Assembly (NCBI GenBank): GCA_025355165.1
Contig: JANYAD010000006.1
Span: 1-42,859, forward strand
Length of the DNA: 42,859 nt
Origin: Gammaproteobacteria bacterium
GTDB lineage: Bacteria > Pseudomonadota > Gammaproteobacteria > Steroidobacterales > Steroidobacteraceae
Reading direction: 5' to 3'
Within the stretch, counting starts at the first letter, position 1; each line of letters begins with the position of its first letter. This document shows positions 1 through 42,859 of the stretch, piece by piece. The position numbers and the translations under genes were made by a program. Under the pieces are notes generated by a model. That model saw only the letters and a program-made list of their open reading frames with translations. It was not told where the DNA came from and did no database searches.

Positions 1-1
1 T

Positions 2-601
2 CTTTATGAAAGAGATATCGAGTTCGACGGACGGGTCATTAATCTTGCAGATCACGCTGATCGGGCGGAGCTCCAAGCCATATGGCCGTTCGCCAAGTTT
101 CCGGTTATCCGCGATCACACCCGCAAACGAGATCTCGCAGAAGCCAGCATCATCATTGAGTATCTGGATCGACGTTTCCCCGGCGAGCCGTTGATTCCAC
201 GCGAGTGGGAGGAGGCGCTCGAGGTGCGTCTTTGGGACCGAATTTTCGACAATTATGTCCAAGTGCCTTTGCAGCAAATTGTCGCGGATCGCTTGCGCGG
301 CGCCAAAGCGGACATGACTCGAGAGCGGTCTATGCTGGCAACCGCGTACGGCATGTTGGAAGGTCATTTGCAATCGAGAGTTTGGGCCGCAGGCCGCAGT
401 TTTAGCATGGCCGATTGCGCCGCGGCTCCGGCGCTTTTTTACGCGAGCAGCATCCAGCCGTTTCCGGGCGACCACCAGCATTTGCAAGCATATTTCGACA
501 GACTCACCGAAAGACCCTCATTCAATCGAGTCTTGAAGGAGGCTGAGCCCTACTTTTCGCTCTATCCCTTTGCCGATGGCATTCCGGCGAAGTTTCGTTA
601 A
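2..601 (+). CDS. Glutathione S-transferase family protein (5' truncated)
   Basis: The reading frame is open from the first bases of the window, so the true start lies outside it. The visible N-terminal part is a thioredoxin-like half domain. It carries the cis-proline segment FAKFPVIRD and the glutathione-contacting stretch AEASIIIEYLDRRFP. An all-helical C-terminal half follows, with MADCAAAPALFYA near residue 140, typical of soluble GSTs that conjugate or reduce substrates with glutathione in the cytoplasm. About 199 residues are visible, close to the family norm of 200-220, so only about 15-25 residues including the catalytic N-terminus are missing. The substrate cannot be told. The GST call is secure and the subclass is not. 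Confidence 0.9.
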   Translation, partial: LYERDIEFDGRVINLADHADRAELQAIWPFAKFPVIRDHTRKRDLAEASIIIEYLDRRFPGEPLIPREWEEALEVRLWDRIFDNYVQVPLQQIVADRLRGAKADMTRERSMLATAYGMLEGHLQSRVWAAGRSFSMADCAAAPALFYASSIQPFPGDHQHLQAYFDRLTERPSFNRVLKEAEPYFSLYPFADGIPAKFR

Positions 602-698
602 AGTAAGCGCTAACAACTCGAAGCGGTGCGCGGAGGCGCGTATGGCAGTATCCAACGCCTGAACGGTTACCACCGCATTGACTGCATCTAGAGGGATT

Positions 699-2516
699 AT
701 GCAAAAATCGCGTAGAGAATTCTTGACCCAAACTACGCTAGGAGTGCTTACGGCCCTTGCTGCAAGCCGTCACAGCACGGCAATGGCAGCGCCCGATGTG
801 CCGGCGGCTTTACCACCGAGCCCGCCGCCCGGCACGCCTTCCGCATTCGCGACGGCCCCGCCTGCCGGACCTGAGGTATCAGCGTCTACCTTTACCGCAG
901 CCGAAAAACTCGTGCGCCTAGAATTGAGCAGTGCCGAGTTGAGGCAAGCCGCCGCTAGCTGGCAAGTGGCAATGGCACCGCTGTACGAGCGCCGCACGGG
1001 TCCGAAAAAGCTGCCGCTTGAAGAAAACATCGGACCCGCGTCGCGCTGGGATCCGCGCCTGCCGGGGGAGCGCCAAGTTGAGTTACACCGAAATTTTGTT
1101 CGCTTCGAGTCCAAAGCGACGCGCTTACCGCAGCGCGACGAGGATATCGCTTTCGCATCCGTGGCGCAGTTGTCGCGATGGATCGAGCAGCGTCAGCTTT
1201 CCTCCGAGCGGCTTACCCACATTTATCTTGATCGCTTGCAGCGCTTCGACTCTAGGCTCAGATGCGTCATCACCTTGACTGCGGACTTGGCGCGCAGGCA
1301 GGCAAAGCAAGCCGATGCCGAGATTGCCGCGGGCAGGTACCGGGGACCCCTTCATGGCATCCCCTGGGGCGCAAAAGACCTGCTGGACACGGCTGGTATT
1401 CGAACCACGTATGGGGCGGAGCCATTCAAGGATCGTGTACCGGGCACCGATGCTTTCGTTGTGCGTCGCTTGCGTGAGGCGGGCGCCGTGCTGGTCGCCA
1501 AGCTGAGCATGGGCGCGCTGGCGTTAAATGACATCTGGTTCGGCGGCCAGACAATGAATCCGTGGCTTCTAGAGGAAGGCGCTTCTGGTTCGAGCGCCGG
1601 ACCGGGGGCGGCGACCGCGGCAGGGTTGGTTGGATTTGCCATCGGCAGCGAGACCGGGGGCAGCATCGTGAGTCCTAGCATGAGATGCGGAGTCAACGGA
1701 TTACGTCCGACGTTCGGCCGGGTAGCGCGCACCGGAGCGATGACGCTCTGCTGGTCGCTTGATAAGCTGGGGCCAATGACGCGTGGCGTGGAAGATACGA
1801 TGCTCGTGCTGCAGGCCATTTCAGGCCCCGATGGCGGCGATACCGGCAGCATCGCATGCGATCTGGACTACGATGCTCATGCTCCAATCAAAGGACTTCG
1901 GGTCGGATACTTTCCCGATTGGACGCGTGAAGCAACTGCCGTCGATCGCTCTGCCTTGGATGCGGCGAGAAAAGTCGGCCTGGAACTCATCGAGGTATCA
2001 ATACCCGATTGGCCGTATGATTCGCTCGACCTGATTCTATTCGCCGAGGCCGCAGCGGCTTTTGAAGACCTCACCCTCAGCGGCGGGCTCGACCAACTCA
2101 AAATGCAAGTTCCGGATGCCTGGCCCAACATATTCAGGCAGTCGAGATTTTTATCGGCCGTAGACTATGTGCAGACGGATCGGATGCGACGCAAGGTGGC
2201 CGTGGAAATGGCACGCGTGTTTTCCCAGGTCGACTTGCTGCTCGTGCCATCGCTGCGCGACGAAATGCTGACGATTACGAATTTCACCGGCCACCCATCT
2301 TTGACCATCCGCGCCGGCTTCGTGGAAGTATCCGAGGCTCGAAGCGATTGGGCTCCAGACCCCCTGCACCCGTTGCCGACGTTTAACCCTCCGCGGCGTG
2401 TGCCTCACGGCATTACGTTGATCGGAAGACTCTTCGATGAAGGTACGCTGGGCAGAGTCGGCCTCGAGTTGGAGCGCTACCTTGACGTCGCCTCAGCGAG
2501 ACCACCGGGGTTCTAG
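699..2516 (+). CDS. Tat-exported amidase (amidase-signature family)
   Basis: This is an amidase-signature hydrolase, the GatA/FAAH-like fold that cleaves amide bonds with a Ser-cisSer-Lys triad. The motif IPWGAKD supplies the Lys (about residue 226), GASGSSAGPG the cis-Ser loop, and GSETGGSIVSPS the nucleophile Ser (about residue 322). The usual Arg of the GGSIR segment is Val here. The N-terminus has a twin-arginine signal (SRREFLTQ, then a hydrophobic stretch to AMA) and a Pro/Ala-rich linker, so the enzyme is probably exported folded. I chose the ATG at 699 because AGAGGG lies just upstream; an in-frame ATG at 678 would push the Tat motif inward. No gatB or gatC is adjacent, so it is not the tRNA amidotransferase. 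The substrate is unknown. Confidence 0.88.
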   Translation: MQKSRREFLTQTTLGVLTALAASRHSTAMAAPDVPAALPPSPPPGTPSAFATAPPAGPEVSASTFTAAEKLVRLELSSAELRQAAASWQVAMAPLYERRTGPKKLPLEENIGPASRWDPRLPGERQVELHRNFVRFESKATRLPQRDEDIAFASVAQLSRWIEQRQLSSERLTHIYLDRLQRFDSRLRCVITLTADLARRQAKQADAEIAAGRYRGPLHGIPWGAKDLLDTAGIRTTYGAEPFKDRVPGTDAFVVRRLREAGAVLVAKLSMGALALNDIWFGGQTMNPWLLEEGASGSSAGPGAATAAGLVGFAIGSETGGSIVSPSMRCGVNGLRPTFGRVARTGAMTLCWSLDKLGPMTRGVEDTMLVLQAISGPDGGDTGSIACDLDYDAHAPIKGLRVGYFPDWTREATAVDRSALDAARKVGLELIEVSIPDWPYDSLDLILFAEAAAAFEDLTLSGGLDQLKMQVPDAWPNIFRQSRFLSAVDYVQTDRMRRKVAVEMARVFSQVDLLLVPSLRDEMLTITNFTGHPSLTIRAGFVEVSEARSDWAPDPLHPLPTFNPPRRVPHGITLIGRLFDEGTLGRVGLELERYLDVASARPPGF

Positions 2517-2587
2517 GGACGGCCTTTGCTGTTCATTCTCGTGTTGCTTTCGCAGCTGCGGCACTAGCGGGTGCGAGGCGGGTCAGC

Positions 2588-3991
2588 CTAGGATCGAGTC
2601 TGGGTGCGGCGTCGCTCCAAAATGGTTACCATTCCGTTCTTGGGGCGCAATGTGATGCGGGTTTGCAGTTTGATCTCCTGCGGCTCCTTAAGGCGAAGGC
2701 GAAAGCGCTGTCCGAGAACCGCGAGGATCAAGGTCGCCTCGGTTAAGGCAAGCGTCGCGCCGATGCAGACTCGAGGTCCCCCGCCGAAGGGCAGATAAGA
2801 AAAACGAGGACGCTTTTCGCTCGCTTCCTTGGTGAATCGAGTGGGGTCGAAGCGTTCCGGATTGTCCCAAAGACGGCGATGGCGATGCAGTATCCAGGGC
2901 GAAATCAACAGCTGCTGCCCCGGCATGACCTTGAAACCGCAGACTTCATCGGCTGCCCTAGCCTGCCGAATGGACATACCCGGTGCCGGAGGAAACAGGC
3001 GCATGGCTTCTTCGATGATCATTCGCGCGTAACTTAAATTTGCCAAGTCCTCCACCGTGGGATCCCTGCCGCCGAGCACCGCCTCGAGTTCTTGATGCAG
3101 CTTCGCCTCTTCGGCGGGATGCTGCGAAAGCAAATACCACACCCAGGTCATGGTCACAGCGGTAGTCTCATGGCCCGCCATAAAAATGGTGATCACCTCG
3201 TCGCGTACTTCGGTAGCGTTCAATCCCACGCCATTGTCAGGATCCTTCGCGACGATCAACCGGGTAAGAAAATCCTGCGGAGCTTCTTCACGAATTTTTT
3301 CGCGCTCATTGATCAGCCGATAGATGGCGGTATCCATGCCGCTGAAGTGGGCACGTATGGCACTTACCGTGCGCTTGATTCGCCACGGACCGAGCAGCGG
3401 CAAAATGTCCAGCAGGCCGAAATCCATCGATGTTTGTGCAAACTCGAGCGCCTCGTGTGCGCATGCGGCTAATTCCTCCGCATCCGAGGAAAACATCGTC
3501 CGGCAGATAATTTTCAGAGTCAGCGCGTTCATTTCCGCGGCGATGTCAACTTCGGAAAATTCAGGCTGGGCATCCCAGCGCCGCGCAAAGGCAACCGTGG
3601 CATCCACCATCGCCGGTGCATACGATTCTACGGTGCGTATGCCGAATGAAGGTGCCATCACTCTGCGATGGGTCCGCCACTTAGCGAAAGGTGCACTTAG
3701 GAGGCCTTCGCCGAACATGGCAGAAAAGAATTCGATCTCCAGGTCATTTTTTGGATAGTTGGCAACGTTATCTAACAGTACTCGACGCACGCCTTCCGGA
3801 TCATTGACCATGAGGACCTTCCCGAGCGGCGATTTCGATAGGTAGAATGGCTGCTCATAGGCCTCTAAAGGGATAATTTCAAACGGGTTCTCGCTGGACG
3901 CACGAATGGTCTTAAGAAAAGAGGCGGGTTTCAGCGGCGGAGGCGAGAGTCCGGCCGGTGTTTTGGCGGCGTAAATGCCCGGGGTAGTCAA
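2588..3991 (-). CDS. Cytochrome P450
   Basis: This is a heme-thiolate monooxygenase of 467 residues, full length for the family. The I-helix oxygen-activation motif AGHETT is at residues 272-277, the K-helix ExxR (EAMR) at 328-331, and the heme loop FGGGPRVCIG at 402-411 with Cys409 as the axial ligand. There is no N-terminal membrane anchor, so it should be soluble and cytoplasmic, as is usual in bacteria. The start is a TTG preceded by AAGGA about ten bases upstream; no better ATG is in frame. It converges on the amidase with a 71-base gap. No ferredoxin or ferredoxin reductase is encoded nearby, so its redox partner must be elsewhere. The substrate cannot be inferred. Confidence 0.95.
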   Translation of the reverse strand: MTTPGIYAAKTPAGLSPPPLKPASFLKTIRASSENPFEIIPLEAYEQPFYLSKSPLGKVLMVNDPEGVRRVLLDNVANYPKNDLEIEFFSAMFGEGLLSAPFAKWRTHRRVMAPSFGIRTVESYAPAMVDATVAFARRWDAQPEFSEVDIAAEMNALTLKIICRTMFSSDAEELAACAHEALEFAQTSMDFGLLDILPLLGPWRIKRTVSAIRAHFSGMDTAIYRLINEREKIREEAPQDFLTRLIVAKDPDNGVGLNATEVRDEVITIFMAGHETTAVTMTWVWYLLSQHPAEEAKLHQELEAVLGGRDPTVEDLANLSYARMIIEEAMRLFPPAPGMSIRQARAADEVCGFKVMPGQQLLISPWILHRHRRLWDNPERFDPTRFTKEASEKRPRFSYLPFGGGPRVCIGATLALTEATLILAVLGQRFRLRLKEPQEIKLQTRITLRPKNGMVTILERRRTQTRS

Positions 3992-4529
3992 GGCACGTTT
4001 CCTTCTTGCGAGTCGCAGCCGCCCATTGCCTTAATCAAGGCCGGTCAAACGCATTTGTATCTGACCGAAAGCGTAATGTGCTCAACCGTCGCGTGTTCGC
4101 GCGCCAACTTCAATAGTCGATCACGCTCGCGAAGACGCATGTCAAGTATGGTCATCGTACGCGCAGCGCAATTCCATTGAATCGCTGCTCGCGATTCGGC
4201 GCTTGAGTTCTGTCCGCGCAAACGAGTCCCAATTGTGGCATTTACGCGAGTTGCGGATCACGGCAACAAAAATAGTTTCCATCCAAGTCCTTCCGAACGT
4301 GGCGCGGCACCACGACTAGGTACTAAAGACCTTCAATGAGTCCGCGGTGGCGAATTATCCCACGAAATGGACGCCCCGGACTCAGCCGGGGCCACCGAAC
4401 TATGCGGCGACTTTGCTCGGAGGCGCCGGACTTGCGGGCGTGCGCGGCGAAGTCGAACCGCCCAGAGCCGTACGGCTGTTGGGGGGTGTATGGGCCGTGC
4501 AAGCATCTGAGTTCGCTGGTATCCGATGA
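3992..4529. other. Long intergenic stretch, no confident gene
   Basis: This stretch of about 540 bases lies between the P450 and phosphoesterase genes. The only candidate is a minus-strand frame open from about 4257 down to a stop at 4045-4047. It has an internal ATG at 4155 that would give 36 residues beginning MTILDMRLRERDRLL, with a helical, charged middle. It has no well-spaced ribosome binding site. Short plus-strand frames at 4336-4686 overlap the phosphoesterase gene and look like shadows. I see no terminator or repeat. Confidence 0.4.
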
Positions 4530-5540
4530 TCACTTTGGAATAATCGAAGGCACAGCAAGACGCGGCGAAGCCGCGAAATCGAAGCAGTCAAACAGATCCC
4601 CGGCCGGATCGCCGATGTCCAGCGCCGGGGTCTTCCACGCCGTCAGACCGAATAGTCGTATACAGAATTTCACCACGCTCGCGTGAGAATAGAACTGATG
4701 AATGATCTGTTGCTTAGAGTAAGGGCTCACGATGAGGCACGGGACTCGAGGCCCAAAGCGAAATTGGGATCCTTGATAGCCCGCAGGACCCTTCCCGGTC
4801 CACTGTGATTGATTGGGCGAAGCCACGTGATCGTACCAGCCCCCCCAATCATCCCAGGTAATGATAATGGCAGTGCTGGCCCAGAGCGAACTGTTCGCTA
4901 CATTGAGCACGCGCTGCGCAGTCCACTGTGCTCCCTGACGAACGGTCTGGCTGCCGGGGTGTTCGCTGTCGCCAAACGGCGCATACAGCCAGCTGACGTC
5001 GGGCAAAAATCCTTTCGCGACGTCGCTATCGAACTGAGAACTGGGAACATTCCACGAATTGCCTTGCAGTGCCTTTATGTGATTGAAGTAGGATGAGTTG
5101 GGCTCCGCGTAGTTGCGCCAAGTATGGCCCGCCATGGCGAGGGTCTGCGGAAGACTCGGGATATCGAAAGGCGGTTGCGGCTGATAGTTGCGTCCGTGGC
5201 TGCTGTTGTCAATCACAGGGGAATCCGCTGCGATAAGGAAAAGATGATTGGGCTCGGACTGGCTTGCAACATCCGTGAAATAGTTATCGCATAGGGTGTA
5301 CTGTTGCGCAAAGGCCCAGTAGCCGGGAATGTCCGCCACTGTGTACTGCATCTTCGCCGAACCGGTGATTCCGCTGGCGCCATTGTTCTTAAGCCAGGTG
5401 TCGTGACCGTGCCCCTGATCCGGGTGCGGATCGATGGCGTGAGGGAGGCTCACTCCCGCCACGCCGGGAAAAGCACCAAAGTAATTGTCGAAAGTATGAT
5501 TCTCTTTGGTGATGATGACCACGTGAGCAATGGGAAACAT
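4530..5540 (-). CDS. Phosphoesterase family protein (PF04185; phospholipase C / acid phosphatase-like)
   Basis: This is an alkaline-phosphatase-superfamily phosphoesterase related to bacterial phospholipase C and acid phosphatase AcpA. The N-terminus HVVIITKENHTFDNYFG holds the family metal-binding and nucleophile region (EN.TFDNYFG). Later motifs are SEPNHLFLIAADSP, ITWDDWGGWYDHV (metal ligands) and FRFGPRVPCLIVSPYSK followed by YSHASVVKFC, in the usual family order. The ATG at 5540 is preceded by AAGGAG at good spacing; a GTG six bases upstream is less likely. Most relatives carry a signal peptide, but here the core starts within about five residues. The protein is therefore either cytoplasmic or has lost its leader. 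The substrate, probably a phosphodiester or phosphomonoester, is inferred only. Confidence 0.88.
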   Translation of the reverse strand: MFPIAHVVIITKENHTFDNYFGAFPGVAGVSLPHAIDPHPDQGHGHDTWLKNNGASGITGSAKMQYTVADIPGYWAFAQQYTLCDNYFTDVASQSEPNHLFLIAADSPVIDNSSHGRNYQPQPPFDIPSLPQTLAMAGHTWRNYAEPNSSYFNHIKALQGNSWNVPSSQFDSDVAKGFLPDVSWLYAPFGDSEHPGSQTVRQGAQWTAQRVLNVANSSLWASTAIIITWDDWGGWYDHVASPNQSQWTGKGPAGYQGSQFRFGPRVPCLIVSPYSKQQIIHQFYSHASVVKFCIRLFGLTAWKTPALDIGDPAGDLFDCFDFAASPRLAVPSIIPK

Positions 5541-5793
5541 AAACACTCCTTAAAAAGTAGAATTGGTAATGCCTCTGGCTTCAAGCGAGTCGGCAGCGTT
5601 CCGGATGCGTCTCAGCGTGGGTACGATAGTGCAAAGAGTATTGCAGGCATCGGTTGCAAAATGAGCGCGACGCGATTCACCGTCACGTGAACTCGCCGTA
5701 GCTTCGACGCGGTCAATAAGAAGCATTTCTGTTCATGGAGTCGGCCTGTTAGGCTACCCTTCGCCACCCCCTATAGTCTCAGGAAGTCGCGCT

Positions 5794-7272
5794 ATGTTCC
5801 GTGCAGTCCGAGTCGCCCGCCAAATCGGCCTGACAATCTTGACTGGCATACTGGTGCTTCCGGCGCACGCTCAGAAGCCGGCTGCGACGGCCAGTGCCGC
5901 GAGTGTAGCCGCTGACCCGGACGTTCTTGGTGCTGAACGGCTATTTTCGGCATGGATCGAGGAACAAATCGCCTATCGAGGGCTACCAGGCGTTGCGGTT
6001 GGCGTGGTAAGCAACCAGGATCTTATCTGGTCGAAAGGCTTCGGTTTCGCGGATCTCAAAAGAAAAATTCCGATGACTGCGACCACCCAGTTTCGCATGG
6101 CGTCCAACAGCAAGTTGTTTACCGCCATTGCCATCATGCAGTTGCGGGAAGAGGGCAAGCTGGGACTCGATGACCCGGTGGTGAAGTACCTGCCCTGGTT
6201 CAAGTCAAAGCCTGCCGGCAACGACGATGGTCCCGTCACGATCGAGCAGTTGCTATCACACAGTTCCGGCTTGCAGCGCGAAGCGGGGGACCACTGGGTA
6301 ACATACAAATTTCCGAGCACCGATGAGATTCAGCGGCTCTATGCAGACCGAGAAGCGGCGTTTGCGCCGGCGGTACGGTGGAAGTACTCCAACCTGGCTT
6401 ATGCCGTTGCCGGGCAAGTTGTCGAGAAAGTGAGCGGCGAGCCATGGTCTGTCTACGTTGAGCGCAACATATTCAAGCCGCTGGGCATGGAGGCATCGAG
6501 TGTAGATCGGGAAATTCCCGGACTGGCGGTACCGTACGGACGTCGAATGCCAGATGGCACGCGCGAGGTGCTGCCTTTCGTGGATTCGCGCGGTATGGCC
6601 GCAGCGACGGGCCTTACCTCGAATGTCGAGGACATGGCGAAGTTTATATCGGCACAGTTCCGCCGGGGCCCGCGCGGCGGAGCGCAAATCGTCAGCGGCG
6701 GATCGTGGCGCGAGATGCTGCGCGTGCGCTCATTGGACGAGAATTGGAGCGCCGGAACAGGGCTCGGATTTGACGTGAATCGCATAAAGGACAGGACCTA
6801 CATTGGGCATGGGGGCGGCTATCCCGGAAATACGACTCAGACGCTCATTCAGTTAGACGATAGAGTCGGAGTGATCGTGCTTACGAACACCGGTGACTCA
6901 AATCCGGGCGACATCGCGCTGCAATTGATGCGTACCGTGGGCCAAGCCACCGCGAAGGCGGCGAACGCTGCGGGCGCAAAGCCGAGCGTCGAATGGGATC
7001 CCGCGTGGGAGCGCTTTGCGGGGCTTTATCGTGGTCGGTCTTCGGACCAACAGGTCGTGCTACTCAACAAGAGGTTGGTCATCATCAATCCGAACGCACC
7101 AAACTTGGATGATCCCGTTACGCTTGAACCACTTGGCGGCGGCAAGTTTCGCTTCGTCGCGCCAACAGGCGGCGGGGTGGTGGGCGAGGTCGTGCGATTC
7201 GTCGAGGAGAGCGGCCGGCCGATGCGCATGTACACGGGGGACAGTTGGATTGATCGGGTGCGCACGCAGTGA
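5794..7272 (+). CDS. Serine hydrolase, class C beta-lactamase / penicillin-binding-protein-like
   Basis: This belongs to the beta-lactamase class C / D-alanyl-D-alanine carboxypeptidase / esterase superfamily. An N-terminal signal peptide ends at about AHA (residue 26), so the protein is periplasmic or secreted. Catalytic motifs are SNSK at 104-107 (SxxK nucleophile and base), YSN at 198-200, and HGGG at 339-342 in place of KTG. The HxG form is common in esterases of this fold. The C-terminal 100 residues form an extra beta domain seen in many such hydrolases. The ATG is preceded by AGGAAG about eight bases upstream. It is divergent from the phosphoesterase gene. Whether it acts on peptides, beta-lactams or esters cannot be decided from sequence. 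Confidence 0.9.
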   Translation: MFRAVRVARQIGLTILTGILVLPAHAQKPAATASAASVAADPDVLGAERLFSAWIEEQIAYRGLPGVAVGVVSNQDLIWSKGFGFADLKRKIPMTATTQFRMASNSKLFTAIAIMQLREEGKLGLDDPVVKYLPWFKSKPAGNDDGPVTIEQLLSHSSGLQREAGDHWVTYKFPSTDEIQRLYADREAAFAPAVRWKYSNLAYAVAGQVVEKVSGEPWSVYVERNIFKPLGMEASSVDREIPGLAVPYGRRMPDGTREVLPFVDSRGMAAATGLTSNVEDMAKFISAQFRRGPRGGAQIVSGGSWREMLRVRSLDENWSAGTGLGFDVNRIKDRTYIGHGGGYPGNTTQTLIQLDDRVGVIVLTNTGDSNPGDIALQLMRTVGQATAKAANAAGAKPSVEWDPAWERFAGLYRGRSSDQQVVLLNKRLVIINPNAPNLDDPVTLEPLGGGKFRFVAPTGGGVVGEVVRFVEESGRPMRMYTGDSWIDRVRTQ

Positions 7273-7284
7273 ATTGATTCCGGG

Positions 7285-7437
7285 CTAGTCGTGCGCGCCC
7301 GGGTGCCTCAGATGCGCAACTTGTAGTTCAGAGGACGGCGCCGGTCCGGCGAGCTCGGCATATATGCCAAGAGCGCATACGGCTATCGTCGCCGCGGTTA
7401 CCGCAATCGCTATGGTCAATCGTGATGGAACACGCAT
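7285..7437 (-). CDS. Small putative single-span membrane or secreted peptide (50 aa)
   Basis: I translated this frame by hand. It begins MRVPSRLTIAIAVTAATIAV, followed by CALGIYAELAGPAP and a polar tail ending HPGAHD. Two early arginines precede a hydrophobic run of about 19 residues, the pattern of a signal anchor or signal peptide. The ATG at 7435-7437 has GGAG six bases upstream (cggagtgaatt), which supports translation. It lies just after the serine hydrolase on the opposite strand. No family was recognised. It may equally be the signal-peptide remnant of a decayed gene, since a decayed gene lies just upstream of it on the same strand. Confidence 0.4.
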   Translation of the reverse strand: MRVPSRLTIAIAVTAATIAVCALGIYAELAGPAPSSELQVAHLRHPGAHD

Positions 7438-7543
7438 AATTCACTCCGTATGACAGGATTAGTAAACGCCCACTAAGAAGGACGTAAAGCAGTGATGAAA
7501 TCGGACATGAAGGCGGCAGCGATCGCCGTTTATTGTTACCGAT

Positions 7544-7804
7544 TCAACGCCCCGGGCTCGCTCGGATCTCCTTTCGGTGCCTAGGCTCCAAACGATCGCC
7601 GTCCCGCAGAACAAACGCGACGTTTCTGATGGCAGATATATCTTCGGTTGGATCACCGTCTGGCAATACAAACCAGCGTCGCGCTCGATTGACCCCCGAT
7701 CGGCCATCACTCGCGCATAGGTAGCGCCGTTCCAAGTCCCGATGCGCAATACTTCATTTGCAGGATTCCGCCCCTTTTACGTACAACTCGACTTGCCGTT
7801 CAAA
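7544..7804 (-). pseudogene. Amidohydrolase C-terminal remnant (two frameshifts)
   Basis: Three consecutive minus-strand segments in different frames line up with the C-terminus of imidazolonepropionase-like amidohydrolases. FERQVELYVKGA is at about 7769-7804, NPANEVLRIGTWNGATYARV (continuing MADRGSIER) at 7681-7767, and WFVLPDGDPTEDISAIRNV (continuing AFVLRDGDRLEP) at 7547-7675. In intact enzymes these pieces are contiguous (...ELYVKAGM.P.EVLR.AT.NGA...GSIEPGK.ADLVVLDGDP..DIS...). A stop codon lies in frame just before the second piece, and the GSIEPGKxAD loop is partly lost at the second shift. The metal-binding barrel is absent because the neighbouring MFS gene ends at 7847. The remnant should be non-functional. 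Confidence 0.75.
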
Positions 7805-7846
7805 TTTAAAAGCCGCGAAATTCGGTTTCGCCGTGCCGGAGGTGCG

Positions 7847-9304
7847 CTAGCCTCGTTCTTGACAGCGAGCGGATGATTCGACTTTGAGCCGAGGCGATGG
7901 CTTTTTTGTGATGAATGGCAGGATAACGGACATCAAGAGCACGATGGCGGTGATCGGCAGCATGCCCGTGAATGAGCCGGTCAGGTCCTTTGCTCGAGCA
8001 GCTAGGATCGGGCCTATTAAGCCCGCCAGCCCCCACGCCGATAAGATAAGGCCGTAGTTCAATCCCATGAATCGCGTACCGAAATACTGCGCGTTGTAGG
8101 ATGGCATCGTTCCAAATCCGCCGCCGCAGCACAGAAGGATCACGGAGAATCCGGCGAGGGCGAAATTGAATTCATGAACGTTGCTGAGCAAAAACAGCGT
8201 CACCGCCTGAAAGAAGAACATCGCGGCAAAGCTGTGATTGCAGCCAATACGATCCGAGATCGTGCCCCACAAGAGGCGACCGATCGCATTAAACACGCTG
8301 ACAAGCCCGAACAGCGGTGCAACCGCGGCAGCCGACACCTTGGTCAGCTCCGCGAGAATAGACACCGAGTTTGAAATGATTGTGATGCCGCCGATTACAT
8401 TGACAAACAGCTGCATCCACAGCAGATAAAACTGTGGCATTGCAACAACTTGCGAAGGGGAGTAACCGTTGTTAGCCGAAGGCGATGCCCCGGCATGGCC
8501 CGAGATGCTGTAACCGCGCGGAGGATTGCGAAATAGCGAAGCGGCTAGCAGACCGACGATGAGAAAAACGACTCCAGACATGACAAATACCCGCATCACT
8601 GCACCAATGTCCGCCGCGGTCGGTGTTTGCGCCGCCGATAACATCGCAGAATCAAACGGAGCGCGCGCTGCTCTGGCCGCAGCTTGCGCAGCGATAAAGC
8701 CGCCCGCGTGCAAAGCTGCTTGATGAAATCCAGGCAACCGCGGAATCAATTGGTTGTAGGCAAACGCCCCGAGACCGAAAGCACCGGCGACGAGACCGCC
8801 GGCGAGTCCTTTCTTGTCTGGGAACCACTTGGTGACCATTGCGAGAGGGGTGATATAGGCCATTCCCGCGCCAATACCCCCGATAAGTCCATAGCTTGCG
8901 TACAACCAAGGCGCACCGAAGATCGGTGTTCCGAGACCAGCGAGCACATTGCCGCCTCCCCATAGCGCCATCCCCACGATCGCAACATGACGTGGGCCGG
9001 CCTTGTCCTGCCAGAAGCCGCCAACGACAGCGCCAACGGCGGCCAGGGAAAAATTGGCGATGGAATACGTCCAAGTCGTAACCGTTAAGTCCCATCGATA
9101 GGCCACCCGTAAAGGTTGCGTAAAGATTGCCCAGGAATAGACCGTGCCGATCATCATCATGACAACGGCCCCAGCGATGGCTATTGTCCATCGGTTGCGC
9201 GTCAGTTCCCAAGCGATGGCTCGGGTGCTGCGGTGTGCCTCGATTGGTAACTGCACGTAAATTCCATAAGTCGTGTTTGCTATATACCTACGGACGCAGT
9301 GCAC
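7847..9304 (-). CDS. MFS transporter, OFA (oxalate/formate antiporter-like) family
   Basis: This is an inner-membrane carrier of 485 residues with about twelve hydrophobic segments. The N-terminal half has GTVYSWAIFTQPL in the first helix, then GGFWQDKAGPRHVA as the loop 2-3 signature and GIGAGMAYITPLAMVTKWFP, all typical of OFA-family transporters that move small carboxylates. The second half has LWGTISDRIGCNH, the repeated cytoplasmic loop motif. The long open frame starts at a GTG at 9304, but the first about 30 residues are atypical and a GTG at 9256 is an alternative; the start is uncertain. The amidohydrolase remnant directly downstream suggests a former catabolic pair. The transported substrate is not determinable. 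Confidence 0.88.
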   Translation of the reverse strand: MHCVRRYIANTTYGIYVQLPIEAHRSTRAIAWELTRNRWTIAIAGAVVMMMIGTVYSWAIFTQPLRVAYRWDLTVTTWTYSIANFSLAAVGAVVGGFWQDKAGPRHVAIVGMALWGGGNVLAGLGTPIFGAPWLYASYGLIGGIGAGMAYITPLAMVTKWFPDKKGLAGGLVAGAFGLGAFAYNQLIPRLPGFHQAALHAGGFIAAQAAARAARAPFDSAMLSAAQTPTAADIGAVMRVFVMSGVVFLIVGLLAASLFRNPPRGYSISGHAGASPSANNGYSPSQVVAMPQFYLLWMQLFVNVIGGITIISNSVSILAELTKVSAAAVAPLFGLVSVFNAIGRLLWGTISDRIGCNHSFAAMFFFQAVTLFLLSNVHEFNFALAGFSVILLCCGGGFGTMPSYNAQYFGTRFMGLNYGLILSAWGLAGLIGPILAARAKDLTGSFTGMLPITAIVLLMSVILPFITKKPSPRLKVESSARCQERG

Positions 9305-9383
9305 CTGCGAAAAGCGACACCCCGAACGGATATGTTTTGGCAGGGCGAAGGACCCGCGCTCCCTTGAGGCGGGCTTCGATTAA

Positions 9384-10262
9384 TTATGGGCGCAGGACAA
9401 CGATGCAGATGCCGGCGAAGGCCAGAACTGCGCCCGGAATACGCGCTGCAATCGGCCATTCGCCCAGCAGAAAGCCGGCGAACAAAGCAGCGAAAAGCGG
9501 AGTCAAGAGCGTAAGGCTGGTGGTTACTGTGGCGGGTAGTCGCCTCGACGCTTCACTGTACGCTGCGGTGGGAACGGCGGTCGAGAAGGCGCCCAACAAG
9601 ACCAAAACCCACCAGTCATGAGTGGAAGTCCTAGATAGGGGTTCGACTCCGCGGATCGCCAGCAAAACCATACTGGCAATTGCGCCCATGAGCGAGGCGC
9701 GCGCCGCCACGGCGACGCCATCCGGAGCATTCCCCGCGCTCGCGGCCGCGCGAAGCCGGGTCACGTAAAAAGCGGAGACAGCGGCCGCCGCCAGCGCCAA
9801 TGCATCGCCGATGACAGAAGTGGATGAATATCGACTACCGGGTATCACGAAGCCGGCCAGCCCCGCCATGGCCATCACCACTCCAAAGAGTCGAACACGC
9901 GATACAGGCCGGCCCACGATTCCCTCGAAGCAAACCGCGATTAAGGGCGAGGATCCCACCAATAGAGTGACTTCGATCACCGGTGCACGCGTGAACGCCT
10001 CGGTGGCGAATACGTAGTAGGCAGCCATTGCCGCCACGGCCAGCCAGGGCGCCGCCGGCCGCTGCGTTCCATTGCGCCGTAGCATTGCGACGGCCGCGAG
10101 CACCGATGCCGACACCACCAGTCTGCAGACGGTAATCATTCCCGGGGAGGCTGTTGTGATGAGATGAACGAAAGTTCCCGTCATCCCCCACGACAGCGCG
10201 GCGATCAGACCCGCCGTTAAGCCTGCGCGATCCAGCGTCGCATCGCGTACTTCTTCTGCCAT
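9384..10262 (-). CDS. EamA/DMT-family transporter
   Basis: This is a drug/metabolite-transporter-superfamily inner-membrane protein of 292 residues, with about ten predicted helices arranged as two EamA repeats of about 140 residues. The first repeat begins AGLIAALSWGMTGTFVHL and contains AMAAYYVFATEAFTRAPVIE; the second ends TSLTLLTPLFAALFAGFLLGE and PGAVLAFAGICIVV. Such proteins export amino acids, nucleotides or other metabolites. The ATG at 10262 has a GGTGG-like site upstream. It follows the OFA carrier on the same strand with an 80-base gap, so cotranscription is possible. The substrate is unknown. Confidence 0.9.
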   Translation of the reverse strand: MAEEVRDATLDRAGLTAGLIAALSWGMTGTFVHLITTASPGMITVCRLVVSASVLAAVAMLRRNGTQRPAAPWLAVAAMAAYYVFATEAFTRAPVIEVTLLVGSSPLIAVCFEGIVGRPVSRVRLFGVVMAMAGLAGFVIPGSRYSSTSVIGDALALAAAAVSAFYVTRLRAAASAGNAPDGVAVAARASLMGAIASMVLLAIRGVEPLSRTSTHDWWVLVLLGAFSTAVPTAAYSEASRRLPATVTTSLTLLTPLFAALFAGFLLGEWPIAARIPGAVLAFAGICIVVLRP

Positions 10263-10715
10263 CGATCCACCACGGACGACTCATGACTGACAAGGGTGCC
10301 AGCTTTCGCCGGCATGCGGTGGACACTTTAACCAGGTAAAAATCAGCCGCCGGCCGGCCCGGCGTCCGGATGCCTTGGCCGGAACGGGATCTGAGGCGCG
10401 GCCCTGATGTTCATGATGCCTATGCCGTAAATAGGGCTCTGAGCCCCAACGGCTTGACGAGACCGGGAGGCGGTGGTCGTACTAAGCGTGAAGCCTCGAT
10501 ACAGGGGGATCAACTACATCGATGAACTGCGAAGAATCACCACACCTGGGTCGGTTTAGAAAATTTTCCGGCAGTGGGATTTCATGGCCTCGTGTAGGAC
10601 AATTCACAAGCCGTAGTCCGCCGGAGGATTTGCTTGGCCTGCCTCATTGTCATTCGCCTCGGACTAGCGTGTAAGCTTGCTCGAATTTGGACCAGGGCTC
10701 GGACCCGCCTAAAAC
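10263..10715. other. Intergenic stretch without a recognised gene
   Basis: This stretch of about 450 bases upstream of the small ORF at 10716 and the divergent EamA gene has no convincing reading frame. It contains a near-perfect palindrome GGGCTCTGAGCCC at 10434-10446 (six-base arms, one-base centre), which could be a protein-binding site. No terminator or promoter could be assigned with confidence. Confidence 0.4.
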
Positions 10716-10937
10716 ATGACCGATCTTTTTTTTATTATCACAACCACCACAAAAGAGCGCTCTGAATACGCCTCTCTAGATGACGCGGTTATCGCGTTGA
10801 GCGGCCTGCTCGAACTCCAAACAGCGCGAGGCTACATGACCGAGCGCAACCCAAGCGGTCGGCACATGAGCAAACACCCCGATAAGCCGCCTGTGATGTT
10901 TTGGATCGAGGATGCCATGGGAAAGGTTGTGAGCTAG
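10716..10937 (+). CDS. Hypothetical protein (73 aa)
   Basis: This is a small soluble protein with an aliphatic start (MTDLFFIITTTT), a helical middle and a motif-like end (RHMSKHPDKPPVMFWIEDA). The hydrophobic and polar patterning looks like a folded domain rather than a random frame, and it lies on the coding strand 13 bases before the next MFS gene. No strong ribosome binding site is visible. No signal peptide or membrane segment is present. I do not recognise the family, and no function is proposed. Confidence 0.5.
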   Translation: MTDLFFIITTTTKERSEYASLDDAVIALSGLLELQTARGYMTERNPSGRHMSKHPDKPPVMFWIEDAMGKVVS

Positions 10938-10950
10938 GGTTTAGAACACG

Positions 10951-12684
10951 ATGCACGTTTCCCGATGGCCTAAGAACACCAGCCGTTCTGGCCATGAGCG
11001 GCGAATCAATCACTGGGGAGTCTATGAATTTTTGCTTTGGCGTATCGTCCGTGCCCATAACATGCATTCATTGAAGTCGCCGATGCTCGACGGACGCCGC
11101 AATGTTTATGCATTCGGCATAGGCAGCGCTTTGGTAACGGTCGGCGTCATTCTGCACCTACCGATGTTTTGGATGAGCCGGGAAATGCACTACGTGCTGT
11201 CCGGCATGGCCATGGACCGCTCGATGTATTGGGGTATGGCGCTCATTGTGGGAGGCATAGGGTGTGCAGCCTACGGGTTGTTGCCGAAAGAGCGAGTGCG
11301 GCCGTCCGTAGCCGACCGTGAGTGGGGTAGGTTGACCATCTCCTCTACGACGAAGCTCACGGCTGCTCACTGGGGCATGTCGGGTCTTTTGGCCTTGGCT
11401 TTGGTCATCGACATCATGAAGCCGGCCAGCTTGGGATTTGTTACACCCGGAATGCGCTCGGAATACCATCTAGATGCCGGAATGGTGGCGTGGTTGCCAT
11501 TCGCAGCCCTATTTGGAACCGTGGTGGGATCATTCCTCTGGGGAGCGCTGGCGGATATATATGGCCGGCGCGCCTCAATTTTACTGTCTTCCGTCATGTT
11601 TATCGGCACTTCCATCTGCGGGGCGATGCCGGATTTTTGGTGGAACGTGGGTATGTGTTTTTTGATGGGAGCTGCCGCCGGCGGCATGTTGCCGGTGGCG
11701 TATGCGCTATTGGCGGAAATCATGCCTGCCCGCCATCGTGGCTGGAGCCTCGTACTGATCGGGGGTATCGGGGCGGTGGGCGGATACTTTGCTGCGAGCG
11801 GACTGTCCGCCTTACTGCAGCCGATGTTCGGCTGGCGAATCATGTGGTTCCTTAACTTGCCTACCGGCCTGCTTTTGGTGGTTTTGAGTCCACTGCTGCC
11901 CGAGTCTGCCAGGTTCTTGCAACATCGCGGACGCAAAGCCGAGGCGCGCGCGATGTTCGCTAAATTCGGAATGACGGTGCATGAAGAAAAAGCCTCGGGC
12001 ACGGACCCTGTAATCGCCCCGACGGGTCAGCTGCCTCTGCCGCCGGTAGATCGGCAGTTCATCGGCATCAGCCTGGCGCTGACGCTCGCGGCGCTGGCGT
12101 GGGGATTGGTGAATTTCGGTTTGCTTCTGTGGTTGCCCTCTGCGTTGGTAGCGGAAGGGCGCAGTGTTGCGGCCTCGAGTGCGCTCATTGCTAAGTCTAC
12201 TTTGCTAGCAGCACCTACCATCATCATTGCCGCTTGGCTCTATAGTGCTTGGAGCACTAAGTGGTCGTTAATCATCATGATTGGCGTTACAGCGTTGGGT
12301 TTGCTGGGCTTGGCCTTGAGGGAAATGGGTATGGGTGCGCTCTCAAATCCGCTGCTGCCCTTGACATTGGTGATCTTAGGATCATGCGGAGCCATTTCCA
12401 TTTTATTGCCGTACACAGCCGAGAATTATCCCGTGCGTGTGCGAGGGCGCGCCGCGGGGTGGGTGGCCGGCTGTAGCAAGCTTGGCGGCCTGCTGGCTCA
12501 GGGTCTAAGCGTTGCCGGCGCGGTTCCGGCGTTTGGCATCGCAGTGGTCTTCATCAGCGCGCCCGCGGCCATCGCCTTGGTGTTGCTCGTGCTTTTCGGC
12601 CATGAAACGCGAGGCATCGATCTCGGGGAACTCGATGCAGCAGGACACTTGAGGGCCAAAAAGAAGATGGGTGGGATAAATTAA
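10951..12684 (+). CDS. MFS transporter with N-terminal two-helix extension
   Basis: This is an inner-membrane carrier of the sugar-porter/AAHS-like branch of the MFS. The core from about residue 140 has GSFLWGALADIYGRRASIL (loop 2-3 signature), LPESARFL after helix 6 (the PESPRWL-type motif) and RAAGWVAGCSKLGGL in the C-terminal half. Ahead of it are two extra hydrophobic segments, FGIGSALVTVGVILHLPMF and YWGMALIVGGIGCAAYGLL, giving about 14 spans in all. The first 37 residues look non-conserved, so the ATG at 11062 or 11083 may be the real start rather than 10951. No enzyme gene accompanies it, so the substrate is open. Confidence 0.87.
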   Translation: MHVSRWPKNTSRSGHERRINHWGVYEFLLWRIVRAHNMHSLKSPMLDGRRNVYAFGIGSALVTVGVILHLPMFWMSREMHYVLSGMAMDRSMYWGMALIVGGIGCAAYGLLPKERVRPSVADREWGRLTISSTTKLTAAHWGMSGLLALALVIDIMKPASLGFVTPGMRSEYHLDAGMVAWLPFAALFGTVVGSFLWGALADIYGRRASILLSSVMFIGTSICGAMPDFWWNVGMCFLMGAAAGGMLPVAYALLAEIMPARHRGWSLVLIGGIGAVGGYFAASGLSALLQPMFGWRIMWFLNLPTGLLLVVLSPLLPESARFLQHRGRKAEARAMFAKFGMTVHEEKASGTDPVIAPTGQLPLPPVDRQFIGISLALTLAALAWGLVNFGLLLWLPSALVAEGRSVAASSALIAKSTLLAAPTIIIAAWLYSAWSTKWSLIIMIGVTALGLLGLALREMGMGALSNPLLPLTLVILGSCGAISILLPYTAENYPVRVRGRAAGWVAGCSKLGGLLAQGLSVAGAVPAFGIAVVFISAPAAIALVLLVLFGHETRGIDLGELDAAGHLRAKKKMGGIN

Positions 12685-12753
12685 GATCTTTCGATCCATG
12701 GCGCGCCGGCATGGCGCATATGAGACTCCAATGCCCTGGAACGACCCTTCCCG

Positions 12754-13380
12754 TTACAGTTTAGGTATGTGAAAGCGGCTGATCATCAGGGAACCGGACA
12801 GCCCAAAGATCAGCGCAAACGGGTGTATTACGTGGGTGGCAATCCTCACTTCGCCCAGCCATAGGTGCTCGCCGATATCTCCGAGAAACGCGGCGAGCGT
12901 CAAAATGCACACCACGAGAAACGAGGTCGGTATGGGAGTGCCTTCGAAATACTTGACCTTGGCGGTCCCTCCGGACAACTCTTCCGCAGTCACGTTGTAG
13001 CGTGCGAGACGTGAAACACCGCAGGCGACGAAATAGCCCAAAATGATTCGGTCATAAAGTCCTTGCATACCGCAAGCGTAACCAATCATCGCAGGAGTAA
13101 CGCCGAAAGAAATAACATCAGCCAGTGAATCCAGTTCACGGCCCATCGCAGAGTTGGTTTGCCTCCATCTCGCCACCCGTCCGTCAACCACGTCAAAGAT
13201 GAAGGCCGCCAGCACTAGGGCACCCGCGAAATAGATGTGTTCAACGTTTCCGGTTTGCACGTAGCTTATCGTGGAAAACAACGCCGCCGTGCCGCAAATG
13301 GCATTGCCGAGCGTGAACCAATCGGCCAAATGGAACTCGCGAATCATCGAGAAAGGTTTTCGCGGTCTAGCGGTGTTCAT
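12754..13380 (-). CDS. pssA: CDP-diacylglycerol--serine O-phosphatidyltransferase
   Basis: This enzyme makes phosphatidylserine from CDP-diacylglycerol and serine, the first step to phosphatidylethanolamine in the inner membrane. The CDP-alcohol phosphatidyltransferase signature is complete: D66-G67 then A70-R71, G80, D84 and D88, in DGRVARWRQTNSAMGRELDS. Six or so hydrophobic segments and the 208-residue length fit the membrane-type (subclass II) enzyme rather than the soluble enterobacterial one. N-terminal FHLADWFTLGNAICG is typical. The ATG start has only a weak site upstream. The gene stands alone, converging on the MFS gene; psd is not nearby. Confidence 0.93.
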   Translation of the reverse strand: MNTARPRKPFSMIREFHLADWFTLGNAICGTAALFSTISYVQTGNVEHIYFAGALVLAAFIFDVVDGRVARWRQTNSAMGRELDSLADVISFGVTPAMIGYACGMQGLYDRIILGYFVACGVSRLARYNVTAEELSGGTAKVKYFEGTPIPTSFLVVCILTLAAFLGDIGEHLWLGEVRIATHVIHPFALIFGLSGSLMISRFHIPKL

Positions 13381-13562
13381 GAGAGGGTTCCGGACGCAGG
13401 ACTCATGCCTGATTCTACCGTGTCTGCGGCGCTGCGCATGGCCTGGACTCCATAATTGAGGACCTGCGGATCACGCTGCGAACCAGTCAGTCAAAAATCG
13501 CACCGCCATACGTCCCGCAGGGCATGCCTTTGTTGCCCGCGCAGGATCGCCCGACTCCGAAG

Positions 13563-13598
13563 AAAAAAAACCGCTCTCGACATTGCCAGAGGCGGTTT
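13563..13598 (-). terminator. Rho-independent terminator of the molybdenum hydroxylase operon
   Basis: On the minus strand, arms AAACCGCCTCT (13588-13598) and AGAGCGGTTT (13568-13577) form a GC-rich stem with one bulge and a ten-base loop. It runs into an eight-U tract (13563-13570). It lies about 20 bases after the stop of the large hydroxylase subunit, the expected place for an intrinsic terminator. Confidence 0.8.
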
Positions 13599-13619
13599 GA
13601 GGCTTGATCAGCAACTTGC

Positions 13620-15929
13620 TCAAGTCGTGCGTTTCGCCTGATCCTTGATGGGTAGTCGGCGAATTCGCTTGCCGGTGGCCGCGAAAATCGCGTTGCAAAG
13701 GGCGGGTGCAATGGGCGGTATACCCGGTTCACCGACACCACCCAACGGCACGCTCCAATCGGTCGCCGGAATCAAGTGCAACCGGATGTCGGTGGGGGCT
13801 TCGTTGATGCGGGTCACACGATACTGGTGGAAGTTATCCTGTTGCGACCGTCCGCGTTTGAAGGTGATCTCGCCAAACATCGCGAGGCTTATTCCCATGA
13901 TCACGGCCCCCTCGAGCTGCGAGCGAATGCGGTCAGGATTGACTTGCGGACCACAGTCAAAGGCCACATCCACACGCGGAATCTTGATTCGTCCCGCATC
14001 ATCGATCTGCACTTCGACCACCACAGCGGTATAGCTTAAAAAACTGTAATGAGCCGCCAATCCCTGACCGCGGCCCCGTGCGAGCGTTTTGCCCCACTCG
14101 GCTTCTTGAGTGACGGTTTCGATAACGTGCCGCAAGCGGCCGGTATCAACCGGATAGCGCTCGGGAGATTCGCCATGATTCCAGCTGTCTTGCTGGCTGC
14201 GAGGATCGATTTTGCGCGCCGGTCCGATGAGTTCCAGCAGATAGTCGCGATGATTTTTATTGGCGCTTGCCGCCAGTTCCGACACAAACGATTGTATGGC
14301 AAAGGCGTGGGGTATATTGGATACGGAACGGAACCAGCCGACGCGGCAATGTGCGCTAGCTTCCGGGTTTTCAAGCCGCAGATTGGAAATAGCAAAGGGC
14401 AGGTTGATAAAACCCATTCCCAGCTCCGGCGGCACTTCGTGATTTATCTTCGGATCGAATAGTGTCGCAAGCGAGGGGGCAACACTGCGATGCAGCCAAG
14501 CGCTGACTTTGCCGTCGGCGTCCATACCCGCTTTCAAATATTCAACGGACACGGTATGCAGGAAATCGTGGTGCAGATCGTCTTCGCGAGTCCATGTCAC
14601 TTTAACCGGACGCCCCATCGCTTGAGACAAAAGCGCGGCCTCGGTGGCAAAGTCCGGCTTCGATTTACGCCCGAACCCACCGCCGAGCAACATCACATGC
14701 ACGGTGACATTTTCCGGGGTGATGCCAAGATGCTTTGCGACATCCTCGCGGGTTACTTGGGGCGCCTGGGTCGGCGCCCAAACTTCGCACTTGCCATCGG
14801 TGAAGCGAGCTACTGCAGCGGGCGGCTCCATAGTTGCGTGTGCAATGTGCGGGATGTAGTACTCAGCCTCGATTGACTTGGCGCTGGACTGAAACGCATG
14901 GTCGACGTCACCCGACTCGCGTACAACCATGCCGGGTCGCCGAGCGGCGTCATGAAGCGCGTCGTGATACGCATCGGAATCGTAGCTGCCGTTGGCGCCG
15001 TCTTCCCACTCGATCTTCAGCAGCTTTCGCCCCGCAATGGCGGCGCCGGTGGAATTGGCAATGACGGCGACACCGGCGAGAATATGAAATTCAGCGGTTG
15101 CGATGCTCGCGGGCATCTGCAGCACTTTCTGAACGCCAGGTGAGGCGGCGGCCGCCGCGCCGTCGAACTGCTTGATGCTACCGCCGAGTACTGGGGAGCG
15201 TGCGATGACGGCGAAGCTCATGTCTTTGAACCAGGGGTCGATGCCGTACTGTGCTTGACCGGTGACAATGTCGTGTCCATCCGCAAGCGCTACTCCGCCT
15301 TTACCGAGGTAGCGAAAGTCCTGCGGCGATTTCAAGCGCAATGAATCCCGCGCCGGGACCGGCAACTTGGAGGCGCGCTTTGCAAGCACACCGTACCCGA
15401 GCTTACGGCCTGTTTTTTGATGCACCACTTCATGATTGAGCGCCCGCACTTCGGCGACCGGTACGCTCCAAGACAATGCCGCGGCCTGTTCCAGCATCAT
15501 TCTGGCAGCGGCGCCGCAGCGTCGCATTGGCTCGATGAAATGCCGCGTGCTGCGCGAGCCGTCAGTGTCTTGGCTGCCGTACTTCTCTTCATCGGCAGGA
15601 GCTTGTTGGACACGGACTTTGGCCCAATCCGCTTCCAATTCCTCCGCAACGATAAGCGGCATGCCGGTGCGCACGCCTTGCCCCATTTCCGAGCGATGCA
15701 CCATGATGGTTACCCAGCCGTCATCGCCGACGCTGAGGAACACTAATGGACTATCCACAGTGCCATGCGGCATGCCCTCGGCACCATACTTTGGGGGATC
15801 AGTCGGCGCGGCCTTCGCGATGCGTAAAACGTCCGCCACCAGCACCAGACCTCCCATCGCTTGAAGCCTCAGTAAGAATGAGCGCCGACTCAAGCCTTCA
15901 GGTGAGGTCGATTCATCAGCGGCGATCAT
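13620..15929 (-). CDS. Molybdenum hydroxylase large subunit (isoquinoline 1-oxidoreductase beta-like)
   Basis: This is the molybdopterin-binding subunit of a xanthine oxidase-family aldehyde or N-heterocycle hydroxylase. It has a Tat signal ([15 protein letters not shown]) as in IorB-type subunits, so the complex is exported folded. Markers are [19 protein letters not shown] for cofactor binding and [15 protein letters not shown], which holds the catalytic Glu near the C-terminus. I chose the ATG at 15929 because it overlaps the small-subunit stop as ATGA, a translational-coupling arrangement; the frame stays open 21 codons further upstream without support. At about 769 residues it matches IorB length. 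No XdhC-type maturation gene is adjacent. The substrate is unknown. Confidence 0.92.
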
Positions 15930-16387
15930 GGCTTTGCTCCCTGATCGGCAGCCTGCTTGATAGCCGCTCGAATGCGTGTATACGTTCCGCAACGGCAGAT
16001 ATTCCCGGACATGGCGGCGTCGATGTCAGCATCACTTGGGTGGGGTTTCACTTGCAGCAGGGCCGCCGCGGACATAATTTGTCCAGCCTGGCAATAACCG
16101 CATTGAGGCACGTTGAGTTCTTGCCACGCCCCCTGCAGTGCCGCGCCGACAGGCGTGGCCCCGATACCCTCGATCGTGGTGATTTTCTTTCCAACCGCCT
16201 GCTCAAGAGTCAGGACACAAGAGCGCAGCGCTTGACCGTCGATCAACACGGTGCACGCCCCGCATAAGGCCATGCCGCAACCGTACTTGGTCCCTGTCAT
16301 CCCCAGAAGATCGCGCAGAACCCAGAGCAGCGGTAGTGCAGGCTCGGCGACGATGGCGACGGTCTGATCGTTTATCTGTAATTCCAT
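15926..16387 (-). CDS. Molybdenum hydroxylase 2Fe-2S subunit (isoquinoline 1-oxidoreductase alpha-like)
   Basis: This small electron-transfer subunit carries two 2Fe-2S clusters. The plant-ferredoxin-like N-terminal cluster is bound by [15 protein letters not shown] and a later Cys (C37, C42, C45, C57 counted from 16387). The helical C-terminal cluster is bound by QCGYCQAGQ and ICRCGTY (C96, C99, C131, C133). The ATG at 16387 has GGGAG five bases upstream, so it is preferred over the ATG at 16399. Electrons would pass from the molybdenum centre of the overlapping large subunit through these clusters to an acceptor, often a membrane cytochrome. No cytochrome partner gene is encoded next to it. 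Confidence 0.94.
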
Positions 16388-16404
16388 CTGAACTCCCATG
16401 AGCG

Positions 16405-16716
16405 CTAATTGCGACCTGTTCCCGACAATACTTTGATGACCCGCTTCTCGCCCGTGCCGACGAAGGTTTGTTCTCGATACACCACCTTGTCACCGATGTG
16501 TATTTCAACCACATGTTCTCCCGAAGTCACGTTCAGCACTTGCGGCTTGCCGCTGAATTCGGCGGTTTGGCCACTTTGAACACCGTCAACGAAGGCGATT
16601 GAACCCGCGGGGGCGCCGGTCACGATAATCTCTGAGGGGTCCCGAGGCGCATTGGCGCGGTGAAACCAGCTGCATGCGGACAGGCACGCAAGTGCCATAA
16701 AAATAAAGTTTTTCAA
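16405..16716 (-). CDS. Small lipoprotein with PEGA-like domain
   Basis: The 103-residue product starts [15 protein letters not shown], a short signal with lipobox LSAC and Cys15 as the lipidation site, so it is probably a membrane-anchored lipoprotein. The rest is a small beta domain with [20 protein letters not shown], resembling PEGA-type carbohydrate- or surface-associated modules. It ends 17 bases before the preferred start of the 2Fe-2S subunit on the same strand, so it is likely the first gene of that operon. Its role with the hydroxylase is not known. Confidence 0.7.
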
Positions 16717-16944
16717 TCAGCGCCCCTTAAGCCTGCCTAAATATTAGGTTGATTAGCGTTCACAATGCTACTCGGGTCGAGACGAAATCGGGACTGTCTT
16801 GAATTGCGACGGGTGAGGTCGCGCAATGCGCGCACTTTAGGGCAGAGAATCCTGGGTACAAATCGGCGTCTAACTCAAGCATTTTTATTGACTTAGGCTG
16901 GAGTTCGCGAAAAACGGCCGCATAAAGCGATGGAGGAGCCAAAC

Positions 16945-17838
16945 GTGAAGAAAATTGTGGGTATTTACAGTGCACCTGGGCAGCACTGGGTGGGTGACGG
17001 GTTTCCGGTACGCTCGCTATTTTCATATCAGAGTCACGGCCAGCACATCAGCCCCTTCCTGCTGCTCGATCGGGCGGGGCCGCAACGTTTTGCGCCGACG
17101 GCCGCGCGCCGTGGTGTTGGAGAACATCCGCACCGGGGTTTTGAGACCGTCACCATTGTTTACGAAGGCGAAGTAGAGCATCGCGATTCCACCGGCAGCG
17201 GAGGGACGATCGGTCCCGGCGATGTGCAGTGGATGACGGCGGGCGGCGGCATCTTACACGAGGAGTTTCACTCGCCAGCCTTCGCCAAGGCTGGGGGCAC
17301 GCTCGATATGGTGCAGCTCTGGGTCAATCTGCCCGCCAAAGATAAGGCTGCGCGGCCTCGCTACCAGACATTGCTGAACAAGGACATTCCAGTGGCGCCA
17401 TTGCCGCGCGCTGCAGGTTCGGTGCGAGTCATCGCCGGTGAATATGCTGGGTATAAGGGACCCGCCTTGACCTTCTCACCCATTGATGTGTGGGACGTGA
17501 GCCTGCGGCAGGGGGCCAGTGCGCTATTCAATTTCCCGGCAAATCGTACTGTGGCGATGGTGATTCTGCGCGGTACGGTGCAAGTTGACGGCGACGCGGT
17601 TGCGCGCGAGGGACAACTCGTCGTGATGGATTGCCAGGCAGGCTCCGTCGCGCTTCAAGCCAGTATGGACTCGACATTCCTGGTGTTGAGCGGTGAACCG
17701 CTCAATGAGCCCATCGTCGGTCTCGGCCCATTTGTCATGAACACAGCGGCGCAGATAGAACAAGCTGTCAAGGACTTCAATTCCGGCCGCTTCGGGCGCA
17801 TATCCACGTCTGCCGGCGTTCAATCAGTCGATGGCTAA
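16945..17838 (+). CDS. Pirin family protein
   Basis: This is a bicupin of the pirin family, some members of which act as quercetin 2,3-dioxygenases or redox sensors. The N-terminal cupin has GEHPHRGFETVTIVYEGEVE with the two metal-binding His, then GDVQWMTAGGGILHEEFH supplying further His and Glu ligands. The C-terminal cupin is more degenerate, as usual. I choose the GTG at 16945 as start because GGAGGAG sits six bases upstream; the ATG at 16930 overlaps that site itself. Length about 297 residues is typical. The stop overlaps the stop of the convergent outer-membrane gene by two bases. Confidence 0.92.
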   Translation: MKKIVGIYSAPGQHWVGDGFPVRSLFSYQSHGQHISPFLLLDRAGPQRFAPTAARRGVGEHPHRGFETVTIVYEGEVEHRDSTGSGGTIGPGDVQWMTAGGGILHEEFHSPAFAKAGGTLDMVQLWVNLPAKDKAARPRYQTLLNKDIPVAPLPRAAGSVRVIAGEYAGYKGPALTFSPIDVWDVSLRQGASALFNFPANRTVAMVILRGTVQVDGDAVAREGQLVVMDCQAGSVALQASMDSTFLVLSGEPLNEPIVGLGPFVMNTAAQIEQAVKDFNSGRFGRISTSAGVQSVDG

Positions 17839-18545
17839 AAGAATTCATATTCGAATCGGGCTAGCCATGTCTGCCGTGGTGCGTCGGCATTAAGGCCGAC
17901 CACCACGCCGACGCGGTATTCTAAGTTTGATTTGGTGCCGGCGAGGTGCCATTCTCCGGAAACGATGGGGCCTGCCTGATACGAATTGTCGGCATGACGG
18001 CCGTAGAACTCCACACCGGGACGGAATAACTGGGAGACCGCATAGGTACCGGAGTACGTGTAGCGGAATCCGTAGTTTGCACTGGCACCCGAGCCGACCT
18101 GCTTTTCCCAAATTAGATTCACAATATGCGCAAGACGGCCCATCGTTTTTTCAATAAGCGCGCCAAGTTCGATCGTATCGTGGCCTCCCGCAACCGTCGA
18201 ATGAGCATATTCGGCCAGCAGTCCACCATCCGCCCAGTACTCGCCGGGCGCCGTTAGCTGGAAAATGTTCTCGAATTCGTAGCCAATCAGCCTGCCGCGG
18301 GAACCGGGGTCTTTCTGATATTCGGCTATATACACTTCGGGCTTCCACCAGCTGCTGACCGCATGCGCAATGGCTACCTCGGCAGCCGCACCGCCCGCAT
18401 TCCGGCGAGGGTCCACATCGTGATAACCGCGTAGCTCTATTTCGTTCTGCGAAGCGATGACATAGGGAGAGTAAATGTTGTAGTCATCGGCGCGAGCCAT
18501 TCCGACGCAGCACAAGGCGACTATCCCAAAAACGGCGGCTCTCAT
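17835..18545 (-). CDS. Predicted periplasmic or outer-membrane protein of iron operon
   Basis: The protein has a clean signal peptide (MRAAVFGIVALCCVGMARA). The mature chain is rich in alternating polar and hydrophobic strands with many Tyr, Trp and Gly, and ends in WLARFEYEFF, a terminal aromatic typical of outer-membrane beta-barrels. About 217 mature residues could form an eight- to ten-strand barrel. Its ATG overlaps the FTR1 stop as ATGA, so it is translationally coupled to the permease and lies under the same Fur-type promoter. A role as outer-membrane partner of the iron system is inference from position; the family is not recognised. Confidence 0.65.
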   Translation of the reverse strand: MRAAVFGIVALCCVGMARADDYNIYSPYVIASQNEIELRGYHDVDPRRNAGGAAAEVAIAHAVSSWWKPEVYIAEYQKDPGSRGRLIGYEFENIFQLTAPGEYWADGGLLAEYAHSTVAGGHDTIELGALIEKTMGRLAHIVNLIWEKQVGSGASANYGFRYTYSGTYAVSQLFRPGVEFYGRHADNSYQAGPIVSGEWHLAGTKSNLEYRVGVVVGLNADAPRQTWLARFEYEFF

Positions 18546-19402
18546 GGCTGAGCTTTTGGCAGCGTATCCCCCGCAGCGGACGAGGAACGCGAGGTGGGCA
18601 TCACATTTCGTTGCTGCCAGAGCATGCCGGCTATTAAAAGCGCCAAGGTCGTGAAGTAGAAGGCGAGCTGGATTCCAGCGGGTGCGGACTTATATCCGAT
18701 CAGCACGCTAAGAGTCTTGCCCAGAGCCGAGTCATCCGATAAAAGGCGCGCGGTGTCCCATATTTGGCTGCCTAATGCGGGCAAAAGATCGCTCTGGACG
18801 AGATAGCCTGCGGCCGTGGAGGCGAGCCCCGCGGCCAGTAATACCAACATGATGTTCGTCACGGTGAAGAAGTAATTAATGGGTATATGCAGCAGACCGA
18901 GATATAAAGCGAATCCCAACGCCGCTCCGCCGCAGATTCCAAGAGCGATTCCGCCTGCCATTTGAACGGCGCTGATGCCGCTGGCCGACATCCCGAAGAG
19001 GAAAAGCACCACCTCCGATCCCTCGCGCAGCACCGCGAGTGCCACCACGGTTAACAAGAGATTGAGCGAGCTCGATCCCTGCTTCACGGCACTCCCGACA
19101 CTGCTCATGTGCTTGGCTAGCTCCCGGCCATGGGAGGACATCCAGATCACGTGCCAGCCAATCATGAGTACTGCGAGCAGCAAAACAGCTGCGTTGAAAA
19201 TGTCCTGGCCCGCACCGCTTGCCAGCTGTGCAATAAAATCCGCTCCTAACGCGATCAACAGAGCACCCGCAACTCCGAGCCCGATACCGCCCACTACCCT
19301 AGCTGCCCGGCCGGGCACACCTCGAGTAGCGGCGCAAATAATCGAGATGATCAAGGCGGCCTCGAGAACCTCACGAAAAACAAGTAACGCAACGGCAGGC
19401 AC
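18542..19402 (-). CDS. FTR1-family iron permease
   Basis: This is an inner-membrane iron permease of the FTR1/EfeU family. It has about seven hydrophobic segments and the paired RExxE iron-translocation motifs: REVLE at residues 10-14 and REGSE at 126-130. The first motif has Val where REGLE is usual. Length 286 matches the family. It follows the cupredoxin-like gene by three bases and overlaps the predicted outer-membrane gene. With the Fur-type site upstream of the cluster, a role in iron uptake is well supported. Whether iron enters as ferrous or ferric is not shown by the sequence. Confidence 0.92.
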   Translation of the reverse strand: MPAVALLVFREVLEAALIISIICAATRGVPGRAARVVGGIGLGVAGALLIALGADFIAQLASGAGQDIFNAAVLLLAVLMIGWHVIWMSSHGRELAKHMSSVGSAVKQGSSSLNLLLTVVALAVLREGSEVVLFLFGMSASGISAVQMAGGIALGICGGAALGFALYLGLLHIPINYFFTVTNIMLVLLAAGLASTAAGYLVQSDLLPALGSQIWDTARLLSDDSALGKTLSVLIGYKSAPAGIQLAFYFTTLALLIAGMLWQQRNVMPTSRSSSAAGDTLPKAQP

Positions 19403-19405
19403 GGC

Positions 19406-19738
19406 TTACTCTACAATCAATCGGCCTTGCGCCGTGTCTCGATGGAAGTCGCCAAAGAACCCGTAGGTACCGGCACGCAGGGGGCCTATAAAAACAACGA
19501 TGCTTCGATTGGGCAGAACTAGACTCTCGCGGTTGAAATCAGTGCTCTCGAACTCCTCAGGCGTCGTATCTCCATTGGTGATATGCAGCTTGACCTTGGT
19601 GCCGGCAGGGATCTTAAGTTCACTTGGTTGATAGACGTGATTCTTAATCAGCAACGAAAATTCGGGCATGTCCGCAGCGACCGCAACCGATACAAAAGTT
19701 GCGCCAATCGTCGCCGCGACTACACTGAAAAGCTTCAT
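19406..19738 (-). CDS. Periplasmic cupredoxin-like protein (EfeO cupredoxin-domain type)
   Basis: A signal peptide (MKLFSVVAATIGATFVSVAVA) precedes a single cupredoxin domain of about 88 residues. The pattern TPEEFESTDFNRE followed by GTYGFFGDFHRDTAQG matches the stand-alone cupredoxin partners of FTR1 permeases and the N-terminal domain of EfeO. There is no Cys, so it lacks a type 1 copper site; in relatives the domain is thought to bind iron or copper differently. The ATG has GGAG five bases upstream. It is the first gene of the Fur-type operon and probably delivers or oxidises iron for the permease in the periplasm. Confidence 0.85.
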   Translation of the reverse strand: MKLFSVVAATIGATFVSVAVAADMPEFSLLIKNHVYQPSELKIPAGTKVKLHITNGDTTPEEFESTDFNRESLVLPNRSIVVFIGPLRAGTYGFFGDFHRDTAQGRLIVE

Positions 19739-19761
19739 GTTTGCTCCATACTTGTACGCGA

Positions 19762-19790
19762 ATGATAATCGTTCTCATTCAAGTCGTCAA
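19762..19790 (-). promoter_or_regulatory. Sigma70-like promoter overlapped by a Fur-type box
   Basis: On the minus strand TTGACG (19785-19790) and TATCAT (19762-19767) are separated by exactly 17 bases, a good sigma70 promoter. The sequence TGATAATCGTTCTCA at 19763-19777 on the plus strand matches the 7-1-7 Fur site TGATAATnATTATCA in 12 of 14 arm positions and covers the -10. The cupredoxin start is about 24 bases downstream. Iron-bound Fur would block polymerase here, so the three genes should be induced under iron limitation. Confidence 0.8.
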
Positions 19791-19986
19791 TTTCTGGCTG
19801 GCCTTAGGGCACATCGATGTTTTAAATGGCTTTTAACCGAGGTTGTGCGGGTCTGCTGTCAACACCCCCTGAGACGCGGGTCGCCTTAACGCAATCCGAG
19901 CGAGAGATCGTTGCTAACGAAGCGTTTTGAAAGGCAATGCTCCGCGCGCGACATCAGTCGGCTCAGATCCGGGATACAAGGAATTC

Positions 19987-20616
19987 ATGAAAATTGAGGC
20001 CATGCTTTGGATTTTGGTGTTGATTTCAGTGGCCCTTGCCATCGTCTCGCCCAAGCATCGTGCGCGAAGTTTGTTGGCCTGCGGAATCATTATCGTGGCC
20101 ATTGTGGCGGTCGTCATAGTTACCAAGCGGGGCGAAGTACCGGTGCCGACATCGCCGGCGATTGCGGCCCAAGCAACGGCACAGCAGCCGAAACACGTCG
20201 ATTTCGAGCGCTTCCACATTGATAATCTGGACCAGAAAGATCCGGAGGCGAAGCACAGGATTGCCAATTCCGAAATCCGCTTCGAGCAGATACGAGCCGA
20301 GGCAGGCTCGCAGCCCGGGACGATTGGCACTGTCAGCGCACGCCTGTACAACGATTCCACGCGTTTTGCCTTAACCGATTACGCCTACTACCTGGTGGTG
20401 CAGGACTGTGTGAAGAGTACGTGCACCGTCGTTTACGATCAGCGCGGTTGGGCACCGGCCTCGGTCCCGGCCAGCCAAGCACGCGACATCACGGTTGCGA
20501 TCCGTGATGGCGATACGCGCGGGGTACCCGTATTCAAGGTCATCGGCACGGCAAACATAACACTGTCGCCGACCGATACTCGCTCGTACCAAACCACCCG
20601 AGCCGCGGGCTCTTGA
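19987..20616 (+). CDS. Hypothetical membrane protein, two N-terminal helices and periplasmic domain
   Basis: Two adjacent membrane segments (MLWILVLISVALAIVS and LLACGIIIVAIVAVVIVT) are separated by a short basic loop KHRAR. They are followed by an Ala/Pro linker and a soluble domain of about 150 residues. The soluble part has a beta-sandwich look: GTVSARLYNDSTRFALTDYA, paired cysteines in QDCVKSTC, and ARDITVAIRDG, reminiscent of FxLYD-like domains. The ATG at 19987 is chosen because AAGGA lies five bases upstream; the ATG at 19927 has no site. The two Cys could form a disulfide in the periplasm. The function is unknown. Confidence 0.7.
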   Translation: MKIEAMLWILVLISVALAIVSPKHRARSLLACGIIIVAIVAVVIVTKRGEVPVPTSPAIAAQATAQQPKHVDFERFHIDNLDQKDPEAKHRIANSEIRFEQIRAEAGSQPGTIGTVSARLYNDSTRFALTDYAYYLVVQDCVKSTCTVVYDQRGWAPASVPASQARDITVAIRDGDTRGVPVFKVIGTANITLSPTDTRSYQTTRAAGS

Positions 20617-20637
20617 CGCTGACAATTCAATTTTGCC

Positions 20638-20691
20638 ATACCCTAGCGGGGTATATTACAGTTAGGGTACAGGGGGAGGGTATCGTACCCT
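20638..20691. promoter_or_regulatory. Cluster of GGGTA/TACCC palindromes
   Basis: Two perfect inverted repeats lie 22 bases apart: ATACCC-TAGCG-GGGTAT (20638-20654) and AGGGTA-TCG-TACCCT (20677-20691). A further AGGGTAC at 20664-20670 lies between them. The first resembles CsoR/FrmR-family operators in general form (C-tract, short AT-containing centre, G-tract). No regulator gene of that family is in the window, and the gene controlled is unclear, so the operator role is inference. Confidence 0.5.
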
Positions 20692-21099
20692 GGGAAACAT
20701 AGGAAATCGCAGAGCACGTTGTGTGAATGCCGGCCATGAGCGTTTCGAAAAACCTGATCAAGTATTTACATCTCGAAGTCTGTGGCGTAAGGTCGCGGCG
20801 TCAAAGGTGATGCGGGGTCCTGCATGAGTTGTAGTAGCAGAACAAATGGTATGAGCGTTGCGTTCTATGCAACGGCTCGCTCGGCCCCGTAGCCTTTAGG
20901 ATTTTCTCTAGGTTCTCCGCCGGCGGGCGGAGAGCAACCGATTCGACACTGCGCGTTCGTGTCTAAACTTTCCCTGACTTCCGTTGAGCCCCCCTCGTTG
21001 AACCAGAGATAGCTCATACGAGGATCTTCTGCCTACCCCCATGCGGCGACGTATTTGTGCCGGTTGAAGCGAACGCGCTTGCGCGATGGAGGAGGGATC
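20692..21099. other. Sparse stretch with a perfect hairpin, no confident gene
   Basis: About 400 bases between the GGGTA palindromes and the ORF at 21100 hold only very short frames: one at about 20738 (24 residues) and one at about 20825 (22 residues). A perfect hairpin TCTCCGCC-GGCG-GGCGGAGA lies at 20914-20933 and lacks a U tract on either strand. It could be part of a transcript leader for the ORF at 21100 or a structured RNA. Confidence 0.4.
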
Positions 21100-21411
21100 A
21101 TGATCAACAAGTACTGCAGGCAAATCTTGCACAAGGGTGGGAATGCCGATGTTCGGCATGGTCGCCACTGCAGCACAATCGCGCCTCGCGCGAAGCTCGA
21201 GGATAAGGGACAGCCGGCTCTGAGGTGCTGGCGCCGAAATCCTCATACCGGTCGGCTCGAGATGCATTGGCAAGTGGCTTACGCAGGCCCACCGATGTCT
21301 ATTACACCGCGACTTTCACCGACACCAGCACCGTTGAGCCGAATCCGCGTACAGGCACTGGTTTACCAAAATGTACTGAAGGCATCGTCTCGGGGCGGGA
21401 AGCTGCCATAA
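21100..21411 (+). CDS. Hypothetical small protein (103 aa) with strong ribosome binding site
   Basis: The ATG at 21100 is preceded by GGAGGAGGGATC, one of the best Shine-Dalgarno sites in the window, which argues for translation. The first about 60 residues include the compact segment PALRCWRRNPHTGRLEMHW, similar in style to short conserved proteins of unknown function. The remainder is Pro/Ser-rich and of low quality, so a frameshift after about residue 60 is possible; the +2 frame there runs to 21428. No signal peptide is present. The function is unknown. Confidence 0.4.
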   Translation: MINKYCRQILHKGGNADVRHGRHCSTIAPRAKLEDKGQPALRCWRRNPHTGRLEMHWQVAYAGPPMSITPRLSPTPAPLSRIRVQALVYQNVLKASSRGGKLP

Positions 21412-21560
21412 ATGCAGCGAGTGAATAAACGGGCGTATGTGGCTCCTGTTGCGATCGCCGCAGCTTGCGCGCCGCTGCGTTGGTTTGGCGCCCTGCGTCA
21501 CGCACTTAAGGGGCGCCAGGGCCCGTTTCGACCCAGATCGCTTTAATAACGCCGCAGCCT

Positions 21561-22592
21561 TTATGCTCTCGCCGGGCTTGTGCCGCCCAAAGTGCCTACG
21601 CCACTGCGACTCGCGACGAGGTCGAGGTACCTGCCGCTCGAGGCTTGGTGCTGCGAAACCAAGCCTTGTGTGCTTTGGATTGCTGCCGACACCCGAGTGG
21701 GCGTGCCCAAGTCCGACCATCCGCAAGGGGGCACTTGCTGCAATTTCAGAACATCCGGATGCGTTGCAAGCACGTCGCGTGCAAAATCCAACGTCGGCAT
21801 GTCAGCGTAGAGTCGGGTAAGAGCTAGGCGCGAGCGGAAGCTCAGCAGGGGACTGCCGATCGCCGTCCGCATCTCTTCGGCGAAGTAGTTAAATGATGCG
21901 GGAAAGAGTTTCAACAGTGTTTGCACTGACGCTGCGACGATTGACATGTTCCAAAGCGCGCCCTGCGGGATCAGTGCCGCGGCCATCGTCGGGCTGGGTT
22001 TCTCTACAACTTGTTGCACCCCAGACAAACCTGCGCTCGGCGAGTCAGTAGGAATGATGTATCCCATGTCAGGGTCGGCGAATTGCGGCTTGGCTCCTAG
22101 TAAATAGACTCGATCCGGATCGGCGGCTGCAAATATGGAAGCCAGTTTCAGAGATCTTGCGAGCGCGTTTTCATCTCGAAAGCTGTGATCGGCAGGCAGA
22201 AACACCACCGTCGCTGCCTTATCTCGCCCCGCGATATGAAGAAGGGAAAATAACACCCCCACCCCGGTGCCGCGATTTTCAGGCTGAATGAAAATATTGC
22301 CCAGCGGCATCCCTAATAGGGGTGACGACCACCAGCGTCGGTGCTGGGCAGCCACGACCGCGCACGCTCGACCAGGTCCTGCGATACCGTTAGCGCGCTC
22401 AAGAGCCAGGTCGAACAGGCATTCTCGACGGCTCAGGGAACAGAACTGCTTTGGAACGAACTCCCCCGTGGCAGTTTTGGTCAGCGCCTGGACGCGTGCG
22501 CCCGTGCCACCGGCCATGACGACCGTCCAAGGCTTCCTGCCATGCCTGGCCTCGCGAAAGGCGCGCAGCGAACTTACTTTTGAATCGAACAT
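21561..22592 (-). CDS. Sugar-phosphate nucleotidyltransferase (mannose-1-phosphate guanylyltransferase-like), copy 1
   Basis: This is a Rossmann-type NTP transferase related to mannose-1-phosphate guanylyltransferase, which makes GDP-mannose for polysaccharides. The N-terminal nucleotide loop is VVMAGGTGARVQAL followed by PKQFCSL. VVFLPADHSFRDE supplies the metal-binding Asp, and EKPSPTMAAALIPQGALWNM and PPCGWSDLGTPTRV complete the sugar-binding region. At 343 residues it has only the transferase domain, without a fused isomerase. No strong ribosome binding site precedes the ATG. A close paralogue lies at 35693-36661 on the other strand. The sugar and nucleotide specificity are inferred from the family only. 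Confidence 0.82.
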   Translation of the reverse strand: MFDSKVSSLRAFREARHGRKPWTVVMAGGTGARVQALTKTATGEFVPKQFCSLSRRECLFDLALERANGIAGPGRACAVVAAQHRRWWSSPLLGMPLGNIFIQPENRGTGVGVLFSLLHIAGRDKAATVVFLPADHSFRDENALARSLKLASIFAAADPDRVYLLGAKPQFADPDMGYIIPTDSPSAGLSGVQQVVEKPSPTMAAALIPQGALWNMSIVAASVQTLLKLFPASFNYFAEEMRTAIGSPLLSFRSRLALTRLYADMPTLDFARDVLATHPDVLKLQQVPPCGWSDLGTPTRVSAAIQSTQGLVSQHQASSGRYLDLVASRSGVGTLGGTSPARA

Positions 22593-22817
22593 TTGGCGAG
22601 AGTATTGAACGGTGCTGCGGGCTAGCTATAGGTAAAACTCTTGAGCGGCCGTAAGACAAAAATTAAGGTGCACTCACATGCGGATATAGGCTGACGCCGT
22701 GTCGTTGCCCGCACCTACGGCCCGCCTGACAGTGAGTTTGATAGCATCAAGCCGGCTATACCAGGGATTTGCGTCACGAGGTCTTACAAATGGCCACGGC
22801 AGCAGCGGAGATTTCAG

Positions 22818-23138
22818 ATGACTCCTCATTCAGCCATTGAAATCAGGCTGGGCGCGGATGAAGGAGTAGTTTTCGTGCACGTGAGGGTGCCGCAGGCGAC
22901 TGATATCCATATATTGGATGCGATTAAGAGCCAGGTTCACGAGCTCTTTTCCGCAGTAGAGCAAATGGACGGACGACAGCCACAGAATTTCGTGACGCAA
23001 GAAGCCCACGGTGGCGATAGCCAAAATTATAACTGTGTGGTGTGGAGTCGAGAATACTCGGATCCGGCATTTCCAGCGCGGTTTGAGGTGGCCCTTAGGG
23101 CTCTAGCCGAGGCGGGCATCGTCGCCGCACTGCATTAA
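22818..23138 (+). CDS. Hypothetical protein (106 aa)
   Basis: This is a soluble protein with alternating strands and helices: AIEIRLGADEGVVFVHVRVPQ, an amphipathic helix around DAIKSQVHELFSAVEQM, and RFEVALRALAEAGIVAAL at the end. The ATG has GGAG seven bases upstream and the gene ends at a strong hairpin, both supporting a real gene. No signal, membrane segment or catalytic motif is visible. The family is not recognised. Confidence 0.65.
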   Translation: MTPHSAIEIRLGADEGVVFVHVRVPQATDIHILDAIKSQVHELFSAVEQMDGRQPQNFVTQEAHGGDSQNYNCVVWSREYSDPAFPARFEVALRALAEAGIVAALH

Positions 23139-23165
23139 GGGAACGCCCATCCACTGGGCGTTCCC
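23139..23165. terminator. Bidirectional hairpin terminator between convergent genes
   Basis: Eleven-base perfect arms GGGAACGCCCA and TGGGCGTTCCC flank a five-base loop (TCCAC). It begins at the stop codon of the 106-residue gene and sits 21 bases from the end of the convergent 84-residue gene. The U tract is missing, but the stem is strong and symmetric. Confidence 0.65.
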
Positions 23166-23186
23166 GAATCCCACGCTACCTCATCA

Positions 23187-23441
23187 TCAATGCACTGCAG
23201 CGTCCGCTTCAGCTTTCGCTTTGTGCCGATAATAGTGCGATTTGCTCTTATGAACGCTGGCATTGGTTTTGTCCGACGCCTTTCGGGCGCCTGAGTGAAC
23301 CGATGCCTTTGCATTGTCGGCACCCTGTTTGGTGGTTTCAGCCGCGGCTTTAGACGTGTCCTTCACCGAGTCCACAGCCTGGGCTGCAGCCACCGATACG
23401 AGTGCAGTACCGGCAATTGCAATCAACAGTTTTCTAATCAT
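23187..23441 (-). CDS. Small secreted Ala/Lys/His-rich protein
   Basis: A signal peptide (MIRKLLIAIAGTALVSVAAA, cut near AQA) is followed by a low-complexity helical chain rich in Ala, Lys, Ser, Asp and His (KDTSKAAAETTKQGADNAK, then HKSKSHYYRHKAKAEADAA). AAGGAG lies upstream of a double ATG; the second ATG (23441) has the better spacing. The composition resembles small stress-induced periplasmic proteins. It is followed on the same strand by no gene and preceded by the GlsB gene. The function is unknown; a role in envelope stress is a guess from neighbours. Confidence 0.7.
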   Translation of the reverse strand: MIRKLLIAIAGTALVSVAAAQAVDSVKDTSKAAAETTKQGADNAKASVHSGARKASDKTNASVHKSKSHYYRHKAKAEADAAVH

Positions 23442-23468
23442 CATCGCTCCTTGTTTATTTGAGTTTGG

Positions 23469-23720
23469 TTACGCTTTGCGCCTAATGGCGTGAAAGATGA
23501 CGAGCACTACGACGGCCCCGACAACGGCCACCAACATGCTATAAATATTAACCCCGGTTACCCCTGACATGCCAAAGGTACTAAACAACCAGCCCCCGAC
23601 AACGGCTCCGATGACACCAAGCACAATATCGAGAATCACACCTTCACCAGTTTTGTTGACCAGCTTACTGGCGATGAAGCCGGCGATAAGACCCAAGATA
23701 ATCCAAGCGAGAAACGACAT
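23469..23720 (-). CDS. GlsB/YeaQ/YmgE family stress-response membrane protein
   Basis: This 83-residue inner-membrane protein has three hydrophobic segments: FLAWIILGLIAGFIASKLV, then ILDIVLGVIGAVVGGWLF, then MLVAVVGAVVVLVIFHAI, ending in basic RRKA. The glycine-spaced helices and the ILGLIAG...LG..GA..GG pattern are diagnostic of the transglycosylase-associated (GlsB/YeaQ) family. Members are induced by general stress, and their molecular function is unclear. The ATG has AAGGGG upstream. Confidence 0.92.
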   Translation of the reverse strand: MSFLAWIILGLIAGFIASKLVNKTGEGVILDIVLGVIGAVVGGWLFSTFGMSGVTGVNIYSMLVAVVGAVVVLVIFHAIRRKA

Positions 23721-24240
23721 ATAGCACCCCTTTAGTATTTTTGCGATTGCAACAATAAAGCCCTGCTGGGTGCTTGCTGCGCCACACCCTCGCGCACGTT
23801 ACATCCAAGCGGGTAACTTTGCGCCTCCACTGGGGGTAGGCGGTGACTGACACGACAGATCATAATTCGCGCACGCATCCATGCGTGCGACTTTTCACCA
23901 TTGGATGCCCTGACTATCACATCCGTGCTGCCGGGCATCGGGGCTATTATTCGACGCAGCGCCACATCTTGTCCGAGGCGGCCCCCTCAACCCTAATGGT
24001 GATATGTCATGTTGTTGCAATACGCTACGCACGCGCCTCTTGCACGCGAACTCTCCACTTAACATAGATCGTGGCTATCCTGTGATTATCAGGCACGAAG
24101 CCCCAGCAGGGGCTTATGTGACTAAGGGCAAGATGGCCTCCAAGGAGCCACACGGGTGCGTGTCCGTTGACACCCCAAGATGGCGGTGTTTACCTAAAGG
24201 TCGGGCCCAGGGGGCATGATAAAAACTAGAGGGTGCTAGG
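23721..24240. other. Intergenic stretch with possible structured leader
   Basis: About 520 bases separate the GlsB gene from the divergent epimerase gene, with no convincing frame. Near its right end are a hairpin AAGCCCC-AGCA-GGGGCTT at 24098-24115 and a possible second stem with arms ACACC and GGTGT between about 24170 and 24191. The word AAGATGGC occurs twice nearby (about 24129 and 24178). These may form the untranslated leader of the epimerase transcript. No known riboswitch was recognised. Confidence 0.4.
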
Positions 24241-25359
24241 ATGCGCAGACGAGAATTTGTTCATGCCATGTCGAGCGCGGTACTGCTGAGGGCGGCAAAT
24301 GCCAGTGGAAAGGAAAAATCGCAGCGGCCGCTTCGTATTTTGATTCTTGGCGGCACCAAATTTATCGGAATCCACATCACCGAGCTTGCCCTGCAGCGCG
24401 GACACGCCATAACCCATTTTAATCGCGGCAAAACCAACGTCGACTTGTTTCCAGATATTGAGCATATCAAGGGCGATCGTGACGGTCAGATTGAGGCGCT
24501 CAGAGGCCGCAATTGGGATGCCGTCATCGATGACTCGGGTTACCTACCGCGGCACGTGCGGCTATCGGCAGAACTGCTCGCGCCGAATGTGCAGCGTTAT
24601 CTGTTTGTATCGACGATTTCTGTCTATGCCAGTCTTGCGAAAGCCAATACGGAAGACTCGCCGGTCGGCAAGATCGCCGATGAAAGCGTCGAAAAGGTGG
24701 GCGATGAGAGCTATGGACCGCTCAAAGCATTGTGCGAGCGGGCCGCGATGACCGCAATGCCAGGTCGCGTGGCGGTGGTGCGCCCAGGTCTCATAGTAGG
24801 GCCCCATGACCCGACGGACCGCTTCACTTACTGGCCGGCCCGCGCCGCGCGGGGCGGCGAGATGCTGGCGCCGGACGCGCCGGGGGATCGAATTCAATTC
24901 ATTGACGCGAGAGATCTTGCGGCATTCGTACTCAAGCTGGTTGAGGATCAAACCCTTGGCACCTTCAACGCCGCCTCTGCGCCGGGCATGTTTACCATGG
25001 GCGATTTGGTTTCCTCGAGTGTTAACGCCGCCAACGCGCTGGTAAAGCCCAGCCCGCCGCCGCATGCCGAATGGGTACCGGAGGCCTTTTTGAAGAAGCA
25101 GGAGATCCAGCCCTGGGCGGACATGCCGGTGTGGTTTGGGGAATCCGGCGAGTTCGCCGGCGCTTCGAGCACGAGCGTGGCTCGCGCGTCACGCGCAGGT
25201 CTTGCAATTAGACCGATCCAGCAGACCGTGAATGACACGCTTGCGTGGCATTTGCAGCGCCCCGCGCAAGAGCAGACGAAGTTGAGCGCAGGGCTCTCAG
25301 CTGAGCGCGAACAAAAAGTCTTGAGTGCCTGGCACGCCGCATCAGAAAGAAAATCTTGA
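24241..25359 (+). CDS. NAD-dependent epimerase/dehydratase family protein
   Basis: This is an extended short-chain dehydrogenase-type protein that binds NAD(P) through GGTKFIG (residues 37-43) in a Rossmann fold. FVSTISVYASL and YGPLK supply the catalytic Ser, Tyr and Lys, and VAVVRPGLIVGPHDPTDRF is the usual mid-domain segment. In this group the enzymes act on nucleotide sugars or related compounds. The first 28 residues (MRRREFVHAMSSAVLLRAA) look like a short twin-arginine signal, unusual for a cytoplasmic epimerase family. Its stop overlaps the start of the next gene, so the two are coupled. The substrate is unknown. Confidence 0.85.
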   Translation: MRRREFVHAMSSAVLLRAANASGKEKSQRPLRILILGGTKFIGIHITELALQRGHAITHFNRGKTNVDLFPDIEHIKGDRDGQIEALRGRNWDAVIDDSGYLPRHVRLSAELLAPNVQRYLFVSTISVYASLAKANTEDSPVGKIADESVEKVGDESYGPLKALCERAAMTAMPGRVAVVRPGLIVGPHDPTDRFTYWPARAARGGEMLAPDAPGDRIQFIDARDLAAFVLKLVEDQTLGTFNAASAPGMFTMGDLVSSSVNAANALVKPSPPPHAEWVPEAFLKKQEIQPWADMPVWFGESGEFAGASSTSVARASRAGLAIRPIQQTVNDTLAWHLQRPAQEQTKLSAGLSAEREQKVLSAWHAASERKS

Positions 25360-26720
25360 CCGGTGCCCTGAACACGCATACGGCGCGGGGAAGTTCGCGC
25401 ATCGCGAGCCTCGCTCAGCGCCTCGTGGCGGTGCAGCCCGCGGAGTTGCCGGCGCTGTTGGCGGCATTCGCCACCTTGTTCTGCATGTTCTCCAGCTACA
25501 CGATATTGCGGCCGATTCGCGACACCATGGGCATTACGTCCGGCTTGGAAAAATTGCCGTATTTATTTTGGGGCACGTTTGCCGCGATGCTGGCCATACA
25601 GCCCGTATACGGCTGGCTGACCTCGCGGCTGCGTCGGCCTGTATTCCTACCCTGGGTGTACGCTTTTTTTGTCGCCAACCTATTGGGCTTTTACGTCTGG
25701 TTCAATTTGCAGCAGGATCACACTTGGATCGCGCGCGCTTATTACATCTGGGTCAGTGTTTTCAATTTTTTTATCGTCGCCGTGTTCTGGAGCTTGATGG
25801 CTGACGTGTTCACGCGCGAGCAAGCAGGCCGTATGTTTGGTTTCATTGCTGCGGGTGCCAGCACGGGTGGTTTACTCGGCCCATTGGTGGCCGGCCGACT
25901 TGCAGTGCCGTTGGGTACCATCAATCTGCTGCTGATCTCGGCGGCGCTGCTGGGAGCGTCGGTTTTTTTTATGATGCGCGTGATTCGCTGGCAGCGCGCG
26001 TTCGGTACCGCTGCGCGCGGCATCGAGACGGACACGCCGTTGGGCGGAAGCATGCTTGCTGCATTTCAGCAAGTGCTTCGCTCCCGGTATCTGCTCGGGA
26101 TCGCTCTTTTCGTAATTTTTTTATCCTGGGTTTCGACGTTTCTCTATCTCGAGCAGCAGGCGTTTGTCGCCAAAGTGTTCGCGACTCGCGATGAGCGCAC
26201 GCGTTTCTTCTCTGATGTGGATTTCTGGGTGAATGCCTTCTCACTGTTTACCCAATTGCTGCTGTTTGGGCGACTCTTCAAGTGGGCCGGACACCGCGCG
26301 TTGCTGGTCTCGGTGCCGCTGCTAATGACGGTTGGGTATGGGATTTTCGCACTGCTACCGAGCTTCGCGGTGCTGGTAGGAGTGCTCGCGGTGCGCAGAG
26401 TCGGCGAGTACGCAATCACGCGTCCATGCCGCGATACTCTTTACACCGTTTGCACCCGCGAGGAGAAGTATAAAGCGAAGAGTCTCATCGATACGTTCAT
26501 CTATCGGGGAGGCGATGCGACCAGTGCGTCGATGTTTCAACTGCTAACGGGAGGCCTGGGGTTGAACGCCAGTGGCGTGGGCTGGTTCGGTGCCTTTATT
26601 TCGGCGCTGTGGACCCTGCTGGCGCTTGCACTCGGAAAGTCTCAGCAGCTCAGCGGCGCGCAGGGGGCGGCGCTAGAACAGTGTGCCCCGTTGTCAGACA
26701 AGGGAACCCAAGCCAGCTAG
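25356..26720 (+). CDS. MFS transporter, ATP/ADP-translocase-like
   Basis: This inner-membrane protein of 454 residues has about twelve hydrophobic segments. CMFSSYTILRPIRDTMGI and FFIVAVFWSLMADVFTREQA resemble the NTP/NDP translocase-like branch of the MFS found in free-living bacteria. The most likely start is the TTG at 25356, overlapping the epimerase stop, which suggests coupled expression. A link between a possibly exported epimerase and a carrier is plausible, but the cargo is not predictable. Codon use matches neighbours, with no sign of transfer. Confidence 0.8.
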   Translation: MTGALNTHTARGSSRIASLAQRLVAVQPAELPALLAAFATLFCMFSSYTILRPIRDTMGITSGLEKLPYLFWGTFAAMLAIQPVYGWLTSRLRRPVFLPWVYAFFVANLLGFYVWFNLQQDHTWIARAYYIWVSVFNFFIVAVFWSLMADVFTREQAGRMFGFIAAGASTGGLLGPLVAGRLAVPLGTINLLLISAALLGASVFFMMRVIRWQRAFGTAARGIETDTPLGGSMLAAFQQVLRSRYLLGIALFVIFLSWVSTFLYLEQQAFVAKVFATRDERTRFFSDVDFWVNAFSLFTQLLLFGRLFKWAGHRALLVSVPLLMTVGYGIFALLPSFAVLVGVLAVRRVGEYAITRPCRDTLYTVCTREEKYKAKSLIDTFIYRGGDATSASMFQLLTGGLGLNASGVGWFGAFISALWTLLALALGKSQQLSGAQGAALEQCAPLSDKGTQAS

Positions 26721-26724
26721 CGGC

Positions 26725-27042
26725 TCATTCGCTCGGCACAAACATCCACAGCAGCACATACGCGAGCAGGCCTGCGCCCGCACAAAGGAATAGTGCTACA
26801 AAAATCAGGCGCCATACCCAGGATTCGACGCCGGTCGCCCGCCCCAGTCCGCCGCATACGCCACCGAGGATTCGATCAGTGCGGCTGCGCCGAAATGTAT
26901 TGACGGCGGAGACGAGCGGTTGGTTGGAGCGCGCCTGTTCCCCGTTCAGCAACCGCGCTTTGGCGCTCGCGAATTCTTCCTCCGTGAGCACGCCGCGTGC
27001 GCGAAGCTCTGCCAACTGATTTAGCTCATCGGTCCAAGTCAT
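26725..27042 (-). CDS. PspC domain protein with N-terminal SHOCT-like segment
   Basis: The N-terminal 35 residues (LNQLAELRARGVLTEEEFAS) form a SHOCT-type short helical module. The C-terminal part is a PspC domain: RILGGVCGGLGRATGVESW followed by a membrane segment (LIFVALFLCAGAGLLAYVLLW). PspC proteins sense or relay inner-membrane stress. At 105 residues it is compact and complete. Its ATG overlaps the stop of the upstream glycine-zipper gene as ATGA, so the two are cotranslated. Confidence 0.9.
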   Translation of the reverse strand: MTWTDELNQLAELRARGVLTEEEFASAKARLLNGEQARSNQPLVSAVNTFRRSRTDRILGGVCGGLGRATGVESWVWRLIFVALFLCAGAGLLAYVLLWMFVPSE

Positions 27043-27263
27043 AGCGAAGTTCCCTTGCCGTTGTTTGCTGCCGCCTTGTCGTTATTTTTTTCTCGATGAT
27101 GTTCAATGACGCATCCGGCTGCCGCACCGAGTACTGCGTGGCGGTGAGCCACATGACCCGCCACAGCGCCGACGGCGGCGCCCTTAAGACAACCCTTGGC
27201 GGTGCTTACCGCCGGCAGCGTTGCAAGCAACGCAGCGAGAGCAAAATAGGGGAATTGATGCAT
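27039..27263 (-). CDS. Small secreted glycine-zipper-like protein
   Basis: A signal peptide (MHQFPYFALAALLATLPAVSTA) is followed by CLKGAAVGAVAGHVAHRHAV and LGAAAGCVIEHH, a glycine-zipper pattern of small residues that packs helices in membranes. Two Cys and several His occur. The tail is Lys/Asn-rich. Overlap with the PspC gene suggests a two-gene envelope-stress unit. The exact function is unknown. Confidence 0.75.
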   Translation of the reverse strand: MHQFPYFALAALLATLPAVSTAKGCLKGAAVGAVAGHVAHRHAVLGAAAGCVIEHHREKNNDKAAANNGKGTSL

Positions 27264-27556
27264 TTCCGTTCCTTAGCAGTGACAACAGTTACATAACACG
27301 CCACGCGGTCGGAATTGCGCAAATCAAGCGACAATTTACTGCTTCACCGCGACTAGCTCAGCTTGACATTTCCTGACGCGAGGCGGCGTTGCAATCGGGA
27401 ATCAGTTGCTCAATACTCTGGCGAATATCACATAAGCCGATTCACGTCATAACTAATCAATCGACGTGCATGCAATGAACGCTTAATACCGCTTATCTCA
27501 GACCTGGCCGGGACCAACTCGGCGGGTACGGCCACAGGTACAACAGGGGTTGCCAC

Positions 27557-29188
27557 ATGAAGCGAAATTACCGGCATTCTTTCCAAATGCAGCGGCGCCG
27601 CAGCGCGCCAATGCTGGGCATAGCGTTGTTGGTCGCAGCCGGGACTGTCTGGGCCGCAAACGATCTCGATACGCCCGCCGCACGCGGCACCGTGCAAAAA
27701 AGCGGTGCTGATACCTATAACATGGAGTGGCTGGGTCACGACGACCTGCAAGGCCGCACGGTGTATCAAACCACGGTGCACACCCAAGGAAATCGGGTGA
27801 TCGCCTATGTGGGACACTTCAACGGAAAGATGCTCAACCCGATGACGGGCGTGACGGAAACCAATGGTACTTCCATCGTCGATGTCACGGACCCTCGCGA
27901 TCCGATTTACCTCAAGCATCTGGTGGCCAGTCATGGCGGTGCGCGCATGGCGAAGCTGTGCGAGGGCAGTGAGCTGCCGCATGGCATTCACGGCAAGACA
28001 TATCTGCTGAGAGAGAACGGCGCCGTATCCCATGAAGTGTGGGATGTCACTGATCCGGCCAATCCGGCACTGGTCTCCACGCCGGTAACGGGGGTGGATG
28101 TGACGCACCGCAATTGGTGGGACTGCAAAAGCGGTATCGCTTACATCGTCGCGGGCGCTACCAAGTCGGGCGACGGCGCCTTCGACGGCTGGAACGGCAA
28201 CAGCAGCCCGGCGCAGCACCTCAAGATCTACGATCTCAGCAATCCAGCCAGTCCTAAATACATCATGGACTTCGGTTATCCGGGTCAGAACCCGGGCTCA
28301 ACGTTTGTCATGCCGGGAACCGAGGCCACCACCAAAACCGTACCGCCGGGCGTCCACGGTCCGATCGTCGTGAGTAGCTTCAAGGGCAAGGCGGTAGACC
28401 GGCTTTACATGCCGTATGGCGTGGGATCGGATGGCATCGTCCAAATCCTTGATTTGACGAAGGTTCTGCCACCGCCCTACGGCACCGGCAGCTACGCCAA
28501 TGTAAGCAAGCCCACCGACGCCGAGCTTCTGCAAGGTCAGATAGGCGTCATCTACATGCCCGGAGTCGAAGGCGGACACTCCGCCATACCCATCTACGGC
28601 ATTCCGTTGAAGCAGTACAGGAATTTCACGGACAACAACGTACGCGACGTGCTCGCGGTGAGTTCCGAGGAGACCGACAATCGCTGCACGGGATCGCCGC
28701 ATTTGATGTATTTGCTCGACATCACCAGCAAAATTGGTCAGGGAGGCAGTACCAGCGCGGAACAGCACCCCTGGCCGATGTCTACCGTGACGGTGGATGA
28801 CTTCTCCGCGCGGCCTAACTTCTGTTCCCGCGGCACTCGTTTCGGCGTTCACTCGCCTGCGGAGAACTTCGACGACCCCTCCTATGGCCGCCTGCTCACG
28901 AGCGCTTGGTTCGATGCGGGTATACGGGTCACGGACATCCGCGATCCCTACCATCCTCGGGAAGTAGCGCACTTCATCGCGCCGATCACCAAGTTCACGC
29001 AGCCCAGCACCGCCGTGATCAACGGCGTCAGCTACACCTCGCTGGACGTTTCTTGCGATAACACCGACGTCGATAACCGCGGTCTGCGCTATTGCGGCGA
29101 TCGGGTGGGCGGCGGACTCGATATCGCACGATTGACTGACGAAGCGGCGGAAATCGCCCGCGACGATAGCGGCGCTCACGAGGATTGA
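27557..29188 (+). CDS. Secreted LVIVD-repeat beta-propeller protein
   Basis: The product has an N-terminal signal (APMLGIALLVAAGTVWA) preceded by a basic stretch. The mature part shows repeated blade motifs: IVDVTDPRDP (107-116), VWDVTDPANP (161-170), IYDLSNPASP (224-233) and VTDIRDPYHP (near 470). This is the hallmark of LVIVD repeat propellers, usually cell-surface or periplasmic. Segments such as VASHGGARMAKLCEGSELPHG and ACGxDN-like CTGSPHLMYLL carry His and Cys that could bind metal. The ATG has AGGGG upstream. Its stop overlaps the start of the SBP-cupredoxin gene, so the two are probably made together. The catalytic role, if any, is unknown. Confidence 0.8.
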   Translation: MKRNYRHSFQMQRRRSAPMLGIALLVAAGTVWAANDLDTPAARGTVQKSGADTYNMEWLGHDDLQGRTVYQTTVHTQGNRVIAYVGHFNGKMLNPMTGVTETNGTSIVDVTDPRDPIYLKHLVASHGGARMAKLCEGSELPHGIHGKTYLLRENGAVSHEVWDVTDPANPALVSTPVTGVDVTHRNWWDCKSGIAYIVAGATKSGDGAFDGWNGNSSPAQHLKIYDLSNPASPKYIMDFGYPGQNPGSTFVMPGTEATTKTVPPGVHGPIVVSSFKGKAVDRLYMPYGVGSDGIVQILDLTKVLPPPYGTGSYANVSKPTDAELLQGQIGVIYMPGVEGGHSAIPIYGIPLKQYRNFTDNNVRDVLAVSSEETDNRCTGSPHLMYLLDITSKIGQGGSTSAEQHPWPMSTVTVDDFSARPNFCSRGTRFGVHSPAENFDDPSYGRLLTSAWFDAGIRVTDIRDPYHPREVAHFIAPITKFTQPSTAVINGVSYTSLDVSCDNTDVDNRGLRYCGDRVGGGLDIARLTDEAAEIARDDSGAHED

Positions 29189-30714
29189 AGCGGCCGGTTA
29201 TTTTATCCAGCAGGCGCCGCGCCCGTTGCGCGGGCGCCGCTCTGGTTTTCGTTGCGCTTAACGTTTTGGCCGCTGAAGACCTCACGGTAATCTCCTTCGG
29301 CCGTGCCGACCGCGCAGCGCTGGCCGCCGCCTACCTTGAGCCTTTCACGAAGTCCACGGGCATCCGCATAAATTCCTTGTCCTATGACGGACAAATTACC
29401 GAACTCACGCAAATGGTCCGAGCCGGGGCTCCGGTGTGGGATGTGATGCAGGTTGAGTCGCGAACGCTAGAACAGGGGTGCCGGCAAGGGCTGTTCGAAA
29501 GGCTCGATCCTGAGCGCGTCCCGTTGCTTAAGGATTTGATCCCCGGCGCGGTGTCCGATTGCGGCGTTGGGATTTTTGCTTGGGCGCAAGCCCTGGTCTA
29601 TTCGGATCGGCTCCGGGATGCGCCCCGTTCATGGGCCGATTTCTGGGATATCCGCCGCTATCCAGGCAAACGGGGGCTGCGGCATAGTGCCAAATACACG
29701 CTGGAGATCGCGCTGCTGGCCGACGGCGTTGCGCCGAAAGATGTGTACCGCACCCTCGCCACGGATGCGGGGGTGAAGCGCGCTTTCCAAAAGCTCGATC
29801 AGATTCGCAAGGACACGGTTTGGTGGCAGGCAGCGGCCCAACCGGCCGCCCTCATGGCAGCAGGATGGGTCAGCATGAGCTCGGCCTACACCCTGTGGTT
29901 CGATCCAGAGCAGGAACACAACCGCCATGCCCGGATCGTCTGGCGCCAAAGCCTTTACGACATCGACAGTTGGGCCATCACGAGCGGATCACCGAAGCGG
30001 GATGACGCCTACCGCTTCATTGCCTTTGCAAGTGCGCCGGAGCGGCAAAAGGTGCTATCCGAACAGCTTAACTACGGACCGACCAATCGACGTGCACTGG
30101 AGTTATTGCCCGCGCGTCTCGGCGATGCCCTGCCGAGCTCTCCGGCACACCTCGAGAACGCGCTGCGCATCGATACCGCCTTCTGGATCGAACATGGAGA
30201 TGCGCTCGAGCGGCGCTTCAATTCCTGGGCTCCCGCCGTCTGCCGTCAGCAGGAGGACGAGGATGACGATGACTACTTTGAACAGCCGGTGTGTCAGGAT
30301 GCTCAGGGAAACATGCGGGTCAGCCGAGGTCCGACCGACGCGAGCGGCATAGGCCAGCCCGGCAATCCGGCAGAGGTATCTCGGACTGTCAATGTGACGA
30401 TGAGCGATGCCATGCGCTTCACGCCCGAACGTATCGAGGCAAAGAAGGGCGAGACCGTGCGCTTCGTGCTGCAGAACAACGGACGATTGCGCCACGAAAT
30501 GGTATTGGGCGAGCCCGATGCTTTGCGCCGGCACGCAGCCATGATGCAAATGATGCCTGATATGCAGCACAGCGGTCCCAACATGGCGAGTCTAGCCGCC
30601 GGCGAGCGCGGCGAACTGATCTGGAGATTCACGCGTAGCGGCGCCGTCGCATTTGCCTGCCTGCAAAGTGGGCACCTCGAGGCCGGCATGAAGGGGTCAA
30701 TTGCCGTGCGGTGA
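29185..30714 (+). CDS. PotD-like periplasmic binding protein fused to a copper-site cupredoxin
   Basis: After a signal peptide ending near VLAA (residue 30), residues 31-355 form a type 2 periplasmic binding protein of the PotD/iron-binding kind (LTVISFGRADRAALAAAYLE, WDVMQVESRTLEQG, GIFAWAQALVYSDRL, SWADFWDIRRYPGKRGL). An acidic linker (EDEDDDD) leads to a cupredoxin at about 402-509. That domain has a complete type 1 copper ligand set, H437, C492, H497 and M502, in RLRHEMV and FACLQSGHLEAGM, plus a Met/His-rich loop at 446-467. The cupredoxin resembles copper-resistance cupredoxins. The start is a TTG overlapping the propeller stop. No permease or ATPase gene is near. A copper-linked periplasmic role is inferred. 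Confidence 0.85.
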   Translation: MKRPVILSSRRRARCAGAALVFVALNVLAAEDLTVISFGRADRAALAAAYLEPFTKSTGIRINSLSYDGQITELTQMVRAGAPVWDVMQVESRTLEQGCRQGLFERLDPERVPLLKDLIPGAVSDCGVGIFAWAQALVYSDRLRDAPRSWADFWDIRRYPGKRGLRHSAKYTLEIALLADGVAPKDVYRTLATDAGVKRAFQKLDQIRKDTVWWQAAAQPAALMAAGWVSMSSAYTLWFDPEQEHNRHARIVWRQSLYDIDSWAITSGSPKRDDAYRFIAFASAPERQKVLSEQLNYGPTNRRALELLPARLGDALPSSPAHLENALRIDTAFWIEHGDALERRFNSWAPAVCRQQEDEDDDDYFEQPVCQDAQGNMRVSRGPTDASGIGQPGNPAEVSRTVNVTMSDAMRFTPERIEAKKGETVRFVLQNNGRLRHEMVLGEPDALRRHAAMMQMMPDMQHSGPNMASLAAGERGELIWRFTRSGAVAFACLQSGHLEAGMKGSIAVR

Positions 30715-30889
30715 GCGAACGCGTCGGTAGCGCACCGGGAATTGCGCTGCTTTGCCGCAAAAGAAGATCGAGAAATGTCATCTCGGCAGACGCCCGGGGA
30801 AAGAAAATCGCGCTGTTTCTAGTAGAATTGAAGGCGTCAAGCACAGTTAGGAATGTGTATCGGACCTCAACATTTGCTGCCAAGAAAAA

Positions 30890-31216
30890 ATGCATAATTT
30901 ATTTGAAGGTCTGCAACGCGTCGAGAATCAATCCTCGAACGATAACGTTATCGAGCGAGTAGGGCTGTTGCCCGACGGAAGCCTCTACATCAAGCACGGC
31001 AGCCGTATCGAAGGTCATGGCCAATTCATGCTGAGTATCCATGTGCCCGCGACCCACGTGGCGCACGTGAAGGGGGTATTGTCGCTCGGACGCCCCGCGC
31101 TCTTGACCGATACCGAATTCCTAGATCTGATCACGGCGCGCTTCCCATCCGGAAGTCACATCATCGATTGGTTGCAGGAAGAAGGCGTGCCATTCGTGGC
31201 GCGCGGCGTCGCCTGA
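30890..31216 (+). CDS. Hypothetical protein (108 aa)
   Basis: This is a soluble protein without signal or membrane segments. It looks like a compact alpha/beta domain: VIERVGLLPDGSLYIKHGS, then GQFMLSIHVPATHVAHVKGV, and SGSHIIDWLQEEGVPF near the end. It follows the SBP-cupredoxin gene by 175 bases on the same strand and ends before a hairpin. Only a weak AAGA-type ribosome binding site precedes the ATG. The family is not recognised. Confidence 0.55.
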   Translation: MHNLFEGLQRVENQSSNDNVIERVGLLPDGSLYIKHGSRIEGHGQFMLSIHVPATHVAHVKGVLSLGRPALLTDTEFLDLITARFPSGSHIIDWLQEEGVPFVARGVA

Positions 31217-31233
31217 TCCATCCGCTTAAGTGA

Positions 31234-31264
31234 GCCAAAGCACATAGCGTGCCGGCGCTTTGGC
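31234..31264. terminator. Hairpin between convergent genes
   Basis: Eight-base arms GCCAAAGC (31234-31241) and GCTTTGGC (31257-31264) enclose a GC-rich loop of 15 bases. The hairpin lies 15 bases after the 108-residue gene and 12 bases from the end of the BrkB gene. There is no clear U tract, so the terminator role is likely but not certain. Confidence 0.45.
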
Positions 31265-31275
31265 AGTGCTCAGGC

Positions 31276-32187
31276 CTATGTTGGCTGCAGTACCATGGAT
31301 TTCGGGGGGACTTGAGCGCGCCTAGAGCCGCGTGCGTACGCGAATGCGCAGGTGAACTCGGCGCCGAATAGAAATATTTGCGCCGAATAATAAATCCAAA
31401 GCAGCAGCACAATCAGTGAGCCGGCTGCGCCATAAGCCGAGCTGAAAGCGCTTTTCCCCAAATATATTCCAATCAGCGCTTTTCCCAGCGTAAAGAGCAC
31501 TGTGGTGAAAAAGGCTCCGACCCAAACATCTTGCCACGCGATACGTTCCCGCGGCGTGTATTTGAATATGAGCGCAAACAAGACGACCGTCATTGCAAAA
31601 CTCACAGTGTGGTTGAGCCAGGCCACCCAATAAAGCATGGGCGGGAGGAACCCGCCGAGCCAATGGTTGACTGCACCGAGCGCCGCGCTCGCCAATAAAG
31701 AAACCAAGAGCAAGAACCCAATGCCTAAAACCAGACCTAGGGACAGCATTCTTGCGCGTACAAAGCGCCACCATGCGACTTTGTGGGCGACTTCGGGGGT
31801 TTTCCAAATTGTCTCCAGTGCCTGTTGCAGCTCCTGGAACACACTCATCGCGCCGACGATGAGCGCGATGATGCCGATGAATGCCGCGACGCCTTTCTGA
31901 TTGCTGTAATGCGCACTTAGCACCAGATCTCGTACCGCCGCCGCGCCGCCTTCGCCCAACAATGCCGGCAGTTCCGAAAGCACTCGCTGTTGCGCCACCT
32001 CAGCGCCAAACACGTACCCGACGATGGCCAGAGCAATAATCAATACCGGCGCAATGGAAAATAACGTGTAGTAGGCAAGCGCGGCACCCATGCTCGAGGC
32101 GCGGTCGGCAACCCATGCCGCCGCCGCTTTACGGATTATTGACCATAGGTCGCGGCCGGCCAGAAGGCGTTCCAGTGTTCGATTCAT
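31276..32187 (-). CDS. YihY/BrkB-family inner-membrane protein
   Basis: This 303-residue membrane protein has about six hydrophobic segments. Family motifs include DRASSMGAALAYYTLFSIAP near the N-terminus, LQQALETIWKTPE in the first loop, and YGAAGSLIVLLLWIYYSAQI with LFGAEFTCAFA near the C-terminus. Formerly annotated as ribonuclease BN, the family is now viewed as membrane proteins of uncertain transport role. The ATG is clear. It is followed upstream by ypfJ on the same strand with a 65-base gap. Confidence 0.94.
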   Translation of the reverse strand: MNRTLERLLAGRDLWSIIRKAAAAWVADRASSMGAALAYYTLFSIAPVLIIALAIVGYVFGAEVAQQRVLSELPALLGEGGAAAVRDLVLSAHYSNQKGVAAFIGIIALIVGAMSVFQELQQALETIWKTPEVAHKVAWWRFVRARMLSLGLVLGIGFLLLVSLLASAALGAVNHWLGGFLPPMLYWVAWLNHTVSFAMTVVLFALIFKYTPRERIAWQDVWVGAFFTTVLFTLGKALIGIYLGKSAFSSAYGAAGSLIVLLLWIYYSAQIFLFGAEFTCAFAYARGSRRAQVPPKSMVLQPT

Positions 32188-32252
32188 GGAAGCTCAATCC
32201 GTCAAAAGCTCAATAGGAAAGTTCGCAGCGACAAATCGAGCCACACTGGACG

Positions 32253-33122
32253 TTACAAACTCGACGCATTGATGGTGTCACACGCCTCGATCTGGCCGGA
32301 ATCAACGCCGCGTTTAAACCAAGCTGTGCGCTGAGCGCTGGTGCCGTGCGTAAAGGTCTCTGGCACGACCGTCCCGCGAGCTCGGCGCTGCAGAGTGTCA
32401 TCTCCGATCTGAGAGGCGGCATTCAGAGCCGACTCGATATCTCCAGATTCTAGGCGCCAGCCATGCTGCTTTTGGGAGCGAGTCGCCCACACGCCCGCGA
32501 AACAGTCGGCCTGCAACTCAATCCTGACGCTGAGAGCGTTCGCTTGTGCATCCCCGGCGCGTCCACGTTGGGCATTGACCGTGCCCAGAATGCCGAGCAA
32601 ATCCTGTACGTGATGGCCAACTTCATGGCCGATGACGTAGGCATGAGCAAACTGACCAGGGGCGCCCAGACGCTTGGTCATTACATCGAAGAAGCCCAAG
32701 TCTAAATATACGATCTTATCTTCGGGACAATAAAAGGGACCGGCCGCGGCTTGCCCCTGCCCGCAAGCGGTGGGGAAGCTGTCGCGAAACAACCTCAATT
32801 TAGGCTCTGTGTAGGTTTTTCCTTTCTCCCGAAACACTTCCGTCCACACCGTTTCGGTGCTGCGCAGGATCTGGGAGACGAATTTTGCCTGCGCATTGTT
32901 GGTAGGGGGCGCTTGCGCAGCGTGATCAGGGGCCGTTTGTGGCGCGGGTGCGGAATTGCCGCTCAGCAGTCCCAATATTTGCATGGGGCTGATGCCGAAG
33001 AACCAGCCTGCGATGACGGCGACGGCGATGGTTCCAAGACCTATGCCGTGGATGGGTCTAAAGCCCCCCGATCCGCGCACGTCCTCGACATTTTGACTCT
33101 CATCTTGGTTATTCAGGTCCAT
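32253..33122 (-). CDS. ypfJ: Neutral zinc metallopeptidase, YpfJ family
   Basis: This is a membrane-anchored zinc peptidase. A single hydrophobic segment (IHGIGLGTIAVAVIAGWFFG) follows a short cytoplasmic tail and precedes a periplasmic catalytic domain. The zinc motif is HEVGH at 166-170, with the third ligand probably Glu in IELQADCFAG. YCPEDKIVYLDLGFF is the family strand before the active-site helix. Length 289 matches. No substrate is known for the family. The gene lies between brkB and the LOG gene, all on the minus strand. Confidence 0.94.
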   Translation of the reverse strand: MDLNNQDESQNVEDVRGSGGFRPIHGIGLGTIAVAVIAGWFFGISPMQILGLLSGNSAPAPQTAPDHAAQAPPTNNAQAKFVSQILRSTETVWTEVFREKGKTYTEPKLRLFRDSFPTACGQGQAAAGPFYCPEDKIVYLDLGFFDVMTKRLGAPGQFAHAYVIGHEVGHHVQDLLGILGTVNAQRGRAGDAQANALSVRIELQADCFAGVWATRSQKQHGWRLESGDIESALNAASQIGDDTLQRRARGTVVPETFTHGTSAQRTAWFKRGVDSGQIEACDTINASSL

Positions 33123-33223
33123 TGCGGTTTCTCCCGTAATGCTGCAAAGACTACTACACCGCCATTTTTATGACGTAGGTGATAGAGGCGCCACGCTGTA
33201 AGAGGAACACCCAGGCCGCGGCC

Positions 33224-33988
33224 TCACAGGCTTCGGGAATGCGCAAATGAGGGTGTCGACTCTTCGGCTTCGACTTCAATCGCGGCTTTCAGCCGTTTGA
33301 GGGCGGCGGCGGGATCGTCCGCAAACTCAAATAACTGCAAATCCTCCGCGCTGATCATGCCATGTCGAACCAAGGCTTGAAAATTTATGATTTCATTCCA
33401 ATAGGCCGGTCCGTACAAAATAACGGGGATCTTGCGCCCCAACTTCTGGGTCTGCGCCAGAGTTAGAATCTCCATTAGCTCATCTAAGGTGCCAAAGCCG
33501 CCCGGAAACACCACCATGGCCCGCGCCAAATGTGCAAACCATAGTTTGCGCATAAAAAAGTAGCGGAATTTGAAACGCAATTCACAGGTTACATACTCAT
33601 TGGGTCGCTGCTCGTGCGGCAAACTGATGTTCAGGCCGATGCTGCGGCCCCCCGCTTCCCGGGCTCCGCGGTTTGCCGCCTCCATGATTCCGCCGCCGCC
33701 GCCCGAACAAACGACGAAGCGGCGGACACCCGAGGGCAAAGCCATGGACCACTCGGTGACCAGTCGAGCCAGCTCGCGCGCGTCGGCATAGAAGCGTGCA
33801 AGCGGTCCGTCTGCCGAGAGGCGCGCAGATCCGAAAAACACGATGGTATCGCGGACGCGCTGCCGGCGCAGGCGCCGCAAAGGATCCAAGTATTCAGAAA
33901 TAATTCGCAGCGGCCGCGCATCCTCGCTTGCGAGGAACTCCGAATCCTCGTACGCCAAAGGCGCCTCATCAAGCTCATTTTTCGTCAT
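33224..33988 (-). CDS. LOG family protein (TIGR00730, Rossmann fold)
   Basis: This is a member of the LOG/lysine-decarboxylase-like family with CSGGGGGIMEAANRGA near residue 95 and the signature PGGFGTLDE at 162-170, which binds the phosphoribosyl group. Some members release cytokinin-type bases from nucleotide monophosphates; others act as nucleotide 5'-monophosphate nucleosidases. An N-terminal extension of about 45 residues precedes the fold. It starts five bases after the RNB ribonuclease stop, so they form an operon. A role in nucleotide salvage after RNA decay would fit but is inference. Confidence 0.9.
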   Translation of the reverse strand: MTKNELDEAPLAYEDSEFLASEDARPLRIISEYLDPLRRLRRQRVRDTIVFFGSARLSADGPLARFYADARELARLVTEWSMALPSGVRRFVVCSGGGGGIMEAANRGAREAGGRSIGLNISLPHEQRPNEYVTCELRFKFRYFFMRKLWFAHLARAMVVFPGGFGTLDELMEILTLAQTQKLGRKIPVILYGPAYWNEIINFQALVRHGMISAEDLQLFEFADDPAAALKRLKAAIEVEAEESTPSFAHSRSL

Positions 33989-33993
33989 GGCTC

Positions 33994-35466
33994 CTACTCC
34001 ACCCGGGCGAAGTCGATGAAACCTCGTGCCACATCAGTGTGCTGGAGCACCACTTGCACGCGATCGCCCACATCGAGTCCTTTGAACCCTTTCACCACCC
34101 TGCCCTCGGTAGTGGGCCCCGAAATGCGTACCCACGTGCCCTTCTCGGAAGCGCCGGTGACCACGGCATCAAATTTCGCCCCGATGCGCGATGACAGCAG
34201 CAGCGCAGCCGCGGATTTATTGACCGATCGCTCCACTTTCGCGGCATTTTGCTCTTGCAGGGTGCAGTGCGCGGCGAGCTCTTGAAGCTGCGATGCCGAA
34301 TAAGGTGCCGCTTGGTTCGTCAGGGCTGCCTTCGCTAGGCGCTGCGTGATGAGATCCGGAAAGCGCCGATTGGGCGCGGTGGAATGCGTATAGTCACTCA
34401 CCGCGAGACCGAAATGGCCCTCGACGGGCTGTCCCGGGACATCGAGTACGTATTCGCCTGCGCCTAGCAGCTTGATAATGGATAAAGACAAGTCTGGATA
34501 CAGCGCCGGAGCAGTCTGGCGGCGTTTCGACAAAAACGCATTCAGTGCCGGCGCACTCGGGGTGGCGGGCAAGGCTTCACCCAGTTCTTTGGCCAATGCC
34601 ACGATCCGATCCCACCGCTGCGGCGTGCGCAACACACGGCGCAGGGCGCTGATGCCTTTACCCGAGAGAAATTGTGCAGTAACGCCGTTCGCCGCGACCA
34701 TAAATTCTTCAATCAGTTGTTTTGCTCGATTGGTCTCCTGCGGCTGCAGGTCACTCAGCACGCCGGCGCTGAAGGTGGGTTGAGTCTCGATAGTTTCAAG
34801 ATCCAGCGCGCCGCGCGCGCGGCGCGCAGCACGCAGCAATTGCGCCACACGATCTTGGGTGCGCAGTTGCACATCCATGCCCGTCACCGCGGTGACGCGA
34901 TCGGGCGCCGCTGCTCCGCTTTGCAGCCACATCCCGACGGAGTTGTACGCAAGCTTGGCGCGATTGAGGACTCGCGCACGATACAGATCCGATTGCCCCA
35001 CTCCCCCTTGAGAATCGATGGTCATTTCAATCACTATCGAAAGTCGCTCCTGGTCCTCTCCGAGGGACGTCAAATCGGTTGAGAGCTTCTCTGGCAGCAT
35101 CGAGAAAATCGCAGCCGGTGTGTACACGGACGTGGTGTTCGCATGCGCGTGCATATCGATCGGCGATCCAATCTTAACGATGGCATCGACATCGGCGATG
35201 GCTACCAGAATTCTGACGGAACCGCCGCTCAGCGCCTGCGCTACAGTCAACTGATCGAGATCCCGCGATGTGTCGTTATCGATGGATGCCCACAATAGAT
35301 TTCGCAGATCGCGAATCTCTGCGCCGGAGTCTTTCGCGGGCTGAACAATCGCGTTCGCCTGCTCCAGGGCCGCCTGATCAAAATCAGGAAGAAGTCCATT
35401 ATCGAGCATGGCCTGGCGTGCGGCATGCATGAGAGTAGAAGCAGGACTGGTCGGTGTGGTGTTCAT
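33994..35466 (-). CDS. RNB-domain ribonuclease (RNase II/R-like, short form)
   Basis: This is an RNA exonuclease-type protein with an RNB catalytic domain and a C-terminal S1-like domain (GTWVRISGPTTEGRVVKGF). The N-terminal cold-shock domains of RNase II/R are missing, and the protein is 490 residues rather than 640-800. The metal site SIDNDTSRDLDQ carries Asp at 63, 69 and 71 (from the ATG), but Gln at 72 where E. coli RNase II has D210. YTHSTAPNRRFPDLITQRL is the conserved RNB C-terminal segment. The ATG at 35466 is preferred, with AAGGA upstream; a TTG lies one codon earlier. It is the first gene of a unit with the LOG gene. Confidence 0.9.
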   Translation of the reverse strand: MNTTPTSPASTLMHAARQAMLDNGLLPDFDQAALEQANAIVQPAKDSGAEIRDLRNLLWASIDNDTSRDLDQLTVAQALSGGSVRILVAIADVDAIVKIGSPIDMHAHANTTSVYTPAAIFSMLPEKLSTDLTSLGEDQERLSIVIEMTIDSQGGVGQSDLYRARVLNRAKLAYNSVGMWLQSGAAAPDRVTAVTGMDVQLRTQDRVAQLLRAARRARGALDLETIETQPTFSAGVLSDLQPQETNRAKQLIEEFMVAANGVTAQFLSGKGISALRRVLRTPQRWDRIVALAKELGEALPATPSAPALNAFLSKRRQTAPALYPDLSLSIIKLLGAGEYVLDVPGQPVEGHFGLAVSDYTHSTAPNRRFPDLITQRLAKAALTNQAAPYSASQLQELAAHCTLQEQNAAKVERSVNKSAAALLLSSRIGAKFDAVVTGASEKGTWVRISGPTTEGRVVKGFKGLDVGDRVQVVLQHTDVARGFIDFARVE

Positions 35467-35692
35467 CAAAGATCCTTCATTCGGCTAGGCTACGAGGCAT
35501 GCAAATTGCAGTTTAACCTACGCTCACCTGCGCACGTAGTGCCGGCCGTGGTTACGCCGCACGTCCAATTTCACTCGGTGCTAGGGCGCCGACCTTAAAA
35601 TAGGAGGTATCTGACACGGCAAGGGCCTCGCGCGAACCCGCAGTGGTCAGGTGAGAGTGACATGATGCTATCTCGCAAGACGAGAAAGGCAC

Positions 35693-36661
35693 ATGAATTC
35701 GATTCCCATACCGGATTCCGAGGAGACTTGGGCAGTGGTGCTGGCGGCCGGGGAGGGGAGACGCTTAAGAGGCCTGACCACTACGGCCACCGGGGAAACG
35801 ATCCCTAAACAATTTTGTTCCATTAATCGCCGAGAATGTCTGTTCGAACTCGCATTGGAGCGCGCCACCGCGGTCGCCAAGCCAGAGCAAATTTGCACAA
35901 TCGTTGCCTCGCAGCACCGGCGTTGGTGGCAGCAGCCCTTAAAGCGCATGTCTCCCTGGAATGTTGTCGTGCAGCCTGCGAATCGGGGGACCGCGATTGG
36001 CACAGCGCTATCCCTGTTGCACATTGAACGGATAAACCCGAATGCCACGGTACTGCTGTTGCCGGCCGATCATTTTGTGCGCGATGAGGAAATACTCGCA
36101 AAATCCCTGCGGCACGCGGCTCGCTCTGCTGTGATCGGTCCTGCAACGATCTATCTACTGGGCGCGGAGCCGGACAGTGTGGATACAGAGTTGGGATACA
36201 TTGTGCCCGCGTGTGGGAATCACTCGGATGGGGCGGATGTCCGCGAGTCCGTCGAGAAACCCGATGATGGGCTTGCGCAAAAGCTGATTTCTTGCGGCGC
36301 GCTATGGAACATGTTTATCGTGGCGGGAAGAGTCGAGGCGTTGTTGGACTTGCTCGACAAGGCATTTAACTTCGTCTCCCTCATGCGTAGCGTTATGCAG
36401 GGCAGCGGCGCCGGCGACGTAGGCGCGATGGCTCGCCTCTACGCGGAGTTGCCCTTCGTGGATTTCTCCCGCGACCTTCTTTCCCACTACCCGGGATACC
36501 TGAAAGTTCAATCGGTGCCCCCGTGTGGCTGGAAGGATTTAGGCACACCCACGCAAGTGATGGCAACGGTTAGAGATGCAGGGCGTCGTTTCGCCCTGGG
36601 CCAGCGCGAAACGCCGCCCACCGCCATGTACTTGGATTTAGCGGGTGTCGCTGGCGCTTGA
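35693..36661 (+). CDS. Sugar-phosphate nucleotidyltransferase (mannose-1-phosphate guanylyltransferase-like), copy 2
   Basis: This is a paralogue of the gene at 21561-22592. Shared blocks include TTTATGETIPKQFCSINRRE followed by CLFELALERA, QHRRWW, LLLPADHFVRDEE, CGALWNMFIVAG and VPPCGWKDLGTPTQV. The nucleotide loop is VVLAAGEGRRLRGL. At 322 residues it is a single transferase domain. The ATG has GAAAGG upstream. It probably makes a nucleotide-activated sugar, with GDP-mannose the best guess, for surface polysaccharide. No glycosyltransferase or export gene is adjacent, so its pathway is elsewhere. Confidence 0.83.
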   Translation: MNSIPIPDSEETWAVVLAAGEGRRLRGLTTTATGETIPKQFCSINRRECLFELALERATAVAKPEQICTIVASQHRRWWQQPLKRMSPWNVVVQPANRGTAIGTALSLLHIERINPNATVLLLPADHFVRDEEILAKSLRHAARSAVIGPATIYLLGAEPDSVDTELGYIVPACGNHSDGADVRESVEKPDDGLAQKLISCGALWNMFIVAGRVEALLDLLDKAFNFVSLMRSVMQGSGAGDVGAMARLYAELPFVDFSRDLLSHYPGYLKVQSVPPCGWKDLGTPTQVMATVRDAGRRFALGQRETPPTAMYLDLAGVAGA

Positions 36662-36809
36662 GCTAACCGCAGACTGTAGGCCGCCCCATTTCTCCTAACG
36701 GTAGTGCTGTTTGAGAGCGTTGCCAAATAGATGACGCAAGGTGCCGCTGATTTCCTACGTGGGCTTCGCTTCGCGCCTGTAGTCTTTCCCATTTTTTCAA
36801 AGGAATTGT

Positions 36810-38132
36810 ATGCGACAGTCTGCGCTGCTGGCGGTAACCGTTGTAACTGCGTCATTCGCATTCGCAAGCATCAGCCGTGGTGCCGATCAAGGGATGGGCG
36901 AATACGGACCTTCTCCAATCCTGCCCGCCCCTCAAAAGCGACTGCTCCCGACCCTGCATATCGCCAAGGCAGTGCCTTGGGTCGGCGAGGCCATGCCGAC
37001 TGCCGCGCAAGGACTACGGGTAGCCCCTTTCGCTCGCGGGCTCGAGCATCCTCGCTGGCTTTACGTGTTACCGAATGGCGATGTATTGGTGGCGGAGAGC
37101 GATACTCCATCCAAACCGGATGACGGCAAGGGAATTCGCGGCGTCGTTCAAAAGATCGTGATGAAGCAGGCGGGTTCCGGAACCCACCCGAGCGCGAATC
37201 GCATCACCTTGTTGCGCGATGTTGCCGGCGACGGTCAAAACGTTGAACGTCACCTCTTTTTGCGGGGACTCAACTCGCCGATTGGAATGGCGCTGGTGGG
37301 CAGAGATCTTTATGTGGCGAGCACCGACGCGGTTGTTCGATTTGCTTACCAGACGGGCGACACGGAAATTCGCGACGCCCCCCAACAGCTCGCAGCGCTG
37401 CCGGCGGGAACCATCAATCATCACTGGACTAAAAGCTTGCTCGCCAGCCCGGATGGAAGCAAGCTCTTCGTCGGGGTGGGATCCAACAGTAACGCCGGAG
37501 AAAACGGCATCGATGCGGAAAGCGAGAGGGCCGCCGTGTGGGAGATCGATCCGCAGACCGGGCATCACCGCATCTATGCCGACGGTCTGCGCAACCCGGT
37601 AGGAATGGCCTGGCAGCCTGACACAGGTCAACTCTGGGTTTCCGTCAACGAGCGGGACGAGCTAGGCGATCATCTTCCTCCGGACTACATGACCTCAGTC
37701 CGGGAGGGTGCCTTTTACGGCTTTCCGTACAGCTATTACGGACAACATGTCGATGAGCGCGTTAAGCCGCAAGACGCGGATAGGGTGGCGAAAGCGCTCG
37801 CGCCCGACTATGCCCTAGGTGCTCACACTGCCTCGCTGGGATTGTGCTGGTCCGGTGAGGCTAAACTGCCGCAGCCCTTCGTCCATGGCATGTTCGTGGG
37901 TCAACACGGTTCGTGGAATCGCAAGGTTCGCAGCGGATACAAAGTGATTTTCGTTGCATTTGAGAACGGTAGGCCGTCCGGCCTGCCGATCCAGGTTCTC
38001 GGCGGGTTTTTAAACTCAAAGGGTCAGGCGCAAGGTCGTCCAGTGGGGGTGGCCGTCGATAAACGTGGAGCATTGTTGGTTGCCGATGATGTCGGCAACA
38101 CGGTCTGGCGCGTCACCTCAGCTGCGCACTAG
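36810..38132 (+). CDS. Sorbosone dehydrogenase / PQQ-dependent sugar dehydrogenase family protein
   Basis: A signal peptide (LLAVTVVTASFAFASISRGA) exports a six-bladed propeller related to soluble PQQ glucose and L-sorbosone dehydrogenases. Motifs are GLEHPRWLYVLPNGDVLVAE, GLNSPIGMALVGRDLYVAST, HHWTKSLLASPDGSKLFVGV, YADGLRNPVGMAWQPDTGQL and GSWNRKVRSGYKVIFVAFE, in the family order. The conserved NHHWTK and GLRNPVG segments support quinoprotein-type activity, but PQQ binding is not proven. AAAGGA precedes the ATG. Oxidation of an aldose or related aldehyde in the periplasm is the likely role. Confidence 0.87.
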   Translation: MRQSALLAVTVVTASFAFASISRGADQGMGEYGPSPILPAPQKRLLPTLHIAKAVPWVGEAMPTAAQGLRVAPFARGLEHPRWLYVLPNGDVLVAESDTPSKPDDGKGIRGVVQKIVMKQAGSGTHPSANRITLLRDVAGDGQNVERHLFLRGLNSPIGMALVGRDLYVASTDAVVRFAYQTGDTEIRDAPQQLAALPAGTINHHWTKSLLASPDGSKLFVGVGSNSNAGENGIDAESERAAVWEIDPQTGHHRIYADGLRNPVGMAWQPDTGQLWVSVNERDELGDHLPPDYMTSVREGAFYGFPYSYYGQHVDERVKPQDADRVAKALAPDYALGAHTASLGLCWSGEAKLPQPFVHGMFVGQHGSWNRKVRSGYKVIFVAFENGRPSGLPIQVLGGFLNSKGQAQGRPVGVAVDKRGALLVADDVGNTVWRVTSAAH

Positions 38133-38154
38133 TTCGACCGCTCGCATTGCAGGG

Positions 38155-40524
38155 TCACGGGGTGTGCGGAGGCTGGGTCTGCTGCTTGGCTTTTGGTGGC
38201 GCAGTTTCCTGTTGGCGCCTTTGTTCCTGCTGTCTCGCCTGCAATTGCTGTTGCTCTTGCGCGTGTTGTTGCGCCAGTTGCTGCGTCTGCGCCTGATGCT
38301 GCTGTTCGAGTGCTTGTTGACGTGACCGTTCTGCATCTTGCTGCGCAGCTCGCTGGCGTTCAGCCTCTTGCTGCTGTTGCGCCATTTGCTGCGCTTGGCG
38401 TTGCTGCTCGATGGCTTGCTGATGTGCCCGCTCTGCCCCCTGCTGGGCAGCCCGTTGACGCTCAGCCTCCTGTTGCTGTTGTTGCGCCAATTGCTGCGTC
38501 TGTGCTTGACGTTGTTGCTCTATCGATTGCTGACGTAAGCGTTCCGTATTCTGTTGGGCCGCTCGCTGGCGCTCAGCTTCTTGCTGCTGCGCTTGCTGCG
38601 CCTGCGCTTGGCGTTGTTGATCGAGTGTTTGTTGGCGCGCCCGGTCTGCGGTCACTTGAGCGGCTCTCTGATGCTCCGCCTCTTGTTGCTGCTGCAGTTT
38701 TGTTCGGTCCGCCTCCTGCTTTACCTGCTGTTGTTGCTGCTCCTGCAAATGTTGGCGCTCCAGAACAGAGTTGGCGAGGGCGGGGGATGCAGGCCGTTGG
38801 GGTTGCGGGATCTCATTCGGATGAGTTGCGTTCTGCATCGGCGCAGGGGCAACACGCGGCGCAACCACCTGCGGAGCTGCCCTTCCTGACACTGCTGGTA
38901 GCGCGGGCGCCGCGCCAGGCTTCTGCTCCTGGGTGACGGATCGCTGCACCTCTGGGCGGCCGTTGGTCACCAAGCGGGACGGCGGCGCAACGGTCACGAG
39001 CGCGCGGCTGGGCGCGGAGGCTGAAACTTCGTGCAGCTGCGAAACAGATAGCGGCTGACCGCCATTGCTCTTGATAGCCTCTTGGCGTCGCTCAAAGGAT
39101 GCCGGCGGCGCCGGCGCGGCAATGCGTGCTACAACCAGCCGTGATTGCACTGCCGAGGGCGGCCGAACTTCGCTGGTGCGGCCCGGACCCAGAACGGCTT
39201 GCTTGGTGGGAACTGCCGCGGGCGCCAGCGCTGCCACACGCGCGCTCGCCACAGCGCGACCATCAAGACGTACGATGTTTCTTGTTACTGGCTGCGCGGA
39301 AGCAAATGCTTGTGAAGTCGTGGCAGCCACTGCGCCCGCTACGTTGCGATTCACGTAGACGGTGTTGTTGACCACCGTCTTGTTCATGATGGTCGTGTTG
39401 TAGACGTTGTTGATAACCGTCGTGTTCACATTGGTATTGGACACGTTGATGTTTCGAACGTAGCCCGGGCTCACGCGATAAGAGGGGCAATAAACTTCCC
39501 GAGGCCCCAGTGCAAACCAGGCGACACCGGCGCCAACCCCAACCCACGCTACCAATGCAGGCGCGTACACAGGCCGAATATAAATTGCGCCGGGCCGCGC
39601 GGGCGGTGCGGGTATCCAACCCCAGGCGCCTCTGACCGACACCCAGCGGCCGTAGTGAAAGGGTGCGAATCCCCAAGGGCTGTCGTCCACCCAAGTATAT
39701 CCCCACGGCATCACGTAGGCCCAATGACCGTTATGGTAAGGAGCCCAGCCCGCTTCGACATTTCGCGGAAACCAAACGTTGCCGTACTCCGGCTCAGGTG
39801 CCCAGGTGCCCTGGTCGTCAAGGTCTTCGTATCCAACCACATCGGGTGACACGTAACGCGCCGAGACCGAGTGATCCCACCTGGCATCGCGGCCTGCGCT
39901 CCAAGCATCGAATGCATCTTGATTTGGAGCATAGGCCTCCATGTTCTCCCTCAGATCATCCGTGCCGGAAAAAGTGTCGTATTCACCTTGGGCCACCGGA
40001 TAGGAATAGCCGCCTCCCGTCGCCTCACCTTGTCCGCGGCGAACGAGTACCGCGGTACCGTTCCCCGCCCCATCTACGGTCAGGCGATACAGGCCGGGCC
40101 GCAGCACCGTGAAGGCAAGATTGGGGGTGTCGATTTCGTAGGTTTCATTGTCATCCAGACGACGCACGCGAAGTAATATGGTGCCGGACGACAATTGAAT
40201 CTGCGTAACGGTGTCGGAAAGGTTTAACAACGATACCGACGTATTGGCCGAGAGCCGCAGCGAGGAGCCGTCGAGTTGCAATTCCGCGCGTCCGCCTCGA
40301 TCAGACCACAACTGATCTCCCGTGGTCATCGGTCGATTAATCGGCGGGGCGACCCAATCCTCGGTACCACCCGGTTGAAAAGACACCGCACCCTCAACGT
40401 AGGCGAGTCGACCTACGCGCGATGGTGGATCGTCTTGATCGGCGAATGCCGCACTCGAGCCCACGCAAGACAATGCCAGCCAGGCACTCATAGCAGTAAC
40501 GAACGATCGCGGCGGATATGTCAT
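38155..40524 (-). CDS. FecR/DUF6600-type envelope protein with Gln-rich repeat tail
   Basis: The 789-residue secreted protein has a signal peptide (SAWLALSCVGSSAAFA). A FecR-like beta domain follows (residues about 40-190: GRLAYVEGAVSFQPGGTEDW, RGGRAELQLDGSSLRLSA). Next comes a DUF6600-type Trp/Tyr-rich region (WVDDSPWGFAPFHYGRW, GAWGWIPAPPARPG), then an Asn/Val-rich segment (NTNVNTTVINNVYNTTIMN) and Pro/Ala linkers. The last 200 residues are a Gln/Arg/Glu/Ala-rich predicted coiled coil with four tandem repeats. No anti-sigma partner is adjacent. It is probably a periplasmic or surface structural protein; the function is unknown. The ATG has GGGGTG upstream. Confidence 0.82.
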   Translation of the reverse strand: MTYPPRSFVTAMSAWLALSCVGSSAAFADQDDPPSRVGRLAYVEGAVSFQPGGTEDWVAPPINRPMTTGDQLWSDRGGRAELQLDGSSLRLSANTSVSLLNLSDTVTQIQLSSGTILLRVRRLDDNETYEIDTPNLAFTVLRPGLYRLTVDGAGNGTAVLVRRGQGEATGGGYSYPVAQGEYDTFSGTDDLRENMEAYAPNQDAFDAWSAGRDARWDHSVSARYVSPDVVGYEDLDDQGTWAPEPEYGNVWFPRNVEAGWAPYHNGHWAYVMPWGYTWVDDSPWGFAPFHYGRWVSVRGAWGWIPAPPARPGAIYIRPVYAPALVAWVGVGAGVAWFALGPREVYCPSYRVSPGYVRNINVSNTNVNTTVINNVYNTTIMNKTVVNNTVYVNRNVAGAVAATTSQAFASAQPVTRNIVRLDGRAVASARVAALAPAAVPTKQAVLGPGRTSEVRPPSAVQSRLVVARIAAPAPPASFERRQEAIKSNGGQPLSVSQLHEVSASAPSRALVTVAPPSRLVTNGRPEVQRSVTQEQKPGAAPALPAVSGRAAPQVVAPRVAPAPMQNATHPNEIPQPQRPASPALANSVLERQHLQEQQQQQVKQEADRTKLQQQQEAEHQRAAQVTADRARQQTLDQQRQAQAQQAQQQEAERQRAAQQNTERLRQQSIEQQRQAQTQQLAQQQQQEAERQRAAQQGAERAHQQAIEQQRQAQQMAQQQQEAERQRAAQQDAERSRQQALEQQHQAQTQQLAQQHAQEQQQLQARQQEQRRQQETAPPKAKQQTQPPHTP
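38257..38682 (-). repeat. Four tandem repeats of about 102-111 bp encoding a Gln-rich coiled coil
   Basis: Within the FecR-type gene, residues 615-756 consist of four units of 34, 37, 34 and 37 residues. Each begins EAE(H/R)QRAAQ and ends in Gln runs. The DNA units differ by several substitutions, so this is a moderately old in-frame tandem duplication, with length change in multiples of three. Confidence 0.85.
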
Positions 40525-40741
40525 CGGATCACCCCTGTGGCCATTGCGCTGCGATTCTACAACTTCGCATCCGAAGGCGATGTCCCCGCTTCGAAAACGG
40601 GGTTAGTAATGCTTAATGATTACAAGCAATTAAGATTGCCCCAACTTATCATCTGCCGCAGTTCTAGTCGCGAGTTGCGTGGATTGGTGGGCTTTTACCG
40701 TGCATACTCGCAGCGGCGCGATTTCCGAGGCGAACGCATCG

Positions 40742-41122
40742 ATGGCGAAACAGAAATTGATTTGGAAAACCACTCCCGATGCAGAAGACTACGTGGGTGC
40801 GCGTAAATATCTCATGCTGATTTGTTCCGAAGCTGAATCAAACAAGCTTGTAGTCAAGTTCCGCAAGGCAAAGACCATCACTCGAGCGGCAAAGGATTTA
40901 TTGCGCGCCAGTGGGCTGCCGCTTCTCACCCCGGATGATCCCCACGTCGGCGAGGACTTGAAGCGGATACAAAAGGCAAAACCGCTGTCACCTGTTTTGC
41001 TCATCCGGGGCAACATGCTGCGCGGCGTGCCGCTCGTAGTGGCAGACGGTTATCACCGGATATGCGCGGTATGCCATTATGATGAAAACGCCGCCATTTC
41101 GTGCCGACTCATTGGCACCTGA
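40742..41122 (+). CDS. Conserved hypothetical protein, ParB/sulfiredoxin-like pattern
   Basis: This is a soluble protein of 126 residues starting MAKQKLIWKTTPDAEDYVGA. The centre KAKDLLRASGLPLL-like helix (AAKDLLRASGLPLLTPDDPH) precedes LSPVLLIRGNMLRGVPLVVA and DGYHRICAVCHYDENAAISC. The P-V-LL.RG...P..ADGYHR pattern resembles the ParB/Srx nuclease-like fold, in which DGYHR would sit at the active site. I chose the ATG at 40742 with GAGGCG upstream; the ATG at 40679 adds an unconserved leader. I have seen similar proteins widely in Proteobacteria without assigned function. Confidence 0.75.
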   Translation: MAKQKLIWKTTPDAEDYVGARKYLMLICSEAESNKLVVKFRKAKTITRAAKDLLRASGLPLLTPDDPHVGEDLKRIQKAKPLSPVLLIRGNMLRGVPLVVADGYHRICAVCHYDENAAISCRLIGT

Positions 41123-41172
41123 TCATGGCGGCATTCAGATCGGGCTCACCTCCGTCCCGCACCACTACAGTC

Positions 41173-41679
41173 TTAAGTCTTGGCAGGTATGCGAAGCTGC
41201 TGGCCGGGATATATTTTATTTGGGTCCGAAAGCATCGGCTTGTTCGCTTCGAAAATCTTCATGTAAAGGTTCGCATCCCCGTAGACAGCCTTTGATATTT
41301 TCGACAGCGAGTCCCCCGACTTGACCTCGTAAAAAGTCGCGGCGGGCGCAGCTCCGCTGGCAACCGAGAGTTGGTCGTCTACCTTGGCGACCGAAGAGAC
41401 ATTGCCGCAGCAAAGCACGATTTTCTCCTTCGTGGCCTGGTCGGGAGCAACGCCCGATACCGTGACTGTCTTCGATGCGCCGTCGTACTTGATGTCCAGA
41501 TTCTGGGCCGTCAGATTCTGCGAGGCTACATACTTGGCTATTGCTGCTGCCGCAGCCGCATTCAAAGCCGGCGCGTTGGTTTGAGTTTGTGCGGCTGGTG
41601 CGGCGGCGGTTGGCTGCCCGGCGGCATTGCCGCCGAGAAGTTTCTCGCCTGCTTCCGCAATGAAACTAATAAGACTCAT
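41173..41679 (-). CDS. kbp: LysM/BON potassium-binding protein homologue
   Basis: This is a homologue of E. coli Kbp (YgaU). N-terminal MSLISFIAEAGEKLLGG is followed by an Ala-rich linker, a BON domain (about residues 45-100, IKYDGASKTVTVSGVAPDQA) and a C-terminal LysM domain (YEVKSGDSLSKISKAVYGDA, IFEANKPMLSDPNKIYPGQQ). In E. coli the protein binds potassium and is induced by osmotic stress. No signal peptide is present, consistent with a cytoplasmic role. Two adjacent Cys replace the usual residues before GNVSSVAKVDDQL. AAGGGG precedes the ATG. Confidence 0.93.
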   Translation of the reverse strand: MSLISFIAEAGEKLLGGNAAGQPTAAAPAAQTQTNAPALNAAAAAAIAKYVASQNLTAQNLDIKYDGASKTVTVSGVAPDQATKEKIVLCCGNVSSVAKVDDQLSVASGAAPAATFYEVKSGDSLSKISKAVYGDANLYMKIFEANKPMLSDPNKIYPGQQLRIPAKT

Positions 41680-41809
41680 GTGTTGCCCCTTAAGGTAAAA
41701 AAACGATGCAGCAGTAGGCTACTACAGCCGCGTCATAACCCCGTAGGCGCTACCAGGACTACTCTGTAAGACGAGTGCGGAAACCGAAGGGTGAAACTTG
41801 AAGCGCTAA

Positions 41810-42295
41810 TCAGCGATTCCACCACCACGCAGCGGCGAGGAGAGCCACCATCGTCATGGAAGCCACCATTTTGACGAGGGTGCCGAAGATCAATCCGATC
41901 CAAGTGCCGATGCCGACGTGCGTCGAGCGCAGCATGCTGTTTCCGGCGCTGAGTTCACCGAAAACCGCGCCGATGAAGGGTCCAAGGAGTAAGCCCGGTA
42001 GGCCAAAAAATACCCCGATGAAGGTGCCTACCAGTGCGCCCAATACCGCCCGCCGGCTGGCTCCCGCGCGCTTGGCGCCCAGTGCCCCTGCCAGCACGTC
42101 CAACATCAATCCGATAGTGCCGATCAGAGCAATGGCCAGCAGCCACCACAAGCCTAAATGGTGGTAGTGATCCACGCCGCTGATGAGCCAAATCCCCGCG
42201 AAGATCAGTGGGATACCCGGCAAACCCGGCACAATCGCGGCGGCCAGTCCCCCGGCAATGCACACCGCCGCGATCCCATACAGAAACATATCCAT
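41810..42295 (-). CDS. DUF456 family membrane protein
   Basis: This is an inner-membrane protein of about 161 residues with five or six hydrophobic segments rich in Gly and Ala. [39 protein letters not shown] and [18 protein letters not shown] are characteristic of DUF456. The ATG at 42295 is preferred over a GTG two codons earlier because the AAGGG site lies about eight bases before it. It is divergent from the luciferase-like gene. The function is unknown. Confidence 0.9.
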
Positions 42296-42356
42296 CGTCA
42301 CAGCCCTTTTAACTCGCCGACTTGTAAGTCAGCAACGCAGCCCAGACATCCGATCC

Positions 42357-42859
42357 ATGATTCCATTCTCGATTCTCGACCTATCCCCGATCCCCATGGG
42401 CTTGACCGCAGGACATGCTCTGCACAACACGTTGGACCTTGCTCGACATGCTCAAGCATGGGGGTACCACCGGTACTGGCTGGCCGAACATCACAGCATG
42501 CCCGGAATAGCGAGCGCCGCCACCTCGATCGTCATCGCCCACGTTGCGGCGGGGACCACCACCATACGCGTCGGTGCCGGCGGCGTCATGCTGCCCAATC
42601 ACTCGCCGCTCGTCATCGCGGAACAGTTCGGTACCCTCGAGTCGCTGTACCCCGGCCGCATCGATCTGGGAGTGGGACGCGCGCCCGGCTCCGATCAAGT
42701 AACCGCGCGGGCGCTGCGGCGAAATCTCTCGACTGATGCGAATGAATTCCCTCAAGATGTAATCGAACTCAGGGACTATTTTGCGCCGGCCGAACCCGGG
42801 CAACGCGTCATCGCGGTTCCCGGCGTGGGGCTGAAAGTTCCACTCTACATTTTGGGATC
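42357..42859 (+). CDS. LLM-class flavin-dependent oxidoreductase (3' truncated)
   Basis: I translated this frame by hand; it runs off the window end. It starts [16 protein letters not shown], then [20 protein letters not shown] and [35 protein letters not shown] and [18 protein letters not shown]. These are signatures of the bacterial luciferase-like (LLM) monooxygenase family of alkanal- and FMNH2-using enzymes. The frame is complete at the N-terminus (the ATG lies 61 bases from the DUF456 start), and the C-terminal half is missing. The substrate is unknown. Confidence 0.93.

Follow-up and report, generated by a model that had tools for sequence, protein, structure and literature searches.

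Why a periplasmic solute-binding protein (SBP) should be joined to a cupredoxin, and whether such a protein takes up a solute, handles copper or does both, is the question raised by one gene in the window, by which is meant the whole stretch of 42,859 nucleotides that was analysed. The gene joins two known kinds of protein, and their union was not found elsewhere; the fusion is regarded as real and apparently unique, in a single draft genome.

One reading frame across two domains

The fusion gene lies at 29185-30714 on the forward strand, with a TTG start, a TGA stop and 509 codons free of internal stops, in agreement with the earlier note, which had described a single open frame joining a binding domain, an acidic linker and a cupredoxin. 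All of its parts are on the same strand. Residues 1-30 (29185-29274) are predicted, from the sequence, to form a signal peptide, through which the protein would be exported, and the AlphaFold model contains a low-confidence helix at residues 13-31. The hydrophobic stretch of this peptide is preceded by the motif SSRRRAR (residues 8-14, 29206-29226), which we take to be faintly Tat-like. The solute-binding domain follows at residues 31-349 (29275-30231), as delimited by PF13416, the ends of free relatives, the AlphaFold model and fold matches; the domain had been recognised before, but its end had been set at residue 355 and is better placed at about residue 349, where the free relatives stop. 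A linker (residues 350-388, 30232-30348), acidic and mostly of low pLDDT, carries the run EDEDDDD (357-363) between C353 and C370 and has no counterpart in the aligned free SBPs or CopI-type proteins. The remainder, residues 389-509 (30349-30711), is a CopI-type cupredoxin according to Pfam and NCBIfam matches and to the alignment with stand-alone relatives.

Both halves were found above cut-off in the Pfam search that the earlier note had proposed: SBP_bac_8 (PF13416) at residues 49-305 (E 2.2e-33, 116.7 bits against a gathering score of 27) and Copper-bind (PF00127) at residues 406-508 (E 3.2e-06, 27.9 bits, cut-off 21.2). That both domain families should match in one frame by accident, with E-values this low, is not credible. 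The AlphaFold model, proposed in the same place, was confident for the binding half (pLDDT mostly above 90) but not for the copper half, whose pLDDT stayed below 50 in the fusion model and averaged 45.6 in a single-sequence model; having no confident model, the cupredoxin was left out of the fold search.

The fusion is known from a single assembly of 271 contigs, as would be expected if it were an artefact of a draft genome, but the join is in frame, lies inside a 42.9-kb contig and includes a novel linker. Moreover, GC and GC3 are even over the join (GC3 0.65-0.77 along the fusion gene), the junction DNA (30200-30420, 221 bases) is present in a single copy in the genome, and no direct repeats of at least 16 nt were found within 27400-31300. 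Given this even composition, the single-copy junction and the lack of a repeat, an assembly artefact is very unlikely.

A copper half of the CopI type

The alignment confirmed the four ligands H437, C492, H497 and M502 (30493-30690, from first to last) at the positions previously assigned to them. H437 corresponds to a histidine in 12/12 aligned stand-alone relatives, and the cysteine, histidine and methionine ligands are present in each of the 11 whose sequence extends to them, the twelfth being cut by a contig end. Identity to these 12 proteins ranges from 35 to 61%, with six at 54-61%; the nearest (L120, 61%) and another of them (L121) come from one genome. In its own genome the cupredoxin query matched one place only, with no second match.

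The NCBIfam models for CopI were also matched (NF051440, 8.3e-28; NF047895, 9.6e-20), with both scores, 71.1 and 97.4 bits, below the curated cut-offs of 200 and 280. Two stand-alone relatives likewise fall below these cut-offs, at 113.2/114.0 and 95.5/105.7 bits. CopI, a periplasmic green cupredoxin of Rubrivivax gelatinosus, Vibrio cholerae and Pseudomonas aeruginosa, has in common with the fusion the H-C-H-M site and a His/Met segment, which in the fusion occupies residues 450-467 (H450 to M467, 30532-30585). Where CopI has its N-terminal His-rich part, the fusion instead has the SBP and the acidic linker; this region, a variable CopI trait, is absent from the fusion, and no histidine occurs between residues 337 and 437. 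As set out in the available part of the CopI report, CopI is a single-domain protein, often with a His-rich N-terminus, whose internal His/Met segment is conserved and described as crucial for resistance; in the model presented there, this segment binds Cu(I) and hands it on to the cupredoxin centre, where it is oxidised (PMC13308877).

Elsewhere in the window, at 18542-19738 on the reverse strand, an FTR1/EfeU-type iron permease gene (PF03239) adjoins a small cupredoxin (PF13473, 4.8e-27), and the two likely form an iron uptake pair. Other cupredoxins that serve iron uptake, FtrB and those of the EfeO type, resemble the fusion in placing a cupredoxin in a periplasmic transport context, but they are not known to have an SBP_bac_8 partner and belong to a different cupredoxin subfamily.

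A GABA-type binding fold with a changed pocket sequence

By sequence, the nearest solved relatives of the binding half are 4i1d, 4eq7/4euo and the Pf622-based GABA sensors 9d57 and 6dgv; by fold, the closest to the model are 4i1d and 4eq7 (GABA receptor Atu4243), with a TM score of 0.87 by target length. Identity to the solved Atu4243 and Pf622 structures is 29-33%. The label PotD-like, previously given to this domain, thus holds broadly, in that the Pfam family and the fold are shared with the polyamine SBPs PotD and PotF, but among solved structures it is GABA-type SBPs that come closest. PotD and PotF are more distant (17-25% in the fold comparison), and the genome that carries the fusion encodes a separate PotF-like protein with permeases of its own.

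Eight free SBP relatives are 46-52% identical to the binding half and end at residue 348-349. Judging from translations, the relative at 52% (L002) adjoins an ABC ATPase and two permeases, another (L003) an ABC ATPase and one permease, and a third (L042) an ABC ATPase, its contig stopping past the SBP. In P. aeruginosa PA7 the order is histidine kinase, SBP, ABC ATPase, SBP, permease and permease-sized ORF, the two SBPs being 63% identical to each other. The available part of the literature on the agtSR-pa0602-agtABCD region describes SBPs which bind GABA and 5-aminovalerate (PMC11113362). We infer that the PA7 locus is the agt region and that the nearest characterised operon type of the binding half looks agt-like. 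The GABA/5-aminovalerate SBPs (PA0602, AgtB and PA4985 of P. aeruginosa; Atu4243; Pf622 of iGABASnFR) share with the fusion the fold and the pocket aspartate and tyrosine. They differ from it in having the pocket arginine, where the fusion has tryptophan, and invariant glycines, which in the fusion are replaced; moreover, the fusion lacks an ABC operon and bears a C-terminal cupredoxin.

The GABA site given for iGABASnFR2 (Pf622) in the accessible portion of its description consists of W9, T13, F100, Y102, W202, R205, D228 and Y264, with D228 hydrogen-bonding the GABA amine and R205 lining the site (PMC12999171). When mapped by sequence alignment, with an offset of 6 that is consistent with all eight letters, these residues correspond to F38, D42, F131, W133, Y235, W238, D261 and Y297 of the fusion. 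F100, D228 and Y264 of that set are thus unchanged, an aromatic residue is still found at 9, 102 and 202, and the full GABA/5-aminovalerate pocket, as far as this portion of the source defines it, is not present, R205 being W238 and T13 being D42.

The changes are concentrated in two short segments. In R40-A41-D42 (29302-29310, forward strand), R40 stands at an invariant glycine (Pf622 G11), which is found in 48/48 close relatives and in 94/94 of those having a residue there out of 100, and D42 at a position mostly occupied by N, Y or S (Pf622 T13). In T236-L237-W238 (29890-29898, forward strand), the family has N-G-R (Pf622 N203-G204-R205); position 238 is arginine in all 48 close relatives and in 95 of the 100 overall, and tryptophan in none. 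D261 (29965-29967) and Y297 (30073-30075), on the same strand and equivalent to Pf622 D228 and Y264, are retained, as is W263.

Conservation was assessed on 48 relatives of at least 38% identity, drawn from 100 SBPs after one match had been dropped for coverage, and a column was called near-invariant when at least 90% conserved. The fusion retains 65 of 75 such columns, and four of the ten lost are the pocket-segment changes G40R, N236T, G237L and R238W; the remaining losses are G217A and five mild changes, E101Q, K208R, L224M, I295L and N322H. Losses therefore affect 4/7 conserved columns in the pocket segments against 6/68 elsewhere (hypergeometric P 0.005, an after-the-fact value, the segments having been picked from the paper once the changes were known). 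In a leave-one-out comparison of the 48 close relatives the median loss was one column and the maximum 14, the close relative L124 having lost 14/79 with the pocket arginine still present. Since the number lost is not unusual, the argument rests on which columns changed. An earlier, smaller set (19 close relatives of 71) gave 54/67 columns kept, and of the 13 lost columns three were gaps at the termini. Taken at the level of sequence, the ligand contacts have changed, and the specificity probably with them. R40, which comes from the other lobe, could stand in for the lost arginine, and for this reason a change of contacts is claimed rather than a loss of all binding; with D261 and Y297 kept, the pocket may still bind something, even a GABA-like compound.

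Rarity, neighbours and possible roles

The earlier note knew of no described protein with this layout, and none has come to light: none of the collections searched yielded a fused relative, and no publication on an SBP-cupredoxin layout was found among the papers listed from the open-licence literature, as far as titles and the opening lines of abstracts tell. In genome contigs, 76 stretches matched the search pattern and 21 loci were confirmed, all of them with the binding half only; in IMG/VR viral contigs, 7 and 6 stretches matched and none was confirmed. In a tblastn search of the PLSDB plasmids with the protein as query, 1151 records matched, none of them covering 80% of it at a single locus. 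Five whole-genome searches, whose sets overlap and whose E-value limits differ, gave matches in 17/60 genomes of relatives, 17/217 of the family, 28/396 of the order, 50/369 of the class and 110/398 of the phylum, own genome included; the family search used a joined query which also matched the upstream protein. No fused relative is among the matches listed in these searches (60-398 genomes each): every non-own match listed covers the SBP, the cupredoxin or, in the family search, the upstream protein, and the listed SBP matches running past residue 355 cross stop codons, none reaching the copper ligands. One candidate from the genome contigs, L019, matched up to residue 383 and was rejected, its frame being closed by a stop codon where the SBP ends. 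Among 156 fetched non-own loci, several of them overlapping, 105 contained the SBP, 17 the cupredoxin and none both; 4 of 108 SBP matches had fewer than 600 bases downstream.

The gene directly upstream (27557-29188, forward strand) encodes a secreted-looking, choice-of-anchor-B-like protein of 543 residues, for which we assume the name LVIVD. This gene runs into the fusion gene, the sequence TTGA containing both the TGA stop of the one and the TTG start of the other. The protein reaches 25.6 bits with TIGR04312, far below the cut-off of 100, and no Pfam family matched it at 0.01. Homologs of 35-39% identity (38-44% in the family search) occur at four loci (L135-L138) in three genomes of the family, all lacking the fusion, and at eight other loci identity is about 23-26%. 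At one of the four (L136), the LVIVD-like gene (6978-9649) adjoins SCO1/SenC on the same strand. A general copper link of the upstream gene was considered and is not claimed, because SCO1 accompanies it at this locus only (1/12, with a cupredoxin at 0/12 and several of the contigs short); nor did the open-licence literature yield, by title, anything relevant on LVIVD and copper. A scan for promoters and terminators performed no better than on shuffled sequences. Downstream of the fusion, a near-perfect palindrome with overlapping arms of 17 nt (30934-30959) lies inside an ORF (30890-31216) that has no Pfam match.

No ABC genes were found by Pfam among the 22 other proteins of the window. The genome as a whole has 16 BPD_transp_1 matches; an initial view from 12 of these, that it lacks a Pot-type permease, was rejected when a direct search found a PotH-like gene on contig C243. 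This is the nearest to the type of permease that accompanies the SBP relatives (36% over residues 201-425 of 428), and a full-length permease of that type was not found in the genome, the strong match being confined to the C-terminal half. The PotH-like gene is grouped with a PotF-like SBP of its own, which scores 419.5 bits (E 1.1e-125) and falls short of the curated 636. The surrounding region (2519-8722 of locus L172) reads as a PotF-PotG-PotH-PotI-like putrescine importer, PotF and one permease having been profile-tested and the others read from translations; the genes beside it are presumably PuuA/PuuD-like.

With the copper half intact, the binding half altered and no dedicated transport partners found, the reading we prefer, at a probability of about one half, is that of a periplasmic CopI-type copper buffer or oxidase carrying an exapted SBP which is no longer used for uptake. 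The copper- or redox-coupled sensor or scavenger suggested in the earlier note is conjectural; what the evidence favours is copper handling by the CopI-type domain. This C-terminal domain would work in the way that has been proposed for CopI, its His/Met segment capturing Cu(I) and its H-C-H-M site holding or oxidising it. Its carrier would be a former amine or amino-acid SBP, with the fold kept and the ligand contacts changed, which suggests that it no longer serves GABA-type uptake. The most likely task of the SBP would be docking or scaffolding, in which the upstream protein translated along with it may take part; alternatively, the SBP may bind a different small molecule. Against this stand the occurrence of the fusion in one genome, the missed CopI cut-offs and the absent N-terminal His tail, and the copper half, once joined to a domain of 320 residues, might have another role.

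Alternatively, the SBP may gate the copper site by closing on a small molecule, which would alter how tightly the cupredoxin binds copper, its redox potential or the partner it selects. The specificity would then be altered, with the amine end of a ligand still held by D261, and the protein would be a natural analogue of binding-protein biosensors. The kept scaffold and the retained D261, W263 and Y297 favour such gating, and iGABASnFR2, in which a fluorescent domain is inserted in an SBP, shows, in the part of its description available, that closure can drive a joined domain (PMC12999171). However, the pocket arginine, which by inference faces the carboxylate side, and two invariant glycines are replaced, and the cupredoxin is attached at the C-terminus through a low-confidence linker rather than inserted; gating is thus unlikely, while heading the alternatives. 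A more elaborate form, a natural copper switch in which an SBP retuned to a new small molecule would exert allosteric control over the copper capture or electron transfer of the CopI domain, together with the co-translated, propeller-like partner, is harder still to credit.

Nearly on a level with simple gating, and also doubtful, is a recent neutral or decaying fusion, in which a horizontally acquired SBP was joined to copI when a stop codon and the CopI signal peptide were lost, leaving only the cupredoxin at work. It would account for the restriction to one genome and for both halves being closer to proteins outside the family than to any in the same genus: the SBP is 52% identical to L002, outside the family, against 41% for the best match within it, and the cupredoxin 61% to L120 against 37-38% in the genus. 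Decay sits poorly, though, with 509 open codons of steady GC3, with the scaffold columns kept and with an acidic linker that the aligned free proteins do not have. Improbable, and more so than the copper switch, is an uptake role, whereby the SBP would bring a copper complex or an amine to a distant permease while the cupredoxin supplies or oxidises copper. The BPD_transp_1 matches, a PotHI-like pair included, would offer candidate partners, but that pair has its own PotF-like SBP, the long permease of the relatives is strongly matched only over its C-terminal half, and the pocket is altered.

As the available part of the agt literature recounts, SBPs have been reused as sensors and docking modules (PMC11113362). 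CopI, for its part, was recently described as a component of the defence against copper in the periplasm. If the fusion is a lone, non-functional one, it matters little. If it works, the covalent link between an SBP and CopI would offer a simple system for testing whether small molecules steer periplasmic copper handling or whether partners dock to it. Because the pairing did not turn up in any of the other genomes examined, it may be a unique arrangement that ties copper handling to a small molecule or a partner.
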